From Alistipes sp. (GTDB lineage Bacteria; Bacteroidota; Bacteroidia; Bacteroidales; Rikenellaceae): a stretch of 64,000 nucleotides of DNA. This document shows positions 1-64,000 of the stretch, in pieces. Every line of letters starts with the position of its first letter. Position 1 is the stretch's first letter. The notes under the pieces were generated by a model. That model did no database searches. It was not told where the DNA came from and saw only the letters and a list, made by a program, of their open reading frames with translations. The stretch covers positions 1 through 64,000 of the forward strand of contig JAFTOU010000016.1 in assembly GCA_017463615.1 (NCBI GenBank), in the 5' to 3' direction. Position numbers and translations under genes: made by a program.

Positions 1-95
1 ACTTCATTAAGCAGGCTCAGGAGATGATTCGCCGCTTCGAGCAGGACGGATACATCTACACCGGCAAGCGTTATATGGGAGGTGGTCGAAAATGA
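1..95 (+). CDS. C-terminal end of an unidentified protein (partial)
   Basis: The frame is open from the first bases and ends at a TGA overlapping the ATG of the next gene (ATGA), which implies translational coupling. Only about 30 residues are visible, ending YMGGGRK. They include a helical, charged stretch (QEMIRRFEQDGYIY) and a Gly-rich tail. This is too little to assign a family. The coupling to an RNase H-like gene suggests an accessory or mobile-element operon that begins upstream of the window. Confidence 0.6.
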   Translation, partial: FIKQAQEMIRRFEQDGYIYTGKRYMGGGRK

Positions 96-487
96 AGCGC
101 CCGACAGTAGGAATAGCCACTGACGGCGCACATTCCACGAAGGAGAGGTTGACACGCTACAGGGCGGTTGACCTCTCTTCTGGATTGGAACTCTTCAATC
201 ATTCCATAGGCAATAAAACAAATAACATCGGAGAGTTTCTCGCCATCGTAGAGGCTGTCAAATATATCCTCAGACACCCCGAAGCACCTCGCATTATCTA
301 CTCGGATAGCATTACCGCAATCACTTGGTATCGTAATAAGCAAACCGCGTCATCTCGACGCTGTGAGCAGCTGCAATTAGCTGAAATTTTCCTCAAAGTT
401 ATGGCGGCTAAAATAGACGATATTCAGGTGCTACATTGGGATAATCGCGAGTGGGGCGAGACACCCGCAGACTTCGGAAATAAGTAA
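92..487 (+). CDS. RNase H-family ribonuclease (RNase HI/viroplasmin-like)
   Basis: A 131-residue protein that is essentially one RNase H fold. The four acidic active-site positions can be placed: D11 in ATDGAHS, E48 in NNIGEFLAI, D72 in YSDS and D127 near the C-terminus in PADFG. This matches the DEDD arrangement of RNase HI-type enzymes, which cut the RNA strand of RNA-DNA hybrids with two metal ions. The NN-x-GEF-A-I and YSDS motifs are typical of the short RNase H proteins found in Bacteroidetes genomes and mobile elements. The start overlaps the stop of the upstream gene by ATGA. It is probably an accessory copy rather than the housekeeping rnhA, judging by the mobile-type surroundings; that part is inference. 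Confidence 0.8.
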   Translation: MKRPTVGIATDGAHSTKERLTRYRAVDLSSGLELFNHSIGNKTNNIGEFLAIVEAVKYILRHPEAPRIIYSDSITAITWYRNKQTASSRRCEQLQLAEIFLKVMAAKIDDIQVLHWDNREWGETPADFGNK

Positions 488-779
488 ATAAAATCAACAG
501 ATAACACACTAAAATTACCCATTTGGAAAAGTTATGAATAATTACTATCTTTACGACAGAAACACGCAGATTAGAGGACCTGATTTGAGCGGTTTAACAC
601 TAATAATACTAATGGTAACTACTGAATATTGGACATTGATTTTATCGTTATTTATCATCATTTATTAGTGTTTGTTAAAATTCTTCGCCCCATTTCAGCC
701 CGAAATCTGTAATTAACTGATTATCAAGCAGTCTAACATTCTGCATCGGAAAATAACCCAACCAAAAGACAAAATACAC

Positions 780-1589
780 ATGACCAAAACATTTTTATTT
801 TCACTTCTGTGCTGTTTGGCGTTCACTCAATGCGCGCCTAAGTCGTATGATGCGAAGCGAGAACTGGAATATATAAAAGCTGATAGCCTCTTGTGGGCGG
901 AGTATGAAGCAGAAGGAGAAAGATTAGCTGAGCTATACGCTGAAAACGAGGACTCTCTATACATAAAAGTTGTGGAATTAGAGGCCTATGCGGATAGAAA
1001 GAACAGGGAACTTGCCATTGAGTATTCAGCAACGCCGAGTGGACTTAGACGCTGTTTTATGCTTCGCTTAGATATCGGGAAGGATACTCTTCAGAGTATT
1101 TTGTCAAATCTTCCTCGCGACCTCCGTCAGTCTGAGTGCGCAGAGGCAATCAAAGCACATATCGCGACAAATCAGATTGAGGTAGGGGCGGAGTTCTCCC
1201 CTATTGATGTTGTCAATGCTGATGGAGACAAATTTGCGTGGGGCGAGCACCGCAATAAGAATATACTGCTCATCTATGGCGGTTTGGGCTGCATGGGGCG
1301 CTCTGGCCGTAGAGAACTCGCTGCGCTGCGTGAGGAGTATACCGCGGACGACCTCGCGATAGTTGTCTACTACTCCGTCAGCACCCTTGAGGAGCTAAAA
1401 GATTTCCGCAACCAATACTCCGACAACTATATATTCGTATCCGAACTGCAGCCAGATTACTCGCCATTCAAGATAAAATACGGCGCACAATCCACCCCAA
1501 CCTGCTTCGTCATAGACAGAAACGGAACAATTGCCCTCAAAACCATAGGATTTGACGCGCAGCAAATTAAAGAAAAATTAGATAAATAG
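780..1589 (+). CDS. Thioredoxin-like lipoprotein with a degenerate active site
   Basis: A 269-residue predicted lipoprotein with hydrophobic residues 3-16 and a lipobox ending at C18 (LAFTQC). Residues 30-130 are helical and charged, like the N-terminal region of Bacteroidetes DUF5106/AhpC-TSA-type thioredoxin proteins. The thioredoxin fold follows at about 135-269, with the cis-proline motif TPTCFVIDRNG. At the redox position the sequence is GLGCMGRSG: C171 is present, but the second Cys of CxxC is replaced by Arg (R174). A normal dithiol exchange is therefore unlikely. It may act as a peroxiredoxin-like or purely structural protein. A weak promoter candidate (TTTG at 522-525, TATCTTTA at 546-553) lies far upstream. 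The 292-base gap before the gene is otherwise featureless. Confidence 0.75.
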   Translation: MTKTFLFSLLCCLAFTQCAPKSYDAKRELEYIKADSLLWAEYEAEGERLAELYAENEDSLYIKVVELEAYADRKNRELAIEYSATPSGLRRCFMLRLDIGKDTLQSILSNLPRDLRQSECAEAIKAHIATNQIEVGAEFSPIDVVNADGDKFAWGEHRNKNILLIYGGLGCMGRSGRRELAALREEYTADDLAIVVYYSVSTLEELKDFRNQYSDNYIFVSELQPDYSPFKIKYGAQSTPTCFVIDRNGTIALKTIGFDAQQIKEKLDK

Positions 1590-1707
1590 GGCGGAGTAAT
1601 AGCGTGTTTTAGATTTACACTAAATACGGCCACGAATAAAAGAAACACAGGTGAAATTAGGAGCTCTTCTATAAGAATACAACATTAAAGTATATCGTTC
1701 CGATTTT

Positions 1708-1738
1708 TTTGAATTTTGCAATAAATGTGTTAATTTAG
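1708..1738 (+). promoter_or_regulatory. Bacteroidetes-type promoter of the kinase-ART-NADAR operon
   Basis: TTTG at 1708-1711 and TAATTTAG at 1731-1738 are separated by 19 bases. The consensus for the primary sigma factor of Bacteroidetes is TTTG, 19-21 bases, TAnnTTTG; the -7 box has one mismatch. Transcription should start near 1745, giving a leader of about 30 bases before the ATG at 1777. The gap 1590-1707 shows nothing else. Confidence 0.6.
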
Positions 1739-1776
1739 CAAAACCTTAATCTAATAAATTAAAAAAGGCTGTGTGT

Positions 1777-2724
1777 ATGAATCAGGCAAAAAAGGTGTTG
1801 CTGAGTGGGAACTTCGCGTTAGATACGATTGTGGTGCGCGAGTATCCGGAGGGATTTGAAGTGGGGAGGAGGAACAAGTTTGTTGAGGTTGTTGTCTCAA
1901 ACACTGTTGGCAATACATGTGGCAATGTTAGTTGTATGCTGCCATTTTTGGGGATTAAGAGTTTTCCGATAGGTCATTTTGATCTCTCTGAGCAGGGGTT
2001 GAAGATGAAGGATGATTTGCAGAATTATGGGGCTGATGTGCGCTTTATTGAGAACAGCGCGCAGGGTGGCACTACCCTACTGCGATGCACGCACAAGCGT
2101 GATCAGGCGACAGGCGAGCACACTGTTTCATTCAGGGCGACATCTCCTGGCAGCAGGTTTCCAAAGCGACGCTTTCTGCGGGGGCGCGACGAGGCTCCTG
2201 CATTCGTTGGAAGGTTAGACTTTCTGCCCGACATCTTCTTCTTTGACGCAGCAGAGGCTGGGTTACGCTATGTAGCCGGCGAGCTTAGGCAGCGAGGTGT
2301 GTTGGTATACTTTGAGCCAGAGAGCGCTGCTGAGCAGAAGAGGTTTCTCAAGGCCATTGAGGTCAGCGACATCATAAAGTTCAGCGCCGAGAAGGTGTCT
2401 GACCTATCGTTCACAGAGCGATACAACGACAAACTATTCATCTGCACGCTTGGGGCAGAGGGTTTGATGTTCAACCTCTGTAATCAGGGTTGGCAAAGGG
2501 TAACAGCTGTGTCTAACGACAATGTCGTAGATTGGGAGGGTGCGGGCGACTGGACAACAAGTCAGTTTATCGCCACACTCTGCAAGCACGACATTCTTTC
2601 CATCGGCAAAATGGAGAATAACAGCATCCGTAGCTACCTTGAGGAAGCGTGCAAAACAGCCTCAGCATCAATATCTTATCTCGGTAGCAAGGGAATGATA
2701 GATGCAGTAAAAGCTCAAAAATAA
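1777..2724 (+). CDS. PfkB-family carbohydrate/nucleoside kinase
   Basis: A 315-residue protein of the ribokinase/PfkB fold. The C-terminal signature appears as DWEGAGDWTTSQFI (about residues 250-263): the GAGD anion hole and the catalytic Asp that deprotonates the sugar hydroxyl are intact, although the usual DTTGAGDAF reads WEGAGDW. The N-terminal LLSGNFALDTIV and the GN-x2-GN-type region near residue 50 also fit. The substrate cannot be read from sequence. An in-frame GTG exists at 1771; I prefer the ATG at 1777. It is the first gene of an operon, 8 bases ahead of an ADP-ribosyltransferase-fold gene and then a NADAR gene, so a ribose- or ADP-ribose-derived substrate is a reasonable but untested idea. 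Confidence 0.8.
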   Translation: MNQAKKVLLSGNFALDTIVVREYPEGFEVGRRNKFVEVVVSNTVGNTCGNVSCMLPFLGIKSFPIGHFDLSEQGLKMKDDLQNYGADVRFIENSAQGGTTLLRCTHKRDQATGEHTVSFRATSPGSRFPKRRFLRGRDEAPAFVGRLDFLPDIFFFDAAEAGLRYVAGELRQRGVLVYFEPESAAEQKRFLKAIEVSDIIKFSAEKVSDLSFTERYNDKLFICTLGAEGLMFNLCNQGWQRVTAVSNDNVVDWEGAGDWTTSQFIATLCKHDILSIGKMENNSIRSYLEEACKTASASISYLGSKGMIDAVKAQK

Positions 2725-2732
2725 CATCAACT

Positions 2733-3299
2733 ATGAAACTTTTTCACGGTTCCCCTTATCTTTTTGACCACTTTGACCTCAGCGGTGCTGGTGAAGGTAC
2801 GGGTATAAAGTTCGGCCTTGGTGTATATCTGACCGAAGTGGAGGCGTCGGCTGTGCACTACTCGCAGCCACGCAATGTAGAGTTTATGCCAGACCACTAC
2901 CTCTACACCGTAGAGATTGCAGACCTCACCGATGACAACCACATAGTATCGGCTAAGCCAGTAGCAGAGAGTATCATCGCTCGCGTAGAGCAGGCTCTTA
3001 ACACTGTCGTTCCCGCCGACAAGCGCAGTGCGGGCAAGGAGTTTCGCAAATGGATAGGCTCTACGCTCACTGGCTCCAAGAAGGTTGGCTTGGAGGAGGA
3101 GAGGCGTGCTGCGGAGCTATTAGATAGCCTCGGGGTGCTATACAATGTATGGCCTACGGCGCAGACGAAGCCCGATGGTCCAAAGAATATTGCCGTATTC
3201 AATGCTGCGCGCGTAACAATAGTAAAGCGAGAGCGCATTGAGATAGAGTTTGTACACAAAAAGTGGATACTTAAGAACCGAGAGCAGAGTAGTCTATGA
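2733..3299 (+). CDS. ADP-ribosyltransferase-fold protein (ART-PolyVal-like)
   Basis: A 188-residue soluble protein. The N-terminus reads FHGSPYLFDHFDLS, then GEGTGIKFGLGVYLTE, then AVHYSQ. These match the H and Y motifs of PARP-like ADP-ribosyltransferase folds, closest in my judgement to the ART domains described in polyvalent proteins of phages and conjugative elements. H5 and Y32 would bind NAD. Near residues 151-157 the motif KNIAVFN resembles the family's last strand; a catalytic Glu is not certain. If active, it would transfer ADP-ribose from NAD to an unknown target. It is followed by an overlapping NADAR gene (ATGA at 3296-3299), an enzyme family that can remove ADP-ribose, so the pair resembles a toxin-antitoxin or reversible-modification system. 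The family assignment comes from reading motifs only. Confidence 0.65.
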   Translation: MKLFHGSPYLFDHFDLSGAGEGTGIKFGLGVYLTEVEASAVHYSQPRNVEFMPDHYLYTVEIADLTDDNHIVSAKPVAESIIARVEQALNTVVPADKRSAGKEFRKWIGSTLTGSKKVGLEEERRAAELLDSLGVLYNVWPTAQTKPDGPKNIAVFNAARVTIVKRERIEIEFVHKKWILKNREQSSL

Positions 3300-3904
3300 G
3301 CAAACATAGTGTAGCGCAATTTATTCAGACCAACTACCCCGAATACTGGGGCATATCCTCCTATCCTGCAGAGGAGTGTGCCGTATTCTGCTCTACACAC
3401 GAGCAGTGGGGAATTTTCAGCAATATGGCAGCCTCGCCCATTGTCGTTGAGGGGGTACTATTCAAGAGTTGCGAGCATCTGTTTCAGATGATGAAGTTTA
3501 AGGAGCAAGATATCGTTCTGCGGGTATGGAGGGGTATTACCTCTGCGGGCAAGAGCTGCGCAAATATAAAGATGACAGCCAAGAGTTATGAGCCCACATA
3601 TCGTCGCGAGGATTGGGGCGCTATGATTGTTGACGCCATAAAATTTGCTATGGTGCAGAAGTACAATGAGTGCGAACACTTCCGCAACGAGCTTAATCGT
3701 AGCCGTGGGAAGTATATCGTTGAGAAGCAGGCAAACCCGAACAAGCATGCGGATGCCTGGAGCGCCAAACTTGAAGGCGAGCATTGGGTAGGTCCGAACC
3801 TTACGGGTCGCCTACTTATGGAGCTACGCGACAATGGCACTTTGCGCTACTCGTTACCTGCTGATGCTCTGGAGTTTATAGATATAATCAAGCAGAATCT
3901 ATAA
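3296..3904 (+). CDS. NADAR-family protein (YbiA-like, DUF1768)
   Basis: A 202-residue protein with the NADAR signature: WGIFSNMAASPIVVEG, then FKSCEHLFQMMKF (about residues 40-65), and the C-terminal WVGPNLTGRLLMELRD. NADAR domains bind ADP-ribose-type ligands. Known members include YbiA/RibX-type N-glycosidases of riboflavin intermediates and proteins that reverse guanine ADP-ribosylation and neutralise DarT-type toxins. The start overlaps the stop of the ADP-ribosyltransferase-fold gene by 4 bases, the usual geometry for a toxin followed by its reversing enzyme. Antidote is therefore my preferred reading over riboflavin metabolism, because no rib gene is nearby. Confidence 0.75.
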   Translation: MSKHSVAQFIQTNYPEYWGISSYPAEECAVFCSTHEQWGIFSNMAASPIVVEGVLFKSCEHLFQMMKFKEQDIVLRVWRGITSAGKSCANIKMTAKSYEPTYRREDWGAMIVDAIKFAMVQKYNECEHFRNELNRSRGKYIVEKQANPNKHADAWSAKLEGEHWVGPNLTGRLLMELRDNGTLRYSLPADALEFIDIIKQNL

Positions 3905-3927
3905 CCACTTGAGGGCGAGGTCATTTA

Positions 3928-4527
3928 TTAACGAAGCAGCTCTATTGTAAAATCAACATCGTCGGGATTTCGGCACGCATCAATATCCAGGCCGACCCTC
4001 TCGGCGATAAAATCGTTATCGTGCTCGCAGACCCAATCGTAATAGATATTTAGGCTGTAGATATAGTGCTTGCGGCTCAAGTCCTCCTCATCTTCCCAAT
4101 CGTAATTTGCACAATCAATATCGTCAATACTTCCGAAACGAAGATCCTTGTAGTCAAGCATGCGACTCTTCAGTTGATCTACAAAACTCTCAAACGGCAT
4201 CAGTTCGTATACACCCTCTTTAATATCGCTCTGCATAGCATCCTCAAGAGACTCACTCAAGCACTCATTATCGGCCTCAAAGAGCCAGTAGTGCTCAACC
4301 AACTTGAAGAACCTATCCTCTATTAGATCATAGAGCGGTTGCAGTGATATTTCGCCACTATCTATAGCCTTAAGCAGAGCCTTGGCTGAGATCTTCTTGC
4401 CTATCTTGCTAAGGGTCTGAGCCTCCTGTTCGGAGACTTCATGCTCAAATGTCTCATTACTGCCATAACCCTGTCCGCAGCAGCCGTAGCCATAGAAAGC
4501 ATCTAAAAGAACTTTAATTTTCGCCAT
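3928..4527 (-). CDS. Acidic protein of unknown function
   Basis: A 199-residue cytosolic-looking protein without signal peptide or membrane segment. It is strongly acidic, with clusters such as DNECLSESLEDAM and YDWEDEEDL. The N-terminal YGYGCCGQGYGS motif contains two adjacent cysteines and is Gly-rich. I do not recognise a family. It converges with the NADAR gene (23 bases between the stops) and has its own start 45 bases from the pbpC stop. Acidic single-domain proteins of this size are often immunity-type proteins, but nothing here proves that. Confidence 0.6.
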   Translation of the reverse strand: MAKIKVLLDAFYGYGCCGQGYGSNETFEHEVSEQEAQTLSKIGKKISAKALLKAIDSGEISLQPLYDLIEDRFFKLVEHYWLFEADNECLSESLEDAMQSDIKEGVYELMPFESFVDQLKSRMLDYKDLRFGSIDDIDCANYDWEDEEDLSRKHYIYSLNIYYDWVCEHDNDFIAERVGLDIDACRNPDDVDFTIELLR

Positions 4528-4571
4528 AGTATCAGTCGTGTATGTTTAGCACAAAGATAATAAAAATAAAT

Positions 4572-6821
4572 CTATTTAACAATAATCGGGATGGTTTCGC
4601 TGCTGCCGAAGCTATCAACGATTGTTATGCGGTGGTAGCCGACTGAGGGTTGGAGCTTCAAATGGTGGATGTCGGTTGTTGTGCCGAGGTAGGCGTTATC
4701 CAAGTGCCAGAACAGCTGGGCATTTGTATCGGTATGCGCCACCTTACAGATAAGGTAGCCCCGCGAGCCATCCATCTGCTTGGGGAGTGAAACGACGCTA
4801 TTTGGAGTTGGGTAGATGATGTGCATCATCGGCTGGTGACTCCCCGGCGTAGCCTCTTTCAGCGGCGGCAGAGGGGTGTACTCCTGATGCGCCTTTGAGT
4901 AGTAGTGCTCAATATGCGGAGGGAGTACGAAGTAGCGTCTAATCTGCGTCGGCTCGCTACGGTCTACAACTCGCTTTGCCCCATCCAGCGAGACGGCAAC
5001 CTCGCGACAGTATGGACAGTTCTGGCTCTTTACCGCATTTTTAGGGAGCAGGACTTGCTCCGTATCCGTGCAGAATCTACCCGCGAGGTGTCCCGAGTGG
5101 CGGCAGATGCTCATACAGACGCCATCTTCCGCAGCGGGCTCGGCAAACCACTCAGCAAGTGGCAACAGTCCCACAAGGTCAAAGAGTATCGGTCCTGCAG
5201 TTCGGGCACCTGTAAGCTCGGGGGCACCGCTACCGTCTGCATTACCTGCCCACACGCCAATAACATACTGGGGCGTAACACCCACCGCCCACGCATCGCG
5301 CGAGCCGTAGCTTGTTCCCGTCTTCCACGCCACATTCTGCACCGAGGAGACACGACGCCAATCCAACTGATCGGGGCGATTTACCTCGCGCATGGCATCA
5401 AAGGTTGCATCAAGGGCTACCCTATCTCGCAGCGGAAAGTCCATATATGCCGTTGAATCTGCATAGCAAGCAGCCATTCGGGCATAGCACTTGACAACAT
5501 CTACAAGTCTAACCTCTGCGCCACCGAGCACCAACGAGAGGCCATACTGCTCCGAGGGGCGCGTAAGAGAGGTAAAACCGCACGCTTTGAGCGTCAGAGC
5601 AAAACGCATCGTGCCATACTCTCTAAGCAGATGCACGCTCGGAATGTTCAGCGACAGCGCCAACGCCTCATCGGCACGAACAGCACCAGCATAGGAGCCA
5701 TCAAAGTTCTTCGGTGCAAAGCCACCAAAGTCGGTTGGCACATCGGGCAGGAGCTGGTTTGGCAGAATAGTCCCCTCTTGCAGGGCTGCAGCATAGAGCA
5801 ACGGCTTGAGAATGCTCCCCGATGAGCGAGGTGCTCGGGCGATATCTACCCACATACCAGCGCGACTATGCGATATGTCGCTATTACCACAATAGGCGAC
5901 AGTTTTGCCACTCTGCACCTCCATCACCACCGCCGCAAGGTCGCTGATACCCGAAAGTCTCAGCTCTCTGCTCCAGTGATTTACAACCTCCTCTACCCGT
6001 CGTTGCAGGGCTAAGTCTATATCCGTCTTTGTCTGCTCTCCGCGCGCGTGCTTATTGTACCACTCCACAAGGTGCGGGGCATACTGCGGCATAGGATATG
6101 GGGTTCCTATAAGCGGTTCCTCAACGGCTAACAGATAGTCGTCAATGGTAATCTCGCCCTTCTCATATAGTCGGGCAAGTAGGCGATTTCGCTTAGCAAG
6201 CAGAGCGTCGCGATTCTTATCCAAGTGTATGAGCGACGGTGCATTCTGCAGTACTGCCAGCGTTGCTGCCTCTGCCCACGACACCTCCGCACTATCGTCG
6301 CCTAAATATCGCCAAAGGGCGGCATCAATACCTACCACATTACCTCCAAAGGGGGCGTGCGAGGCATACAGCCGCAGAATCTCCTCCTTGCTATAGCGCA
6401 ACTCCAAGCGTGTAGCCATAAAGATTTCAACCACCTTCTGCCACATCGTGCGGGGCTTCTGACGCGAAAGGCGGATGACCTGCATAGATATTGTACTGCC
6501 ACCGCTGACAACTCTGCCATTGCGGATATTCTGCATCGTAGCGCGAGCTAACGCCTGCACACTAACGCCTATATGCGAGTAGAAACGATGGTCCTCAAAC
6601 TCTATGAGTGCCCTGACAAACTTCTCGGGCAGCGTATCGCAAGGCGGAAATCGCCACTGACCGTCTTTGGCAACCCTCGCGCCAAGCAGCTCGCCACTTC
6701 TATCCACCACAACCGTAGAGTAAGGCACGCCCTCAAAGAGGTTTGATGGCAGACAACAGAGCCATAGCAGCAGAACAACGCCCGCTGCCATAGCTACGAA
6801 AGATAGAACTTTACGCCCCAT
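4572..6821 (-). CDS. pbpC: Penicillin-binding protein 1C
   Basis: A 749-residue bifunctional peptidoglycan synthase. It has one membrane anchor (about 7-22); a family 51 glycosyltransferase domain with catalytic Glu E76 in FEDHRFYSH and the GGSTISMQ motif; a transpeptidase domain with active-site S336 in SILK (K339), an SLN motif in LSLNIPS and KTG at 500-502; and a C-terminal BiPBP_C domain (about 640-749). The order and length match PBP1C. The start codon overlaps the stop of the alpha-2-macroglobulin gene by one base (TAATG), so the two are co-translated. Family knowledge links this pair to protection of the periplasm and repair of the wall when host proteases breach the outer membrane. 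Confidence 0.93.
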   Translation of the reverse strand: MGRKVLSFVAMAAGVVLLLWLCCLPSNLFEGVPYSTVVVDRSGELLGARVAKDGQWRFPPCDTLPEKFVRALIEFEDHRFYSHIGVSVQALARATMQNIRNGRVVSGGSTISMQVIRLSRQKPRTMWQKVVEIFMATRLELRYSKEEILRLYASHAPFGGNVVGIDAALWRYLGDDSAEVSWAEAATLAVLQNAPSLIHLDKNRDALLAKRNRLLARLYEKGEITIDDYLLAVEEPLIGTPYPMPQYAPHLVEWYNKHARGEQTKTDIDLALQRRVEEVVNHWSRELRLSGISDLAAVVMEVQSGKTVAYCGNSDISHSRAGMWVDIARAPRSSGSILKPLLYAAALQEGTILPNQLLPDVPTDFGGFAPKNFDGSYAGAVRADEALALSLNIPSVHLLREYGTMRFALTLKACGFTSLTRPSEQYGLSLVLGGAEVRLVDVVKCYARMAACYADSTAYMDFPLRDRVALDATFDAMREVNRPDQLDWRRVSSVQNVAWKTGTSYGSRDAWAVGVTPQYVIGVWAGNADGSGAPELTGARTAGPILFDLVGLLPLAEWFAEPAAEDGVCMSICRHSGHLAGRFCTDTEQVLLPKNAVKSQNCPYCREVAVSLDGAKRVVDRSEPTQIRRYFVLPPHIEHYYSKAHQEYTPLPPLKEATPGSHQPMMHIIYPTPNSVVSLPKQMDGSRGYLICKVAHTDTNAQLFWHLDNAYLGTTTDIHHLKLQPSVGYHRITIVDSFGSSETIPIIVK

Positions 6822-9800
6822 TACTCAACCTTGATTTTAGTATTTGTAGTCACTGCTCGGCACTCCGTATCGTACATATCCTCGCAAATAGTCGGAGGCA
6901 ACATATACTCGCCCACATAGGCTGCACGCAGGCGCACCGTAAAGCGATTGAGCCAATATTTATCTGCCGAGAAGTACCAACTAATGCTATCATCACGCAC
7001 ATCGGTATAGGTAGCATTCCTATTACTCTGCCCACCTACAAGGCGCTCGTTCCAAATCTCCCAACCCGACGGGACGGCAAAGGTAAGGGCCATAGAGGGC
7101 GACGAGGTTGCACCCCTCTTTACCTCAATTACCGCCATAAACTCCGTACCCTGAGCAAGGTTCTCAATTGCTATCGGCTTGCCCTCCATATCGGTGTAGG
7201 ATACGGCAAGCGATACGCCACTGCTTGTTGCAGCAACCTTCTCATCCGCCGAAGGACGGCGAGAGGTCATTAGCGAGATATAGAGACTCTCGCCACCCTT
7301 GTTGCTCACCGTAACTGCACCCGACGCTGTATTGAGTTCAATACTCTTAACGCCGTGCAGATCGCGGATAGATCTCTCGCCATTTTCTGCCTCGGCAACG
7401 ATAATCTCATTAGCCCTACCACTATTGAGCGATGCAAAGCGGCTTATCGCAGCGCTAACAAAGGCGAGCTCCTGCGTAGTACATCTTGTTGCCGAGAACT
7501 TTGCTGCAACACTATGTGCCAACTTTGCGGCCTTGCCTCTCTCACCCATAACCACATAGGACTCCAACTCCATAGCCTCATCGCGCAGTGGCGACCAGAA
7601 TGTAGCGTATGAGCCATCTATGGCGGTCGCGGCATCCACACGCTCCATCAGTTTGGCAGCGACATCTACCCTACCCATAAGCGAGTAGGTTGCAGATAGG
7701 CGAATCAATGCCTGACGCGATAGACTCTTAGACTCGCGTAGCTTGTTCATCTGTGCCGTAGGCTGCTCGCCCGATAGGACAAGCGTATAGAGGCGATAGG
7801 CCTGTTGCAGGTCGGCAGCCTCAACGGTCGTGTGGCGATATTTGCGAGCCGCCGAGAGTTGATACTCCCTCCAGCGGTCGTAGCACTGATTAGACACCAC
7901 AAATCCCTGACGGCGAGCCTCGGTCATCACCTCGCCCACCATAGAGGTTGCCCAGTCGTGCGCCTCTCTATTGCCCGACCAGTAGGCAAAGCCGCCCGAG
8001 GTCAGTTGCCGCGATGAGATCATCTTCAGCAAGGAAGGCAATGCTCGCTCTGCGCGACTCTGCTCGTCTGCGCTGAGGAACTGACGGGCGTAGAGCATAT
8101 ACATCGCCTGCGCCGAGAGCTGCTCGGTGCAGTAGTGCGAGTAGCTCTCCACAAACTCAAAGGCTCCGCTGAAATCTATTGCAGGCGCAGTGGCCAAGGT
8201 TAGAGCCGCCTCGCCCGCGCTAAATTTACTCCACTCAAGGGTGCGCACCTCCCCCGCCGTAAGCTCCACACTCTCCGACTTTACGATATTCGGCAGCGGA
8301 TTTGCCACATCTATCCAGATGGTCTCGGTTGCAGTTTGTCCGCCACCTACTGCAGTAACAACCACCTTTGCCCTACCCTGCTGTACGGCATCGCATCGCA
8401 GGTCAAAGTCTACCAACTTCTCAGATGGGTTGCTGAATGTTACACGCTTTGTGTTGCCACCCACAACAGATAGTGGACCATCAGCAGCAACCGACACCTG
8501 CACATCAGCCACCCCATCCTCCATAGCGAAGAGGTTTATCGGCATTCTCACCCTATCGCCACAATTGAGCTTGCGGGGTAGCGTAGTGAGGAGCATCAAC
8601 GGGGAGCGTACCGCCACAGTCTTATCGGCGCTACCATACGCCCCATCCTTCGCCGCCACGACCATAACTCTTACCGAGCCCACATACATAGGCAGGGTTA
8701 TCTTATGTGTTTTCACTCCGCCATTGAGCGTAAATGGGCCGAGGAACTTCACCACGGGGTTAAATCGCTTCTCCTTACCCGCCGCCATACGCAGAGCCTC
8801 ATCGCCACCAATGCTGAGTATGGATGTAAACTTGCCTCCATAGGCACCGATAACATCATTGTACATATCCCAAGTCTTCACGCCCAGCGCCTCGCGACGA
8901 TTCATCGCTGCCCATGGCTGCGGGGTCTTGAAGGCGGTGATATCCAGCAGACCCTCATCTACGATTGCCAGCGTATAGCTCATCGGCTTGCCATCCTGCT
9001 CGCGCACCTTAACAGAAAACTCCTGCTGTGGGCGAATCTCTGCCGGCACATCAATCTCGGGATGGAGAATGGTCTGCTTGTCAATTACCGTCGCAGCCTC
9101 AACGCCATACATACGAATAGGCAGGTCGTTGATAGTCTGCGCATGTGGCTGCAGCAGCGTTGCGTAGATATAGAAGTTAGGCGCCATATCGCGCGTAACG
9201 AGAATACGATGCGCCGTCTCCTTGACAGCCGAGGTCTCAACCCAGCGGCGAGAGATTACTCGCGAGCCATTCTCTACAGATAGCAATGCCCTACCGCCCG
9301 CCGATTTAGGCAGATAGACAACAGCATACTCGCCAACCTCGTAGCTTCTCTTATCTAACGAGAAGGAGAGCATCGTTGCTGCCGTAGGGTCGCTCTTGCC
9401 CGAATGGCCTCGCCAATCGGGCCAATCAACGCCCACAACGCCACCCGTTGCATGCCCCGAAACAGTATCTTCTACATAGACAAGGTACTTGCCCCACGAT
9501 GGGTAGTCTACCCTAAATGGCACCTCCGCCTTGCCATCGGCGGTAGAGAGGCTACCCTGCTTTACAATCTCTGCGGTGGTGCTCTGCACATATCGGCTCA
9601 AATCGGCAGCCGAGCCCTCCCACCACCAACTCCAATCAAGGCGATAGATCTTGTAGTAGAGCTCTCTATCTACACGCTTGCCGTCGGCATCAAGTGTTAC
9701 GATTGGGAACTTAATGTCGCAGTCGGTCTGATAAACACTCTCTCCGAGGCAGATACCCACATACGACTCATACGGCGAGTATCGCACCGAGTGCGAGGTC

Positions 9801-12271
9801 AAGCTCTCATCGCCACCCGCCTCCGTAACGCGAGCGATAAGGTTTGCCTGCAACATACCAGGGGCGCGCTCGGTCTTAGGAGGCACATAGTCGCACGAGT
9901 AGCGACCCAGCGAGTCAAGCGTAGCGGTAAACAGCGAATGCTTGGCGTGCGAGAAGGTATACAGAGGGTTGCTGAACTGATAGTTGCAATACTCCTCAAA
10001 TGGACGAGGGTTGCCAAACAGCGACATCTCCATGCTCGCCTTAAGGCCACTTGCCACGGGTCCTGTAAGCCAGTGCGACTCAATGCCAATAGTTGCCTCT
10101 GCATCGCTACAAAGCACCTGCGGGGCAGTAACCTTTATCTTGAGGCGGTTGGGCTTGATGGTCTCAATTCGCACGGTGTGGTGGAGGGTCTGACCGCCCA
10201 CCTTGAACTTAGCACACCAGCGACCAGTAGGCGCATTGTCCGAGGTCTTTGTGCGAAATGAGTAGATGCCGTTTGCATTCTCGGTAAGGGTAATGCTCTC
10301 ATATAGTTGCTCCTCGGGGGTGTAGAGCTCCATTGTCACAGGGTGATTCTTGGGCAGAGCTCGCTGCTTATCCTCAACGATGAGGGTCAAGTAGATATCA
10401 TCGCCAGGACGCCAAACGCCTCGCTCACCATAGATAAAGCCCTTAACGCCCTGAGGTATCTTCTTGCCACCCACATCAAAACGGCTGAGCGAGAGAAGAT
10501 GTGCACCATTGATTTTGAGGTAGGTTGTAGACACTCCATTCGTTGCCGTTACTACAAACGGCTCTCCGTCGGTCTTAAAGTCTGCAAAACCCTGCTCATT
10601 GGTATATGCAGAGCCAATCTCGCGCATCTGGTAGTTATATGCCGTAACACGAATGCCCGCAAGTGGCTTAGTGGTCATAATATCGGTTACGGCGCTCCAT
10701 AGCTGCTCCGTATCGGCACGCTTTACGACAATGCCCAGATTGGATGCCATAAGGTTGTACTCCGGCATACGGTCGGAGACCATATAGTAGCTATCCGCTG
10801 CCGGGTCGTCACTCTTCCTCCAGTTATAGCTCTCCCAATCGTAATCGGGTGCTTGACGGCTAATATAAGCACAATCGCAGTCCCACTTAGCTCTATCCGC
10901 CTTTGTCAAACCCGAGATAGACTCAAAATCTGCCGCTGCAGCGCGGTCGTAGAGCGAATAGGCCTTGCGGAAAGAGAGGCGGATATTGTAAATCGCCCCG
11001 CGCTCCTGCTTAAAGAGGTTCTTCAGGTCTATGGAGAAGTTCTGCCACTGGTGCAGATTGAGCGACTTATCCTGGTCAAGGCGCACAGTCTGCTTGAAGA
11101 TAAGACGCCCCACTCGTCTGAGGCGATACGACTCCTCAACCTCATTCTCCTGCAGGAAGGTCATCACATTGTCGGTATAAATCTTGACAACCTCCACATC
11201 CACAGCAGCAAGATTTACCGCGCGGAAGGGGAACTTGAGATTGCTACCATCAGGCAGAATAGTACCGCTAATAGGCACCTCAATAGCTGGCGCGATAACA
11301 GTCTGTTTGCACTGTACCTCAACCTCGCGAGGCAATCTTCTACCGTCATTTGCACGAATCAAATCTGAGAGGCGCAACAGCATAACTTTCAGTCCATTAT
11401 GGGGATAGAAGACCTTGACATTTGTACCGCTACGCACTATGCGCAAATCAGAGATGTTGTCAATCGTAATAAGGCCATCCAACTCCTGCTCTGTAGAGAG
11501 CGGAGCCGAGAACTCCAAATCGACAAATGGCTCAGAGGCATCATTGCGCTTTGCCGAGAGCAACTTGAACTCCGATAGACCGGGAACTACAACCTCCGCC
11601 TTTGCGACAGAAAACCACTCCTGAGGGTTGTATTTAATATGTAGTTTCCTATCCAACGCTGCCCTTTTTATACCGCTCAGCTTGAATGTGTAGCACATCT
11701 CATCCCCAGTAAATTGCAGGTCAGATATTGCGCCCTTATCATCGCAGGTCAAAAGCGTGCTATCCAAAGCCGCCTCGCTTGGCGGGGAGTTGAAAATAAT
11801 TCTACCCTCAACCACCACCTGCTCAACATTGTCGGGGTCTACAAATAGATTTATATCTGCAAACTTAGCCTCGCGGCGAGATACGGCAAAGCTAAAGGCA
11901 AAATCTCTCAGCGTATCAATACCCGTCAGGCGTGCCATATCTACCCTACACTCGTAGGTTTTGCCCTGCTTGAGCGAGCCAAAGTTAGGGATGTATTCAA
12001 TATACTTACCACCCTCCGCATAACGAGCCTCGCCACTAACAGATGGCCAGAAGCGAAAGACCTTATCAAGAGAGCGCAGCGTATCAATATGCGCACGCAG
12101 AGCCGCTGTCGTCTCTACGCAAATTCTACCTCCCATACCAATTCGTTCAGGGGTGTAAGCGGCAACCCATCGGGTAGCCTCCTGAGGCGTCATAGGCTCC
12201 GACGAGCCACAGGCGACAATACCCATCAGGGTCAGTGCCGCAATCCAAAGTTTGAGCAGATTTGTCTTCAT
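6821..12271 (-). CDS. Bacterial alpha-2-macroglobulin (YfhM-type) lipoprotein
   Basis: An 1816-residue lipoprotein with signal peptide and lipobox ending at C21 (GIVAC). It follows the bacterial alpha-2-macroglobulin plan: MG-type beta domains in the N-terminal 1100 residues, then an alpha-alpha toroid thioester domain and a C-terminal receptor-like domain. The thioester motif is intact as C1381-T-E-Q1384 in HYCTEQLS, so it should form the Cys-Gln thioester that traps proteases covalently. The bait region cannot be fixed by eye. It is co-transcribed with pbpC immediately downstream, the classic pairing for periplasmic protease defence. The product should be anchored to the inner or outer membrane. 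Confidence 0.9.
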   Translation of the reverse strand: MKTNLLKLWIAALTLMGIVACGSSEPMTPQEATRWVAAYTPERIGMGGRICVETTAALRAHIDTLRSLDKVFRFWPSVSGEARYAEGGKYIEYIPNFGSLKQGKTYECRVDMARLTGIDTLRDFAFSFAVSRREAKFADINLFVDPDNVEQVVVEGRIIFNSPPSEAALDSTLLTCDDKGAISDLQFTGDEMCYTFKLSGIKRAALDRKLHIKYNPQEWFSVAKAEVVVPGLSEFKLLSAKRNDASEPFVDLEFSAPLSTEQELDGLITIDNISDLRIVRSGTNVKVFYPHNGLKVMLLRLSDLIRANDGRRLPREVEVQCKQTVIAPAIEVPISGTILPDGSNLKFPFRAVNLAAVDVEVVKIYTDNVMTFLQENEVEESYRLRRVGRLIFKQTVRLDQDKSLNLHQWQNFSIDLKNLFKQERGAIYNIRLSFRKAYSLYDRAAAADFESISGLTKADRAKWDCDCAYISRQAPDYDWESYNWRKSDDPAADSYYMVSDRMPEYNLMASNLGIVVKRADTEQLWSAVTDIMTTKPLAGIRVTAYNYQMREIGSAYTNEQGFADFKTDGEPFVVTATNGVSTTYLKINGAHLLSLSRFDVGGKKIPQGVKGFIYGERGVWRPGDDIYLTLIVEDKQRALPKNHPVTMELYTPEEQLYESITLTENANGIYSFRTKTSDNAPTGRWCAKFKVGGQTLHHTVRIETIKPNRLKIKVTAPQVLCSDAEATIGIESHWLTGPVASGLKASMEMSLFGNPRPFEEYCNYQFSNPLYTFSHAKHSLFTATLDSLGRYSCDYVPPKTERAPGMLQANLIARVTEAGGDESLTSHSVRYSPYESYVGICLGESVYQTDCDIKFPIVTLDADGKRVDRELYYKIYRLDWSWWWEGSAADLSRYVQSTTAEIVKQGSLSTADGKAEVPFRVDYPSWGKYLVYVEDTVSGHATGGVVGVDWPDWRGHSGKSDPTAATMLSFSLDKRSYEVGEYAVVYLPKSAGGRALLSVENGSRVISRRWVETSAVKETAHRILVTRDMAPNFYIYATLLQPHAQTINDLPIRMYGVEAATVIDKQTILHPEIDVPAEIRPQQEFSVKVREQDGKPMSYTLAIVDEGLLDITAFKTPQPWAAMNRREALGVKTWDMYNDVIGAYGGKFTSILSIGGDEALRMAAGKEKRFNPVVKFLGPFTLNGGVKTHKITLPMYVGSVRVMVVAAKDGAYGSADKTVAVRSPLMLLTTLPRKLNCGDRVRMPINLFAMEDGVADVQVSVAADGPLSVVGGNTKRVTFSNPSEKLVDFDLRCDAVQQGRAKVVVTAVGGGQTATETIWIDVANPLPNIVKSESVELTAGEVRTLEWSKFSAGEAALTLATAPAIDFSGAFEFVESYSHYCTEQLSAQAMYMLYARQFLSADEQSRAERALPSLLKMISSRQLTSGGFAYWSGNREAHDWATSMVGEVMTEARRQGFVVSNQCYDRWREYQLSAARKYRHTTVEAADLQQAYRLYTLVLSGEQPTAQMNKLRESKSLSRQALIRLSATYSLMGRVDVAAKLMERVDAATAIDGSYATFWSPLRDEAMELESYVVMGERGKAAKLAHSVAAKFSATRCTTQELAFVSAAISRFASLNSGRANEIIVAEAENGERSIRDLHGVKSIELNTASGAVTVSNKGGESLYISLMTSRRPSADEKVAATSSGVSLAVSYTDMEGKPIAIENLAQGTEFMAVIEVKRGATSSPSMALTFAVPSGWEIWNERLVGGQSNRNATYTDVRDDSISWYFSADKYWLNRFTVRLRAAYVGEYMLPPTICEDMYDTECRAVTTNTKIKVE

Positions 12272-12612
12272 TTTTATACTTGTTTTAAGGTAGGCTCTAT
12301 AAATTAGGGCGAGGCAATTTGGGAGATTTTTTAGGCAGATTTTTCATCTCTTTTAAGGGCGCAATAGCCTATTGTAACCGCAAAAAGATGAAAAATATGG
12401 CAAAATAAGCCCCAAAGTGACCGCAATAGAATCTATCCAATAACGGAAATTACAATTTACTAATTTATAGAACATACCTTATTGTTTGCACAATCGTTCA
12501 AGTACAAATTTCCAAAAAATAAATCGTACAGCCGAGCATTTTTCGCCCGACTGTACGAAATCATTTTTAGGGTGTATGAAATCCTAATCAGTAAAACATT
12601 TCACTCCTCTTC
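12272..12612. other. 341-base intergenic region between the alpha-2-macroglobulin and L,D-transpeptidase genes
   Basis: No open frame here looks like a gene. It is AT-rich, contains a strong hairpin (listed separately) next to the L,D-transpeptidase stop, and must contain the promoter of the large alpha-2-macroglobulin gene. A weak -7-like box (TAATTTAT on the minus strand, just upstream of 12271) is the only candidate I see. Confidence 0.5.
12513..12558 (-). terminator. Rho-independent terminator of the 12613-18044 operon
   Basis: TCGTACAGCCGAGC and GCCCGACTGTACGA form a 13-14 base-pair stem (arms within 12524-12557) with an ATTTTTC loop. On the minus strand it is followed by ATTTATTTTTT, a good U-tract after the last gene of the operon. 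A shorter T-run on the plus strand could make it bidirectional. Confidence 0.7.
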
Positions 12613-13233
12613 TCAATTATACACCCACATTATGACGGGTTTTGTGGGGTTGTCAATAGCCCTGCTGCAAGAGTTGAATTTGCTAAATGGAACGGTGATG
12701 CAGCCCGCGCTGAATGCGGGCAAGAGGCGTTTGCCGCAGATGCTCAGCCCATTTGGAATTGGGAAGGGGAATATAGATACTGGCAGAGGAGTCTGGTGCA
12801 GCAGAATGTAGCGACTTCGCGCATTGCTATTACTGCTATCCAACCCATCCAATTCATAGGCCTTTGCTATGGGCATAATGTACATCTTTCGCTTCAGCCC
12901 AATCTTATAGTGTCCCAGCGAGGTGCATTTTGACTCGGGCACATTGCTAAAACTAGTCCCGCCAAACATCCTTGCCCCGCCATATCCCTGCGCGCAGATA
13001 CTGCTTGTAACCACCCTCTTTGCGCGAAAATCCCACACGAAAAACCGCGCTCTGCCAGAGTACAGACTGTAATCTACCAATATACCAACATCGGTATTAT
13101 AACCATTGCTCCTGCAATATTGCTCCAGCTCCGCCGCCTTCTGCTCAAGATTTCGCGGCGGGATATGACCAATCACATACGCAGTCACAACCACGAATGT
13201 AATAACAACTATAGCTTTTAGAGATATTTTCAT
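12613..13233 (-). CDS. Murein L,D-transpeptidase-like protein (YkuD_2 family)
   Basis: A 206-residue protein with an N-terminal membrane or signal segment (about 5-22, KAIVVITFVVVTAYVIG). The C-terminal half carries the L,D-transpeptidase hallmark: H146 in LLHQTPLP and the nucleophile C178 in SAGCITVP. The region KCTSLGHYKIG fits the strand pair that precedes the active site. Family members link peptidoglycan stems or attach proteins through a cysteine acyl-enzyme. It is the last gene of a minus-strand run and starts 3 bases after the previous stop. Short copies like this in Bacteroidetes are often of unknown substrate. Confidence 0.75.
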   Translation of the reverse strand: MKISLKAIVVITFVVVTAYVIGHIPPRNLEQKAAELEQYCRSNGYNTDVGILVDYSLYSGRARFFVWDFRAKRVVTSSICAQGYGGARMFGGTSFSNVPESKCTSLGHYKIGLKRKMYIMPIAKAYELDGLDSSNSNARSRYILLHQTPLPVSIFPFPIPNGLSICGKRLLPAFSAGCITVPFSKFNSCSRAIDNPTKPVIMWVYN

Positions 13234-13236
13234 AGT

Positions 13237-13830
13237 CTACGCTCTTAATCTAATCAACAATTTTCTACGACACCTTCTAAATAACTTTATCAATATAAGC
13301 AGTAGTATTGCCACCAAGCCACCATCGCCAAATGTAATGTTTATAATAGAGGCTGTTTTGAACAACGGATAGTTGCGTAACCACTGCTTCGGGACATCAA
13401 ATGGACGGTCCGCTATATGCCAATAGAGAGGGTCCGGGAGTTCAATATTAAAATAGTAGTATATCCCCGCTGATATGATTATTACAGCCGTCAGCACCCA
13501 ATACCACCAACGCTCGTTCTCCAGCAACTTATACAGCGCTATCATCGCCCACACCACTGTAAGTAGTATAGAAACAGGTGGACAGACGAATGCAACAACA
13601 AGTTCAATAAAAAGCATAGCAACCAGCAGACCAATGATGCCTATATACTTCAGCACCTCAATAAATATCTCCCATTTACTCCAACGCTTCTTGAAAATTC
13701 CAATCGGAAGATTTCGCCTCCCATACCTCTCTGGCCGACCAAATCTCCGCTGAAAAAACCTACATATAACCTCAAAACAAGCAGCCCAGAGAATAACTCC
13801 CCACGCAGCACTCAATGTATCGCCTAACAT
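13237..13830 (-). CDS. Multi-pass membrane protein of unknown function
   Basis: A 197-residue protein with roughly five hydrophobic segments: the N-terminus (about 5-22), two in the centre (about 60-95), one near YWVLTAVIIISAGIYYYF (about 110-128) and a C-terminal GLVAILLLILIKLF helix followed by a basic tail (RRCRRKLLIRLRA). The tail suggests that the C-terminus is cytoplasmic. I recognise no family. It sits 16 bases downstream of the HAD gene and 3 bases upstream of the L,D-transpeptidase gene, so it is probably co-transcribed. Confidence 0.6.
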   Translation of the reverse strand: MLGDTLSAAWGVILWAACFEVICRFFQRRFGRPERYGRRNLPIGIFKKRWSKWEIFIEVLKYIGIIGLLVAMLFIELVVAFVCPPVSILLTVVWAMIALYKLLENERWWYWVLTAVIIISAGIYYYFNIELPDPLYWHIADRPFDVPKQWLRNYPLFKTASIINITFGDGGLVAILLLILIKLFRRCRRKLLIRLRA

Positions 13831-13846
13831 ATTATTGTATATATTG

Positions 13847-14338
13847 TCACTTACTCAAGATATCTATTGCTTGCATAGCGTCACTAACCGAAAGTCCTCG
13901 TCCTCCATATATTGTAACAAGATTGTGATGCTGGTTGGACTCAAACTGACGATGTGACATATCATCTAAGATTACATATCTGCCACTAAATTTGTGCTTT
14001 GATATCCACTCATCTATCTCTATACCTCTATAGATGCTTATCTGTTTTGTCACCCCGACAATTTCGCCAGGCATATTGCGAGCATTCCACATCCGAATCA
14101 ACTGCCACAGAGATAAATAACCCCGCCACGAAGATGTTATCACAATCTTTGCATCTGTAGCGTCAATAATCTCTTTTAAGTTATTAACACATTCTGGATG
14201 AAATTCTCTGCCGTAGCGATCTCTCCGCCACTCCCAAGTCCCATTATCAGGCACTAACACTCCATCAAAATCAAGAAATATAACCCGATTATATGAGCGA
14301 GAAACGATTGCTTTAATATATTGGATAAGCGATTTCAT
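13847..14338 (-). CDS. HAD-superfamily protein (Swiss-army-knife RNA-repair-like HAD)
   Basis: A 163-residue single-domain HAD hydrolase. Motif I is FLDFDGVLV with D23 and D25, motif II is VITSSWR and motif IV is YVILDD. The order DFDGVL...HPECV...ITSSWR is characteristic of the small HAD_SAK group, named after domains found beside RNA-repair enzymes, which may act as polynucleotide or nucleotide phosphatases. There is no signal peptide. It lies 14 bases downstream of an acidic unknown gene and four genes from an ADP-ribosylglycohydrolase, so removing a phosphate left by ADP-ribose or RNA-end chemistry is conceivable, but this is speculation. Confidence 0.7.
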   Translation of the reverse strand: MKSLIQYIKAIVSRSYNRVIFLDFDGVLVPDNGTWEWRRDRYGREFHPECVNNLKEIIDATDAKIVITSSWRGYLSLWQLIRMWNARNMPGEIVGVTKQISIYRGIEIDEWISKHKFSGRYVILDDMSHRQFESNQHHNLVTIYGGRGLSVSDAMQAIDILSK

Positions 14339-14352
14339 TTTCTACATCCTAA

Positions 14353-14892
14353 TTATTCTTGAGTAGGCTCTTCTCTCAATGCCGCCACTTCCCGAGCAGA
14401 CAACTCTTTCGCATATTTACGAGCATAAATATCCTCAGAAGAGTTTAGATATTTTCTTCTATTCAAATCATCAAAATCGTCATCGCTCGTATCGTAATAG
14501 GGGTCAAGGTTGGGTATCTCCTCATACAGGTATGAGAAATCCTCGGTATGGTTTGAAAGCGAGTCTGTGCAATCAAGCTCATCAAATTCGCGGGCAAAAT
14601 CAAGAATATCATCACACTCGCATCGTTTTATCAGATATGAATAATGCCCATCTTCAAAAACATCCGAGAACTCAATTGTTTGTTTACCACACTTGCCACC
14701 ACCCTTTGCAAAGTATATATTAAAAAAGTAGTCTACATTCCCATATTCATCATACAGGAAGTTAAACGAGATACTTCCATCCTCTTTAGAGCACATCTCC
14801 TCACTAAGATGCATCCCGCGACATTGCAGGTATCTCACAACCCGTTCAAAAGTCAGTTCGGTAAAAATCTTTCTATCGGTCATGGTTTGCAT
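14353..14892 (-). CDS. Acidic protein of unknown function
   Basis: A 179-residue soluble protein with no signal peptide. It is rich in Asp and Glu, with runs such as YYDTSDDDFDDLN near the C-terminus, and has one CECDD-like cluster in the middle (KRCECDDIL). ATG is possible at 14892 or 14883 (MTDRKIF). The N-terminal FTELTFERVVRYLQCRG looks like an ordinary helical start. I do not recognise it. Its size and charge resemble immunity or anti-toxin-type proteins, but no partner toxin is visible. Confidence 0.55.
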   Translation of the reverse strand: MQTMTDRKIFTELTFERVVRYLQCRGMHLSEEMCSKEDGSISFNFLYDEYGNVDYFFNIYFAKGGGKCGKQTIEFSDVFEDGHYSYLIKRCECDDILDFAREFDELDCTDSLSNHTEDFSYLYEEIPNLDPYYDTSDDDFDDLNRRKYLNSSEDIYARKYAKELSAREVAALREEPTQE

Positions 14893-14927
14893 AGATCAAT
14901 ATCATCCATCAATTTATTAGACAGCGT

Positions 14928-15347
14928 TTAGTCAGATAGAGTAAAGGCGCCCACTATCTCAACTTGCCTTCTAACCAAAGCGTCCGTACTGGTTATGCCC
15001 CAAACAGCTAACGGTTGGAGAGAGCTATCGGTGGGATAAAAAGCCTCAAGTACCTTGCGCACATTGCTAATTCTCGGGAAAGCGCCTTTCGGAACGAGGA
15101 TATTGAGAACAATGCCCTGATAACCGCGTTTACTGTACTGCTCCAGCTCGCTGCGAATTTGCTCAATTAGCGCCTTGCTAAATCCCATATTAGAGTGGTA
15201 CTTAAAGCCATAATAAGTAGATGCGCCTGCCGTTACGGAGTCGAAATCGGCCATATCCATAGGCACTACTTGATAGACAGGGGTATTATCTGCGGAAACA
15301 GAGTTTACGAACTGTTCGCGCGAAAGTTTTTGGTCTGTAATAATCAT
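14928..15347 (-). CDS. Small protein resembling a free-standing FtsZ C-terminal domain
   Basis: A 139-residue protein with no membrane segment. From about residue 30 the pattern follows the FtsZ C-terminal (activation) domain: DMADFDSVTAGA for the first helix, then FSKALIEQIRSEL, then GYQGIVLNILVPKG in place of the GAKGVLVNITGG strand, then ISNVRKVLEAFYP, and finally LAVWGITSTDALVRRQ and VEIVGAF for the last strands. There is no GTP-binding domain, so it cannot polymerise like FtsZ by itself. This is pattern reading without an alignment. The next gene upstream is an ADP-ribosylglycohydrolase, 21 bases away. It might be a regulator or decoy, but the function is unknown. Confidence 0.45.
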   Translation of the reverse strand: MIITDQKLSREQFVNSVSADNTPVYQVVPMDMADFDSVTAGASTYYGFKYHSNMGFSKALIEQIRSELEQYSKRGYQGIVLNILVPKGAFPRISNVRKVLEAFYPTDSSLQPLAVWGITSTDALVRRQVEIVGAFTLSD

Positions 15348-15368
15348 AATTTCTCAGGTTGAAGTTTT

Positions 15369-16244
15369 TTATAATGTTCTTTTGTCAAAACGGTTGATAA
15401 TATCTATCATATCATCGGGGAGGCATTTTACAGTCTGCTCTATCATCCAGTCGGGGATGCCATAGTAGGCAGCGGCAATGCCACCCGTCATACAAGCAAT
15501 AGTATCACTATCGCCACCCAATGATATTGCCAAGCGAATGGCTGACTCATAGTCAGTACTCTCCAAGAAGGCAATTATTGCCTCGGGGCAAGAACCTTGG
15601 CAAGTTTCGTTAAACTCGTAGGTCGGGCGTATATCCGCGCAAGTACGGCTCAAATTGTACCCAAAGTTCTGCTCAATGTAGCTCTTAATCTCCTCCTTTG
15701 AAGCGTTCTGCCGAGCGAGAAATATTGCAGCAGCAATAGCCTGTGCGCCCTTGATACCTTCGGGGTGGTTATGTGTCACTTCTGCCGACTGTTTGGCAAG
15801 GTTGAGGGCCTCATCTAACGACTTTGCAAAATATCCGCAAGGGCTAACACGCATACCCGCTCCATTACCAAAGGAGTTATATGGCGGCAGCTCATTCTTA
15901 TCAAAGAGCCAGCGGTAAAACATTCCGCCATAGCCACGATTTGGATACGCCTGCCCCCAATCGCGCATCGTTTTTACTGGCGACACTCCGCTCAGCAACC
16001 AATCGGCAATAGCGATGGTCATAACTGTATCATCCGTAAAGTTACTCCCTCTGACAAACATCTGAAAATCGGTATGCTTCACATTGCAAAACTCATAAAA
16101 TGAGCCTACAACATCGCCTATAATCGCACCCAGAATACCATCTTCGCTCACGGTCGTCGTCTGCGAAAGGTGCTCGCGTCTACTCTTGGGCAGGGATAGT
16201 TCTTGCTCCTTTCCACCAAAAAGTCTTTGCAATATATTTCTCAT
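15369..16244 (-). CDS. ADP-ribosylglycohydrolase family protein
   Basis: A 291-residue enzyme of the ARH/DraG family. The metal-binding motifs are clear: ILGAIIGDVVGS, then FTDDTVMTIAI (the TDDT motif), and SLGGDSDTIACMTGGIAAAYYG near the C-terminus (the second metal site, GGDSDT). The GNGAGMRVSP and THNHPEGIKGAQA segments fit the substrate pocket. It should cleave ADP-ribose from arginine, serine or other acceptors, or from small metabolites. The chosen start at 16244 lies one base after the upstream stop; an upstream in-frame ATG at 16298 would overlap that gene by 53 bases and add a nondescript extension. Confidence 0.85.
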   Translation of the reverse strand: MRNILQRLFGGKEQELSLPKSRREHLSQTTTVSEDGILGAIIGDVVGSFYEFCNVKHTDFQMFVRGSNFTDDTVMTIAIADWLLSGVSPVKTMRDWGQAYPNRGYGGMFYRWLFDKNELPPYNSFGNGAGMRVSPCGYFAKSLDEALNLAKQSAEVTHNHPEGIKGAQAIAAAIFLARQNASKEEIKSYIEQNFGYNLSRTCADIRPTYEFNETCQGSCPEAIIAFLESTDYESAIRLAISLGGDSDTIACMTGGIAAAYYGIPDWMIEQTVKCLPDDMIDIINRFDKRTL

Positions 16245-16245
16245 T

Positions 16246-17340
16246 TTAACTCTCCGTTGAGGTTCTATTATTGCTTGAAGAGGCAAAAATTTGCTCATTG
16301 TTGCTGATAACCCACTCTATAAACTGGTCCAGGCTATCAGATGGTGCCTCGCCGTGGTTTATGTGGCGATTATCTGCAACGCCACCGTAGAACCATCTAT
16401 TATCAGCAGCCATCTCTAAGGTGTAGTAGTTACTCTCTTTGGTTGTCCTATTGAGGACTACTGCGCCATATTTTGCCTCGGGGACAACCTGTGGCGCTGG
16501 GAATTGGTACACGATAAGTTTATAGTCCCCATAGTTATCCACCCTGATGATTCTAAACGCCTCGGCCCACAACTGCGCCAATGTCCTATTTGTCATAGCC
16601 CTTGCAAAAGACTGGCTTATGTACGCCTCATCGGTCAGTGCTTCCATAGGTAGTTCACCCTCTTTTACCGCTTTAAGCAGGTCTGAGAGCCATCTATACT
16701 CTGGAACGCAGAAATTCTGAGTCATATTATATTGTTGCTCAAAATCATTATAGGCATCCCAAAAATTCAGGACAGCCAACCCCAAGTCATTCATATACTC
16801 GTTAAATAGCTCCTGCAACTCTATCTCATAATGGCACAAGACAGATATTCGCATATCTAAACGATACCCACCATTCTCTATCTCCGTGACGCTAAACTTT
16901 GCCATAGTCGCAGAGTTAGAGCAATGCTGCGCTGCCTTCTCTAATAGTTCAATATTCTTATCATCCCCCGTCCATTCACAGCCGAGCTGCAACCTACCGG
17001 CAAAGTATGATAATCTATAAAATATGCCATCCACCTTGATACATATCCAGCCACCTCTATCCTCCTCTATAGAGTATCCCTTAGCCTTGATAATATCTAT
17101 AACAGCCTCTCTTGTAAGGCGTTTCGGCACAACATCCTCCTTGGTTATCTTGTAGTGCATAAAGGTCATTACAGGTATCATCGCCACGATAATACCTACA
17201 ATAATTATTTTGGAATCAGTCTCTGTCGTTCTCCAGCCGATAATCGCCATCAGACACAGAAGCACAAACAGAACCAAGAGGATGTAAAGGCCCTGCTTGT
17301 AAACCATCTTAACACCCTGCTGCATATTTTTATCACTCAT
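16246..17340 (-). CDS. Membrane-anchored protein with YbjN/secretion-chaperone-like region
   Basis: A 364-residue protein with two N-terminal transmembrane helices (about 16-34 and 45-62), followed by a soluble cytoplasmic part. Residues 78-205 (REAVIDIIKAKGYSIEEDRG onward) read like the alternating strands of YbjN or type III chaperone-like domains. The C-terminal third (about 260-350) has its own folded look but no motif I know. It is translationally adjacent to the ADP-ribosylglycohydrolase (one base apart) and 2 bases after the upstream membrane protein gene. The function is unknown. Confidence 0.55.
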   Translation of the reverse strand: MSDKNMQQGVKMVYKQGLYILLVLFVLLCLMAIIGWRTTETDSKIIIVGIIVAMIPVMTFMHYKITKEDVVPKRLTREAVIDIIKAKGYSIEEDRGGWICIKVDGIFYRLSYFAGRLQLGCEWTGDDKNIELLEKAAQHCSNSATMAKFSVTEIENGGYRLDMRISVLCHYEIELQELFNEYMNDLGLAVLNFWDAYNDFEQQYNMTQNFCVPEYRWLSDLLKAVKEGELPMEALTDEAYISQSFARAMTNRTLAQLWAEAFRIIRVDNYGDYKLIVYQFPAPQVVPEAKYGAVVLNRTTKESNYYTLEMAADNRWFYGGVADNRHINHGEAPSDSLDQFIEWVISNNEQIFASSSNNRTSTES

Positions 17341-17342
17341 AC

Positions 17343-18044
17343 TTACTCCTCCATTGTTTGATATTTATGGTCCAGATACCGCCTGCATAGCCTATAGAGC
17401 CACGAGTCGTTTGCGCTTCCCACTCTGTAATAGTAGTCCTCGTACCAGAATTTAGGATTGGAGACATAGAGTGTATCAACGCCATGTTCACTATTTACAA
17501 TGAGTCGTCTTGCATACTTATCGCTCGCTGGGAGTTGATCACAAACAATATAGCCCTCCTCGCTATTGACTGCAAGGTAGTTCAACTTGTAACCTATCAT
17601 GTTAGGTGCGGCTGCGGTAAATGTAAGCAGCAGCAACGAGGCAAAAAGGTAGTTACGCGCAGCTGGCGACGAACTATCCTTCGGAGTGCAAAGACAACGA
17701 AGCAACGAGGCGGCAAGCACAAAGAGCACCAAGATTGCCGTGTAAACCATCAGAAACTCCTTGTAAGGATAGTAATCTAAGTCTAACAGCTCCGTAATAA
17801 TATCAAACTTAAAGAACATCCAATACAAACTGTATAGAGTTATTACCGTCCCGAAATATACCTGCCGCACCTTTGACGACAGATGCCTAATATTTACCCA
17901 CGCAATAGCTATCGCCGCCACAGCGTGCAAAACAATACAGAGATTTGAATATGCCGGCAAGAGCTGGAAGATACCCCAGCACGCCACCAAGCTCCCCACA
18001 ACCCACAGCAGGTTGCGTAGTGTAGTTTTTGTTTTTGGTGTCAT
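17343..18044 (-). CDS. Membrane protein of unknown function, first gene of its operon
   Basis: A 233-residue protein with about five hydrophobic helices in residues 10-150 and a C-terminal soluble segment (about 160-233) containing an aromatic-rich YEDYYYRVG. It has no family I recognise. It is first in a minus-strand series of eight closely spaced genes reaching 12613, with a promoter matching the Bacteroidetes consensus directly upstream. Confidence 0.55.
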   Translation of the reverse strand: MTPKTKTTLRNLLWVVGSLVACWGIFQLLPAYSNLCIVLHAVAAIAIAWVNIRHLSSKVRQVYFGTVITLYSLYWMFFKFDIITELLDLDYYPYKEFLMVYTAILVLFVLAASLLRCLCTPKDSSSPAARNYLFASLLLLTFTAAAPNMIGYKLNYLAVNSEEGYIVCDQLPASDKYARRLIVNSEHGVDTLYVSNPKFWYEDYYYRVGSANDSWLYRLCRRYLDHKYQTMEE

Positions 18045-18069
18045 ATTTTTGTGTGATTTTTCGCTCCTA

Positions 18070-18101
18070 CAAAGTTAGATAATGTTTTTGCAATGCACAA
18101 G
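18070..18101 (-). promoter_or_regulatory. Bacteroidetes-type promoter for the 18044-12613 operon
   Basis: On the minus strand a perfect -7 box TAACTTTG (plus-strand positions 18070-18077) lies 20 bases downstream of CTTG/TTGT at 18098-18101, a partial -33 TTTG. Transcription would start near 18063, about 20 bases before the ATG at 18044. The upstream edge touches a long palindrome. Confidence 0.6.
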
Positions 18102-18156
18102 GAGAGATGACCTATTACGATTAAAAAATATTTTTAATATCGTTAGGTCATCTCTC
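18102..18156. repeat. 55-base palindrome abutting the operon promoter
   Basis: GAGAGATGACCTA (18102-18114) and TAGGTCATCTCTC (18144-18156) are perfect inverted copies. The 29 bases between them are themselves nearly palindromic (CGATTAAAAAATATTTTTAATATCG). Neither strand has a T-tract right after the outer stem. It could be a terminator for the gene ending at 18254, a processing signal, or an operator for a dimeric regulator, because it ends one base from the -33 box. Confidence 0.65.
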
Positions 18157-18253
18157 AGTACATCTTTAGCGCCCTACTGGTGGATCAACTTCAAAAAAGT
18201 CACATAATACATAATACTTGTTATTAAGGCTTTTTGACAGAGTATAGTCTAAA

Positions 18254-18829
18254 TTAGAAGAAATAGATATCTATATAGTCTGCATGACCTTGAAGGGGGT
18301 TGACAATCTCTTGCATTCTCCAATAACCACGCTGTCCCCGAACTTTGAAATTGTATACGCCTTTGCGAACAGTCTCCTTTTTAACATCATCCGCATTTGT
18401 ACGAGACCTAATAGTGCCAACAAAACGCAAATGCAGCGGGCTAATAACCTCTATCTGACCATCTATAATAAGGTACTCGTTACCTATTCGCTGACCGCCC
18501 TTGCACATCAGTTTGTTACCAGCCAAGAAGAACTTACACTCTCCGAATCTCTCCCAAGATATCCATTGCAACGAGCACTTATGCACTCCTAAGATATTGT
18601 CTATAAACACTTTGCGTTGCTCATCTGTCATCACATACTCACCATTAGAGTTCTTCTCAAGATCAGCGAGCTTAATACCAAAGTATTCTTCCCTTAACTC
18701 ACCACGCGAAGCATCTCCATAAAAATTATATTGCTCACACACAGTTACAGAACTACTACAATAGCCAATACCGCACCCCAAAATAGTTATTCCAAGCACG
18801 AATGACACAACCTTCAAAAACTTTTTCAT
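18254..18829 (-). CDS. Secreted or periplasmic protein of unknown function
   Basis: A 191-residue protein with a basic N-terminus, a hydrophobic segment (about 5-22, FLKVVSFVLGITILGCG) and several cysteines. C19 in ITILGC could be a lipobox, but the following GIGYCSSS makes the cleavage site uncertain. The mature part has a beta-strand-rich look (VISPLHLRFVGTIRSR) and no motif known to me. A 32-base gap separates it from another exported protein upstream, so the two may form a small operon. Confidence 0.6.
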   Translation of the reverse strand: MKKFLKVVSFVLGITILGCGIGYCSSSVTVCEQYNFYGDASRGELREEYFGIKLADLEKNSNGEYVMTDEQRKVFIDNILGVHKCSLQWISWERFGECKFFLAGNKLMCKGGQRIGNEYLIIDGQIEVISPLHLRFVGTIRSRTNADDVKKETVRKGVYNFKVRGQRGYWRMQEIVNPLQGHADYIDIYFF

Positions 18830-18861
18830 AATCTAAAACTTTTTTGACATTATTATAGACT

Positions 18862-19251
18862 TTATCCAATAGGTGTGAACTTAAACAACATATTCAATGC
18901 GTCGATATGAATATTGACACCCTTGATGGTATGATCACAATATTTAATAGTGTATACATAAAAATCGCCAATATCTGTACTTTCACAAGTCAGTGTTACG
19001 CCATCTACAGTAAATTCCATAGTTGGGTAAATACCACCAACACTAGCGTAAGCCTTCTCAAACTCCTTCTTAACATCCGCAGGTAGTAATTTGTACATAG
19101 AGTACACAGTATTTGCAGGCATAGAGTAGTTGCCACAAGGGCCAGAGTAGGTAACCTTAGCATCGCCAAAATCTACATCATCCGACGAGGTCATACTCAT
19201 CAAAGTGAGTGAAGCAACAAGTGCGCAGAGAACAAAAATAATCTTCTTCAT
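18862..19251 (-). CDS. Small exported protein of unknown function
   Basis: A 129-residue protein with a clear signal peptide (MKKIIFVLCALVASLTLMSM, cleavage probably near residues 20-24). The mature part is about 105 residues with few charged runs and three cysteines (CGNYS, TLTCES, IKYCDH). I find no recognisable domain. It lies 32 bases upstream of a second exported protein. A 71-base gap with no strong promoter match separates it from the membrane protein gene ending at 19323. Confidence 0.6.
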   Translation of the reverse strand: MKKIIFVLCALVASLTLMSMTSSDDVDFGDAKVTYSGPCGNYSMPANTVYSMYKLLPADVKKEFEKAYASVGGIYPTMEFTVDGVTLTCESTDIGDFYVYTIKYCDHTIKGVNIHIDALNMLFKFTPIG

Positions 19252-19322
19252 AGTTGTAAAATTTTAGAGCGTTATTAAATATGTTTTCACTCTATAATGT
19301 CACAACCTGAAAAAGGTGCACG

Positions 19323-20075
19323 CTAAAACTGTAAAATTTCTGAAAATTTATTGATTACTTCGTGCATCCATCCCGATGGATTGGTTAGAATCTGCATAGG
19401 ATATTGCCAAAAAACTCTATCAATAGCCTTTAGCACGCCTCCCTTTGGTGTGGCGAGAATAAGAGATGCCACTGCAAGATGGACAAAAGCAAGAGCTGTA
19501 ACCGACCTTGCAATACCACAATTCACTATATCCGACTGCGTAAAGCGAGTTTGCTTAATAAACGAATGTAGATGAAAGGCATAGGTAAAAGCTATCAACG
19601 CATCAAAGATTACCATATAGTAAGCATCGCCCGCAAAACGGAATGGGAATACCATAAAGGTGTAAATAGGTATGCAATATGGCGATAAGGTAATAGGAAG
19701 ATAACCAACCCCAAACTTGCCAACCTTATAGTTTACATAGCACTCCCTACCCCTAACAACAAATTCGTTAATCTTTTTTAGAAACAATAGAGCCACAAGT
19801 GTATGTGTTAGTTCGTGAGTGAACTTCATAAACCAATTTAGATTATGGCTTATTCTGAATACAACAAGCGTGAGTGCAAAAAGACCGTATGCTATAAATC
19901 CTGTCAGTAGCCCCACATAATTGCCAGCCTGTCGCCAATCCAGACCAACTCTGACACACATATCAACGGCATTCTTCCCGAGCGATGTTACAAACACACC
20001 AAGGAAAAGTATCGCTAATAGCCCAAACAGTACGGTAGAAGCGTAGTAAAAGAGTCTATCAAATCTCACCCTCAT
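19323..20075 (-). CDS. M50B-like membrane metalloprotease candidate (HELTH)
   Basis: A 250-residue integral membrane protein with about six hydrophobic segments. The zinc-protease-type motif is FTHELTHTLVALLFLKK at about residues 84-100, in a membrane setting as in M50 site-2 proteases. A possible third-ligand region is ILTNPSGWMHEV near the C-terminus, a weak match to the NPxxG-type motif. The start used is the ATG at 20075, which overlaps the stop of the sigma-factor gene by 17 bases; an upstream TTG at 20096 is less likely. Coupling to a sigma factor suggests control of that factor by membrane proteolysis, which is inference. Confidence 0.55.
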   Translation of the reverse strand: MRVRFDRLFYYASTVLFGLLAILFLGVFVTSLGKNAVDMCVRVGLDWRQAGNYVGLLTGFIAYGLFALTLVVFRISHNLNWFMKFTHELTHTLVALLFLKKINEFVVRGRECYVNYKVGKFGVGYLPITLSPYCIPIYTFMVFPFRFAGDAYYMVIFDALIAFTYAFHLHSFIKQTRFTQSDIVNCGIARSVTALAFVHLAVASLILATPKGGVLKAIDRVFWQYPMQILTNPSGWMHEVINKFSEILQF

Positions 20076-20787
20076 TATCCTCAGCCTTACTATCAATATC
20101 TAAAGCAGCCATACAGAAACCATTATCAGCATTGTACCGCTCCTCCTCAATCAACTCTCTAAGGGCCGCCCTCTCTATAGCATTGCGAACCACCTCCTCT
20201 GCAAAATCATCATCGGCAAAGAGTTGCGCTGCTATATTCCTAATCTTGTTCATACACTTACTTTTTTTGCTTTTGGCAGAATCGGCACTACGCATACCCA
20301 AGATGCTTGCTATCTCATCCATTGGTTTATGATCCCAATAAAAATATTTGAGAATAGCCTTACACTCCTCAGGGAGTCGTTGTATCACTGTATCCAGGAA
20401 ATCATTTTGCGTCTGCTGCTTTTCATCTACAGCAATTATACCCTCCTCTATACTATTATGTTGCTTAGCAGAATTTGTAACTTTCTCAAATGTAGACCGT
20501 ACGCCCTTCCTTCGGAGTAAATTGTGCGCCGTAAACTTACCTATCTGCACAAGATAGGCGAATAGAGCACCTTCGCGCGAACTAGTAACATCTCCACTTT
20601 TCACCCTCTGCATCAGCACAATCAGTGAGTCTTGGAAAATATCATCAATTTCATCATTGGAAAACATCTTAACAGAGAATGACTGCGCAAGAATTGAGGC
20701 AAATCCCGATTTCATCTCTCGGTAGATATATCTCCAAGTCCTTTCGTCATTCTGTAAAATACCAAATATAAGTTGTGCGTCAGTCAT
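20059..20787 (-). CDS. ECF-type RNA polymerase sigma factor with acidic C-terminal extension
   Basis: A 242-residue sigma-70-family protein. Region 2 is visible at about 10-85 (DEIDDIFQDSLIVLMQRV is the core-binding helix) and region 4 at about 130-185 (LPEECKAILKYFYWDHKPMD, then EIASILGM and a Ser/Lys-rich recognition helix). The last 55 residues are acidic (FADDDFAEEVVRNAIERAALRE onward) and unusual for an ECF factor; they may be autoinhibitory. No anti-sigma or FecR gene is adjacent. Instead its 3-prime end overlaps a membrane protease-like gene. It lies 32 bases after the phosphodiester-glycosidase-like gene. Confidence 0.85.
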   Translation of the reverse strand: MTDAQLIFGILQNDERTWRYIYREMKSGFASILAQSFSVKMFSNDEIDDIFQDSLIVLMQRVKSGDVTSSREGALFAYLVQIGKFTAHNLLRRKGVRSTFEKVTNSAKQHNSIEEGIIAVDEKQQTQNDFLDTVIQRLPEECKAILKYFYWDHKPMDEIASILGMRSADSAKSKKSKCMNKIRNIAAQLFADDDFAEEVVRNAIERAALRELIEEERYNADNGFCMAALDIDSKAEDNEGEI

Positions 20788-20819
20788 TATTTAATGTATA
20801 GGTAGATTTGTAAATTATA

Positions 20820-21719
20820 TTACTTCATTCTCCAGACAATATAACTTGTATTCTTAGGCATTCGGTAACGGCCCGTGTAATAGTTATCCTCGCCGAATTC
20901 GTAGGTGATGTTATTCTCATCTACCGCCCAGCCATAGGCCGAAGAGCCGACAAGATATACCGCCTGATTTACGCCCAAATCTACTAACGCCTGAGCGAAG
21001 TCGTGGAAAGACTCTATAGTACCCGTCTCAACCATAAATATCTCCCCCTGACGGTCGCAGATACCTCGGCGAATAGACTTGCCCTTAGGTTCGTTCTCCA
21101 CCAGCTCACCATCCGCCACGAGTGGATACTGACGGAAGAAGTAGCCTCCCTCCTCGGTTGCCTGCTCAAAGAGTGGAGAGTTCTCCGCCACGCCAACATA
21201 GACCTTGCCACCTATAGAGGCGCAATAACCCTTCTTTGACAATCCCCAAGCGCGTGGCTCGCCCTTGAGCACAAAGGCGCCTACAATACCGCCATTATCG
21301 GCCCTCACATCGGCAGCCTGCGCGGCATAGATGATAGACTTATCGCTCTTATCCATCCTGCCAATATGCAACGACATTTCGGCATTGTGAGGAATATACA
21401 ACCTGATTGGAATATCGTTTATGGTTGTATCCTTTATCTCCATAAATCCCTGCAAATCAGAGTCCACCTGCCTACCTATCCACTGGCTGTGAGTAATCTC
21501 CTGCTTAGGCTCTACAACGGGCTCAAAGTAGGATGGCTCCGGCTCCTTGAGCTGCTCGGCCTCCGACTCTCTGTAATTCACAACCGCCAGGATTATCACA
21601 CCCAGAGCTGCCAAGCCTAAAATGGAGAGGATGATAACCCACATACTACGAGGCAAGCGGCTCTTTCTGCCACCCAAGATGCGGATTTCGTCATCTCTGA
21701 TGTCATCAATCTCTTGCAT
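20820..21719 (-). CDS. Membrane-anchored phosphodiester glycosidase (NAGPA/DUF2233)-like protein
   Basis: A 299-residue protein with a short cytoplasmic N-terminus (ILGGRKSRLPRS), one transmembrane helix (about 27-47) and an extracytoplasmic domain. Residues 120-299 follow the NAGPA/DUF2233 pattern: AADVRADNGGIVGAFVL, then RQYPLVADGELV, RRGICDRQGEIFMVETG and ALVDLGVNQAVYLVGSSAYGWA. The family removes GlcNAc or other caps from phosphodiesters in glycans. It is 4 bases after the LytTR gene and 32 bases before the sigma-factor gene, so a cell-surface role tied to regulation is plausible. Confidence 0.65.
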   Translation of the reverse strand: MQEIDDIRDDEIRILGGRKSRLPRSMWVIILSILGLAALGVIILAVVNYRESEAEQLKEPEPSYFEPVVEPKQEITHSQWIGRQVDSDLQGFMEIKDTTINDIPIRLYIPHNAEMSLHIGRMDKSDKSIIYAAQAADVRADNGGIVGAFVLKGEPRAWGLSKKGYCASIGGKVYVGVAENSPLFEQATEEGGYFFRQYPLVADGELVENEPKGKSIRRGICDRQGEIFMVETGTIESFHDFAQALVDLGVNQAVYLVGSSAYGWAVDENNITYEFGEDNYYTGRYRMPKNTSYIVWRMK

Positions 21720-21723
21720 ACTA

Positions 21724-22077
21724 TTACCCTTCTAATTGCTCTTTCAACTGCTTCAGTACCTCCTTTGATGCACTTACCGTATGGCTAAACGATGTGGCAT
21801 CCGAGAGTATCAACTTCTGCTGCGGAATGTTGATGTAGTAGACATAAGAGCTGTTTATAATTAAACTTCTACCAAGACGCATAAAGTTCTCGCCATCTTT
21901 GCCGAGCTGGTTATCAATCATCCTTGCAATCTCGCCGAGCTGATGCGAGAGCATACGCACCTCGTTATCCGCCTGCATAAGCGTAGAGTAGTTGCCATCT
22001 GACGCTATGTAGACGATTTTATCCGGTGCTATACGAACCAGCTCAATAGATGTTGATATAACTAAATGCCTCTTCAT
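21724..22077 (-). CDS. Stand-alone LytTR-type DNA-binding regulator
   Basis: A 117-residue protein consisting of a LytTR domain only. The pattern IVYIASDGNYSTLMQAD, then LGEIARMI, FMRLGRSLIINSSYVYYI and the C-terminal SFSHTVSASKEVLKQL matches the DNA-binding domain of AlgR/AgrA-type regulators. The receiver domain that usually precedes it is absent, so its signal must come from elsewhere. It heads an operon with a surface glycosidase-like protein and a sigma factor, and has a clear promoter. Confidence 0.85.
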   Translation of the reverse strand: MKRHLVISTSIELVRIAPDKIVYIASDGNYSTLMQADNEVRMLSHQLGEIARMIDNQLGKDGENFMRLGRSLIINSSYVYYINIPQQKLILSDATSFSHTVSASKEVLKQLKEQLEG

Positions 22078-22094
22078 TTGTTCTATTCTCTAAG

Positions 22095-22125
22095 CAAAAG
22101 TAATCATATTTTGCTTGCCCACAAA
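22095..22125 (-). promoter_or_regulatory. Bacteroidetes-type promoter of the lytTR-sigma operon
   Basis: On the minus strand TTTG (plus positions 22122-22125) and TACTTTTG (22095-22102) are separated by 19 bases, an exact match to TTTG, 19-21 bases, TAnnTTTG. Transcription should begin near 22088, about 10 bases before the ATG at 22077. Confidence 0.7.
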
Positions 22126-22212
22126 ACAATAGCTCCACAAATGTACGAAATAGCCTCCTGAGTGTACAAAATGGAGAAGAAAAGTAGAATTTTCCTCTCC
22201 ATAAGTTCATCA

Positions 22213-23298
22213 TTACCTACACTTTATATCTATTACAGCCAGGTCGCTGTGGGTGCCGATGCGGAAGGGTGGGCCCCAGAGGGAGAGACCGCTGGAGACG
22301 AAGATGTGGGTGTAGCTCCAGTGGCGGTAGCCGTGGCTCTGCTCGTAGAGGTGGTCGGTGAGGAGGTTGAGCGGGAAGAGCTGACCGCGGTGGGTGTGGC
22401 CGCAGAGGAGCAGGTCTACCTTCAGTTTATCCGTCTCCGAGAGGTTATAAGGCTGGTGGTCAAGCACCACTATCGGCTGCGTGTCGCAGCTCTGCTGCAG
22501 CAGCTCCAGCAGAGGCTTACGGTTGCGGTTCATATGGTCATCACGCCCGACGATTTGCACTCCGTTTGGCAGCGTAACAACGCTATCGCGCAGCAGGGTT
22601 ATCTTAGTATGTTTCAGATAGTTAGTCACGCTATCTATACCACTGATATACTCGTGATTTCCAGGCACCATATAGACTCCAAGCGGAGCTTGCAGTGCAT
22701 CAAGCAGTGCATCAAAAGGCTTATCCAAAAGGGGTTTTATGCTATTGTCAATCAGGTCGCCCGCGATAAGGACAACATCGGGATTGCAGTCGTTTATCAT
22801 CCTCACATAGCGCTGCAGCACCTTCGTCCCCGTGCCGTGACCCAGGTGCACATCGCTAATGGCGACAATGCGCATGCTCTTGCCCTCAAATGCGCGCTCG
22901 GTGGTAATCTCTATATGCTCCGTGCGCTGATTGCGGTAGTTGATATATCCATAAATCAGCAGCGCGCAACAAGCTGGCAGCGCATACCAAAATGTATGCC
23001 CCATAGTCGGCAGGGCTATCTTCAGCAGGTCAAGCACCGCGAGCAGCAGCACCATATAGAGCAGCAGTGCCATCCACACCGAGCCGACAACAAAGAGCGT
23101 GCGCAGAGTCCAGTCGGGCAGCTGAGCGTCACGAAGTCCAACGGCAACAAAGAGCGAAAACGCCACCAGCCAAAAGAGCAACGAGAGCAGAATCCGACCC
23201 CACAGCGGCAACCACGCAAAGGCCTGCAGCGTGCGGAGGTAGAGGTATCCATTAGCGAGCGTATAGACTAAAGGCAGTGCTAAAAAGATGATTTTCAT
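22213..23298 (-). CDS. Membrane metallophosphoesterase (YkuE/YaeI-like)
   Basis: A 361-residue protein. The N-terminal 130 residues hold about four transmembrane helices; the calcineurin-type phosphoesterase domain follows at about 145-361. The metal-site motifs are all present: ISDVHLGHG, AGDLIDN, PGNHEYIS, LDHQPYN and CGHTHRGQLFP. Homologues include phosphodiesterases that act on lipids or UDP-sugars at the inner membrane. It is transcribed alone or with the acyltransferase upstream, 24 bases away. A long frame open on the opposite strand is a shadow of this gene. Confidence 0.88.
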   Translation of the reverse strand: MKIIFLALPLVYTLANGYLYLRTLQAFAWLPLWGRILLSLLFWLVAFSLFVAVGLRDAQLPDWTLRTLFVVGSVWMALLLYMVLLLAVLDLLKIALPTMGHTFWYALPACCALLIYGYINYRNQRTEHIEITTERAFEGKSMRIVAISDVHLGHGTGTKVLQRYVRMINDCNPDVVLIAGDLIDNSIKPLLDKPFDALLDALQAPLGVYMVPGNHEYISGIDSVTNYLKHTKITLLRDSVVTLPNGVQIVGRDDHMNRNRKPLLELLQQSCDTQPIVVLDHQPYNLSETDKLKVDLLLCGHTHRGQLFPLNLLTDHLYEQSHGYRHWSYTHIFVSSGLSLWGPPFRIGTHSDLAVIDIKCR

Positions 23299-23322
23299 AT
23301 AGTTACTCGTTTAATACAATCT

Positions 23323-24480
23323 CTACCCCCTCTTAAGCCATCTCTCGGTCAGGTACTTACGCACTGGCAAATCGTAGAGTCTCAGGCAAGCGTATGCCAT
23401 AGCCACAGCAAGCACAAAGCAACCTACGCAGACCATAATATGTGTATACAGCGGAGCGTCTGGATGTGACCAGACCCAGTTCATCTGCATATACATCAGC
23501 GGATAGTGGGTGATATAGAGCGGATAGGATATCTCTCCCAGAAAGTTACAAATTTTAGTAGTGCGCGCACCCTTGAGGGTACTTCCTGCACCCATCATCA
23601 CCACAACGGGGAAGAGCAGCAGGATACAGACAGCATTATAGACACCATTGAGCACAGAGCCCTCGCCACCCACACAAGGGAGCGAGAATAGCAACACCAG
23701 TATGAGCGAACACCAACCAAAGCCATTTTTGACCTCTATAAACCTTCCAATGCGGGATATTAGCAGTCCGCTAAGGAACGGATATGCAAGGCGCGTAAGA
23801 CCGATATAGACCTGCTCAGAGGTTAGGCTCCAGCCACCGATAACGGTGTACATCTGCGCTGCGCGAGCCTCAGTGAGCAGTCCAAAGGTGTTCCAGTTAA
23901 GGCATATATCCAATGTGCAGAATGCTGCTGCGGCAGTCAGAGCGACAAGGGCAATCTTTGGTAATCTCCTCAGCACAAGTGCATAGATGATATTTGCTAA
24001 ATATTCCCACGTGAGCGACCAGTTTGGGCCATTAAAGGAGTTCATCTCGCCCCAGCCACGAATATCCATACCCATTCCGCAAGGTATCATCAAGCACCCC
24101 ATAACGAATGCCAGCAACACCTTCCAGCCTGGAACATTACCGATAAGGGCAAACCCCTCGCCCTGACCAAAGAGGTAGAGGCAAGCACCAATAACAGTTC
24201 CCATAACCACCATTGGGTGCAGTCTTACAAGGCGTCGCTTGAAGAACGCCCAGAGGCTCATCTTATCCCACCTATCGTCGTAGGCATAGCCGACAACAAA
24301 GCCCGAGAGGACAAAGAAGAAATCTACGGCAAGGTAGCCGTGGTTAATCATCTGATAAGCAGGACCTGCCGAGTAGGTCTCAAGCAGGTGGAACAGCACC
24401 ACCAACAGCGCAGCGACGCCCCTGAGTCCATCCAGAATTTCATACCTCGGTTTTGAGGCTAAGTAGAGGTTGTTATCCAT
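23323..24480 (-). CDS. Acyltransferase family 3 membrane protein
   Basis: A 385-residue protein with about ten transmembrane helices. The N-terminal motif LDGLRGVAALLVVLFHLLE carries the conserved Arg and the catalytic-type His of acyltransferase family 3 (OafA/NolL-like), which move acetyl or other acyl groups onto surface sugars. YLAVDFFFVLSGFVVGY is the second family signature. There is no additional SGNH domain. The adjacent M28 peptidase gene ends one base upstream of the start region (24482), so the two are likely co-transcribed. The acceptor cannot be inferred. Confidence 0.9.
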   Translation of the reverse strand: MDNNLYLASKPRYEILDGLRGVAALLVVLFHLLETYSAGPAYQMINHGYLAVDFFFVLSGFVVGYAYDDRWDKMSLWAFFKRRLVRLHPMVVMGTVIGACLYLFGQGEGFALIGNVPGWKVLLAFVMGCLMIPCGMGMDIRGWGEMNSFNGPNWSLTWEYLANIIYALVLRRLPKIALVALTAAAAFCTLDICLNWNTFGLLTEARAAQMYTVIGGWSLTSEQVYIGLTRLAYPFLSGLLISRIGRFIEVKNGFGWCSLILVLLFSLPCVGGEGSVLNGVYNAVCILLLFPVVVMMGAGSTLKGARTTKICNFLGEISYPLYITHYPLMYMQMNWVWSHPDAPLYTHIMVCVGCFVLAVAMAYACLRLYDLPVRKYLTERWLKRG

Positions 24481-24481
24481 A

Positions 24482-26188
24482 TTACTTACTCAAATACAAG
24501 TCCGCAAGCGGAAGTATCACGAATAGGTCAAGCAGCAGGAGCATCATTATCGCACCGAAAGCACCGATGGTAAGTGCCATAGTGAGGGCATAGAGGAACG
24601 AGAGGCAGTGGAGCAAGATAACTGCCACGGCGAGCAGCAGCCACAACTTGAGGGTTGTGGTGCGGTAAAGAATCATCGCCGCGGTAGCTGCAAAGAGCGG
24701 GATGAAGAACATCAGGTTCTCGCCCAGAGCAACGAGCAGCAGTGCGCTAAAGAGGAACATCACCGTAAGCGCGCCATAGAGTCTATTTGTCGCGAACTTT
24801 GCCGCAGCAGCGCCCACAGCCGTAGCGCGGATAGAGGACGATGCGCTCTGTGTAGCCTTCTGGCGTGCGCGAGCATAGAGGGCAACGGCAACGACGGTCA
24901 TAACAGCCACAGAGGCAATCATCACCTCGTTATCAAAGGCGATGCCCTGCATAATTCCAAATGGCTTAAACTTAGCACCCGCAGCAGCGCCACATACAAA
25001 GGCAACAAGCTCGCCAACGGCCAGCGCTCCAATAGCAGCCAGCGGTGCAATAAGAGCCTCGCGCAGGGTCTTTGCCACCTGCAGGCGACCGCGCACCATC
25101 TCCAGCACAAAGCAGAGTGCGAAGAGGACGAAGGTGATGATATTTATCAGCGCATATTTACCCTTAGAGAAGTTGAACAAACCCAGCAGCGGAATGGTGA
25201 AGTTCACCGTATCGCTCTCGGCCTTCAGGCTTGCCACATCCGAGTAGCTACTATCGGTCAGATATCGCTGCATCAGCGGAGTAATCTGCGCGCCGTAGTG
25301 CTGGATAGACTTAGGGTTGATATTGCCGAAGTTATCCAAGTCGGTATGGTAGTGGTTGATATCGGCAATGGTAGAGAAGTTTAGACCTGGAATATCGTCC
25401 TTGACGATGGTAAAGTCGGTAAAGTTAGGCATAAAGCTGTAGACCACCGTGGTGAGCGAGTAGGTAAATGGGTAGTCGGCCGTCTGGCTGTAGAGCTCCA
25501 TCAGTCGCTCATTGCCCGGCGAGGTCTCAAAGAGCAGCGCAGGACCAAAAGGACCGCGAGCCTCAAGGTTTATCATCAGACCCACATCCTCAAACTGCGC
25601 CCTATCGCGCTCCCACATAGCCTTCATACCCTTCATACCAACCTCCTCGGCATCGGTAAAGAGCACCTTTACGCTCTGCTTCCACTCGCTGCGATACTTC
25701 AGCGCCTGAGCCACACTCTCAAGTATAACACCTACGCCATAACCATCGTCTGCCGCGCCATACGACCATACGGTGTCCTGCTTAGGCATCGGCTGGCTGT
25801 AGCGCGAGTCGTAGTGCGCCACAAGGAGCAGAGTGCTGCCCGACGGCTGCGGAGCGGAGAAGGTGGCAAGGATGTTTGTCGCATCAAAGGTGTAGACCAC
25901 ATGCTTATTCTCAGGACCTGTCAAATCTTTGTACTCAAACTGCACAACAGTATCTGCACCCAGACCGTTAAGTCTATCAACCAAATAGTTACGCACCTGA
26001 GCACGAGCCTCTGGATGCGCTACGGAGTGGTGATTCTGCGATATAACCTTGATATCCTCCACCACGCGAGCGGCAGAGAAACCTGCAGAGGTAGCCTCCT
26101 GCACACGCGGACGAGAACACAACCCAAACGCCACAAAACCCACCAGTACCACAACTACTGCAAAAATGGAAATTCTAACTCTGTTCAT
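24482..26188 (-). CDS. M28-family metallopeptidase with C-terminal membrane domain
   Basis: A 568-residue protein. A signal anchor (about 5-20) is followed by an M28 aminopeptidase-type domain with zinc-site motifs AHYDSRYSQP, GAADDGYGVG and FTDAEEVGMKGM, and the late His in DINHYHTDLDN. About seven transmembrane helices follow, from residue 355 to the end. This layout resembles Fxna/ER-type M28 peptidases with a membrane tail. An upstream ATG at 26239 is open, but the predicted transcription start near 26203 lies downstream of it, so I chose the ATG at 26188. It should act in the periplasm on peptides. Confidence 0.85.
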   Translation of the reverse strand: MNRVRISIFAVVVVLVGFVAFGLCSRPRVQEATSAGFSAARVVEDIKVISQNHHSVAHPEARAQVRNYLVDRLNGLGADTVVQFEYKDLTGPENKHVVYTFDATNILATFSAPQPSGSTLLLVAHYDSRYSQPMPKQDTVWSYGAADDGYGVGVILESVAQALKYRSEWKQSVKVLFTDAEEVGMKGMKAMWERDRAQFEDVGLMINLEARGPFGPALLFETSPGNERLMELYSQTADYPFTYSLTTVVYSFMPNFTDFTIVKDDIPGLNFSTIADINHYHTDLDNFGNINPKSIQHYGAQITPLMQRYLTDSSYSDVASLKAESDTVNFTIPLLGLFNFSKGKYALINIITFVLFALCFVLEMVRGRLQVAKTLREALIAPLAAIGALAVGELVAFVCGAAAGAKFKPFGIMQGIAFDNEVMIASVAVMTVVAVALYARARQKATQSASSSIRATAVGAAAAKFATNRLYGALTVMFLFSALLLVALGENLMFFIPLFAATAAMILYRTTTLKLWLLLAVAVILLHCLSFLYALTMALTIGAFGAIMMLLLLDLFVILPLADLYLSK

Positions 26189-26209
26189 ACTTCTTTCTGT
26201 TTGTTTCTG

Positions 26210-26217
26210 CAAATATA
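26210..26217 (-). promoter_or_regulatory. Predicted -7 promoter box of the M28 peptidase gene
   Basis: The minus strand reads TATATTTG here, a perfect TAnnTTTG. No clean TTTG lies 19-20 bases upstream. The inferred transcription start near 26203 supports translation from 26188 rather than 26239. Confidence 0.45.
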
Positions 26218-26226
26218 TAAAAAATC

Positions 26227-26257
26227 TTTTATTTGACATTTATAATTGCTACCTTTG
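26227..26257 (+). promoter_or_regulatory. Promoter of the NifX-like / DUF4405 / rubredoxin operon
   Basis: TTTT at 26227-26230 (one mismatch from TTTG) and a perfect TACCTTTG at 26250-26257 are 19 bases apart. The predicted transcript starts near 26264, leaving a very short leader before the ATG at 26276 and excluding upstream TTG starts. Confidence 0.55.
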
Positions 26258-26275
26258 CTGTATAGATTGATGATT

Positions 26276-26632
26276 ATGAAGATTGCAGTTCCTACAAGAG
26301 AGGGGGTTGTGGACAACCACTTCGGTCATTGCGACCACTATACCATTTACACCGTTGAGGGTGGGCAGATTGTCGGCAGCAGTACGCTCCCTTCGCCGCA
26401 GGGGTGCGGTTGCAAGTCGGGCATTGCACTTACGCTGCAGCAGATGGGCGTAGAGGTTATGCTGGCGGGAAATATGGGCGAGGGCGCGAAGAGTAAACTT
26501 GAGAGCCACAACATCCGCGTAATTCGTGGCTGCAGCGGCGATGTGCAAGTGGTGGCGGAGAGTTTTCTGCGCGGATATATTTTTGACTCGGGCGTAGGGT
26601 GCTCGGTTCATCACGAGTGCGCCGATAAGTAG
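26276..26632 (+). CDS. NifX/NifB-type dinitrogenase cofactor-binding domain protein
   Basis: A 118-residue protein matching the dinitrogenase iron-molybdenum cofactor biosynthesis domain: MKIAVPTREGVVDNHFGHC at the start, then CGCKSGIALTLQQMGVEVMLAGNMGEGA. The HFGHC motif and the CGC pair could hold an iron-sulphur or metal cluster. No nif genes are nearby, so nitrogen fixation is not implied; such stand-alone domains are common in anaerobes. Six extra Cys and His residues near the end (GCSVHHEC) look like a further metal site. It heads an operon with a DUF4405 membrane protein and rubredoxin, so a redox or metal-handling role is likely. Confidence 0.8.
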   Translation: MKIAVPTREGVVDNHFGHCDHYTIYTVEGGQIVGSSTLPSPQGCGCKSGIALTLQQMGVEVMLAGNMGEGAKSKLESHNIRVIRGCSGDVQVVAESFLRGYIFDSGVGCSVHHECADK

Positions 26633-26638
26633 TTGATT

Positions 26639-26965
26639 ATGAAACGATTTACCGCAAATATAATCATTGATGTGGTGATGCTGTTCTGCATCGCCATTAT
26701 CAGTTTTTCGGGCTTTTTGCTCAAGGAGGTGTGCCGCAGAGGTCAGACATTTATGGGACTCTCTCGCCGCGCGTGGAGCGACATCCACCTCTGGGCAAGC
26801 ATTGTGATACTCGTTCTGCTCATAGTGCATATTGTGCTGCACTGGAGCGCTATAGACAGCTTTTTCAAAAAGCATATCCCACATAACGCCGCGCGCTATG
26901 CACTCTACGCGCTATTTTTGGCACTCGCTTTGATAAGTACCATTCCGTGGTTATTTATTTTCTAA
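26639..26965 (+). CDS. DUF4405 cytochrome b-like membrane protein
   Basis: A 108-residue protein with three transmembrane helices (about 6-26, 44-64 and 82-104). Histidines in WSDIHLWASIVILVLLIVHI and VLHW lie in the second helix at the spacing seen in DUF4405 and b561-type haem-binding proteins, so it may carry a haem. The ATG at 26639 is used; an in-frame TTG lies 6 bases upstream. It starts a few bases after the NifX-like stop and is followed 12 bases later by rubredoxin, which suggests electron transfer between membrane and cytosol. Confidence 0.75.
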   Translation: MKRFTANIIIDVVMLFCIAIISFSGFLLKEVCRRGQTFMGLSRRAWSDIHLWASIVILVLLIVHIVLHWSAIDSFFKKHIPHNAARYALYALFLALALISTIPWLFIF

Positions 26966-26977
26966 TAGGCTAAAAGT

Positions 26978-27139
26978 ATGAAAAAGTATCGTTGTACAGT
27001 ATGCTCCTGGGTCTACGACCCAGAGATTGGTGACCCCGACAGCGGCATCGCCCCCGGCACCCCATTTGAGGACATCCCAGATGACTGGACCTGCCCCCTC
27101 TGCGGCGTCGGCAAAGAGGACTTCGTAGCGGAGGAGTAG
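26978..27139 (+). CDS. Rubredoxin
   Basis: A 53-residue rubredoxin, of the usual length. The four iron ligands sit in two CxxC motifs: C6-x-x-C9 ([11 protein letters not shown]) and C39-x-x-C42 (TCPLCGVG). The family-specific [24 protein letters not shown] and the C-terminal acidic tail are all present. It is the third gene of a redox operon with a NifX-like and a DUF4405 protein. Rubredoxin passes single electrons, typically in oxygen or peroxide detoxification in anaerobes; the partner here is not visible. Confidence 0.95.
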
Positions 27140-27143
27140 CGTT

Positions 27144-27180
27144 GTTGGCTATTGGCTATTGGCTATTGGCTTTTCAGAGG
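27144..27180 (+). repeat. Heptameric GGCTATT tandem array
   Basis: Four consecutive GGCTATT-type units (TTGGCTATTGGCTATTGGC and onward) end in TTTTCAGAGG. The same unit recurs in the gaps at about 41182, 43077, 58085 and 63297. It begins 5 bases after the rubredoxin stop. Confidence 0.8.
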
Positions 27181-27187
27181 AATTTTT

Positions 27188-27295
27188 TATTAAGGGTTAT
27201 TAAAGAGTATTAAGGGCTACTAATGGTCGCGGAACGCGACGCTACGCAGTACAAAAGTTTGCGCTACCCTTAGTAGTCCTTAATAACCCTTAATA
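27188..27295. repeat. Large imperfect inverted repeat
   Basis: The left arm (27188-27222) contains TATTAAGGGTTATTAA and CTACTAA; the right arm (27270-27295) is its complement, ending CTTAATAACCCTTAATA. The left arm has an extra ATTAAGGG copy. The centre holds a small GTCGCG-GAA-CGCGAC hairpin. Together with the neighbouring array and the structured element it fills the 322-base gap after rubredoxin; no gene is present. It may end transcription of the redox operon. Confidence 0.6.
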
Positions 27296-27332
27296 TATCG
27301 CTACGGATAGCACCTCAGACTCTTTCTTGCAC

Positions 27333-27464
27333 AATTTTGGTGTCAAAATGCGGTAGTAGGCGTACATCGTGCAAAAAAGTAGCATCGGATAGTACTAAAA
27401 GCGTACAGCCGATGCTACTTTTTAAGGGATGTGCGGCTAATGCCGTATTTTCACGCCAAAATTA
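27333..27464 (+). ncRNA. Structured repeat element, copy A (probable RNA)
   Basis: A 132-base extended hairpin. The outer helix pairs ATTTTGGTGT with ACGCCAAAAT and AAAATGCGG with CCGTATTTT; an inner helix pairs GTACATC with GATGTGC; the apical helix pairs GTAGCATCGG with CCGATGCTAC around a GTAC...GTAC loop. Copy B at 50088-50217 has the same loops but different helix sequences. The mismatched positions pair as G-U only if the plus strand is the RNA. The last three bases are the reversed stop codon of the minus-strand acyl-CoA synthetase gene, as in copy B. The apical stem with T-runs could also end transcription in both directions. Confidence 0.6.
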
Positions 27465-29102
27465 GTCCTTTTTCTTGCCGCGGCCGTCATATAGGAATCT
27501 GCGAATCTTCTTGGATGGCGTCTTAACAAACTCCTCCTCTTCCTCTACGACTTCGGTGATGCGGGAGTTGCGGTTTACCTTGGAGTTGATCCACTGCTTG
27601 ATATCCTCCATAATCTCGTCGCGAACCTTGGACCACTCCTCCTTCTTCTCCTCAAGGTCATCCATAAGCTCCTCATAGCGAGCCTTGATAGCCTCCATAT
27701 CAAAGTTTACGAGTGCGACAAGGTGACCCTCGTGCTCGGTAACCAGAGACTCGTTGATAAAGACATGCTGGTTGAGCACGCTCTCAATATCCTCTGGGTA
27801 GATATTCTCGCCACTTGGGCCGAGAATCATATTCTTCAGGCGACCCTTGATATAGAGCCAGCCGTCCTTATCAAAGCATGCCAGGTCGCCAGTGCGGAAC
27901 CAACCATCCTCGGTAAATACAGCCGCGGTAGCCTCTGGGTTCTTGTAGTAGCCGACCATCTGGCTTGGGCTCTTGACAACAAGCTCGCCAATGCCCTCCT
28001 CGTTAGGGTTCTCAATACGACCCTCAACGCCCTGAAGCAGTGGACCTGTAGAGCCGAGGCGGAGCATACCATCCACAGCACCCGCAAGCAGCGGAGCAGT
28101 CTCGGTAAGGCCATAGCCGATATCGTAGATGAACTTAGCGTCAAGCAGGAACTGCTCCACAGTAGAGTCCAACTTCGCACCGCCGATACCGAAGAAGCGG
28201 ACACGACCGCCGAAGGTCTTAGTAAGGGTCTTACCAGCCACGCGGTGGAGCATCTTGCGGATAAAGCCTACGCCATAGAGCGTGCGCATAACGGCGTTAG
28301 AGGTGAACTTCTTAAGCACAGCGCCGCGATAGATCTTCTCAATAATAAGCGGCACGGTGAGCATAATTGTCGGGCGAACCTCCTTGAGTGCCGGCAGCAG
28401 CGTAGATACGGTCGGAGCCTTATCCAGATAGACCACATGGCTACCGTGATAGAAGGCAAGAATAAGGCCGATAGTACACTCATAGGTGTGTGCCAGAGGC
28501 AGCACAGAGAGGAAAATATCGGTCTCGTAGACCATAAAGAGCTTGTCAATCATCCAGAGCTGCGAGCAGAGGTTGTAGTGGGTAAGCATCACGCCCTTAG
28601 GCTGCGAAGTTGTACCCGAGGTGTAGATGATAGCAGCCAAATCGTCAGGCTTTGGCAGAGCGGTAGAGCCATTGCCACCCTTGACATTCTGAGAGATAAC
28701 GCCCAGATTCTTCGTACGCACAACAAGGTGCAGCTTATCGGCAGTCTGCTTAGAGAGCTTGGAGAAGAGGCGGTCTGAAACAAAGAGAGCCTTGGTCTCC
28801 GAGTGCTCTACAATACGGTCAATATCCTCCGATGTGAAGTCGGGCATAATTGGCACAACTACATAGCCTGCCGAGGTGATTGCAAAGTATGCCACGCCCC
28901 AGTTTGGCACGCTACTACTCAAAATTGCTACGCGATCGCCTGGGTGAATGTCGGCATCTATAAGCATTGACTGAATCTGCTCAATGCGCTTGCCAACCTC
29001 GCTATAAGTTACCTCGGCGCCACGCCATAATGAAAAGGCAGTACGAGTAGAAAACTTCTTCAAGCTGTTCTGAAGAACCTCGTACAATGTCGTTAAGTTC
29101 AT
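27462..29102 (-). CDS. Long-chain fatty acid-CoA ligase (AMP-binding enzyme)
   Basis: A 546-residue adenylate-forming enzyme. The P-loop-like motif is IIYTSGTTSQPKGVMLTH, the A4/A5 motifs are at FGIGGAKLD and YGLTETAPLL, and the A7-A8 hinge is GWFRTGDLACFDKDGWLYIKGRLKN. The C-terminal catalytic Lys lies in the KTPSKKIRR tail. It activates a fatty acid with ATP and CoA at the cytosolic side of the membrane. A -7-type box (TAAATTTG on the minus strand, 29182-29189) lies about 80 bases upstream. Its stop codon coincides with the edge of the structured element at 27333-27464. Confidence 0.92.
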   Translation of the reverse strand: MNLTTLYEVLQNSLKKFSTRTAFSLWRGAEVTYSEVGKRIEQIQSMLIDADIHPGDRVAILSSSVPNWGVAYFAITSAGYVVVPIMPDFTSEDIDRIVEHSETKALFVSDRLFSKLSKQTADKLHLVVRTKNLGVISQNVKGGNGSTALPKPDDLAAIIYTSGTTSQPKGVMLTHYNLCSQLWMIDKLFMVYETDIFLSVLPLAHTYECTIGLILAFYHGSHVVYLDKAPTVSTLLPALKEVRPTIMLTVPLIIEKIYRGAVLKKFTSNAVMRTLYGVGFIRKMLHRVAGKTLTKTFGGRVRFFGIGGAKLDSTVEQFLLDAKFIYDIGYGLTETAPLLAGAVDGMLRLGSTGPLLQGVEGRIENPNEEGIGELVVKSPSQMVGYYKNPEATAAVFTEDGWFRTGDLACFDKDGWLYIKGRLKNMILGPSGENIYPEDIESVLNQHVFINESLVTEHEGHLVALVNFDMEAIKARYEELMDDLEEKKEEWSKVRDEIMEDIKQWINSKVNRNSRITEVVEEEEEFVKTPSKKIRRFLYDGRGKKKD

Positions 29103-29235
29103 TTCCTAAATATTTAATTTACACTTACTTATGGAAGTTATCTTATTGATAATCAATAAAAAACAACCGTTCTCTTCTTTGCAAATTTAAGGTTTTTTTA
29201 ATAAAAAATACTATTTTTGGCAAAAATTTACACCT

Positions 29236-30132
29236 ATGCTACATCTGTCGCAAATAAAATCGGCTGCCATAAGCGCGGGATTTGACCTCTACGGAGTTGC
29301 CAAATGTCAAAATTTAGCTGCCGACCGAGCCTTTCTTGAGCAGTGGTTAGAGGCGGGATATGGCGCGGGGCTATCCTACCTTGAGCGCAACATCCACAAG
29401 CGCGCCGATGCCTCGTTGCTCGTAGAGGGGGCTAAGACGGTCGTCGTCTGCGCCGTAGCCTACAAAAACCGCTTCAGCGGAACATACCCCAGCCATTGCC
29501 GACAGAAGATAGCCTCCTACGCCACCACCGTAGACTACCACACCACTATAAAGCAGATGTTGCAACAACTATGCACCACCCTCAAGCAGCAGTGCCCTAC
29601 CCTATCGGGTCGCGTATTTACCGACTCCGCACCGATATTTGAGAAGCGATATGCCGTAGAGGCAGGCTTGGGATGGATAGGTCGCCAATCGCTGCTCGTA
29701 ACGCCCCAATTTGGAACATTCGTGCTCCTCGGCGTCGCCGTGCTGACAGAGGAGTGCGACAGCTACGACACGCCCCTGCAGAGCGTCGGCTGTGGCGAGT
29801 GCCGCCGCTGCATAGAGGCGTGCCCCAATAACGCAGTGATAGACAGACACATAGACACCCGCCGCTGTATCTCTCGCCTAACTATTGAGCGCGGCTCAGA
29901 GAGCAACACCACCCCACTCCACGGCTGGATATTCGGCTGCGACAGCTGCCAGAGCTGCTGCCCCTACAACGCCAACGCGCCAATAGCCACCAACCCCCTC
30001 TTCGCCCCAACCTTTGACCCCCCCCAGACAGATTGGCAAAAGATGAGCGAAGCAGACTTCACAGCCCACTTCGCCCAAACACCCCTCTCCCGCACAACCC
30101 TTGAACGGATAAGGGAGAATATGGAGGAGTAA
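29236..30132 (+). CDS. queG: Epoxyqueuosine reductase
   Basis: A 298-residue cobalamin- and iron-sulphur-dependent enzyme for the last step of queuosine synthesis in tRNA. Two 4Fe-4S clusters are signalled by CGECRRCIEACPNNAV and CDSCQSCCPYN; DTRRCISRLTIE and GWIFGCDSCQ are family signatures. The N-terminal FDLYGVAKC and ERNIHKRADA regions fit. It is slightly shorter than the E. coli enzyme, without a C-terminal HEAT extension, as is usual for Bacteroidetes. Its stop abuts the stop of the convergent WecA-like gene with no intervening base. Confidence 0.93.
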   Translation: MLHLSQIKSAAISAGFDLYGVAKCQNLAADRAFLEQWLEAGYGAGLSYLERNIHKRADASLLVEGAKTVVVCAVAYKNRFSGTYPSHCRQKIASYATTVDYHTTIKQMLQQLCTTLKQQCPTLSGRVFTDSAPIFEKRYAVEAGLGWIGRQSLLVTPQFGTFVLLGVAVLTEECDSYDTPLQSVGCGECRRCIEACPNNAVIDRHIDTRRCISRLTIERGSESNTTPLHGWIFGCDSCQSCCPYNANAPIATNPLFAPTFDPPQTDWQKMSEADFTAHFAQTPLSRTTLERIRENMEE

Positions 30133-31098
30133 CTACTCGCGCGAGACGAGATATTGTTCGTGCAGATGGTAATATCGGCGCATAAAGAGTAGATATGCCA
30201 CACAGAGCAGCAACAGCACCGCCCAGAAATAGAGCCACTTACTCACAGGCAGATATATTGCGCCAAGTGAAATAGCAAGTTGCAGGAGTGCATACAGACC
30301 GGCTACAACGGTATGAGGAACGCCCAACTCATTGACCATCAGCTGATAGGCGTGCTTACGGTGGGCCTTAAAGATATTCTCACGCAGCAGTAGTCGGTGC
30401 ACAATAGTAAGCACACTATCCACGCCATAAACCACCAGAAATACAAGGTACCACAGCTCTCCACTCTGCACGACAAGGCTTCCCAGTACAAAAAGTACGA
30501 TATAGGCGATACCTATAGCACCCACATCGCCAGCAAAGCACTTAGCCTTAGTGCGGAAGTTGAAAAAGCAGAAAACCACCAGCGAGAGCATCGCCACATA
30601 TATCAGATTTTGGTCCACAAAGGCGAGGTGGTAGTTCAGTAGCGCCAATGGAGCTAAAACGGCCAAAGAGTAGCCACCCGTAATGCCATTTATACCATCC
30701 ATAAAGTTGTAGGCATTGATTATACCTGTGCACACAACCCAAGCCAGGAGTATCCACAGCCACATCTGGGTAGTAAGTATGCCCCACTGATAGAACATCA
30801 GCAACATAGCCACAAAGTGCACCACAATACGATATCTATTTGGTACAGAGTGAATATCATCCACAAAGCTAATACCTGCAATAAGGGTCAGTCCCAGCAG
30901 AAACCAGCCATACTCAAACCCAAAGATTGCCGCATAGAGCCAAGCGCCGAAGAGGAAGACTACACCTCCGCCTCGTAGGGTGATACTCTTATGAGAGCTA
31001 CGCTGATTGGGCTTATCAATAATATTAAACCTATCAGCGACCTTGAAATATACCACCTCAAGCAGAAGTAGCAGAGCAAAAATTATCACATAGTCCAT
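30133..31098 (-). CDS. WecA/MraY-type undecaprenyl-phosphate sugar-1-phosphate transferase
   Basis: A 321-residue polytopic membrane protein with about ten helices. Family motifs are FVDDIHSVPNRYRI (the DDxxD metal site), NAYNFMDGINGITGG and FAGDVGAIGIAY; the basic HRKHAYQLM near the C-terminus fits the HxH-type loop. It would load GlcNAc-1-P or a related amino sugar phosphate onto undecaprenyl phosphate, starting each repeat unit of the polysaccharide made by this locus. It is the last gene of the locus, 3 bases after a sugar epimerase or reductase, a pairing seen in other O-antigen clusters. Confidence 0.9.
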   Translation of the reverse strand: MDYVIIFALLLLLEVVYFKVADRFNIIDKPNQRSSHKSITLRGGGVVFLFGAWLYAAIFGFEYGWFLLGLTLIAGISFVDDIHSVPNRYRIVVHFVAMLLMFYQWGILTTQMWLWILLAWVVCTGIINAYNFMDGINGITGGYSLAVLAPLALLNYHLAFVDQNLIYVAMLSLVVFCFFNFRTKAKCFAGDVGAIGIAYIVLFVLGSLVVQSGELWYLVFLVVYGVDSVLTIVHRLLLRENIFKAHRKHAYQLMVNELGVPHTVVAGLYALLQLAISLGAIYLPVSKWLYFWAVLLLLCVAYLLFMRRYYHLHEQYLVSRE

Positions 31099-31101
31099 AA
31101 G

Positions 31102-32001
31102 CTATCTAATCTTGAAGTTACTAATCACATCTGTCGGCTGCCAATTCAATGCATCCTTTATTCTCCTATTGCTAAAGGTCAGCGACTGGGTTATCTTTGC
31201 CAGTTTATCCGAGTTTATCGGTGCTCGGCGACCCATCATATTGCCCACAAAAGCCAAACAACGGGCAAACCACATAGGTATAGAGAGTGGCAGTCGCTTC
31301 CCAAGCTGAGAACTGATAGTTCGCTCAAGTTCTCTGAATGTCGGCTGGCTATCATCGCACACATTAAAGACTCCGCCCCGCTCTGCCAGCAGGGGTACTA
31401 AGGTTGCAATATCCTGCACCATCAGCACGCTCTTGCGAGCTGCTCCTGCGCCAATGCTCAGGTATCTACCCGTAGCAATTCCCTTTATCATCGCACCCAG
31501 ATTGCCTGGGGGATTTGGCCCAGCAATAAGCGACGGGCGAATGATGCTCAGTGTAACACCGCGCTCCGCGCACCAATCGGTCAGATAGCGCTCTGCCATA
31601 ATCTTACTCTTAGCGTATGGGCTTGTGCCACTGAGCGGAGCATCCTCAGAGATATCCTCGCCAGCCTCTAAGCCATAGACAGCAACGGTACTTATAAATA
31701 TAAACGCCTTGGGGCATCCTACCGCCTCTAATGCCTTGCATAGATTAACAGTACCCCCATAATTGACATCATAGAATGCCTGACACTCCGCCTCCGTCTT
31801 AGGAACAAAATGAGCCTTCCCTGCAGCGTGCAGTACCACATCAAAGGGTTTTGTGAAGGAGGGTGACTCCAAAGCCAAATTGGCTTTGATATCATCACTA
31901 TCAGCAAGACCTATGGTTGTTATCTGATAGTGCTCTTCCAGCATAGGCTTTATATTCTGTCCCAAAAAGCCCGAAGCGCCCGTAAAAAGTAGTTGCATCA
32001 T
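31102..32001 (-). CDS. NAD-dependent sugar epimerase/reductase (SDR family)
   Basis: A 299-residue extended short-chain dehydrogenase. The nucleotide-binding motif is TGASGFLGQN; the catalytic pair lies in SPYAKSKIMAERYL (YxxxK), with a Ser in FISTVAVYG. The shape resembles WbpV/WcfR-neighbour proteins that reduce or epimerise UDP-4-keto-6-deoxy-HexNAc before a WecA-type transferase acts. No dehydratase is present in the window, so the precise reaction is open. The alternative ATG one codon later overlaps the upstream stop (31998). Confidence 0.8.
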   Translation of the reverse strand: MMQLLFTGASGFLGQNIKPMLEEHYQITTIGLADSDDIKANLALESPSFTKPFDVVLHAAGKAHFVPKTEAECQAFYDVNYGGTVNLCKALEAVGCPKAFIFISTVAVYGLEAGEDISEDAPLSGTSPYAKSKIMAERYLTDWCAERGVTLSIIRPSLIAGPNPPGNLGAMIKGIATGRYLSIGAGAARKSVLMVQDIATLVPLLAERGGVFNVCDDSQPTFRELERTISSQLGKRLPLSIPMWFARCLAFVGNMMGRRAPINSDKLAKITQSLTFSNRRIKDALNWQPTDVISNFKIR

Positions 32002-33134
32002 AAATACAATTTTTCAATCTCCTCCCAGATTTTCTGCTGACGGAAGGAGGAGGTAACAAACTCGCGTCCCCCTACGCCCAACTCTGTACACAGCTGACGA
32101 TGGTTATAGAGGTGCTCCAAAACACCTGCGATATCCTCAACATCGTGACTCACAAACAAGCCCGTACGCCCCTCCACAATCGCATCTACGCAACCTGTAA
32201 CCCTTGTTGTCACCACAGGCAGCGACATAGCCGACGCCTCTAATGCAGAGGTAGGAAAGCCCTCGCGATATGACGGAAGAATAAAGATATTCATCAAGGC
32301 ATAATAGCGATGTATATCCCTATTTTCTACCGCTCCCGTAAAGATGATATTATCGTTTTCCAGAATCTGACTCACAACATCCTCGGGCAGAGCATCGCGC
32401 TGCTCCAGCACACCGACAAGCAGCAGTTTCACCCCGCTGCATCGCTCAGCAAAGAGTTTAAATGCCGCCACAAGCTCTACAATTCCCTTATCCTTCACCA
32501 AACGGCCCGTAAAACCGACAACAAAGTCGTCTGCCGAGATATTCAACTCCCTCCTCAGTGCATCCACCTCTGCCACAGCGATGTTATCCCTACAGAAACG
32601 CTCTGTATTCACGCCATTACAGGTACCACAGCAGAGGAGCGTCTGCTTATGTGCGGGATTAAGGCCATCCTCAACACTCTGCTTGCTGACCGATGGACTG
32701 ACACTGACAATCTTGGTTGCGAGCCGAGAGGTCAATCTATCCAGAAACATCAGCAGCTTACGCTTAAAGCCCGTAGCAGTCTGATATACAAGCCCGTGAC
32801 GGAAATATATCCTCTTTGGCACACGAGTAATATATGCAGCAATCATCGCCAGTAATGCCCCCTTGGGCGTATGCCCCACAACAATATCAATCCGCTGCTG
32901 CCTGATATAACGACAGATCCCCCACAACGCCCTCAAATCAGAGAGAATAGATATTTTTCGCTCAATACACTCTGTGTGATACTCAAACCCATACTGCTGA
33001 GCCAGTGCCTCCAAATTATCATCTGGACTGCATACCACATACTCCCGATACCCCTTACCAAGAAAATATCGCACCTGCTCCCCTATAAAATAGGGCAACG
33101 AAAACGAAACACACACCACATGAAGAATGTTCAT
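31998..33134 (-). CDS. Glycosyltransferase family 4 protein
   Basis: A 378-residue GT-B fold enzyme. The N-terminal acceptor domain begins MNILHVVCVSF; the donor-domain signature is VVGFTGRLVKDKGIVELVAAF followed by LPSYREGFPTSALEASAMSLPVVTT, with the E-x7-E motif of family 4. It acts at the cytosolic face of the membrane to extend the lipid-linked repeat unit. The stop overlaps the start of the epimerase gene by 4 bases, which indicates coupling within the locus. The sugar donor is unknown. Confidence 0.87.
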   Translation of the reverse strand: MNILHVVCVSFSLPYFIGEQVRYFLGKGYREYVVCSPDDNLEALAQQYGFEYHTECIERKISILSDLRALWGICRYIRQQRIDIVVGHTPKGALLAMIAAYITRVPKRIYFRHGLVYQTATGFKRKLLMFLDRLTSRLATKIVSVSPSVSKQSVEDGLNPAHKQTLLCCGTCNGVNTERFCRDNIAVAEVDALRRELNISADDFVVGFTGRLVKDKGIVELVAAFKLFAERCSGVKLLLVGVLEQRDALPEDVVSQILENDNIIFTGAVENRDIHRYYALMNIFILPSYREGFPTSALEASAMSLPVVTTRVTGCVDAIVEGRTGLFVSHDVEDIAGVLEHLYNHRQLCTELGVGGREFVTSSFRQQKIWEEIEKLYL

Positions 33135-33144
33135 AGCTGCGCAA

Positions 33145-34290
33145 TTACTTATTACTCTCTAAAACTGAGACAAAAAACTTATTCCTCCGCATATCTAAAA
33201 TAGCGCGGTCATACCTTTGAGCCGTGGAAAAATTCCGTTTTGACGCCTCAATTCGTCTCTGCAGCGAGAAGTCCTTTATCTTCTCACAAAGAGATGCTAC
33301 ATCCTCTGGCTGATATAGATACTCTGTCGGCAGCAACTCTGGAATACCCGCCACATCTGTACCTAAAGCGGGACAACCCATGCTCATTGCCTCTATCAGT
33401 GCACGCGGCAACCCTTCCTGCTTGGATGGTTGTATGTATATATCTACCTGCTCCAACTGTTCAAGCACCTTACCTCGTGGAATCATCCCTAAAAAGTGGA
33501 CGCTATCTGCAACATTATATCTATGCGCAAGGTCTCTGAGGTATGTTGCATCTCCACCTCCGGCAAGATAGTAATGGCACACTATATTTTCACGCTTTAG
33601 ACGAGATATAGCCTCTATTACATATTGCTGCCCCTTATACTTCACATTTACGGCCGCACTTGTCATCAAGTTGATATGGTCTGTATCTCGCGACAAGAAC
33701 ACCTCTTTGCTCTTCAATACCTCATCATTGCCAGTATCTATGCAGACATTTGAGCAAGCAATACTCTGACCTTTTGTCGGATAACGACCCTGCAGAAAAC
33801 GCTCTGTTACATAAAACACATAAGGGGCCTCTTTTACAGTCTTTCGCATCTCTAAAAAAGAGAGCGGTGCCATCAATTTACCCTTCCAATTGTAATTCCA
33901 TAGCGCATCCCAAATACACCCCACGCAACCAACTATATACTTTATACGATTCTGGCGTGCGATTGATATTGCAACATTGCCAGTATATGATGGCAGATGG
34001 CAAATCAACAAATCGCTTCCAGAGATTGCATTTTCCATCTGCCGTTTATAGTAGCCTTTACGGAAAAATCTGTTTATAATGGTATTTGGTTTATCAAGTA
34101 TAACCACCATATCGCTACTCTGTATATCAATCTTCGTCGCACTCGGGTTATCTACCTGTTTGCCATAACAAAAGATGGTCAGACTTCCATAACGATGATA
34201 CCTATCCACAAATGTACTCAACTCGTTATGAAAAAACTCACCATTTGCGCAATTTACCACATGCTCCGTAACCAATACTACCCTACTCAT
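33145..34290 (-). CDS. Glycosyltransferase (GT-B fold)
   Basis: A 381-residue glycosyltransferase. The C-terminal donor domain has the signature IYIQPSKQEGLPRALIEAMSMGCPALGTDVAG, with the family 4-type EGLPRALIEAM core, and a preceding VHFLGMIPRGKVLEQL. The N-terminal part (LVTEHVVNCANGEF) is less conserved. It lies 10 bases upstream of another glycosyltransferase gene and overlaps the stop of the gene before it by 4 bases, consistent with one repeat-unit assembly line. Donor and acceptor cannot be predicted. Confidence 0.85.
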   Translation of the reverse strand: MSRVVLVTEHVVNCANGEFFHNELSTFVDRYHRYGSLTIFCYGKQVDNPSATKIDIQSSDMVVILDKPNTIINRFFRKGYYKRQMENAISGSDLLICHLPSYTGNVAISIARQNRIKYIVGCVGCIWDALWNYNWKGKLMAPLSFLEMRKTVKEAPYVFYVTERFLQGRYPTKGQSIACSNVCIDTGNDEVLKSKEVFLSRDTDHINLMTSAAVNVKYKGQQYVIEAISRLKRENIVCHYYLAGGGDATYLRDLAHRYNVADSVHFLGMIPRGKVLEQLEQVDIYIQPSKQEGLPRALIEAMSMGCPALGTDVAGIPELLPTEYLYQPEDVASLCEKIKDFSLQRRIEASKRNFSTAQRYDRAILDMRRNKFFVSVLESNK

Positions 34291-35189
34291 AATTCCGATT
34301 CAACAAAAGTTAAAAAACTATCAACCGTAGCTACCATATCATTTCTCGCCTCAGTATACTCTACCACACCGTTGTTAAAAATTATCAGTCCCTTACCATA
34401 TACAGCGGCCTCCCAAGAGCGAAGTGTACGACCAACTGCTCCGCTTTGCAGAATCTCAACCACAGCCTTCGACTTTACAATATGCTGCAAATTCTCGGCA
34501 TAAGACATACGATGTATATAGTGCAGTCCTGCGTCATTGCGTCTATCCGATTTAGGCACTCCAGTAATATAGAAATCGCACTTAAGACCTTGCGCTGTAA
34601 GTACATCGTAGGCATCGTATATATGTTTGAGTCTATCCTTTGCTGCACCCAGGAAGTAGGCATCGCACCCTGCAATGGCATCGTTAGGCGCAACATCCAC
34701 CTTTGAGTATACGGTAGGATGATATAACAGCCCATACTGTGCAGCATCATTCTGATCGTAGGAGATAACAACATCAAAGTAACGCTTAACCTCCTCTACA
34801 GATATATTTATATGTGTGCGCACAACATCCTGATAGAAGCAGACATACTTAGAGTCGGGATACATCTGCTTGAGATACTCTACAAGTCCATATTTTGCCA
34901 AATATGCCAGTCTGCCCGAGAATAGGAAACAGATAGGCTTATCGTTATCAAACTCGCCTGTAAAGTAGTACGGATTCCAGAGATTTTTGAATGGCAGGCG
35001 GATAACAGAGTTTATCTTTGATGACATGTGACACTTATGCACAAAATTCAGCACTGCTCCTCCATGCTGAGGATAGTTATCAATATAGCAAACATTTTCT
35101 GCTGACAACGCATCGTTCCAGGAGCTACGATAATAGTCCGCATCTGCCTGGAAAATCACGAAGTTATACATACCCTTACCAACCAACAT
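34287..35189 (-). CDS. Putative glycosyltransferase of the polysaccharide locus
   Basis: A 300-residue soluble protein resembling the short lipopolysaccharide-biosynthesis/CgeB-like transferases of Bacteroidales. Residues 180-290 show a GT-B donor-like half (AGCDAYFLGAAKDRLKHIYDA, then KSKAVVEILQSGAVGRTLRSWEAAVYGKGLI). A clear DxD or catalytic motif is lacking, so activity is inferred from fold-like pattern and context. MYNFVIF (ATG at 35171) is an alternative start. It lies between the polymerase and a family 4 glycosyltransferase. Confidence 0.65.
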   Translation of the reverse strand: MLVGKGMYNFVIFQADADYYRSSWNDALSAENVCYIDNYPQHGGAVLNFVHKCHMSSKINSVIRLPFKNLWNPYYFTGEFDNDKPICFLFSGRLAYLAKYGLVEYLKQMYPDSKYVCFYQDVVRTHINISVEEVKRYFDVVISYDQNDAAQYGLLYHPTVYSKVDVAPNDAIAGCDAYFLGAAKDRLKHIYDAYDVLTAQGLKCDFYITGVPKSDRRNDAGLHYIHRMSYAENLQHIVKSKAVVEILQSGAVGRTLRSWEAAVYGKGLIIFNNGVVEYTEARNDMVATVDSFLTFVESEL

Positions 35190-35192
35190 AAC

Positions 35193-36431
35193 CTATTTTT
35201 TCTGTAGATATGTCATTGCAACAAAAATCATTATCGCCCACGCCGACAACTTCATTGTCGTAGAGGTGTAGACATACGATATGATACCACATGTCGGAAC
35301 AATAGCCAGGAAGAGGAAGTAGAAGAACCAAAAAAGCGAGACCTGACGCCTGCGTACAAACATCACACAAATAGCAAACTGCAGCAGATATAACAGCATG
35401 TATATAAATGGTCCCTTCTGATTATTATCCAGGATGAAATTTCCCAAGAACGAGTAGAAAACGCCAGACTCAATACCCGTACGCATAGTCATCTCCTGCT
35501 GCAGAGCGTTACTACCCTGATACTCTCCCAAGATAAAATAGTTAATAATAGGAAATAGGTAGCGAGTAGAAAATGACTCTCCATTATCAAAATTCTCCCA
35601 GAAGTAACAGAAGTTTATAAATGGCTGACCTGCATAGGAGACCACACCGCCTTCTACTCCCATATCAGAATCCTCAAATCTATCCGTTGTCACAGATGCA
35701 AAGTAGCCCAATACGCCTACCAACATAATGGCGGAGAGCACCAAGACCATCTTTCTTGCTCGCATACTCATATTTCGCCAAAAGACAACAATACTTAATC
35801 CCAGTATCAACACCCAATATAGAGACTTTGAACGGTCAATACCAAGCACTCCAATAAGTATAGCAGAGAGCGAGCCTATCAATGCCATAACAGACAGATA
35901 CCACCTATTCTTACTCAATATAAGCATAAAGGAGACAGGTATCATTATGTACGACATTGACGCCAAGATAGAGAATAGAGATATTACCAAACCCACAACA
36001 CCGCCATACTGCGTAAAGACATACTTATCATCTACGCCATCTCCTCGCAATTCGGCAAAGTCACCAAAAGATAGGATGTAGACAAAGTCATCTCTATATG
36101 CAACTAACAGGACTATAAAGATTACAAAATAGAGGTATGCAAGGCTCTTTATCGCAATCGTATTAGGTAGCACTATCCTCTGCAGGCCTGTGGTATTAAA
36201 TTTATAGACTGGTAATATTGAGAGGGATATAAGTGTGCAATATATCAGTGTAGGGAAGAAAGAGCAGGCATCCTTATACAGTTCCGGAGCGCCATTGTTG
36301 TAATAAAGAATAGAGAAGAAGGATGTAAGCGCATACAGCAATGAGATGTATGCACTTACATCTAATCCTCGTTTCTTGATGATTATAATAGCTAACGACA
36401 GAAAGTATATAAACGGAACATATATCATCAT
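35193..36431 (-). CDS. Oligosaccharide repeat-unit polymerase (Wzy-like)
   Basis: A 412-residue integral membrane protein with about ten to twelve hydrophobic helices and a larger periplasmic loop around residues 245-330, the typical topology of Wzy polymerases. Sequence conservation in this family is very low, so the call rests on topology and position next to the flippase. It would join repeat units on undecaprenyl diphosphate at the outer face of the inner membrane. The start overlaps the flippase stop by 4 bases (36428-36431). Confidence 0.7.
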   Translation of the reverse strand: MMIYVPFIYFLSLAIIIIKKRGLDVSAYISLLYALTSFFSILYYNNGAPELYKDACSFFPTLIYCTLISLSILPVYKFNTTGLQRIVLPNTIAIKSLAYLYFVIFIVLLVAYRDDFVYILSFGDFAELRGDGVDDKYVFTQYGGVVGLVISLFSILASMSYIMIPVSFMLILSKNRWYLSVMALIGSLSAILIGVLGIDRSKSLYWVLILGLSIVVFWRNMSMRARKMVLVLSAIMLVGVLGYFASVTTDRFEDSDMGVEGGVVSYAGQPFINFCYFWENFDNGESFSTRYLFPIINYFILGEYQGSNALQQEMTMRTGIESGVFYSFLGNFILDNNQKGPFIYMLLYLLQFAICVMFVRRRQVSLFWFFYFLFLAIVPTCGIISYVYTSTTMKLSAWAIMIFVAMTYLQKK

Positions 36432-37672
36432 ACGCTCTGTTGCTCTCCTTTTTCTTTTACAAACTTAATATAGTACCACACTATCATTGCGGTGTAGATA
36501 AAGTCGCATAGGATTGTTGTTACTATAGCGCCTGTTGTGCTCCAGAGGTAGACAAAGAGCGTATAGCCGACAATCTTTACAACGCCATTTGCGATACTGG
36601 CATTTCGGATATCACGACCCTGGCCGTGCGAGCCGAGGTAGCGATTGAGCATATCTCCAAAACCGTGTACAGAGAAGCCCACTGCCAACCACGAGGCATA
36701 CACCCCCACAGAGGCATACTGCTCGGTATAGAGCAGCACAACCAACTGCTTGATAATCAGTATATATACCAGACAGCTACCAATAGTAAGCAGCGCCGTA
36801 TTTCGCATCACGCGACTCGGTATTCTATCCAATCGGGCGAACTGCTTAAAGTAGGTTGTACCGATGATAGAAGGCAGCATTGTGAGCGGAGTGGTAACGG
36901 TCAGAGCAAGGGTATAAAATCCCACCTCTGCATTATTCTCATTGAATATTCCCAAGCTGATACCCGCCAGATAGTTTGTTGCCACCATCACAAGCGAGCC
37001 GATGTAGAGCTGAAAGCCGTAGTCTCGGTTCTCTACTTTCAGCTGTCCAAATATCTGTTTGACATCCCTAAATAGAGGCTTCGTGGATATTGTAAGTACC
37101 AGCAAAACAAGTGTATAGAGCCCCCACTGCAGCAGTATCATCCGCGATGCCGTTGCTCCATAGTCGCTATATATCCAGTATGCCAGCGGTATATAGAACA
37201 GCACTGGTAGCAGTCGCGCAGCAGAGAGTCTGCCGATGTGGTTATCTCCCTGCGCGGTGGTGTTGATATAGTTGAACAATATCGGATATGCACAGACGGG
37301 AAGCGATACGACAAACAAGTGGGCAATCTGCGGCTTATCATAGTGCACCAGCGCACATCCCGCCGTAATTGCCACCATCACCACTGCTGTTATGGCCAAT
37401 ATCAGCACCATACAGCCACGAATCTTACGACTCTGCTGTTCACTATCCGACAGAGCCAGCAATCTACTTCCAGAGAGGAAATATCCAAAAAGCAACAGCG
37501 AGGAGGCAAACTGAAGTATATTCTGAACATATCGCACATCACCATATACAGCAGGCTCCATAAATCGGGTGTTGATGATAGATGCAACAACGCCCAACAA
37601 TGTACCAACCAATGTTGATATGTACAGCAGTACCACCTGCCGCGTCGATTTATTCAATTTTATCCTACCCAT
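36428..37672 (-). CDS. Polysaccharide flippase (Wzx/MATE-like)
   Basis: A 414-residue polytopic protein with about twelve transmembrane helices, starting MGRIKLNKSTRQVVLLYIST. It has the look of the Wzx-type polysaccharide transporter family (LFNYINTTAQGDNHIGRLS and SWLAVGFSVHGFGDMLNRYLGSHGQG are typical loop regions). It turns lipid-linked repeat units across the inner membrane. The frame stays open to 37843, but the added 57 residues are Pro/Ser-rich and overlap the epimerase gene, so I place the start at 37672, which overlaps the epimerase stop by 8 bases. Confidence 0.85.
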   Translation of the reverse strand: MGRIKLNKSTRQVVLLYISTLVGTLLGVVASIINTRFMEPAVYGDVRYVQNILQFASSLLLFGYFLSGSRLLALSDSEQQSRKIRGCMVLILAITAVVMVAITAGCALVHYDKPQIAHLFVVSLPVCAYPILFNYINTTAQGDNHIGRLSAARLLPVLFYIPLAYWIYSDYGATASRMILLQWGLYTLVLLVLTISTKPLFRDVKQIFGQLKVENRDYGFQLYIGSLVMVATNYLAGISLGIFNENNAEVGFYTLALTVTTPLTMLPSIIGTTYFKQFARLDRIPSRVMRNTALLTIGSCLVYILIIKQLVVLLYTEQYASVGVYASWLAVGFSVHGFGDMLNRYLGSHGQGRDIRNASIANGVVKIVGYTLFVYLWSTTGAIVTTILCDFIYTAMIVWYYIKFVKEKGEQQSV

Positions 37673-38726
37673 AAAACTCCTTGTACCACTCGGCGAAGGC
37701 GCGGAGGCCGGTGCGGAGGGGTGTGTGTGGTTTGAAGCCGAAGTCGCGCGCGAGGGCGGAGGTGTCGGCGTAGGTGGTGGCAACATCACCAGGCTGCATA
37801 GCCACCAGGCGCTTATGGCTCTCAAAGTCAAAGTCTGCGGCAAGGACGCCCGCCTGGACGAGCTCCTGCTGCAGTATATCTACGAAATCAAGTAGGTTCT
37901 CGGGGTTGCTATTGCCGATATTATAGAGTGCATAGGGTGGCACGGGCAGGCCATCCTCGCCCCTCTGGCGTGTTGGTGCGCGGTGCATTACGCGCTGCAG
38001 GCCCTCTACCACATCGGCGATATATGTAAAGTCGCGGCGGCAGTTGCCATAGTTGAAAATCTCTATCGTCTCGCCGCGGCGCAGGCGCTCTGCAAAGCTG
38101 AAGTATGCCATATCGGGGCGACCTGCAGGGCCATAGACAGTAAAGAATCTCAGGCCTGTAGATGGGATATCGTAGAGCTTACTATAGGCGTGCGCCATCA
38201 ACTCGTTGCTCTTCTTTGTTGCGGCATAGAGGCTTACGGGGTTATCCACCTTATCGTCCGTAGAGTAAGGCACGCGCTCGTTATTGCCATAGACCGACGA
38301 GGAGGAGGCATAGACCAGATGCTGCACTCCCTTTGCACCGCCGTCGTAGCTATGGCGGCAAGCCTCAAGGATGTTGTAGAAGCCGATGATATTGCTCTCA
38401 ATATAGACATCGGGGTTGGTGATGCTATAGCGCACCCCCGCCTGAGCTGCCAGATTGACAACGACATCAAACTGATGGGTGGCAAAGAGGCTATCCACCA
38501 GCGCGCGGTCGGCGATATTTCCACGAACAAAGAGCCAGCTATTCTGCCCGCACTGCCCTGCCACAGAGTCTATGCGACGCAGACGATACTCCTTTATCGC
38601 AGGGTCGTAGTAGTCGTTCATAGAGTCCAGACCCACGACAAGCACCCCCTGCTCGGTTGTAAGCAGTCGCTCCACAAGGTTTGCGCCGATAAACCCGGCA
38701 GCACCCGTTACCAAAATACTCCTCAT
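37665..38726 (-). CDS. UDP-glucuronate 4-epimerase
   Basis: A 353-residue extended SDR enzyme. It has the NAD motif VTGAAGFIGANL, the catalytic YAATKK (YxxxK), SSSSVYGNNERVPYS, and FFTVYGPAGRPDMAYFSF, close to the YGPWGRPDMA signature of UDP-glucuronate epimerases (GAE/CapI type). With the UDP-glucose dehydrogenase directly upstream it would convert UDP-glucuronate to UDP-galacturonate for the surface polysaccharide. The GTG at 38729 is an alternative start sharing bases with the upstream stop; ATG 38726 is preferred. Confidence 0.87.
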   Translation of the reverse strand: MRSILVTGAAGFIGANLVERLLTTEQGVLVVGLDSMNDYYDPAIKEYRLRRIDSVAGQCGQNSWLFVRGNIADRALVDSLFATHQFDVVVNLAAQAGVRYSITNPDVYIESNIIGFYNILEACRHSYDGGAKGVQHLVYASSSSVYGNNERVPYSTDDKVDNPVSLYAATKKSNELMAHAYSKLYDIPSTGLRFFTVYGPAGRPDMAYFSFAERLRRGETIEIFNYGNCRRDFTYIADVVEGLQRVMHRAPTRQRGEDGLPVPPYALYNIGNSNPENLLDFVDILQQELVQAGVLAADFDFESHKRLVAMQPGDVATTYADTSALARDFGFKPHTPLRTGLRAFAEWYKEFYG

Positions 38727-38728
38727 CA

Positions 38729-39961
38729 CTAATCTCTCCTAAAAATATCGCGTGTGTAGACCTTCTCGCGCACATCGTCAAGCACGGCATCGTAGCGGTT
38801 GGCGATAATGGCCTGCGAGAGGCTCTTGAACTGCTCAAGGTTGTTCACTATGCGGCTGCCGAAGAATGTTGTTCCATCCTCAAGGGTCGGCTCGTAGATA
38901 ATCACCTGAGCACCCTTAGCCTTGATGCGCTTCATTACGCCCTGAATAGATGACTGGCGGAAGTTATCCGAGCCCGCCTTCATCGTCAGGCGATATACGC
39001 CGATAGTGCAGCTCTGCTCCTGAGCGGCGTCGTAGCTGCTGTTGTCGTTGTAGTAGCCCGCCATCGTAAGCACTCTGTCGGCGATAAAATCCTTGCGCGT
39101 GCGGTTGCTCTCCACAATGGCAGACATCATATTCTGCGGCACATCCTGATAGTTTGCCAGCAGCTGCTTAGTATCCTTCGGCAGACAGTAGCCTCCATAG
39201 CCAAAGGATGGGTTGTTGTAGTGAGTGCCGATGCGAGGGTCAAGTCCCACACCAGAGATAATCGCCTGAGTATCAAGACCCTTAATCTCGGCGTATGTAT
39301 CTAACTCGTTGAAGTAGCTCACGCGTAGGGCGAGGTATGTATTGGCAAAGAGCTTTACAGCCTCCGCCTCCGTAAGACCCATAAAGAGGGTCTCTATATC
39401 CTGCTTTACCGCCCCCTGCTGGAGTAGAGTGGCGAATGTTCGCGCAGCGGCATCTAAGCGCTCGTCGCCCTCGGGACGACCGACAATAATTCGGCTTGGA
39501 TAGAGGTTGTCGTAGAGCGCCTTGCTCTCGCGCAGAAACTCTGGCGAGAAGAGTATATTGTCGCTGCCCACCTTGGCGCGGATAGCCTCGGTGTAACCCA
39601 CGGGCACGGTGCTCTTGATAATCATTATCGCGCGAGGGTTGCACTCCACAACCTGACGGATGACACTCTCCACGGCGGAGGTGTCAAAGAAGTTGCGCTT
39701 GCTGTCGTAGTTTGTCGGCGTGGCGATGATAACATACTCCGCCGCGCTATATGCAGCCTCGGCGTCCAATGTCGCAACAAGGTTGAGCTGCTTGTTTGCA
39801 AAAAACTCCTCTATACACTCGTCCTGAATTGGCGACTGACGACGATTTATCATCTCCACACGCTGGGCAACAATATCCACCGCTACCACCTCATTGTGCT
39901 GAGAGAGCAGCGTTGCCATACTCAAGCCCACATAACCCGTTCCTGCTACTGCAATTTTCAT
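38729..39961 (-). CDS. ugd: UDP-glucose 6-dehydrogenase
   Basis: A 410-residue member of the UDP-glucose/GDP-mannose dehydrogenase family. N-terminal NAD site [19 protein letters not shown]; catalytic region [12 protein letters not shown]; nucleophile Cys in [16 protein letters not shown] (about residue 258); C-terminal UDP-binding domain to the end. It oxidises UDP-glucose to UDP-glucuronate in two NAD-dependent steps. The next gene downstream is the matching 4-epimerase, overlapping at the stop. A close E. coli-type Ugd is a better match than WecC because of the [10 protein letters not shown] core and the short length. Confidence 0.9.
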
Positions 39962-39964
39962 AAT

Positions 39965-40525
39965 CTATTTGATAATTTCTAATAACTCCTTCTCTATTCG
40001 GGGCGTTGCAACCGCTGCCACTCCCTCTATCTGCACCACCACGCGGCGCTCACGAGCCCCCGGCACCTTGAGTAGCACACCCTCCGCACCTGCAAATAGT
40101 CCCCCCGTAACCCTTACGCGACTACCCTGACTCAGATGCAGTCCCTCTGACGAGAGAAGCATCAACCGCTCATCTTCTGTGCCAGTTACAACCATAAAGT
40201 TGCGCATCTGAGCCTCCGGTACGACCATCGCCTGACGAACTCCATCCTGCGTGTGCATCACATAGCGGAGATATGGAAGTTCAAACTGCTTGATGCCATC
40301 TATGGTCGCACGGTCAGCGTATACAAAGATGTAGTTATGCACTAACGCCTTGCGCCTCAATACCTTACGAGCACCTGCCACGCCCTGCCTGACAAGGCGC
40401 GTAGGGACAAATGAAACCACCCCCAGCTCGTCCAATCGGTGCTTGGCTATAAGCTCGCGCTGATATGTCACACGAAGCACATACCACCCCTTATTACTAT
40501 CGCTTTCAGCTACCTGCATACTCAT
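39965..40525 (-). CDS. UpxY-type transcription antiterminator (NusG family)
   Basis: A 186-residue NusG paralogue. The NGN domain starts at GWYVLRVTYQRELIAKHRLDELGV and runs to about residue 110; a KOW domain follows (LSQGSRVRVTGGLFAGAEGVLLKVPG). UpxY-type proteins load onto RNA polymerase at the 5-prime end of Bacteroidetes capsule operons to stop premature termination, which fits its position as first gene of this locus. No UpxZ-like gene follows, and I see no invertible promoter repeat in the 344 bases upstream. An in-frame GTG at 40567 is possible; the ATG at 40525 (or 40519) is preferred. Confidence 0.88.
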   Translation of the reverse strand: MSMQVAESDSNKGWYVLRVTYQRELIAKHRLDELGVVSFVPTRLVRQGVAGARKVLRRKALVHNYIFVYADRATIDGIKQFELPYLRYVMHTQDGVRQAMVVPEAQMRNFMVVTGTEDERLMLLSSEGLHLSQGSRVRVTGGLFAGAEGVLLKVPGARERRVVVQIEGVAAVATPRIEKELLEIIK

Positions 40526-40716
40526 AACTGGACATACCTTGGGGACATTGATAGCCACACAACGCACTGACTATCAATCAATTACGCAAAATTGATTGCA
40601 AATACATTTCAAATTGTCACTCCATAGCTCAAACCTTAAGCAACAATTTGTCGCAAAGTTATAAAAAAACGGTGAAAAATCAAAGATTTTGAATCATTAT
40701 TCAACGATTAGGACCC

Positions 40717-40840
40717 TTTGTGCTACCGATAGGTCTTTTTGCACAAATGCGAATAAAAATCTGCATTATGTCACAGATTGTAGACAAAATTGCTAATTTT
40801 GTGCCAAATTGTCAATAATTCTGCCAAAGTTGGCACAAAA
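40717..40840. promoter_or_regulatory. Two TTTGTGC...GCACAAA inverted repeats upstream of groES
   Basis: Pair one is TTTGTGC 40717-40723 with GCACAAA 40741-40747. Pair two is TTTTGTGCCAA 40797-40807 with TTGGCACAAAA 40830-40840. Both share the same half-site and lie 100-150 and 10-50 bases upstream of the sigma-54-type promoter, where binding sites for a sigma-54 activator would be expected. No CIRCE element is present. The rest of the 386-base gap before groES contains nothing else I can identify. Confidence 0.5.
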
Positions 40841-40847
40841 AGTCGTT

Positions 40848-40864
40848 TTGGCACACCTCTTGCC
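40848..40864 (+). promoter_or_regulatory. Sigma-54-type (-24/-12) promoter of groES-groEL
   Basis: TTGGCACACCTCTTGCC matches the sigma-54 consensus TGGCAC, five bases, TTGC. The invariant GG (40850-40851) and GC (40862-40863) are 10 bases apart as required. The predicted start near 40875 gives a leader of about 37 bases before the groES ATG at 40912. I see no TAnnTTTG box correctly placed for the primary sigma factor. Confidence 0.6.
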
Positions 40865-40911
40865 CAGTGTAGGAGCAAACAGAAAATGTTAAACTAAAAA
40901 ATTATAGAGTT

Positions 40912-41181
40912 ATGATTAAACCATTATCAGACCGAGTTCTCATTCTGCCAAATCCAGCAGAGGAGGTTACCGCCGGAGGTCTTATCATTCCGGACACAGC
41001 AAAGGAGAAGCCACTTGCAGGCAAAGTTATCGCAGCAGGTCCTGGCACCAAGGATGTTACTATGGAGGTTAAGGAGGGCGACCAGGTTCTCTACGGCAAG
41101 TACTCTGGCACAGAGATTAACCACGGCGGAGTAACCTACATCATCATGAAGCAGTCAGAGATTCTGGCAGTAGTGGAGTAA
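40912..41181 (+). CDS. groES: Co-chaperonin GroES
   Basis: An 89-residue co-chaperonin, slightly short but within the family. It begins [20 protein letters not shown] (the usual KPL-DRV start); the mobile loop is [15 protein letters not shown], with the GGI/L-type hydrophobic tripeptide that binds Gro[16 protein letters not shown] and [14 protein letters not shown] complete the roof and last strand. It caps the GroEL ring in the cytosol. groEL follows after 241 bases, an unusually long gap that contains a repeat array. Confidence 0.97.
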
Positions 41182-41241
41182 TTGGCTGTTGGCTATTGGC
41201 TGTTGGCTGTTGGCCTTTAGCTATTAGCTGTTGGCTATTAT
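41182..41241 (+). repeat. Heptameric repeat array inside the groESL operon
   Basis: Seven or eight degenerate TTGGCTR units (ATTGGCTGTTGGCTATTGGC and onward) lie directly after the groES stop. The remaining 180 bases up to groEL have no gene. A short self-complementary ATTTCCCATTGGCGAAAATG region near 41346 is the only other thing noted. Confidence 0.75.
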
Positions 41242-41365
41242 TAAAATCAAGAAATTACAAATTAAAATAAAAAACCGTTTTGATTTTAGGTGGAATTTTA
41301 CCACGCTCGCCGAAATTTGAGACGATGGGACATACAAAACAGGTATTTCCCATTGGCGAAAATGA

Positions 41366-43051
<1,686 letters not shown>

Positions 43052-43076
43052 TCTGTCGCTCAACGAGCAACACTAT

Positions 43077-43112
43077 AAGCCATTGGCCTCTGGCCTTTGG
43101 CTTTTTTGTTTT
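43077..43112 (+). terminator. Probable terminator after groEL, built from GGC-type repeats
   Basis: AAGCCATTGGCC and GGCCTTTGGCTT can pair around a TCT loop, followed by TTTTTTGTTTTT. It is composed of TTGGCY repeat units like the neighbouring arrays, so a terminator role and repeat origin may both apply. An inverted array (AGCCAATGGCTAATAGCT) lies at about 43184-43210. The 289-base gap between groEL and rimP also has a TATCGCGAAGCGATA hairpin and the rimP promoter. Confidence 0.55.
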
Positions 43113-43232
43113 TAGAGGCGATTTATTAAGGTCGGGCAAGGTCTATATTTACCCCCATAAAAACTATCGCGAAGCGATACCTTGATATAGCCAATGGCTA
43201 ATAGCTAATGGTGTAAATATTTTATAAAAATA

Positions 43233-43264
43233 TTTGGTCAGCTAATTTTTTTGTGCTATATTTG
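43233..43264 (+). promoter_or_regulatory. Promoter of the rimP-nusA-infB operon
   Basis: TTTG at 43233-43236 and TATATTTG at 43257-43264 are separated by 20 bases, an exact match to the Bacteroidetes consensus. Transcription should start near 43271, upstream of a leader hairpin. Confidence 0.7.
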
Positions 43265-43278
43265 CAGTGTGAATGAGC

Positions 43279-43302
43279 GAAGGGGACAAGCAGGTCCCCT
43301 TC
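43279..43302 (+). promoter_or_regulatory. rimP leader hairpin
   Basis: GAAGGGGAC and GTCCCCTTC form a 9 base-pair stem around a short loop (AAGCAG), followed by TTTCG. A compact GC hairpin followed by a T-rich stretch just before rimP is a recurring feature in many bacteria. It could attenuate or stabilise the message; its exact role here is unknown. Confidence 0.55.
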
Positions 43303-43340
43303 TTTCGTATCACAACGGAGAGGATAATTTTTATAAGTAT

Positions 43341-43805
43341 ATGGATATCAGCAAGTTAATAGAAATTGTAGAGGAGCATTTACAGGACAGTGATGTATTT
43401 GTCGTGGAGTGCACATCTACCCCATCAAACGAGATTACACTGATTTTGGATGCTGACAGCCGAGTATCTATAGATACTTGCGTTGCAGTTTCGCGCGCTG
43501 TGGATGCTGTTTTTGACCGCGATGTAGAGGATTTTTCACTCACCGTAACATCGGCGGGCATTGGCGAGCCACTCAAGCTGCTGCGTCAGTATCGCAAGAT
43601 TATCGGCTCTCCGATTGAGGTACTGCTCAAGGATGGCATCAAGATTTTAGCGACTCTTGACGACGCCACAGAGCAGGGCATTACCGTATCCTACGACGAG
43701 AAGGTTGCCGTGGAGGGTAAGAAGCGCAAGGAGCTTCAGCATATTGTTCGCACAATAGCCTTTGAGGATATCAAGGCTGCGAAGGAGTACTTAGATTACA
43801 AATAA
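43341..43805 (+). CDS. rimP: Ribosome maturation factor RimP
   Basis: A 154-residue RimP. It begins MDISKLIEIVEEHL; the core VFVVECTSTPSNEITLILDADSRVSIDTC, then SLTVTSAGIGEPLKLLRQYRKIIG, matches the family (the SPGxxRPL-type loop here reads SAGIGEPL). RimP helps assemble the 30S subunit. The frame extends upstream to 43251, but that part covers the promoter and leader hairpin, so ATG 43341 is used. nusA follows after 25 bases, the conserved order in bacteria. Confidence 0.93.
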   Translation: MDISKLIEIVEEHLQDSDVFVVECTSTPSNEITLILDADSRVSIDTCVAVSRAVDAVFDRDVEDFSLTVTSAGIGEPLKLLRQYRKIIGSPIEVLLKDGIKILATLDDATEQGITVSYDEKVAVEGKKRKELQHIVRTIAFEDIKAAKEYLDYK

Positions 43806-43830
43806 TAACAAATATAAAAAGTCAAAAACA

Positions 43831-45072
43831 ATGAACAATCTAAATCTTATCAGCAACTTTGCCGAGTTCAAAGAGCTGAAGAACATTGACAAGTCTACAA
43901 TGATTGGCGTACTTGAGGATGTGTTCCGTCACGCCCTGCAGAAGCAGTATGGCACCGACGAGAACTTTGATGTTATCATCAACGCCGACAAGGGCGACCT
44001 TGAGATTTGGCGCAACCGTGTAGTTGTTGCCGACGAGGAGCTTGAGGACGATGTTCGTCAGATATCTCTCTCGCAGATTCAGGCTATTGACCCATCTTAC
44101 GAGATTGGCGACGAGTACACCGACTCTATCACCTTTGAGTCTTTCGGTCGTCGTGCAGTGCTCTCGCTTCGTCAGAACCTTGCATCACGCATCCTTGACC
44201 TTGAGAAGGCTACCCTCTACGAGAAGTACCGCGACCGCGTGGGTGAGATTGTCACTGGCGAGATCTATCAGGTATGGAAGAAGGAGGTGCTTATCCTTGA
44301 CGATGACGACAACGAGCTTATCCTGCCACGCGCAGAGCAGATTCCTGGCGAGTTCTACCACAAGGGCGACACGCTGAAGGCTATCGTAAAGAGCGTTGAG
44401 ATGAACAACAACCAGCCACGCATCATCCTCTCTCGTACTGCAAACCAGTTCCTGGAGCGTCTGTTTGAGGCTGAGGTGCCAGAGATTTACGACGGCCTTA
44501 TCACCATCAAGAAGATTGCCCGCATCCCTGGCGAGCGCGCAAAGGTTGCCGTAGAGTCTTACGACGACCGCATTGACCCTGTAGGCTCTTGCGTGGGTAT
44601 GAAGGGTGCGCGTATCTATACTATCGTAAAGGAGCTCCACAACGAGAATATTGATGTTATCAACTACACCTCTAACACCAAGCTGCTTATCCAGCGTTCA
44701 CTCAACCCTGCAAAGACTACCGAGATTATCGTAGACGAGGAGCGCCAGACAGCATCTGTATACCTTGACCCAGATCAGGTATCACTCGCTATTGGTAAGG
44801 GTGGTCTGAACATCAAGCTCTCAAAGCTGCTCACAGGCTACAATATCGATGTATTCCGCAACATTGAGGGTGGCGACTATCCACTCACAGAGTTTGCAGA
44901 TGTTATTGAGGCTTGGCAGATTGAGGCTCTGAGTGCTGTAGGTATTGACCGTGCAAAGGCAGTACTTGCACTGAGTGCAGAGGAGATTGCCGAGCGTGCC
45001 GACCTTGAGGTTGAGCAGGCAGAGCGCATCATCGCTATCCTTGAGCGCGAGTTGGAGCAGAGTGAAGAGTAA
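43831..45072 (+). CDS. nusA: Transcription termination/antitermination factor NusA
   Basis: A 413-residue NusA. N-terminal RNA-polymerase-binding domain (about 1-125), S1 domain (about 130-200, GEIVTGEIYQVWKKEVLIL), then KH1 and KH2 (GSCVGMKGARIYTIVKEL and VSLAIGKGGLNIKLSKLL), and a short C-terminal helix-hairpin-type region (RAKAVLALSAEEIAERADL). The second acidic repeat domain of E. coli NusA is absent, as is usual outside Proteobacteria. It binds elongating polymerase to promote pausing, termination or antitermination. Confidence 0.96.
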   Translation: MNNLNLISNFAEFKELKNIDKSTMIGVLEDVFRHALQKQYGTDENFDVIINADKGDLEIWRNRVVVADEELEDDVRQISLSQIQAIDPSYEIGDEYTDSITFESFGRRAVLSLRQNLASRILDLEKATLYEKYRDRVGEIVTGEIYQVWKKEVLILDDDDNELILPRAEQIPGEFYHKGDTLKAIVKSVEMNNNQPRIILSRTANQFLERLFEAEVPEIYDGLITIKKIARIPGERAKVAVESYDDRIDPVGSCVGMKGARIYTIVKELHNENIDVINYTSNTKLLIQRSLNPAKTTEIIVDEERQTASVYLDPDQVSLAIGKGGLNIKLSKLLTGYNIDVFRNIEGGDYPLTEFADVIEAWQIEALSAVGIDRAKAVLALSAEEIAERADLEVEQAERIIAILERELEQSEE

Positions 45073-45149
45073 TCAGTTCCCCAGATCCGGTTACGAGATT
45101 GTCGTAACACACTAAACATTGTTAAACGAAATAAGGAGAAAAAAATATA

Positions 45150-47825
45150 ATGGAGAACGAAAGAAAATTACGCCTCATTCAGGTAGCAAAGGAGTTTAAG
45201 GTGGGTCTTAACACCGTAACGGACTTTTTGCGAAAGAAGGGTGTAGCTATTGACGGCTCGCCCAACACACAGATAAGTAGCGAAGTCTATGCGCTTGTAG
45301 AGAAGGAGTTTGGTTCAAACCGCACTACCACCTCTGCACGCGACAGCATTCGCGAGAAGATATCTACAAAGCAGACCACAGTATCTATTGAGGAGCCTAA
45401 GCCAGAGCCTAAGCGCAACATTGAGGTGCGCGATGAGATTCCGCAGCAGCCTCGTATCCTTGGTCGCGTAGAGCTGGACAAGAAGGGCAATGTAGTAAAG
45501 CCGCAGCCTGCACAGCCAAAGCCTGAGCAGCCAAAGCCAACCCCTGCACCTGCTCCAAAGCCAGAGCCAGCACCGCAGGCCGAGGCTCCAAAGCCTGCAC
45601 CTGCACCAAAGCCTGAGCAGCCACAGGCAGAGAGCCGCCCTACTACGGGTCAGTTCCGCCCTACCGAGGCACCAACGCTCAGCGGTCCGCAGATTCTGGG
45701 TAAGATGGATGTATCGGGTATGGTTCCAGGTGGCAAGCGCCGCAAGAAGATTAAGGAGGAGAAGGTAGATATCTCCCGCCAGCAGCCTCAGCAGCAGGGT
45801 GGCGGCAAGAAGAAGCATCAGGATAACCGCGACAACCGCAACAATAACAACCAGCAGCCTCAGCAGGGCGGTGGCAAGAAGAAGCATCAGAAGCCACAGC
45901 CAAAGCCAGTAGTTCGTCCAGAGGTATCTGACGAGGAGGTTTCAAAGCAGGTAAAGGACACCCTGGCTCGTCTGACTGCCAAGGGTGCTAAGAATAAGGG
46001 TGCTAAGTACCGCAAGGAGAAGCGCGAGGAGGTTCAGCAGCGTATGAACGAGGCAGTAGAGCGCGAGCAGATGGAGCGCAAGGTGCTCAAGGTTACCGAG
46101 TTTGTAACCGTGAGTGAGCTTGCAACCATGATGGATGTAAATCCTATGGAGGTTATCTCTGCTTGTATGAACCTCGGACTTATGGTATCTATCAACCAGC
46201 GTCTGGATGCCGAGGCGCTCGTAGTTGTTGCCGAGGAGTTCGGCTTCACTACCGAGTTCGTTTCGGTGGAGATTCAGGAGGCTATTGGTGACGAGGAGGT
46301 AGACTCTGAGGAGGATCTGGTTCCACGCCCACCAATCGTAACTGTAATGGGTCACGTAGACCACGGTAAGACCTCGTTGCTGGATAATATCCGTAAGACC
46401 AATGTCATCGCTGGCGAGGCGGGTGGTATCACCCAGCACATCGGTGCTTACTCCGTTGAGCTTAACGGTCAGAAGATTACCTTCCTTGACACCCCAGGTC
46501 ACGAGGCGTTTACCGCTATGCGTGCGCGTGGTGCTAAGATTACCGATGTTGCCATTATCATCGTTGCTGCCGACGACAGCGTGATGCCACAGACTATTGA
46601 GGCTATCAACCACGCACAGGCTGCAGGCGTACCTATGGTGTTCGCCATCAACAAGATTGATAAGCCTGCGGCAAATGTTGAGCGTATCAAGGAGCAGCTC
46701 GCAGGTATGAACTACCTTGTAGAGGACTGGGGCGGTAAGTACCAGAGCCAGGATGTATCGGCAAAGCAGGGTCTGAACCTTGACAAGCTGCTTGAGAAGG
46801 TACTCCTTGAGGCTGAGCTTCTTGACCTGAAGGCTAACCCTAACAAGCGTGCTAAGGGTGCCGTTATTGAGTCTACACTGGACAAGGGCCGTGGTTATGT
46901 TGCTACGGTGCTGGTTCAGGATGGTACTCTGCGCGTAGGTGATGTGGTGCTCTCGGGTACATACACCGGTCGTGTGAAGGCTATGTTTGACGAGAATGGT
47001 AAGAAGGTTACCGCAGCAGGTCCTGCAACACCAGTACAGCTGCTGGGTCTTAACGGTGCTCCTCAGGCGGGTGACTCGTTCAATGTTATGGAGGACGACC
47101 GCTCGGCTCGCGAGGTGGCAAATAAGCGTGAGCAGCTGCAGCGTATGCAGGGTCTGATGACACAGAAGCATGTTACCCTGGACGAGATTGGTCGCCGTAT
47201 CGCTATCGGCTCGTTCAAGGAGCTCAATATCATCGTTAAGGGTGATGTGGACGGCTCTGTAGAGGCTATGTCGGGCTCACTGATTAAGCTCTCAAAGGAG
47301 ACCGTACAGGTGAATGTTATCCACTCTGCCGTAGGTCAGATTTCGGAGTCCGATGTACTGCTGGCAACAGCCTCTAACGCAATCATCGTCGGCTTCCAGG
47401 TGCGCCCATCGGCTGCCGCTCGTCGCCTTGCTGAGAAGGAGGAGATTGAGATTCGTCTCTACTCTATCATCTACGACGCAATCAACGAGATTAAGGACGC
47501 TATTGAGGGTATGCTTGAGCCAGTGATGAAGGAGGAGATTGTCTGCTCTATTGAGGTGCTTGAGACCTTCAAGATTTCCAAGGTCGGAACTATCGCTGGA
47601 GGTATTGTCCGCGAGGGTAAGATTCAGCGCAACACCCCTATCCGCGTTATCCGCGACGGTATCGTTATCCACACAGGTCGCCTCGGCTCGCTCAAGCGAT
47701 TCAAGGACGATGTTAAGGAGGTACTCACTGGTCACGACTGCGGTCTGAACATTGAGTCCTACAACGACATCAAGATTGGCGATATCATCGAGGGCTACGA
47801 GCAGGTAGAGGTAAAGCGAAAGTAA
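45150..47825 (+). CDS. infB: Translation initiation factor IF-2
   Basis: An 891-residue IF-2. A short N-terminal IF2_N-type domain ([19 protein letters not shown]) is followed by a low-complexity linker of Pro, Ala, Lys and Gln (about 85-260). The G domain begins near residue 395: [20 protein letters not shown] and INKIDKP are the GTP-binding motifs. Domains II to IV follow to the end ([18 protein letters not shown]). It delivers initiator tRNA to the 30S subunit. It is 77 bases after nusA, the standard order. A 409-residue open frame on the opposite strand is a shadow. Confidence 0.97.
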
Positions 47826-47863
47826 GTAATAAACAACAACCTAATACTAAATAATTTAGAGCT

Positions 47864-49174
47864 ATGATTAAGTTTGTAACAGCAGAAGAGGCTGTAAAGG
47901 TAATCAAGTCGGGTGATCACATTCACCTCAGTTCAGTTGCATCGGCACCTCAGTGTCTGATTAAGGCTATGTGCGACCGTGGTCGTAACGGCGAGTTCAA
48001 GGATGTTCACATCCACCACCTCCACACCGAGGGTCCTGCTCCATACGCAGATCCAGAGTTTGAGGGCGTATTCCAGCTTGACTCATTCTTCGTGGGTGGC
48101 AATGTGCGCAAGGTAACTCAGAGCGGTTATGCAGACTACATCCCAGTATTCTTGTCAGAAACTCAGAAGCTCTATCGTAGCGGCGCTGTACCTTGTAATG
48201 TTGCGATGATTCAGGTATCTACTCCAGACAAGCACGGCTATGTATCTCTCGGTACATCTGTAGATGCTACTCTGGCAGCTGTAGAGTGCGCAGAGCATGT
48301 TATCGCTGTTGTGAACAAGTATGTTCCACGCGCATTCGGTGATGCTATGATTCACAGCTCACAGATTGAGTACTTCGTGCAGGACGACCAGCCACTTGAG
48401 GAGGCTCACTTCTCTGAGCCAAACGAGGTGGAGACCAAGATTGGTAACCTCTGCGCAGGTCTTATTGAGGATGGTGCTACCCTGCAGATGGGTATCGGCG
48501 CAATTCCTAACGCAGTGCTTGCACAGCTGGGTGGTCACAAGAACCTGGGTGTTCACACCGAGATGTTCGCCGACGGCGTGCTTCCACTCGTTGAGAAGGG
48601 CGTTATCAACGGCGCTGCAAAGAATATTGATAAGGGTAAGATGGTATCTACCTTCCTTATGGGTTCACAGCGCGTTTACGACTTCATTGACGACAACCCA
48701 GGCGTGCTGATGATGGATGTAGGCTACACCAACGACCCTTATGTAATCTCTAAGAACGACCGCGTGACCGCTATCAACTCTGCCCTGCAGGTAGACCTCA
48801 CTGGTCAGGTTTGCGCAGACTCTCTGGGTCGCAAGTTCTACTCTGGCGTAGGTGGTCAGATTGACTTCATCTATGGCGCATCACTCTCTAAGGGCGGTAA
48901 GGCAATCATCGCAATGCCTTCTATCACCAATAAGGGCATCTCAAAGATTGCTGATACCCTTACCGAGGGCGCTGGTGTTGTTACTACCCGTAACCACATC
49001 CACTGGTTCGTTACCGAGAATGGCGCTGTAGACCTCTACGGCAAGAGCCTCCAGGAGCGTGCTCGCCTTATCATCTCCGTTGCTCACCCATCAGCACAGG
49101 AGGCCCTTGACGAGGCAGCATTCAACCGCTACGGCTCGCACCACCATTATATTAAAAGCTATATGAAAAAATAG
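47864..49174 (+). CDS. Acetyl-CoA hydrolase/CoA-transferase family protein
   Basis: A 436-residue class I CoA-transferase of the 4-hydroxybutyrate/acetyl-CoA hydrolase type. Motifs: DHIHLSSVASAPQCL at the N-terminus, GATLQMGIGAIPNAVLAQL, then LGVHTEMFADGVLPL with the catalytic Glu, and GVGGQIDFIYGASLSKGGKAIIAMPS. It moves CoA between acetate and another acid (succinate, propionate or butyrate are usual partners) during fermentation. It is 38 bases after infB but functionally unrelated; two stacked terminators follow it. Confidence 0.9.
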   Translation: MIKFVTAEEAVKVIKSGDHIHLSSVASAPQCLIKAMCDRGRNGEFKDVHIHHLHTEGPAPYADPEFEGVFQLDSFFVGGNVRKVTQSGYADYIPVFLSETQKLYRSGAVPCNVAMIQVSTPDKHGYVSLGTSVDATLAAVECAEHVIAVVNKYVPRAFGDAMIHSSQIEYFVQDDQPLEEAHFSEPNEVETKIGNLCAGLIEDGATLQMGIGAIPNAVLAQLGGHKNLGVHTEMFADGVLPLVEKGVINGAAKNIDKGKMVSTFLMGSQRVYDFIDDNPGVLMMDVGYTNDPYVISKNDRVTAINSALQVDLTGQVCADSLGRKFYSGVGGQIDFIYGASLSKGGKAIIAMPSITNKGISKIADTLTEGAGVVTTRNHIHWFVTENGAVDLYGKSLQERARLIISVAHPSAQEALDEAAFNRYGSHHHYIKSYMKK

Positions 49175-49194
49175 CCATTTCTTCATATAATCAC

Positions 49195-49228
49195 AAAGAC
49201 CTCCCAAAAGGAGGTCTTTGTTGCTTTT
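49195..49228 (+). terminator. Rho-independent terminator after the CoA-transferase gene
   Basis: AAAGACCTCC and GGAGGTCTTT make a 10 base-pair stem with a CAAAA loop, followed by GTTGCTTTT. An identical hairpin occurs again at 49987-50011. Confidence 0.88.
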
Positions 49229-49234
49229 AATATA

Positions 49235-49261
49235 GTGGTGGAGAAACTCCACCACCTTTTA
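49235..49261 (+). terminator. Second terminator in tandem
   Basis: GTGGTGGAG and CTCCACCAC pair around AAA and are followed by CTTTT. The rest of the 347-base gap up to 49521 has further hairpins (CCCCTCCTGTGAGGGGG and GACTTTTG-TGTG-CAAAAGTC near 49280-49320) and the promoter of the next gene. The short frame at 49235-49465 is low-quality and not called. Confidence 0.6.
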
Positions 49262-49446
49262 TGTTACCCACCCCCTAAATTCCCCTCCTGTGAGGGGGAC
49301 TTTTGTGTGCAAAAGTCCAAGCGGGTTGCCTACCCCTTGACCTTCGGTCTTCCTCCTTGCGGCTCGGCAAAGTGCAAACAAGTTTACCCTCTGCTCTCGC
49401 TCCGCAGCGTCGGTCCTGTGAGGGGGGGCTTATATTTACCTTCCAA

Positions 49447-49478
49447 TTTGTTCAATCAAAAATAAATTCTTAAATTTG
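49447..49478 (+). promoter_or_regulatory. Promoter of the small lipoprotein gene
   Basis: TTTG at 49447-49450 and TAAATTTG at 49471-49478 are 20 bases apart, an exact match to the Bacteroidetes consensus. The start site near 49485 supports translation from 49522. Confidence 0.65.
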
Positions 49479-49521
49479 TAATACAATCGCAAGATTGATG
49501 AGGCGAAAAAATCTAATTACT

Positions 49522-49974
49522 ATGAAAAAATTTCTACAACTTTTTATTATTGTAGTAATGAGTTGCTGCATTGGTATCTCTTGCGATAAAGAGCAGGCAG
49601 GAGGTATAGGAAGTATGGAAGACCTTGTAGGCACATATTCCGTTAAGTTAGAGCAGAGTATTGTATGGGGTGGGGACTCGGGCTTAGCATCCGACAGCGG
49701 AACAGTTACTATTACCAATATATCTGGTAATAGAGTTCAATTGAGCGGCTTTATTTCAACCACTGGAGAACTTGTCAATGGTAATCTTTATCTGGATTCA
49801 AATACTAGTTCAGATAGTTATGGGTATCTAACGACAAGATATAATAGCATACAATTTGGGGGAGGCATTATAACAATATGGGCGAAAACATCGGGCCAAT
49901 TGGCGACAACACCTTATGGCACTAGATACTCATTTAGCAGTTATGACTATTTTGAAGGAAGAAAGATATACTAA
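49522..49974 (+). CDS. Small lipoprotein of unknown function
   Basis: A 150-residue lipoprotein: signal peptide MKKFLQLFIIVVMSCCIG and lipobox ending at C21 (GISC). The mature part is beta-rich, with DLVGTYSVKLEQSIVWGG and DSGTVTITNISGNRVQLSGF, a pattern like the lipocalin-like or META-type small lipoproteins of Bacteroidetes. No catalytic motif is visible. It has its own promoter and its own terminator, and the terminator copy matches the one before it, so it may be a late insertion between the CoA-transferase and PpiD genes. An ATG upstream (49495) adds 9 unlikely residues. Confidence 0.75.
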   Translation: MKKFLQLFIIVVMSCCIGISCDKEQAGGIGSMEDLVGTYSVKLEQSIVWGGDSGLASDSGTVTITNISGNRVQLSGFISTTGELVNGNLYLDSNTSSDSYGYLTTRYNSIQFGGGIITIWAKTSGQLATTPYGTRYSFSSYDYFEGRKIY

Positions 49975-49986
49975 AATATAACAAGC

Positions 49987-50020
49987 AAAGACCTCCCAAA
50001 AGGAGGTCTTTGTTGTTTTG
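49987..50020 (+). terminator. Terminator after the lipoprotein gene
   Basis: The hairpin AAAGACCTCC-CAAAA-GGAGGTCTTT is identical to that at 49195, followed by GTTGTTTTG. It ends 68 bases before the structured element copy B. Confidence 0.85.
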
Positions 50021-50087
50021 GTGCTGCCATGTTACAGCGTGAGGATGGCGGCGTCAAGGGTGGCGAGGAGGCGCTGCCACGAGAAAT

Positions 50088-50217
50088 TATTTTGTTGTCA
50101 GAACGCGGTAGTAGGTGTGCATCGCGAAAATAGCCCGGATGGGTTGTACTTGAGCGTACTACCCATTCGGGCTATTAAGGGATGTGCAGCTAATGCCGCG
50201 TTATCACAACAAAATTA
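50088..50217 (+). ncRNA. Structured repeat element, copy B (probable RNA)
   Basis: A 130-base extended hairpin homologous to 27333-27464. Outer helix ATTTTGTTGT with ACAACAAAAT, then ACGCGG with CCGCGT; inner helix GTGCATC with GATGTGC; apical helix TAGCCCGGATGGGT with ACCCATTCGGGCTA around a GTAC...GTAC loop. The strings GCGGTAGTAGG and TTAAGGGATGTGC are shared unchanged with copy A, while several helix pairs changed on both sides. Its last bases are the complement of the stop codon of the PpiD-like gene. Unlike copy A it lacks strong T-runs at the apical stem, so termination alone does not explain conservation. Confidence 0.6.
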
Positions 50218-52236
50218 GAAGTAGCCGACGGTGTTATCCTCAATGTTAGCCAACTCCTGCACTGCGTAGAATGCGCGGGTTGCGCTCTGCTCGGCAGCTG
50301 CCTGCTGCTTAACCTTCTCAGCCTCGGCGGTCTGAGCCTCAGCGGCAGGGGTTACGGTATCAGTAACGAGGACATAAACGCCGCTTGCGCCCTTGATAGG
50401 AGCTGAGAGCTGACCCTGTGGCAGAGAGGTGATTGCGCCAAGTACGCGAGGCTCTACGCCCACGCCTGGAACATAGTATGCGTCATACTTCACATTCTCA
50501 AAGGTCTTAACCTCGCCCTGAGTAGCTGCAGCTACCTCCTCAATAGTTGCGCCAGTCATAGAGGCTGCAATCTGCTCAAACTTCTTATCGCGCAGAAGGG
50601 TGCTCTTAATCTGAGGAGCTACCTCCTTAACGGTGCGGTACTCGTTGTCGTTGATACCTGTGAGGGTTGCGATTACATAGTGGTTGTTATCCAGCTTGAT
50701 AAGCTCTGAGATATCGCCCACCTTAGCCTTATTTACCCAGTAAACCAACTCCAGAGAGTTAGACTCAATACCGCGTACGGCGCGAGCTGCGTGCTCAACA
50801 GTAGCGGTGCGAGAAGCCTGTGCCTGAGCGGTTACGGTAGCATCAAAGCCATCGTTCTGAGCGTTTACAGCGAAGAGGCTTGCAGCGTTGTGAACATCGC
50901 GCTGAGTCTGAGCTGAAGCAACGAGTGGATAGCTCAGTGTAGCGAGCTTATAGTGCTTCTGGATAGCGTTTACACCCTCAACCTTGAGAATCTGGATAAC
51001 ATTACCCATAACCAGCTTAACGATGTCGCCCTTCTTCTTACCTACCAGTGCATCTGCGAACTCTGGAGCAAGTGAAGCGTAGGTAACCTCGCCAATCTTA
51101 CCACCATCAGCAGCGGTCTGAGCCAGAGAGTGAGCAGCAGCCAAAGCAGCGAAGTCGCCACCCTTAGCAACATTTACGAGGCTATCAGCCAGCTCGGTAT
51201 CGGTATAGTTGAGAACGATGTGGCTCAGGGTATACTTCTCAGGTACATTGCGCACCTCTGCTACGCGAGCAGCACGCCACTCGTCAGCAACGAGAGTAGG
51301 GCCATACATCTTACCCTTAGTCAGAGCCTCGCTCTCCTCTGCAGTCATCTGAGCTGCAGTGATATAGGTCTGAGCGATAGCAGCGTGGCGGTTCTCACGA
51401 GCGTAAGACTTGAGGTCATCAACAGTAGCAAACTGCTCTGCAGCAGCCTTAGCCTCAGCCTCAACAGCAGCCTTATCTGCATCGGTTGCAACAACCTCAT
51501 ACTCAACGAAAGAGATTGTGCGGTATGGAGTCTGCTTGTACTGGCTCTTGTGAGCGTTGTAGTAAGCCTTAATCTCGCTATCAGAAACGGTTACCAGAGA
51601 GTCTGCAACAGTGTTGTAGCGGCTAACAACATAGCGACCACCGAAGCTGTTGTTTGCAGCATTTACGCCACGCTCAACCTCCAGAGCAGTTGCATAAGCG
51701 CCCTTCTTTACAAGCTCCTGATACTTCATCATCGCGCGGTCGATATCAGCCTGCTTGCTCAGGAAAGACCACATCTGCTGAGCCTGTGGGTTGCCCTCTA
51801 CCTGAGAGAGGAAAGCGGTTACAGCCTCAAGGCTATACTCGCCAGTCTGAGGGTTGCCAAATACGCTACCGAAGACATTGCTTGCACGCTCGCCACGAAC
51901 CATAGCCTTGTGCTCTGCCTCGCCTACTGCAAGACCAAGCTCCTCAAAGCCAGGGGTGAATACATGGTCTGAGAGCAGAATCTGCCAAGTGCTTGCCAGT
52001 GCCTGCTGAGCAGCCTGATCGGTATTAAGCTCGCCCATCTGTGCCTTTACATCGTCATAAGCAGCAAGGAACTCTGAGTAGTGAATCTCCTCGCCGTCAA
52101 TTGAACCTACCTCTGGATCGTTGCCAGAGAATCCCATCTCTGTCTTCAGAGAGAGGATGAACGCCAAAAGTGCGCCTGCGATAATCACTGAGAGCAGTAC
52201 GCCAAATTTGGTTCTTAAAGTATTCAAAGTTACCAT
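50215..52236 (-). CDS. PpiD/SurA-like periplasmic peptidyl-prolyl isomerase
   Basis: A 673-residue foldase. One N-terminal membrane anchor (about 13-31, GVLLSVIIAGALLAFILSL), a SurA_N-like helical region (about 35-290) and a parvulin domain at about 330-440 (TLSHIVLNYTDTELADSLVNV, then FAALAAAHSLAQTAADGGKIGEV). A long helical C-terminal part follows. It helps outer membrane proteins fold in the periplasm. It ends the coaX-to-ppiD gene run on the minus strand, 122 bases after the CNNM gene, and its stop codon touches copy B of the structured element. Confidence 0.9.
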   Translation of the reverse strand: MVTLNTLRTKFGVLLSVIIAGALLAFILSLKTEMGFSGNDPEVGSIDGEEIHYSEFLAAYDDVKAQMGELNTDQAAQQALASTWQILLSDHVFTPGFEELGLAVGEAEHKAMVRGERASNVFGSVFGNPQTGEYSLEAVTAFLSQVEGNPQAQQMWSFLSKQADIDRAMMKYQELVKKGAYATALEVERGVNAANNSFGGRYVVSRYNTVADSLVTVSDSEIKAYYNAHKSQYKQTPYRTISFVEYEVVATDADKAAVEAEAKAAAEQFATVDDLKSYARENRHAAIAQTYITAAQMTAEESEALTKGKMYGPTLVADEWRAARVAEVRNVPEKYTLSHIVLNYTDTELADSLVNVAKGGDFAALAAAHSLAQTAADGGKIGEVTYASLAPEFADALVGKKKGDIVKLVMGNVIQILKVEGVNAIQKHYKLATLSYPLVASAQTQRDVHNAASLFAVNAQNDGFDATVTAQAQASRTATVEHAARAVRGIESNSLELVYWVNKAKVGDISELIKLDNNHYVIATLTGINDNEYRTVKEVAPQIKSTLLRDKKFEQIAASMTGATIEEVAAATQGEVKTFENVKYDAYYVPGVGVEPRVLGAITSLPQGQLSAPIKGASGVYVLVTDTVTPAAEAQTAEAEKVKQQAAAEQSATRAFYAVQELANIEDNTVGYF

Positions 52237-52358
52237 ATCAAAATATTTTTTTTGTAATTAGAATCTCATTAAAAAATTCCCGAAGTCCAAACGCCAACAA
52301 TTTGCGCCAAACAACCCGCGAATATAGTAATTTTATTCCAAATAACGCTCTTTTTGAG

Positions 52359-53627
52359 CTATTTTTTCACACATTCTACCTTCGCAAGTTCTATTCGGGA
52401 GCGAGTAGTACGCAAAATTCTGATTTTTAGTCCATCAAACTCCATCTGCGTACCTGCCGTAGGCAGCTCCTTATAGCGGTAGATGATATATCCCGCCAGG
52501 GTGTCATACTCGTCACTCTCGGCGATATTGAGGCCATACTCCTCGTTGAGATACTCAACCTCCAGGCGGCAAGAGAAGACATACTCATTCTCGGAAATCT
52601 GCTTCTCCACCAGCTCCTCTACATCGTGCTCATCCTCAATCTCACCGAAAATCTGCTCCAGCACATCCTCCAGCGAGATGATACCCGCCGTGCCACCGAA
52701 CTCGTCAATAACTACGGCGATGTTACTCTTCTGCTTGATAAATTGTGTGAGGATATCCTGTAGCGGCATTGTCTCGGCAACATAGTCCACCTTCATCAGC
52801 ACCTTGTCAATACTCTTAGGCTGGGTGAACAGACTCTTAGAGTTTACATAGCCGATGATATTGTCAATGCTATTTTTCCAGACGAAGATGCGGGAGTACT
52901 TACTCTCCACAAAGCGCTCGGTGAGGCTCTCTATCGTTGTCTCGTCAATATCTACCGCCTCCATATCCACGCGAGAAATCATACAGTCGCGCACACGCAG
53001 GTCGGCAAAGTCCAGTGCATTCTGGAAAATCTTAATCTCCGCCTCAGTGTCGTCGTCCGACTCGGCGTTGTTTGTATCCAGCAGGCTCTCCAGCTCGCTA
53101 CGGTCAAACTCGGTCTGGCGCACAGCCTCGGCAGGTGTACGACCAAAGAGTCGGAGCACGCCATAGGAGAGCAGCGTGGTAAACTTAGCCACTGGATAGA
53201 GCAGTAGGTAGAATGCGAATATTACCGGCGCGAAGAAGCGATAGTAGAAGTTAGGGTTTGTCCTGATAAAGGACTTTGGAAGATACTCTGCAACAAAGAT
53301 AACAATAACAGTCGGGATGATGGTCTCCAGCAGGAACGAACCTTCATTATAGATTGTCTCCCAGCCCAACATATATGCCACGCCGCGGATAACCTGCGAC
53401 ATACACATAGAGTAGATAACAAGTGTGATGTTGTTACCTACAAGGATGGTTGTGATATACTGACCTTGATTGCGCGAAAAGAGGTCGGCAATATAGTCAA
53501 ACATACGATTCTGCTTGCGGTCTATCTCGTGCTTGAGGCGGTTCTTATTCAGAAACGCAATCTCCATACCCGAGAAGAAGGCTGACAGAAGCAGCATCAA
53601 CAGTATGATTATCAGCGAGGTGGTCAT
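52359..53627 (-). CDS. CNNM/CBS/CorC_HlyC-domain membrane protein
   Basis: A 422-residue protein: an N-terminal CNNM (DUF21) membrane domain with about four helices (SLIIILLMLLLSAFFSGMEIA is the first), a tandem CBS pair (about 205-330, VRDCMISRVDMEAVD and NIAVVIDEFGGTAGIISLED) and a C-terminal CorC_HlyC domain (about 345-420). These proteins are thought to export divalent cations or regulate them. It resembles the GldE group of Bacteroidetes, but gliding genes are absent here, so I leave it unnamed. lptC lies 12 bases upstream. Confidence 0.88.
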   Translation of the reverse strand: MTTSLIIILLMLLLSAFFSGMEIAFLNKNRLKHEIDRKQNRMFDYIADLFSRNQGQYITTILVGNNITLVIYSMCMSQVIRGVAYMLGWETIYNEGSFLLETIIPTVIVIFVAEYLPKSFIRTNPNFYYRFFAPVIFAFYLLLYPVAKFTTLLSYGVLRLFGRTPAEAVRQTEFDRSELESLLDTNNAESDDDTEAEIKIFQNALDFADLRVRDCMISRVDMEAVDIDETTIESLTERFVESKYSRIFVWKNSIDNIIGYVNSKSLFTQPKSIDKVLMKVDYVAETMPLQDILTQFIKQKSNIAVVIDEFGGTAGIISLEDVLEQIFGEIEDEHDVEELVEKQISENEYVFSCRLEVEYLNEEYGLNIAESDEYDTLAGYIIYRYKELPTAGTQMEFDGLKIRILRTTRSRIELAKVECVKK

Positions 53628-53639
53628 TACCTATATATA

Positions 53640-54404
53640 TTACTCTATTCTTTTGTCTACTTTTGTCTCTGCCTGTTGCGGTCTGGAGAATGGTGTAGGG
53701 CTGCTCCCCCTCTTTGGGCGGGTGAGTGCTGATGTGGCGCGAGCAGGCTGCTTAGGCTGCGTAGGAGCTACTGCGCTCTGCGGCTTAGGTGTCGGCTGCT
53801 CTGCAGGGGTATCTACAGCGGTAGAGTCGTCGCCCTGCGGCATCATATCCTCCTTCATCATCACCTTACCCTTCCAGTGGCGGAAGTTGAGCTCTATCAA
53901 ATCCTCGTCGGACTCAAAGCCCTCGGTAAAATGGGTATCGTCGGCAGTGACAATCTTGGTATCTACATTGGAGTAGATGCGTTTGGTGGTGGAGTTCCAG
54001 AAGAGCTGCTGGGTAAAGACCTTTGTGCCGTCGTGCTTTACGATGCGCACATTTCCCTTAGCCTCCCACAGCTTACGATTCTCGTAGTAGATGGCGTAGT
54101 TGGACTCAAGGGTGGCATTTACCGTGGTGAGCGAGTCGTCCTGATAGGTTGTAATCCTGATACCCTTGCGGAACTCGCGATAAGGGTCACGACCCAGGTT
54201 ATAACCCTCCAGCAGTGGCGTTGTGAAGTGGTAGGACTTGCGGCCATTCTCCGAAACGACGATAGAGAGGTTCTGACTCTTCTCGGTCATTATGGCATCA
54301 AGCGACTCCTCCTCGGCCTTCTTCTCCTCCTTGCACGAAAACAGCAAAGCACTCCCCAATAAAAGGAGTGCTATTGCCGAATATCTGTGCAATAAATTTT
54401 TCAC
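53640..54404 (-). CDS. lptC: LPS export ABC transporter periplasmic component LptC
   Basis: A 254-residue predicted lipoprotein or anchored protein with a hydrophobic segment (about 11-24) ending in LLFSC. The body has the LptC beta-jellyroll pattern (TTVNATLESNYAIYYENRKLWEAKGNVRIV, then LNFRHWKGKVMMKED). The C-terminal 60 residues form a Pro/Ala-rich tail not needed for the fold. LptC takes LPS from the LptB2FG complex to LptA. No ATG precedes the signal region: translation must start at GTG 54404 or TTG 54407. It lies 10 to 13 bases after the TPR gene. Confidence 0.8.
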   Translation of the reverse strand: MKNLLHRYSAIALLLLGSALLFSCKEEKKAEEESLDAIMTEKSQNLSIVVSENGRKSYHFTTPLLEGYNLGRDPYREFRKGIRITTYQDDSLTTVNATLESNYAIYYENRKLWEAKGNVRIVKHDGTKVFTQQLFWNSTTKRIYSNVDTKIVTADDTHFTEGFESDEDLIELNFRHWKGKVMMKEDMMPQGDDSTAVDTPAEQPTPKPQSAVAPTQPKQPARATSALTRPKRGSSPTPFSRPQQAETKVDKRIE

Positions 54405-54416
54405 CAATACCTGATA

Positions 54417-55766
54417 TTACTGAACGCGTGGGCGAACACGGGTAGAGATACCCTGTGCGTAGCCGCAGTTTACAGTGTAAGAAGAACCCTCTGCAAGCTC
54501 GTTGAAGAAGCACTCCTCCTTAGTAGGGAATGCGCCACGGTATGCTGCAGCGAGCTGCTTAGCAGCCTCTACACGGTCAGCATCCTGAGCCTCAAGCAGT
54601 GGCAGAGCCTTCTGGATAAGGTCGTATGCTACCCAGTATACAGAGTCCTTCTGAAGACCTGAGCAACCCTTTGCACCATTTACATAGCACTGAGCAAGGA
54701 AGAATGGAGCGTGTGGATTCTCTGGGTTGATAGCCTGAGCCTCGCGGAATGCCTCAACAGCAGCAGCGAAGTTGTTGATGCTCATATCAAGGATACCGAT
54801 ACGAACATAGAGCTTCTCGCGCTCTGCAGGGTCGGTCTCAGCTGAGAGAGCCTCGCGGAGGTACTGGTTTGCCTTGTCAAAGTTCTTAACATCCTGGAAG
54901 CCCTGTGCAAGGAGCATAGCGATGTTTGAAGAAGGGCTGTTTGCATAGTGCTTCTCACCAACAGTGAAGAAGAAGTCGCTGGTGCACTTTGCACGAGCCA
55001 GCAGGTTGAATGCCTGCTCAACAACCTTAGCATCCTCTGGAGCGGCAGCAATCTTTGCAGAGAAGATCTGCTCAATATTGTCGCAAGATGCGGCACCACT
55101 CATACCGAAGCACTGCTCAAACTGCTCCTTATACTGGAGCTGCTCTGGAGCCAGGTTCTCAAAGTACTGTGCGTGAGCGTCGTAAGCGTTTACAACAGTC
55201 ATTGCATCAACGATATCATTCTGATAGTCATCGCAAAGGTTCTTGAAGTAGATAGCTACAACCTCTGGATCAACAACGCCAGCCTGCTTCTGAGCCTCAA
55301 TAGCAGCCTCAAATACCTCTGCTACGCCCTCACGGTCATCAGCCTTGTAGGTGAGGTACTCACGAGCCTTACGCTCAAGCAGATACACCTTACCACGCTT
55401 AGGGTGGTTACCGAAGTGCTGGATACGGATATCGTAGAGCAGGATGATTGAGTCTACAAACATCTTCTTCTCAGCCAGAGTCTCTGCACGGTTTGCCTTG
55501 TCCTTATAGAGCTTAACGCCATTTGCATAGATGTTCTCTGATGCGTTAGGGCAAGATGCGAGCAGCTGCTGAAGATAGCGTGCTGCAGAGTTAAAGTGAC
55601 GGTTAGCAACCTCCTCCTTAAGATATGAGCTTGCAAGGATGTTCTCCTTACGCTCCTCTGGAGTGTTACCCCATTTTGCATACTTTGGATCGTTGAAATC
55701 CTGCGCGGCAGCAGAAGTTGCCACGGCAGCCATAGCTGCTACGATAAATAACTTAATTGCCTTCAT
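54417..55766 (-). CDS. Exported tetratricopeptide-repeat protein
   Basis: A 449-residue protein with a signal peptide (IKLFIVAAMAAVATSAAAQ). It is helical throughout, with TPR-like units clearest at about 290-360 (FDKANQYLREALSAETDPAERE, then FAAAVEAFREAQAINPENPHAP). It probably acts as a periplasmic scaffold for outer membrane assembly, given its place between an outer membrane protein and lptC, but this is context only. An ATG 45 bases from the preceding stop starts it. The function is otherwise unknown. Confidence 0.8.
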   Translation of the reverse strand: MKAIKLFIVAAMAAVATSAAAQDFNDPKYAKWGNTPEERKENILASSYLKEEVANRHFNSAARYLQQLLASCPNASENIYANGVKLYKDKANRAETLAEKKMFVDSIILLYDIRIQHFGNHPKRGKVYLLERKAREYLTYKADDREGVAEVFEAAIEAQKQAGVVDPEVVAIYFKNLCDDYQNDIVDAMTVVNAYDAHAQYFENLAPEQLQYKEQFEQCFGMSGAASCDNIEQIFSAKIAAAPEDAKVVEQAFNLLARAKCTSDFFFTVGEKHYANSPSSNIAMLLAQGFQDVKNFDKANQYLREALSAETDPAEREKLYVRIGILDMSINNFAAAVEAFREAQAINPENPHAPFFLAQCYVNGAKGCSGLQKDSVYWVAYDLIQKALPLLEAQDADRVEAAKQLAAAYRGAFPTKEECFFNELAEGSSYTVNCGYAQGISTRVRPRVQ

Positions 55767-55811
55767 TTTTTTAATTTATTTGTATGTTTGTATTTAGTTT
55801 TCAATCTCCTA

Positions 55812-57212
55812 TTAGTCAATCTTAGGGCGGACAAACCAGTAATCCTCGCCAAAGAGTGAGAAGCCGAGGCTCACCTTAATATAGTTCTGGCGAATAAGGC
55901 CTATGCGCTGACCGGTCTTTGGCATAATCACCGATGCGTGGTTTCCACGACCGCCAACCTCAATACCTGCATTGATGCTCGTTGCACCCATAAAGCGAAG
56001 TGGGAATCCAAAACCTGCTGTCACTGCCCACTGGTCAATATTACGACCCTCAAAGCTCTGGTAGTAGTCGCCATAGCGAGCACCGATGCGGTACGAAACA
56101 CGCTTGAGGTAGTTACGCACATCAAAGCGGTTAGGGATATACTCAAAGCCTAACTTGTAGGTGTGTGTGTCTACATATCGGATACTCATACCGCTGAACG
56201 CATCCTGCTGGAAGAAAGCGTTGTCGCCACCCCAGTTCTGGTATGTGTAGTCAAACGAGGTGATGAACTTAGCATCCTGATATGTAATACCCGCCGTTAC
56301 AGCGTGTGGCAGACGCATCTGACCGCGAGAGTCCTCCTGACTTACAATGGTCGAGTTGTAGTCGCCGATATATACCGTCTGAGATACCTTCGGACGCAGC
56401 GGACCGCCATAGTCGTATGTAGCACCAACGGTAAGCATTCGCTTGGTGCTGGCGATGATGTTCCACTGCAGACCTACCTGAAACTTGAAGTTTGAGATAG
56501 CGTAGTCGTCAAGACCTGTGGTAGAGACGAAGGCTCCCGAGCCAACATAGTCGCCATAGATTGAGGTGGTGTAGTTGTGCTGAATATTTCCCCAGTAGTA
56601 CTTTGCTGCAGCACCGATAGAGAAGCCCTTGAATATCTCCCAGCCGAAGCCTGCCTTGACCTCTGTAACATCGCCATCGCCCTGGTAGTTGTACATCACA
56701 CCACCCACGGTGCCCCAGATATCCTCGCTCTGCTCAAAGGTGTGCATCTTGTAGCCCACGCTGCCGTAAGGAGTGAGGCTAAGGCCGAAGCCCAGACCCT
56801 TCGCTACGGGCATCTGGATGGCAATCTCGCGGAAGTTAATCATATTCTTGGCATTGGCAGCCGTTGAATAGTCGTCCGCCGAGATGGAGCTGTACTTGCG
56901 CTGCTGGTTCTTGAGGAAGTTACCCTCAATGCCAACCTCAAGGATGAAGCTGTTGCGCATCGTTGCACTGTAGCCTGCAGGGTTGAGCATACTGGTCATC
57001 TGTGTGCTTCGCATAGCTACACCCGTGCCACCCATTGTGCGGTTGATTGCATTACCGTTTGTTCCCAGCTCACCAACACCATACATCGTGTATGGCGAGT
57101 AGGCATTTACAGCCGCCTCCTGCGCCGATGCGCTACCGATGCCGAGCACCCCGAAAGCAAGGAGGGCGAATGCCGCCAAAACAGCTCTGTTATATCTCTT
57201 TATTCTCTGCAT
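55812..57212 (-). CDS. Outer membrane beta-barrel protein
   Basis: A 466-residue protein with a signal peptide (AVLAAFALLAFGVLGIGSASA) and a barrel-like repeating pattern of aromatic, alternating strands (KGLGFGLSLTPYGSVGYKM, then KGFSIGAAAKYYWGN). It resembles the FadL/OmpP1- and PorV-like outer membrane proteins of Bacteroidetes, with an N-terminal region YSPYTMYGVGELGTNGNA typical of the group. Its start overlaps the coaX stop by 23 bases. Ligand or partner is unknown; a role in secretion or hydrophobic compound uptake is possible. Confidence 0.85.
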   Translation of the reverse strand: MQRIKRYNRAVLAAFALLAFGVLGIGSASAQEAAVNAYSPYTMYGVGELGTNGNAINRTMGGTGVAMRSTQMTSMLNPAGYSATMRNSFILEVGIEGNFLKNQQRKYSSISADDYSTAANAKNMINFREIAIQMPVAKGLGFGLSLTPYGSVGYKMHTFEQSEDIWGTVGGVMYNYQGDGDVTEVKAGFGWEIFKGFSIGAAAKYYWGNIQHNYTTSIYGDYVGSGAFVSTTGLDDYAISNFKFQVGLQWNIIASTKRMLTVGATYDYGGPLRPKVSQTVYIGDYNSTIVSQEDSRGQMRLPHAVTAGITYQDAKFITSFDYTYQNWGGDNAFFQQDAFSGMSIRYVDTHTYKLGFEYIPNRFDVRNYLKRVSYRIGARYGDYYQSFEGRNIDQWAVTAGFGFPLRFMGATSINAGIEVGGRGNHASVIMPKTGQRIGLIRQNYIKVSLGFSLFGEDYWFVRPKID

Positions 57213-57945
57213 TATATTCCAAAATTCTATTAAGTCCGCTATATATCAACTTACGACCTGCAAATATCGCACTTTTAATTTGATTAACAAAATATTCGGC
57301 GTCTCCACCGATAAAAATTATCAAGTTTTTGTTATTTTTTTCACAAAAAGCCTCAATATACCCTTTTACTTCGTAAAAAACGCTCTGCATAACGCCGAAT
57401 ATTATTGCATCCTCGGTGTTATGCCCCACCTGGGGAAGCTCCCCACTTAGCACCTTGGGAGAGCAGAGCGGCAGGGTCGCCGTCTTCTCATTCAGTGCCT
57501 CAAATCGCATATCCACGCCGGGCGAAATTATACCCCCGCGAAAGACGCCACCCTCCACAACATCTACAGTAATTGCCGTGCCGGCATCAATAATCATCAT
57601 CGGACTATCGGCGCCATAAATCTCTACCGCCCCAACAGCCGCCGCTATGCGGTCAGTGCCCAGCGTCGCGCGGTTGTAATCAACCCCTATCGGCAACGGC
57701 GTTGTAGAGTCTAAACAAAGAACGAACTCCACCCTCTTGGCAAGCAGCTCCGCACTGAGCCTCGCATCGCCACGAGTAGAGGATACTATCGCCTTTGAAG
57801 GGGCATATCGCAACACAAGCTCGTCAATAACATCCTCGGTAAGCTCAGTCACTACCCTCTCCTCATGTAAAGTATTGTTTACATCTATAACGGCAATTTT
57901 GTGGAATGTATTGCCCGTATCAATAATTAAATTGTTATATCCCAT
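57190..57945 (-). CDS. coaX: Type III pantothenate kinase
   Basis: A 251-residue CoaX of the ASKHA fold, the first enzyme of CoA synthesis. Phosphate motifs: LIIDTGNTFHKIAVI at the start, GTDRIAAAVGA (the GxDR motif) in the middle, IIDAGTAITVDVVEGG and GGIISPGVDMRF after it. An upstream ATG at 57969 exists, but MGYNNLIIDTGNT at 57945 is the natural start. Its 3-prime end overlaps the outer membrane protein gene by 23 bases. 35 bases of its 5-prime coding end are repeated upstream at 58050-58084. Confidence 0.95.
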   Translation of the reverse strand: MGYNNLIIDTGNTFHKIAVIDVNNTLHEERVVTELTEDVIDELVLRYAPSKAIVSSTRGDARLSAELLAKRVEFVLCLDSTTPLPIGVDYNRATLGTDRIAAAVGAVEIYGADSPMMIIDAGTAITVDVVEGGVFRGGIISPGVDMRFEALNEKTATLPLCSPKVLSGELPQVGHNTEDAIIFGVMQSVFYEVKGYIEAFCEKNNKNLIIFIGGDAEYFVNQIKSAIFAGRKLIYSGLNRILEYNAENKEI

Positions 57946-58084
57946 AGTCTCTCGCTCTCTATGCGGCACATATTGCCGTTAAATTGTATATTGACATTCC
58001 CTCCAAACCTCCCTTTGCAAAAGGGAGGCTTAGTCGCTACGCTCCGAAATTGTGGAATGTATTGCCCGTATCAATAATTAAATT
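57899..58084. repeat. 35-base direct repeat of the coaX 5-prime coding region
   Basis: 57899-57933 (inside coaX, codons for DTGNT) and 58050-58084 (non-coding) are identical over 35 bases and 151 bases apart. The copy carries no extended coding frame and lies next to a hairpin (CCTCCCTTTGCAAAAGGGAGG). It marks a local duplication or a rearranged insertion. Confidence 0.85.
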
Positions 58085-58256
58085 CACCATTGGCTGTTGG
58101 CTATTAGCTATTGGCTATATAGCGGAATTATGTTATTATTGTTATTTTTTCTATACTAAGTCCTTAACTATCTGCAAGTTATTAAACACACATCCGCAGA
58201 GCGGATACCTCTAAAAAGCCAATAGCCAATGGCTAACGGCTAATGGCTAATCTAAC
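58085..58256. repeat. GGCTATT-type repeat element between coaX and mfd
   Basis: A plus-oriented array (ATTGGCTGTTGGCTATTAGC, 58087-58118) and a mirror array (AGCCAATAGCCAATGGCTAA, about 58218-58252) flank a core with CCGCAGAGCGG and CCTCTAAAAA. The arrangement, arrays in opposite orientation around a core, resembles the elements near 43077 and 63300. No gene is present in this 301-base gap (57946-58246). Confidence 0.65.
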
Positions 58257-61200
58257 AACTCCCGAAGTACCCTCACACCATCTGCCACAGTAGCAACCTG
58301 GCGGACGGTCATGGCGAGTTTGGTGTCGCGCTGTTTTAGAACGAAGCGGTCGGGTTGGGAGGTGACCTTGCGGAGCATATTCATAAACTGCTCGGTTTTG
58401 TAGAACGGCGAGTGGTCGTCGCCCACAAAATTGACAATCATAAGTCCATTTTTAACCTTCACGCGCTCAATGCCCAGCTCGGCAGCGACCCATCTGAGAC
58501 GCACCACATCAAGTAGCTGTCTGGCGGCGTCTGGCATACGACCAAAGCGGTCGGTAAGGCGAGACTCAAACTCCACCAATCGCGGCTCGTCCACGATAGA
58601 GTCCAGCTCGCGGTAGAGGCGCAGTCGCTCGGCAGATTGCTGCACATAATCGGCTGGCAGTGAGGCATCTACGCCCAGCTCAACAGTAACATCGTCTACA
58701 TAGCTTATGCGGTCCACGACCTTCTGCTCCTCAGCCGAAAGACCCGCCACATCCAGACCCTCGGCACGCAGCTCGGCGATAGCCTCATTGAGGATTTTCT
58801 GGTAGGTTTCAAAGCCTATATCGGCGACAAAACCACTCTGCTCCGCGCCCAGCAGGTTACCCGCACCGCGGATATCCAAGTCCTGCATAGCTATATTAAA
58901 GCCAGAACCCAAATCGGAGAACTCCTCAATAGCGCGAAGGCGTCTACGAGCATCGCCCGAGAGCAGTTCGTCGGGCTTACTGAGCAGGTAGCAGTATGCC
59001 TTACGGTCACTTCGTCCCACACGCCCACGCAGCTGGTGGAGGTTACTCAGGCCGAAGTGGTCGGCATTATTGATAATTATAGTATTGACATTCGGGATAT
59101 CCACTCCGCTCTCAATGATAGATGTTGCCACAAGCACATCGCTCTCGCCGTAGATAAAGTCCATAATCAGTTTCTCCATCTCGCCAGCCTTCATTCGCCC
59201 ATGTGCCGCCACAACGCGAGCCTTCGGGCAGAGGCGGGTAATCATACCGCGGACATCCTCCAGCTGCTCCACATTGTTGTGAATAAAGTATACCTGACCG
59301 CCACGCGAGAGCTCCTCCTCAATAGCATCGCGAACAAGCTCCTCGGAGAATGTATGTGACTCAGTGATAATAGGTTGGCGGTTTGGCGGAGGGGTTGATA
59401 TAACCGACAGGTCGCGCGAGCCCATAAGCGAAAACTGCAGCGTACGAGGTATAGGCGTAGCGGTAAGCGTAAGGGTATCTACATTTACGCTCATCTGCGT
59501 CAGCTTCTCCTTAGCTGCCACGCCAAAGCGCTGCTCCTCGTCAATGATAAGCAGTCCGAGGTCGCGGAATTTAATCTCCTTGCCTAACATCTTATGCGTA
59601 CCGATAAGGATATCAATCTCGCCACGCTCCAGCTCCTGAGCAATCTGTCGCGTCTGCTTAGCGCTCTTAGAGCGGTTGAGATACTCCACCTTAATAGGCA
59701 TATCGCGCAGTCGCTCCATAAAGGAGCGGTAGTGCTGCAGGGCGAGGATAGTTGTCGGCACAAGCACCGCCACCTGCTTACCATCCACAGCCGCCTTGAA
59801 TGCTGCGCGGATAGCCACCTCGGTCTTACCAAAGCCCACATCGCCACAGATTAGGCGGTCCATAGGGCGCGAGGACTCCATATCATTTTTCACAGCCTCA
59901 ATAGCGCGCTGCTGGTCGGGGGTCTCCTCATAGCGGAACGACGCCTCCATAGCCTGCTGCAGGTAGCTATCTGGCGAGAAGGCAAAACCCTCGCTCGCCT
60001 TACGCTTGGCATAGAGGGCAATCAGCTCGCGCGAGATATCCTTAACAGCCCTCTTTGTCGCCGTCTTGAGCTTCTGCCAAGCACCACTGCCGAGCTTATG
60101 CACCTTTGGTCGCTCGCCATCGCCACTCTTGTAGCGCGAGATGCAGTGCAGCGAATGCACATTGATAAAGAGCACATCGCCATCGCGGTAGACCAGCTTA
60201 ATAACCTCGCGAGGCTTACCTCCTGAAGGGTCGGGCAGGGTAACAAGGCCATCAAAGCGACCCACGCCGTGGTCTATATGCACCACATAGTCACCCACGC
60301 GCAGAGCGTTAAGCTCGGCAACGGTCATCTGCTCGTCGCGCTTAATCTCGCCGTTAATTCTATAGCGACGATAGCGGTCAAATAGTTGATGCTCAGTGTA
60401 TAAGCACAATCGCGTATCATAGTCCACAAATCCCTCGTGCAGCAGCAGTCGGAGCATATCCAACCGTACATCCGAGCGATTTATGCTATGAAATATATTC
60501 TCCAGACGCTCCATCTGCGCCAGATTATCCGAGAGGATATAGCAGCTAAAGCCCTCCTCCTTGCGTGCGGTAACATCATCTGCCAGCAGCTCAAAGTTCT
60601 TGCTAAACTGGCGCTGTGGCTGGGTATGGAACACCACCGTAGCCCGCGCAGCACGCTCCTGAAGGTTGTTGTGCAACGAGAGGAGCGTAGCGCTCTCCAT
60701 ATCCTTAAGCAGCTCCGCCCTTGATGTCAGCAGCGAGCAGACCTGCTGAGGCTCTTCGGCCTGGGCTAACCACTTCACGCGCACATCGTCTACCTTACGC
60801 AGGACATAATCGCCGTCGTAGAACCAGTATGTTGCCCGCTCGCCCGCAAAGGCTGCGAAGGAGACGGTAGCACCATCCGTATTGTTCATATTGCCGATAA
60901 TATCTACCCTATCCAGCCTATCCGACGATAGCTGGTTACCAATCTCAAAGCGACGCAGCGACTCCACCTCATCGCCAAAGAAGTCAAGACGGTAAGGGCG
61001 AGATTCGGCATAGGAGAATATATCGACAATACCTCCACGCACAGAGTACTGCCCCGGCTCATAGACGAAGTCTACGCGCACAAAGCCCTGCTGCTCAAGC
61101 ATATCAACAAGGCCTGGAATCTGGATAGTATCGCCACAAGAGATTGTTATTGAACTCTGAGAGAGCTCCGCCGTGCCCACCACGCGCTCGGCAAGCGCCT

Positions 61201-61576
61201 CGGGGTAGGTGCAGAGTACTATATATTCGCCCGCAGCCATACTCTGAATGGCATTGAGGGCATTTGTTCGCATAACCACACTCTGAGCCTCCTGCTGACC
61301 GTAGAGCACAGAGCGTTTATAGGCGGACGGGAAGAAAAGAACCCTCTTCTCGTCAAGCAGGGCGTAGAGGTCGTTCATCACATAGGCTGCCGCATCGCGA
61401 TCCTCTGCCACCACAATATGCAGGCCGGCAGTTTTTGCCACCGCCGCTGCTGTATAAAACGAAAGGGCTCCTCCGACTAACTCATTAAGGTAGACGGTGT
61501 TGCCCTTCTGTTTCAACTCTTTTTGTAGCTGCGCAAACGGTCTTGTCTGCGCTGCTACGTCAAGTATTTTGTGCAT
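58247..61576 (-). CDS. mfd: Transcription-repair coupling factor Mfd
   Basis: An 1109-residue Mfd. UvrB-homology domains (about 1-400), the RNA-polymerase-interaction domain (around 430-500, LRVGDYVVHIDHGVGRFDGLV), then the translocase: Walker A at about residue 575 (GDVGFGKTEVAIRAAF), IIDEEQRFGV (DEEQ box), TLTATPIPRTL and the second RecA domain (GRVGRSDRKAYCYLL), and a TRCF C-terminal domain. It removes stalled polymerase at DNA lesions and recruits UvrA. rng lies 15 bases upstream. Confidence 0.97.
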   Translation of the reverse strand: MHKILDVAAQTRPFAQLQKELKQKGNTVYLNELVGGALSFYTAAAVAKTAGLHIVVAEDRDAAAYVMNDLYALLDEKRVLFFPSAYKRSVLYGQQEAQSVVMRTNALNAIQSMAAGEYIVLCTYPEALAERVVGTAELSQSSITISCGDTIQIPGLVDMLEQQGFVRVDFVYEPGQYSVRGGIVDIFSYAESRPYRLDFFGDEVESLRRFEIGNQLSSDRLDRVDIIGNMNNTDGATVSFAAFAGERATYWFYDGDYVLRKVDDVRVKWLAQAEEPQQVCSLLTSRAELLKDMESATLLSLHNNLQERAARATVVFHTQPQRQFSKNFELLADDVTARKEEGFSCYILSDNLAQMERLENIFHSINRSDVRLDMLRLLLHEGFVDYDTRLCLYTEHQLFDRYRRYRINGEIKRDEQMTVAELNALRVGDYVVHIDHGVGRFDGLVTLPDPSGGKPREVIKLVYRDGDVLFINVHSLHCISRYKSGDGERPKVHKLGSGAWQKLKTATKRAVKDISRELIALYAKRKASEGFAFSPDSYLQQAMEASFRYEETPDQQRAIEAVKNDMESSRPMDRLICGDVGFGKTEVAIRAAFKAAVDGKQVAVLVPTTILALQHYRSFMERLRDMPIKVEYLNRSKSAKQTRQIAQELERGEIDILIGTHKMLGKEIKFRDLGLLIIDEEQRFGVAAKEKLTQMSVNVDTLTLTATPIPRTLQFSLMGSRDLSVISTPPPNRQPIITESHTFSEELVRDAIEEELSRGGQVYFIHNNVEQLEDVRGMITRLCPKARVVAAHGRMKAGEMEKLIMDFIYGESDVLVATSIIESGVDIPNVNTIIINNADHFGLSNLHQLRGRVGRSDRKAYCYLLSKPDELLSGDARRRLRAIEEFSDLGSGFNIAMQDLDIRGAGNLLGAEQSGFVADIGFETYQKILNEAIAELRAEGLDVAGLSAEEQKVVDRISYVDDVTVELGVDASLPADYVQQSAERLRLYRELDSIVDEPRLVEFESRLTDRFGRMPDAARQLLDVVRLRWVAAELGIERVKVKNGLMIVNFVGDDHSPFYKTEQFMNMLRKVTSQPDRFVLKQRDTKLAMTVRQVATVADGVRVLRELLD

Positions 61577-61591
61577 TTTACAGGTTATACC

Positions 61592-63274
61592 CTACTCTTT
61601 ATCCTTTGTTTCGTTTGGTTTTTTACCTCTTCGCTTAGGTCTGCTGCCCGAAGACTTGCGCTCCTTCTCTTTACGCTCCGGCTTTGCAGGCTCCTGCTTC
61701 TTGGGCTTACGACGCCCGATATAGTTTGGGTGCAACATATTCTCGCCCTTGCGGTCAAGGTACTGCACATCTACAATACCCGCGCTCTGCGAGGCTGTAA
61801 CAGCGATATGCATTCCGAACTTGAAAGCCCAGCGCATACGCAGCGAGAAGAGTCCCTGCTTGAGGTATGCCGCCAAATATGGACTTACAACAAGGTTTAC
61901 ATAACGCTCGCCGTGCTCCTCGGCAAGTAGTGACAACTGATTCTCTATCTTACGGTCAATGAGCAGCGTAGGCTCAATCTTACCCGTGCCACCGCAGGTA
62001 GGACACACCTCCTGAATATCCTTCACAGCCACAGGACGGATACGCTGACGGGTAATCTGCATAAGTCCGAACTTGGTGAGCGGGAGTATCGTGTGGCGTG
62101 CCTTGTCGGTAGCCATCAGGCGCTGCATCTCGTCGTAGAGCATCTGGCGAGACTGTGCCTTGTGCATATCTATAAAGTCAATGATGACAATGCCGCCCAA
62201 ATCGCGCAGGCGAAGCTGGCGAGCAATCTCTGCCGCTGCAGCAAGGTTCACCTCAAGCACATGCTGCTCCTGGTTGTCGTCTGCCTTGGTGCGGTTACCA
62301 GAGTTCACATCAATGACATTCATCGCCTCTGTAGACTCTATAATAAGGTATGCACCTCTCTTGAGTGATACATAGCGGGCGAAGAGCGACTTTATCTGTC
62401 GCGAGATATCAAAGTTGTCAAAAATCGGTACTGACCCACGATAGAGCTTCACGAGCTTTACCTTCTCAGGGTCTACCGTCTGAATATAACTGCGTATTTC
62501 GTTGTACATCCCCTCGTCGTCTACACAAATCTGGGTAAACGAACCATCCAGGGAGTCACGAATAATTGTGTTGGCTCTGCTCATCTCGCCCATAAGCAGC
62601 GCTGGCGCCTGATGGCGACGAATCTGCTGCAGGGTCTTGTTCCACTTCTCTACCGCAGCAAGGATATCCTGCTCTACATCAAGGTCGGTAGCATTTGTGG
62701 CAGCGGTACGGATGATAACGCCAAAGTTCTTCGGAAGTACGCCCTGAGCAACACGCTTGAGGCGCTTCTTCTCCTCGTTGGAGCGAATCTTCTGCGAAAG
62801 GAAGACCTTTGAGGAGAATGGGACAAGGACAATATTTCTTCCCGGTAATGAGATATCGCAAGTCAGACGCGGTCCCTTTGTGGAGATAGCCTCCTTTGAA
62901 ACCTGAACCATCACAGTCTGACCCACTTGCAGATAGTCGCCTATGCGACCATCCTTCTCCATCGGTGCATCAATCTTCATCGCATCAAGGCGGATGCACT
63001 TCTTTCCTGGAGCCCAGCTATCAACAATCTTGTCAAGCGACGAGAAGTGGGGTCCTAAGTCCTGGTAGTGGATAAAAGCGTCGCGCTCGTGACCAATATT
63101 CACAAACGCGGCGTTGAGTCCGGGCATAATCTTGCGCACCTTACCTAAGTATATGTCACCGACAGAAAAACCCGTCTGCGCCATATCCTTACCCAACTCT
63201 ACCAGCACCTTGTCCTCACAGAGGGCAATGTTTATCTCGGTAGAGGTTACATTGATAATTAACTCGCGGTTCAT
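61592..63274 (-). CDS. rng: Ribonuclease G/E
   Basis: A 560-residue RNase G-type enzyme. N-terminal S1 domain with the usual insert (about 36-125, VGDIYLGKVRKIMPGLNAAFV), the catalytic metal residues D322 in NVIDVNSG and D366 in VIIDFIDMHK, and the zinc-link CPTCGGTG (about 425-432). The C-terminal tail is basic (KPERKEKERKSSGSRPKRRG). It cuts single-stranded RNA, including 16S rRNA precursors. It is followed by mfd, 15 bases away. The start is ATG 63274. Confidence 0.94.
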   Translation of the reverse strand: MNRELIINVTSTEINIALCEDKVLVELGKDMAQTGFSVGDIYLGKVRKIMPGLNAAFVNIGHERDAFIHYQDLGPHFSSLDKIVDSWAPGKKCIRLDAMKIDAPMEKDGRIGDYLQVGQTVMVQVSKEAISTKGPRLTCDISLPGRNIVLVPFSSKVFLSQKIRSNEEKKRLKRVAQGVLPKNFGVIIRTAATNATDLDVEQDILAAVEKWNKTLQQIRRHQAPALLMGEMSRANTIIRDSLDGSFTQICVDDEGMYNEIRSYIQTVDPEKVKLVKLYRGSVPIFDNFDISRQIKSLFARYVSLKRGAYLIIESTEAMNVIDVNSGNRTKADDNQEQHVLEVNLAAAAEIARQLRLRDLGGIVIIDFIDMHKAQSRQMLYDEMQRLMATDKARHTILPLTKFGLMQITRQRIRPVAVKDIQEVCPTCGGTGKIEPTLLIDRKIENQLSLLAEEHGERYVNLVVSPYLAAYLKQGLFSLRMRWAFKFGMHIAVTASQSAGIVDVQYLDRKGENMLHPNYIGRRKPKKQEPAKPERKEKERKSSGSRPKRRGKKPNETKDKE

Positions 63275-63296
63275 CTTACAAGATTATGGTTTGATT

Positions 63297-63605
63297 GACT
63301 ATTGACTATTAGCTATTGGCTGTTGGCTGTTGGCTATTGGCTTTTCAGAGGTATCCGCTGTGCGGATTTGTGTTAATTGGTTTATTATAGAATTGAGCAG
63401 AATTTCTGTCGCTTCCATAACTTTGTCGCCTTAGCGACACCTCTAAAAGGCTGTTGGCTATTGGCTTTTCAGAGGTATCCGCTGTGCAGATTTGTGTTAA
63501 TTGGTTTATTATAGAATTGGGCAGAATTTCTGTCGCTTCTATAACTTTGTCGCTTTAGCGACACCTCTAAAAGGCTGTCGGCTATTGGCTAACAGCTAAT
63601 GGTGT
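63297..63605 (+). repeat. Repeat cluster with GGCTATT arrays and a 124-base tandem duplication
   Basis: A first array (GGCTGTTGGCTGTTGGC, about 63318-63340) is followed by two copies of a 124-base unit: 63334-63457 and 63458-63581, with about five differences. The unit holds CCGCTGTGCGG and TCGCTTTAGCGA hairpins, CAGAGG near its left and CCTCTAAAA near its right end. A partial third repeat starts at 63582. It fills most of the 406-base gap between rng and the small basic protein gene. Confidence 0.85.
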
Positions 63606-63615
63606 CTTTAATAGG

Positions 63616-63647
63616 TAACGCTAAAGGGATAAGCCCCTTTAGCGTTA
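63616..63647. terminator. Strong hairpin downstream of the small basic protein gene
   Basis: TAACGCTAAAGGG and CCCTTTAGCGTTA form a 13 base-pair stem with a six-base loop. A shorter ATGCCCTCGGGCAT hairpin lies at about 63666-63679. Neither has a convincing U-tract on the minus strand, so an RNA-stabilising role is as likely as termination. Confidence 0.45.
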
Positions 63648-63680
63648 AACTCCTATCTAAGCAATATGCCCTCGGGCATA

Positions 63681-63770
63681 CTACTTCTTCTTATGACGAT
63701 CCTTACGCAGACGCTTCTTACGCTTGTGGGTCGCCATCTTGTGACGCTTATGCTTCTTTCCGTTTGGCAT
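63681..63770 (-). CDS. AURKAIP1/COX24-type small basic ribosomal protein (mS38/bS22-like)
   Basis: A 29-residue protein, MPNGKKHKRHKMATHKRKKR followed by LRKDRHKKK, almost wholly Lys, Arg and His. This sequence type occurs throughout Bacteroidetes and matches the AURKAIP1/COX24 C-terminal motif, found in mitochondrial mS38 and in bacterial bS22 small-subunit proteins. It should bind rRNA. It lies 40 bases downstream of the HU-family gene and is easily missed because of its size. Confidence 0.85.
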   Translation of the reverse strand: MPNGKKHKRHKMATHKRKKRLRKDRHKKK

Positions 63771-63810
63771 AGTTGTAAATATTAAAGTTAAACAATAGAT
63801 TTGTCAATTC

Positions 63811-64000
63811 TTACTTTACCTTAGCAGTGAAAGTCTTCGCAGGCTTGAAAGCTGGAATCTTGTGCTCAGGGATAGTGATAGTTGTGTTCTTAGAGATGTT
63901 GCGAGCAACCTTCTCAGCGCGGGTCTTAACGATGAAAGAACCGAAACCACGGAGGTATACATTCTCACCACGGCTCAAAGAGTCCTTTACCTCCTCCATA
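63811..64000 (-). CDS. HU-family DNA-binding protein (partial)
   Basis: The C-terminal two-thirds of an HU/IHF-type protein; the start lies beyond the window. The visible part reads MEEVKDSLSRGENVYLRGFG and then SFIVKTRAEKVARNISKNTT, followed by IPEHKIPAFKPAKTF; the DNA-intercalating arm has the A-F-K-P-A-K-TF motif. HU bends and compacts DNA. It is upstream of and probably co-transcribed with the small basic ribosomal protein. Confidence 0.93.
   Translation of the reverse strand, partial: MEEVKDSLSRGENVYLRGFGSFIVKTRAEKVARNISKNTTITIPEHKIPAFKPAKTFTAKVK

Follow-up and report, generated by a model that had tools for sequence, protein, structure and literature searches.

Elements A and B of the window, by which we mean the whole 64,000-nucleotide stretch of DNA analysed here, are members of a large family of imperfect hairpins of about 130 nt, which we have named S. 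Copies lie mostly at the stop codons of antisense genes, keep almost without exception to one strand of each contig, and vary in their stems by compensatory change. We favour, at roughly even chances of being right, a reading in which S is a non-autonomous family of small mobile hairpins of the Alistipes-like genus, entering as a folded single strand by stop codons. With more than 100 copies per genome and many sequenced genomes of the genus, the spread of hairpin repeats becomes a question that can be addressed from sequence. S also allows us to ask what ties a hairpin to one strand of the replicating chromosome, and whether such elements are taken into use by bacteria as the ends of transcripts.

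Elements A and B and the S family

The earlier note on this DNA had described two elements with common motifs and a GTAC loop, and both were confirmed at the positions listed in Table 1. The motifs GCGGTAGTAGG and TTAAGGGATGTGC are common to A and B and occur free of mismatches nowhere else in the window, where looser matches are found at chance frequency; in both elements GTAC..GTAC lies close to the apex. Folded as RNA, the + strand reaches -71.5 kcal/mol in A and -77.2 kcal/mol in B, and the - strand -53.2 kcal/mol (z -9.2) and -60.8 kcal/mol (z -10.5). Both elements are far more stable than shuffled sequence, and in both the + fold is the stronger. A is antisense to the AMP-binding gene, whose stop codon (TTA on the + strand, 27462-27464) adjoins its right foot and overlaps its last 2 nt, and the right foot of B adjoins the stop codon of the SurA/PPIase-like gene (50215-50217). 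The inner part of A is terminator-like in both directions. No Rfam family matched the window at the gathering score and a search at a lax E-value returned five sub-threshold matches, the best at E 0.32 and none usable, which bears out the earlier remark that no known RNA family is obvious here.

Table 1 Features discussed in the text; positions refer to the window unless a contig (C) is named
Feature	Position	Strand	Basis
Element A, class I hairpin	27333..27463	+	Covariance model match 141.2 bits, E 7.9e-32 (A part of model); fold z -13.2
Element B, class I hairpin of different subtype	50088..50216	+	Covariance model match 138.8 bits, E 2.9e-31 (B part of model); fold z -11.7
AMP-binding enzyme gene	27462..29102	-	ORF; PF00501 E 3.1e-72; 3' ends of orthologues compared
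SurA-like / PPIC-type peptidyl-prolyl isomerase gene	50215..52236	-	ORF; PF13623, PF13145 and others
Rubredoxin gene, convergent partner left of element A	26978..27139	+	PF00301 E 2.1e-25
Classical intrinsic-terminator-like hairpin ahead of element B	49984..50014	+	Terminator scan
Inner part of element A: A-tract, variable GC stem, GTAC/GTAC sub-apical helix, T-tract	27373..27423	+	Sequence, fold; tract counts over copies
Stacked pairs in the window's own genome (G000)	C40:64527/64656, C40:318579/318706, C15:80043/80173, C7:94604/94731, C7:123301/123431		Head to tail

A first nucleotide search of 41 genomes gave 24 matches in the window's own genome (G000), of which two were antisense re-matches; three other genomes together contributed 10. 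A covariance model was then built from 31 copies. It gave 142 matches in G000, from which six antisense re-matches and one partial match were removed to leave at least 135 distinct copies, a minimum, as scoring covered 150 of the 967 candidates; at least two further copies lie in the extracted loci L318 and L278. The pair of elements noticed at the outset is real, but represents two of these copies and is not unique. Run over Bacteroidales genomes, a check that the earlier note had suggested, the covariance model found at least one S match in 84 of 151 genomes of the Alistipes-like genus (own genome counted) and none in the other 67 at the depth used. It found none in 294 other genomes of the order, a shallow search with 11 candidates scored per genome and none of the listed genomes from the genus. 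The distribution is that of one genus only, and patchy within it. By a motif rule, 73 of the 135 copies fall in class I and 50 in class II, which carries the motifs ACGCTCGGCAAAAA .. TTTTTGTTAGCGG and has a separate consensus; 12 are unclassed. We found no description of this family in listings of open PMC papers. Below, G043, G044, G052 and G055 denote relatives of G000, C numbers denote contigs and L numbers extracted loci.

Structure, covariation and strand

The 31 aligned class I copies are folded by RNAalifold into one long hairpin of 48 pairs, 25 of which show two-sided change, and 98.3% of 1486 cells are paired. Cells with two-sided change number 216, compared with 65.1 ± 5.7 after shuffling that leaves relatedness in, and none of 500 shuffles was as high. 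When partners were slid by 1-3 columns, a control that keeps relatedness though the structure derives from the same sequences, 33-49% of cells were paired. In class II (50 copies) two-sided change is seen in 28 of 49 pairs, and paired cells make up 97.8%. The stems that had been quoted as differing in both strands in a compensating manner are real, and the covariation holds over the 31 copies.

Stems vary by compensation from copy to copy, and the internal mismatches, wobbles and GTAC-type sub-apical helix are largely kept. Class I retains wobbles at columns 26/117 and 42/101 (each in 27 of 31 copies) and 36/107 (25 of 31), and class II retains that at columns 41/106 in 49 of 50. The outermost pair, formed by the nucleotide preceding the TTTT foot and the one following AAAA, also covaries: it is complementary in 79 of the 86 copies scored (of 135), as A-T in 65, G-C in 10 and C-G in 4. 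Where a copy directly adjoins a stop codon, the base after AAAA is the last base of the stop.

The + strand of a copy, as set by the covariance model, folds better than the - strand in 134 of 135 copies with RNA parameters and in all 135 with DNA parameters; the mean energies with RNA parameters are -70.2 and -58.5 kcal/mol, respectively. It has 4.66 G.U pairs per copy, the - strand 0.82. At the consensus pairs there are 169 G.U cells against 4 A.C cells in class I and 205 against 12 in class II, in agreement with the earlier preference for the + strand on this ground. One strand, the + strand, is kept pairable, by G.U and not by A.C. The element is G-rich on this strand (skew 0.125) and its left flank is C-rich (-0.081), so its G/C bias is not that of the neighbourhood. 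The strand bias fits RNA and single-stranded DNA alike, and the two are not separable by evidence from folding. Of the earlier claim of a selected RNA structure, the structural covariation stands; RNA action does not follow, and a folded single DNA strand explains the covariation and the G.T bias equally.

Gene ends, orientation and turnover of copies

Neighbouring genes were called with a simple codon-usage gene caller. An antisense gene lies on the right of 122 of the 135 copies (13 are without one), and in 110 its stop codon falls within -27 to +22 nt of the hairpin end: at -3 to 0 in 72, deeper inside the element in 24 and 1-22 nt past its end in 14. In the remaining 12 of the 122 the stop is further away. 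On the left of the 122, the neighbour is a sense gene (convergent arrangement) in 64, an antisense gene (tandem) in 55 and unseen in three. The copy lies closer to the antisense stop in 63 of the 64 convergent cases. GAPDH-like and ribosomal-protein-like genes, named by eye, are among those abutted. A shared promoter was sought in the left flanks, which have a weak likeness beyond CCAT at the foot, with GCAC within 16 nt in 60 of 125.

The tracts of the inner hairpin suggest that resident copies may act as terminators or transcript ends. Read in the direction of the gene, 52 of 73 class I copies and 49 of 50 class II copies have a longest T run of 4 or more, the other 12 of the 135 being unclassed; read in the + direction, the longest run does not exceed 3 in 45 of 73 class I copies.

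Orientation along the chromosome is nearly uniform. In G000 130 of 135 copies are on the majority strand of their contig, including all 31 on C40 and all 23 on C64, and on contigs with at least two copies the count is 125 of 130 (96%); in 2000 strand shuffles of the 135 the majority strand held 100.0 copies on average and 109 at most. Four minority copies lie on G000 contigs with a clear majority, and two of these also abut an antisense stop codon. In G055 90 of 97 copies are on the majority strand (89 of 96 on contigs with at least two). As 13 of 16 GC-skew bins in the window are negative and 37 of its 49 called genes are on the - strand, we infer that the abutted genes are leading-strand genes and that the better-folding strand lies on the leading-strand template, though coding bias may itself cause the skews used. 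Among the fetched loci of G000, nine contigs have at least five copies, and the sign of the GC skew is as expected in six, failing in C65, C7 and C57 (copies on the - strand). In ten stretches of G055 T/A skew agrees in all ten and GC skew in seven.

Sites are also common to different species. Nine other genomes supplied 46 high-scoring copies. Taking as orthologous those sites whose right-flank alignments start within about 12 nt of each other, we find 23 of the 46 at a site orthologous to a G000 copy and in the same orientation (a raw count). Of the others, two match with a shifted alignment and 21 have no match among the G000 flanks compared. The 23 shared-site copies have an element identity of 0.60-0.85 and a flank identity of 78-92%; one shared site, C40:242465, is not a gene end according to the gene caller. 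After the same stop of the AMP-binding gene there is a class I hairpin in G000, G052 and G044 and a class II-like one in G043, while at this 3' end in several other species classical terminator-like hairpins and no S-like hairpin were seen by eye. The G043 copies are alike among themselves. The copy at C15:81796 is 97% identical to its orthologous copies in L038/L202, with gene flanks at 88-91%, which indicates that some copies were inherited.

Copies may be stacked. G000 has five head-to-tail junctions among its 135 copies (Table 1), with neighbours 63-74% identical. G055 has 22 junctions that involve 43 of 97 copies, all 22 with both partners on the same strand, and in the stacks that we read immediate neighbours are unlike. 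In L374 of G055, a stack of three, the first copy is almost the same as the third, as if a two-copy unit had been duplicated, and in L376 two neighbours have most of one arm in common, as from duplication or recombination. Feet of the 5' end in the same orientation as the copy occur in 19 of 131 left flanks as against 4 of 134 right flanks, some belonging to full tandem copies; in the opposite orientation there is one in a left and one in a right flank. Remnants that keep one end only also occur. The left flank of C40:315436 contains a miniature S copy (G000:C40:315392-315435) that has the lower stem only, the apical part being absent. In a G043 copy (L365, G043:C6:47488-47617) the inner hairpin is inverted in place between normal outer stems, and two copies in G000 are chimeric (C57:111089 and C37:36408, the latter being L051). 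As read from these chimeras and L365, gene conversion between copies is visible.

A clean empty site or a target duplication was not recovered at the orthologous sites compared, which mostly had another copy or no alignable intergenic sequence. L160 has no copy opposite C3:36388 and the junction is not clean, and the flanks read have no common target duplication. For a MITE of a DDE transposon one would expect target-site duplication together with terminal repeats that match an IS; the observations on this point are the flanks just mentioned and the outermost pair, complementary in 79 of the 86 scored copies. The 135 copies, the tandem stacks of unlike copies, the remnants and the different copies at orthologous sites lead us to regard S as a mobile or self-renewing intergenic repeat.

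Explanations, known systems and neighbouring repeats

In the reading that we favour, the better-folding strand, as single-stranded DNA or RNA, would be recognised by a recombinase or transposase. A new copy would insert between the stop codon and the foot of the hairpin already in place, and older copies would be pushed away from the gene and then lost by deletion. Entry at the hairpin foot would leave unlike copies stacked and their remains on the side away from the gene, and would let copies be replaced while the address stays fixed. The orientation lock would come from coupling to replication, or from the loss of copies whose better-folding strand is on the lagging-strand template, and the inner A-tract, GC stem and T-tract probably let resident copies act as terminators, making gene ends tolerant landing sites. 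A more pointed form of the proposal, which we advance tentatively and think rather improbable, is a cargo-free, self-stacking hairpin: a recombination hairpin alone, put by an enzyme at its predecessor's base beside the stop codon and oriented by the fork with the folded strand on the leading-strand template. If true, S would represent single-strand recombination of the attC kind that does without an integron integrase, a cassette or an array.

The mobilising enzyme was sought in 22 genomes of the genus, 13 copy-rich and nine copy-free. The Y1 (HUH) transposase profile PF01797 found nothing in the 22, and was positive in 5 of 14 known control genomes; this transposase does not fit as the mobiliser. 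Six of the 13 copy-rich genomes and four of the nine copy-free ones have a reverse transcriptase (RVT_1), so that its presence is not consistent with that of copies, and it too does not fit. Integron integrase (TIGR02249) was found above cut-off in none of the 22 genomes and also in none of the 14 controls, so the sensitivity of this profile is not demonstrated; with none above cut-off we likewise do not consider it a fit. Weaker matches to tyrosine recombinases occur in all 22 genomes and all 14 controls.

Gene conversion is the main rival to re-insertion, and could mimic it. It is also part of an explanation in which S serves the host at 3' ends, as terminator, 3'-UTR stabiliser or insulator of mainly leading-strand genes, selected at each gene end and homogenised by conversion. 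Copies located at the stop codon, a site and orientation common to different species, the inner A-tract, GC stem and T-tract, and the terminator-like hairpins at the AMP-binding gene in several species where no S-like hairpin was seen (by eye) all speak for such a role. So do the chimeras and the in-place inversion, and the orthologous copy that is 97% identical between flanks at 88-91% would fit a resident function. However, a terminator has no need of the conserved mismatches and motifs of the lower stem, the + direction has a T run of at most 3 in 45 of 73 class I copies, and the best-folding strand is antisense to the gene and is not its mRNA. The exact stacks of unlike copies and the 67 of 151 genus genomes without a match at the depth searched also tell against it, and we judge host service possible but on the unlikely side. 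Covariation and the G.U pairs of the + strand would suit a small or antisense RNA made from each copy and acting in trans. This is very improbable given 135 copies, left flanks that are weakly alike with no obvious shared promoter, and neighbours that are both antisense in 55 of 135, so that no sense transcript enters from the left.

Two further explanations bear on how the arms came to match and how copies are made. Palindrome-correcting template switching in replication, which would equalise the arms with no selection on the folded strand, would yield compensatory change, and the in-place inversion in L365 of G043 is a signature of template switching. Such a process gives Watson-Crick pairs, whereas the copies retain G.U wobbles at fixed columns and seldom have A.C; moreover, the skew of the element is opposite to that of its left flank, and the chance that we allow this explanation is slim. 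An RNA-mediated, SINE-like retroelement copied by reverse transcriptase would account for a structured + strand and for remnants with one end only, but RVT_1 was not found in 7 of the 13 copy-rich genomes, which are 87-99% complete, and we hold it to be the faintest prospect of all.

Returning to the mobile hairpin that we favour, the comparison with known systems leads us to view S as a small intergenic palindromic repeat, probably mobile and a member of none of the families tested. Integron attC sites are long imperfect hairpins by a gene's stop codon with variable stems, of which the antisense strand is folded, and their core boxes R''/R' are RYYYAAC / GTTRRRY. S resembles them in that its folded strand is antisense to the gene, its hairpin stands beside the stop (110 of 135) and its placement is, by inference, on the leading-strand template. 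It differs in that no integrase lies above cut-off in the 22 genomes and the abutted genes are not cassettes; by reading, the conserved aligned feet of S have no GTTRRRY/RYYYAAC boxes. The available part of one study places the folded bottom strand of sedentary chromosomal integrons on the leading-strand template in 25 of 30 arrays, an orientation tied by its authors' tests to less cassette excision (PMC5371416). Elements of the IS200/IS605 group have hairpins that are recognised on single strands and a preference for a replication strand, in the portion of the source available (PMC6006769). Both features resemble those proposed for S; these elements, however, act on the lagging-strand template, the better-folding strand of S appears to lie on the leading-strand template, and no Y1 transposase was found in the 22 genomes.

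The REP/BIME/REPIN repeats with TnpA-REP (RAYT) are, like S, multi-copy, intergenic, at gene 3' ends and with G.T pairing in their stems. As given in the accessible text of PMC3733652, REPs are repeats of 20-40 bp in many copies, intergenic and downstream of coding regions, with termini that may supply the stop codon and GT pairing in their stems, and a super-family of REPs tagged by CGTC extends to the Bacteroidetes. A GTAG or CGTC tag at one end is a mark of REPs. In S, CGTC occurs within the first 16 nt (the foot) in 94 of 135 copies and GTC in 128, inside the lower stem and not fixed. A Bacteroidetes class of TnpA-REP is flanked by atypical secondary structures, according to the part of PMC6006769 available. 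S differs from REPs in its length of about 130 nt, its family-wide stem covariation, its orientation lock and the lack of Y1 transposase in 22 genomes.

In size and in their palindromic hairpin, ERIC/IRU, RU-1 (which we take to be ERIC), Neisseria NEMIS and the hairpin repeats of Yersinia and Enterococcus are like S. They come from other organisms, and no such orientation lock or covariation is described in the sections of the sources at hand; S is set apart from them by description, not by sequence. For hairpin repeats of the ERIC/IRU type, extracts give 127 bp for RU-1 and report cotranscription with flanking genes (PMC1590033, PMC2759123). Pneumococcal BOX, RUP and SPRITE are, in the text available, small structured repeats enriched between convergent genes, a preference found in S as well; SPRITE is terminator-like and near 3' ends (PMC3049150). 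S differs in adjoining stop codons and in being 96% on one strand per contig. From the same partial source, 60.8-63.3% of the pneumococcal repeats are on the leading strand, mirroring genes, and against this bias of 61-63%, the sole comparison, the lock of S is near-total (PMC3049150).

Other repeats were also seen, some of them beside S copies. A second structured repeat is cloverleaf-like, with an outer stem CGGAAATAGTC/GACTATTTCCG, two small hairpins and a central terminator-like stem, and has compensatory variants. Nine copies were found by eye, all left of S and in the same orientation; in G000 they lie in the left flanks L034, L048, L051 and L052, near C15:32416, C40:397115, C37:36408 and C7:123301, and by five more S copies. 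A repeat GGCTCGTCTACGACGACCCTTCCTCCTCGCGGCTCGGCATAGCAAACAAGTTTGCTC.. stands in left flanks of G000 (C51:204605, C64:103125 and others), mostly in one orientation relative to S and once inverted. In the window a long inverted repeat, TATTAAGGGTTATTAAAGAG..CCCTTAATATATCGC, lies directly left of element A at 27187-27300 and recurs beside many S copies. Tandem units of the GCYATTRGC type followed by TTTTCAGAGG or short palindromes form a repeated intergenic module at 27144-27180, 58078-58255 and 63547-63632. Finally, one gap in the window, bounded by a gene that ends at 12613 and another that starts at 12271, contains an inverted repeat of about 196 nt with nested stems (12286-12481) as well as a strong hairpin of terminator type that has GTAC close to its ends (12524-12558).

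What the first reader, a model, noticed from the sequence alone, without database searches (positions are those of the whole stretch)
27333..27464. Element A: helices change, loops stay (with copy B at 50088-50217)
Two elements 23 kb apart share GCGGTAGTAGG, TTAAGGGATGTGC and a GTAC...GTAC apical loop, while paired positions differ in both strands (for example ATTTTGGTGT/ACGCCAAAAT versus ATTTTGTTGT/ACAACAAAAT, and TGCGG/CCGTA versus CGCGG/CCGCG). That is covariation, the mark of selected RNA structure. Pairs that are not Watson-Crick are G-U when the plus strand is the RNA and A-C when the minus strand is, so the plus strand is likely the functional one. Known bacterial RNA families do not obviously match.
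Basis: seen in the sequence. Interest (0 to 1): 0.8.

Follow-up and report, generated by a model that had tools for sequence, protein, structure and literature searches.

The report
One-way mobile DNA hairpins after genes
The two elements belong to a large family of about 130-letter fold-back sequences that have spread through the chromosome of gut bacteria related to Alistipes, mostly sit right behind the stop signals of genes, and in this genome nearly all point the same way relative to DNA copying; what moves them is not known.

Summary
A and B are 2 of 136 places in this 2.38-Mb Alistipes-like genome. The family was found in 23 of 37 sampled genomes of the genus and 0 of 24 genomes of other families. 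The plus strand folds better in 136 of 136 copies with DNA parameters; in folds that forbid G-T pairs, 1x1 mismatches are G-T 193 times and A-C 17 times. The right end lies within 15 nt of a stop codon in 102 of 136. In this genome 115 of 119 copies follow their contig's majority orientation, which fits GC skew in 7 of 7 contigs tested; in other species polarity is weaker (40 of 46). Near-identical copies at unrelated places show dispersal. Stems seem to change as two-armed blocks, so the covariation is not simply stepwise compensation in an RNA. Best reading: dispersed hairpins that act through one folded DNA strand, work like REP or attC sites, and double as terminators. No Y1 transposase was found (0 of 61 genomes), no integron integrase above cut-off (0 of 61). 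The mover is unknown.

The parts
27333..27464 (+). Element A, module type X, full hairpin; the plus strand is the folding strand
27333..27343 (+). A, outer stem 5' arm (pairs with 27453-27463)
   Evidence: fold; outer stems seem to be exchanged as blocks
27453..27463 (+). A, outer stem 3' arm
27345..27355 (+). A, second stem 5' arm (pairs with 27441-27451), next to the conserved TCA / TCAC positions
27441..27451 (+). A, second stem 3' arm
27374..27423 (+). A, inner hairpin with A-tract and T-tract, apical GGATAGTACT..GTACAGCC loop; terminator-like in both directions
   Evidence: the simple terminator scan found no site
27462..29102 (-). Gene abutted by A (AMP-binding enzyme, PF00501); its TAA stop (27462-27464) overlaps the element's end
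   Evidence: sequence
26978..27139 (+). Left neighbour of A, rubredoxin (PF00301), so A lies between convergent genes (missed by the 80-aa ORF limit)
   Evidence: sequence
50088..50217 (+). Element B, module type X with GGGTTGTACT..GTACTACCC apical variant
50129..50176 (+). B, inner hairpin
50215..52236 (-). Gene abutted by B (SurA-like peptidyl-prolyl isomerase, PF13623/PF13145/PF13616); TAA stop at 50215-50217 overlaps the element's end
   Evidence: sequence
49984..50014 (+). Separate simple terminator-like hairpin behind the left, plus-strand ORF near B

Best explanation
A and B are members of a dispersed family of ~130-nt hairpin elements of Alistipes-like bacteria whose function and spread depend on one DNA strand folding as a long stem with conserved internal loops (TCA/TCAC; CATCG..GGGATG or ACGCTCGG..TAGCGG; GATA-GTAC..GTAC-AG and variants). 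They work like REP or integron attC sites: a strand-discriminating hairpin recognised in single-stranded DNA by a still unknown enzyme. They are kept directly behind stop codons, where the A-tract/stem/T-tract core can serve as a transcription terminator for the abutted gene. In this genome they survive almost only in the orientation that puts the better-folding strand on the leading-strand template, because the opposite orientation would put a stable hairpin on the lagging-strand template, where it would be excised or deleted. Shown: family, structure, one-strand folding, position behind stop codons, replication polarity in this genome, dispersal, mosaic stems. Inferred: single-stranded DNA as the acting form, the unknown recombinase, the terminator role, and survivorship as cause of the polarity.
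For: 136 places in the genome; plus strand folds better in 136/136 (DNA parameters) and 135/136 (RNA), G-T 193 versus A-C 17 1x1 mismatches in G-T-free folds; 77/78 in other species. Orientation: 115/119 copies follow the contig majority, 49/51 of those between convergent ORFs (57/58 with a 50-aa ORF limit), while non-abutted left ORFs are split 63/68; element-oriented third-position GC skew is negative in 7/7 contigs tested and 15/16 stretches with enough genes on both strands. Right end within 15 nt of a stop codon 102/136, left end 1 (97-103 and 1-2 with other ORF limits); 58/78 in other species. Dispersal: copies 99.2% identical at unrelated loci with flanks about 55% identical; at 43 gene ends matched in other species, 27 carry an element-like end, 8 another hairpin with a GTAC-type loop, 8 none (by motif). 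Mosaic: 100% identical cores with different complementary outer stems. A run of 4 or more A in the left inner arm (U-tract for the abutted gene) in 110/132. [quoted passage not shown]
Against: No candidate enzyme: Y1 transposase 0/61, integron integrase above cut-off 0/61, reverse transcriptase 20/61 without relation to element number. Polarity is weaker in other species: of 18 named contigs with at least 2 copies, 12 are uniform and 6 mixed, 40 of 46 copies on the majority strand. Known ssDNA elements (IS608) use the lagging-strand template (PMC6006769, passages), the opposite strand. No clean empty site or target duplication was found; left flanks are mostly not conserved between species. 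No transcription or excision data. Leading-strand assignment rests on the general rule that the leading strand is G-rich (recalled) in an unfinished genome. The simple terminator scan finds none in A and none in B's own hairpin. Four of 119 copies break the polarity.
Confidence: 0.4

Rival explanations
1. Plain bidirectional transcription-terminator cassettes, spread and homogenised by gene conversion between copies, without a dedicated mobile system.
For: Position behind stop codons; A-tract and T-tract of at least 4 around the inner stem in 83/132; several distant members of the genus have short hairpins with U-tracts, of intrinsic-terminator look, at the same gene ends (by eye); mosaic modules fit gene conversion.
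Against: A terminator needs only the inner hairpin; outer stems lie beyond the termination point yet are kept paired. A bidirectional terminator needs no replication polarity and no strand bias. In convergent pairs the other gene's stop is almost never abutted (1 left end).
Confidence: 0.28
2. A functional plus-strand RNA (antisense or small RNA).
For: Structure and pair changes, G-U on the plus strand.
Against: Plus strand is antisense to the abutted gene; both neighbouring ORFs antisense in 51/136 or 41/136 by ORF limit; no clear promoter-motif excess; replication polarity unexplained; over 100 dispersed, turning-over copies.
Confidence: 0.13
3. REP elements moved by a RAYT/Y1 transposase, or another classical MITE.
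For: Dispersed intergenic palindromes behind genes, some providing stop codons, as reported for REPs (PMC3733652, section 15); YGTC motif beside a stem.
Against: No Y1_Tnp in 61 genomes while 5 of 14 controls ring; 130 nt rather than 20-40; terminal stems vary in both arms, unlike fixed transposase-binding ends.
Confidence: 0.1
4. Orientation reflects replication-coupled insertion (group II intron-like or ssDNA transposition into the fork) rather than survival.
For: Near-uniform polarity in this genome; tandem doublets and nested copies in one direction.
Against: Reverse transcriptase not linked to element number; folding strand is the leading-strand template; mixed contigs in other species.
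Confidence: 0.09

Closest known systems
REP elements (GTAG/CGTC-tagged) and TnpA-REP/RAYT
   Same: Dispersed intergenic palindromes close to gene 3' ends, sometimes supplying the stop codon (PMC3733652, abstract and sections 6 and 15 read; PMC6006769, passages)
   Different: REPs are 20-40 bp with 8-9 bp stems in the CGTC families; these are ~130 nt with mosaic stems; no Y1 transposase in 61 genomes
Integron attC sites
   Same: Long imperfect hairpin, one recombinogenic strand, mostly on the leading-strand template (PMC5371416, PMC11023631, PMC8946536, passages)
   Different: Dispersed copies, mostly single, next to ordinary genes, no cassette arrays, no integron integrase above cut-off, no fixed terminal core sites
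Intrinsic (Rho-independent) terminators
   Same: Inner stem flanked by A and T tracts, behind stop codons
   Different: Further stem layers outside, replication polarity, strand-specific wobble pairs
Palindromic candidate structured RNAs of human microbiomes, e.g. HMP2_4205 (132 bp, mostly Bacteroidetes)
   Same: Length, phylum, palindromic, predicted terminator (PMC8040213, passages)
   Different: Sequence could not be compared here; identity with this family unknown

Membership tests
REP / RAYT system | Cognate Y1 (HUH) transposase in the genome | tested here: not met
   PF01797: 0 of 61 genomes of the genus at E 0.001, genomes incomplete; 5 of 14 controls ring; own genome 0
REP / RAYT system | 20-40 bp palindrome with GTAG or CGTC tag at one end | tested here: not met
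   Copies measure mostly 120-130 nt; YGTC lies beside the outer stem, not at the end
Integron attC | Integron integrase present | tested here: not met
   TIGR02249: 0 of 61 genomes above cut-off; sub-threshold matches in 61 of 61 and in 14 of 14 controls
Integron attC | Conserved complementary terminal core sites (R boxes, recalled) | tested here: not met
   Outer stems are of 11 types among 124 parsed copies
Intrinsic terminator | Stem directly followed by a U-tract | tested here: inconclusive
   Run of 4+ in abutted-gene direction 110/132, other direction 84/132; scan finds none in A, only the separate hairpin near B
Intrinsic terminator | RNA 3' ends at the hairpin | not testable with these tools
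   No transcript data
Known structured RNA (Rfam) | Match at gathering score | tested here: not met
   0 matches among 4227 families in the window
DDE-transposon MITE | Fixed terminal inverted repeats | tested here: not met
   Outer arms differ between copies with identical cores
DDE-transposon MITE | Target-site duplication | tested here: inconclusive
   None seen by eye at the ends of 11 near-identical pairs; no empty site to compare

The most novel reading that the evidence does not exclude
A new class of mobile genetic element: nested, modular hairpins recognised as folded single-stranded DNA by an undescribed recombinase, whose stems are swapped as two-armed cassettes at conserved internal loops, which replace gene terminators across the chromosome and survive mainly with the folding strand on the leading-strand template.
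Probability: 0.31. Interest if true: 0.87.

Novelty: new variant of a known kind. Interest (0 to 1): 0.7.

Why it matters
At least 136 places in this one genome, nearly all obeying one replication polarity, give a natural experiment on how hairpins are tolerated on the two replication strands. The exchange of both arms together shows how a set of repeats can look like covarying RNA without stepwise compensation, a caution for covariation screens. If a dedicated enzyme exists, it would be a single-strand recombination system without Y1 transposase or recognised integron integrase.

Tried and rejected
Rfam: no family. Y1 transposase: none found. Reverse transcriptase: present in 20/61 genomes but not linked with element number; the rich genomes G010, G016, G020, G027, G034 lack it, G000, G005, G024, G028, G036 have it. 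Integron integrase: none above cut-off. Phage or plasmid carriage: no type-X pattern in viral contigs, no blastn match of A in plasmids or phages; two type-Y pattern matches in viral contigs fall inside ORFs and give no model match, so I take them as chance. Upstream promoter for the plus strand: no clear excess. Insertion of cores into resident mini-hairpins: only one 44-nt mini-element among the stretches searched, and the end patterns suggest one more at C40:224621-224666. Gene-strand bias as cause of polarity: rejected. A GGTGCA guide pairing with the upstream TGCACC motif: GCACC in the last 30 nt upstream occurs with both module types (28 of 79 X, 23 of 53 Y), so not module-specific. PMC8946536 and PMC5771137 were read in passages only; the latter describes other repeats (BrickBuilt/MITEs) of Porphyromonas gingivalis.

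Dropped rows and limits: 7 of 143 model matches before counting 136 (150 of 846 candidates scored); copies on contigs with fewer than 3 copies were left out of 115/119; 124 of 136 copies parsed, 132, 131; 78 of 170 matches used (the 79 rows of at least 74 bits less one cut off at a stretch end; the rest are opposite-strand or weaker matches). One search lists only 100 of its 112 places. Two of 45 comparisons fell away. The search over relatives used stricter filters and scored at most 56 candidates per genome. Neighbour genes are ORFs of at least 80 aa, not annotated genes; this misses the 53-aa rubredoxin left of A and so calls A a tandem case; counts with 50 and 120 aa are.

Full report
OBSERVATION. 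Elements A (27333-27464) and B (50088-50217) are as described. Each is one long hairpin; the plus strand folds much better than the minus strand as RNA and as DNA (A -43.1 versus -30.4; B -45.3 versus -32.7 kcal/mol).

FAMILY. blastn with A lists 48 matches in the own genome, opposite-strand ones included. A model from 29 copies lists 143 matches in 2.38 Mb; after removal of 5 opposite-strand duplicates and 2 contig-end fragments, 136 places remain. This is probably a lower bound: 150 of 846 candidates were scored, and end patterns show further copies (for example C3:22435-22586). Among 61 genomes, 23 have matches, all within the 37 sampled genomes of the genus; 0 of 24 genomes from other families match, under stricter filters and with at most 56 candidates scored per genome. 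An exact-pattern scan of named species genomes gives 67 stretches, all labelled Alistipes or Rikenellaceae; those whose titles name a host come from herbivore guts. Copies in other genus members keep the general architecture but differ in most stems (by eye).

ANATOMY. From outside in: an outer stem ATTTTnnnG/CnnnAAAAT; conserved TCA / TCAC positions; a second stem; a middle module of type X (GGTGCATCGTG..AAGGGATGTGCC) or Y (ACGCTCGG..TAGCGG), 79 and 53 of 136 copies with 4 unassigned by motif; an inner stem with A- and T-tracts; and an apical GTAC-stem loop with variants. In 29 copies, 25 of 48 pairs have both-side changes and 97.8% of cells pair, against 83.0% in shuffles. In 76 copies from other species (74 distinct) 36 of 48 pairs have both-side changes.

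ONE STRAND IS SELECTED. With G-T pairing forbidden during folding, 1x1 mismatches inside helices are G-T 193 times and A-C 17 times, and in 2x2 loops 140 and 4 times; other 1x1 mismatches include G-G 44, T-T 42 and C-C 27. The plus strand folds better in 136 of 136 copies (DNA) or 135 of 136 (RNA), and in 77 of 78 copies of other species. By my inference, C-to-T bias on the exposed lagging-strand template would give the opposite asymmetry.

POSITION. The right end lies within 15 nt of the stop codon of an ORF on the element's minus strand in 102 of 136 copies; the left end does so for a plus-strand ORF once (97-103 and 1-2 with other ORF limits). Left ORFs are plus in 68 and minus in 63. Both neighbours are antisense to the folding strand in 51 copies, or 41 if ORFs down to 50 aa are counted; A itself lies between convergent genes, because its left neighbour is a 53-aa rubredoxin. 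In other species 58 of 78 abut a stop codon.

REPLICATION POLARITY. On contigs with at least 3 copies, 115 of 119 copies share the contig's majority orientation; between convergent ORFs 49 of 51 do (57 of 58 with a 50-aa limit). In 20 further stretches of 16-20 kb plus the window, read in the element's plus direction, third-codon-position GC skew averaged over both gene strands is negative in 7 of 7 contigs (-0.044 to -0.095) and in 15 of 16 stretches with more than 400 third positions on each strand; genes there are 183 minus and 140 plus, too weak a bias to explain the polarity. An earlier, smaller sample from the flanks was noisier: read in the element's plus direction the mean was not negative for C57, C7, C36 and C14, nor for C23 and C39, which had no plus-strand ORF of 150 aa. 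In other species the polarity is weaker: of 18 named contigs with at least 2 copies 12 are uniform and 6 mixed, 40 of 46 copies on the majority strand, while the pooled element-oriented skew is negative on both gene strands (-0.086, -0.024). By the general rule that the leading strand is G-rich (recalled), the folding strand is the leading-strand template.

DISPERSAL AND EXCHANGE. Copies up to 99.2% identical sit at unrelated loci with flanks about 55% identical in global alignment, which I take as unrelated. At 43 gene ends matched in other species, the other species has an element-like end (27), another hairpin with a GTAC-type loop (8) or none (8); this is by motif, several comparisons share a site, and the other-species stretches were mostly fetched because they hold a copy, so these are not frequencies. 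At site A, G036 and G028 carry a different subtype, G027 and G005 other hairpins, and several more distant species short terminator-like hairpins (by eye). Cores that are 100% identical carry different, each self-complementary, outer stems (GGCG/CGCC versus AGCG/CGCT; GTTG/CAAC versus CGCG/CGCG). Of 50 pairs with cores at least 96% identical, 31 differ in the outer stem and 19 share it, against 1161 of 7626 sharing it among all pairs, so there is some linkage. Four-combination counts are 83 of 442 (outer/second stem), 57 of 402 (outer/inner) and 20 of 285 (second/inner); recurrent mutation could give part of these, but three changed pairs beside an unchanged core cannot easily arise by point mutation. 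So stems seem to be exchanged as two-armed blocks, by gene conversion or by recombination at the loops; pair changes among paralogues should not be read as independent compensatory mutations. Nested copies and tandem doublets occur.

MECHANISM. A terminator explains position and the inner hairpin, but not the paired outer stems, the wobble asymmetry or the replication polarity. A plus-strand RNA explains the wobble asymmetry, but not position, polarity or the missing promoter signal. [quoted passage not shown] I therefore prefer strand-discriminating DNA hairpins that double as terminators, with survivorship as the cause of polarity. The enzyme is unknown: no Y1 transposase, no integron integrase above cut-off, no link with reverse transcriptase.

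KNOWN OR NEW. REPs are reported mostly within 20 bp of gene ends and can supply stop codons (PMC3733652, section 15), so dispersed palindromes behind genes are a known kind; size, mosaic layers, absence of the transposase and polarity set this family apart. My seven literature searches listed no paper whose title or shown abstract describes it; subscription papers are not covered, and most listed papers were not opened. A human-microbiome survey lists palindromic candidates, one of 132 bp mostly in Bacteroidetes (PMC8040213, passages), which could be related but could not be compared.

Noticed in passing
window 27188-27295: A second long inverted repeat (TATTAAGGG..CCCTTAATA, 81-90% complementary) lies just left of A; similar TTAAGGG palindromes precede several copies elsewhere.
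   Followed up: no
window 58078-58255: Long inverted repeats of GGCTATTGGCT / AGCCAATAGCC type; similar motifs border several copies in other contigs.
   Followed up: no
C3:5256-5387 (L007), C40:176236-176367 (L022) and C64:65208-65342: A different hairpin (ACCCTGCGATTAAG..GGTGGC) sits inside the conserved TCA position of three copies, as a nested insertion.
   Followed up: partly
C64:21794-21857, C64:204567-204666 and others: 30 of 100 listed left-end matches are not at the start of a model match; 12 of them lie within 152 nt of one, like remains of earlier copies; 26 of 30 share the contig's majority orientation.
   Followed up: partly
L080-L088: Other species of the genus have one to six matches each, several of divergent architecture (TTTTAGGTGAG..CCGCATAAAA), perhaps older relatives.
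   Followed up: partly
left flanks of many copies: A short motif GCACC-N17-TGCACC is frequent just left of the elements (GCACC in the last 30 nt of 28/79 X and 23/53 Y copies; 3 and 2 in a control stretch further upstream), unexplained.
   Followed up: partly
contigs C7, C23, C28, C35, C36, C53, C65: Several contigs end inside or close to a copy or a left end, so the repeats probably fragment these assemblies and are undercounted.
   Followed up: no
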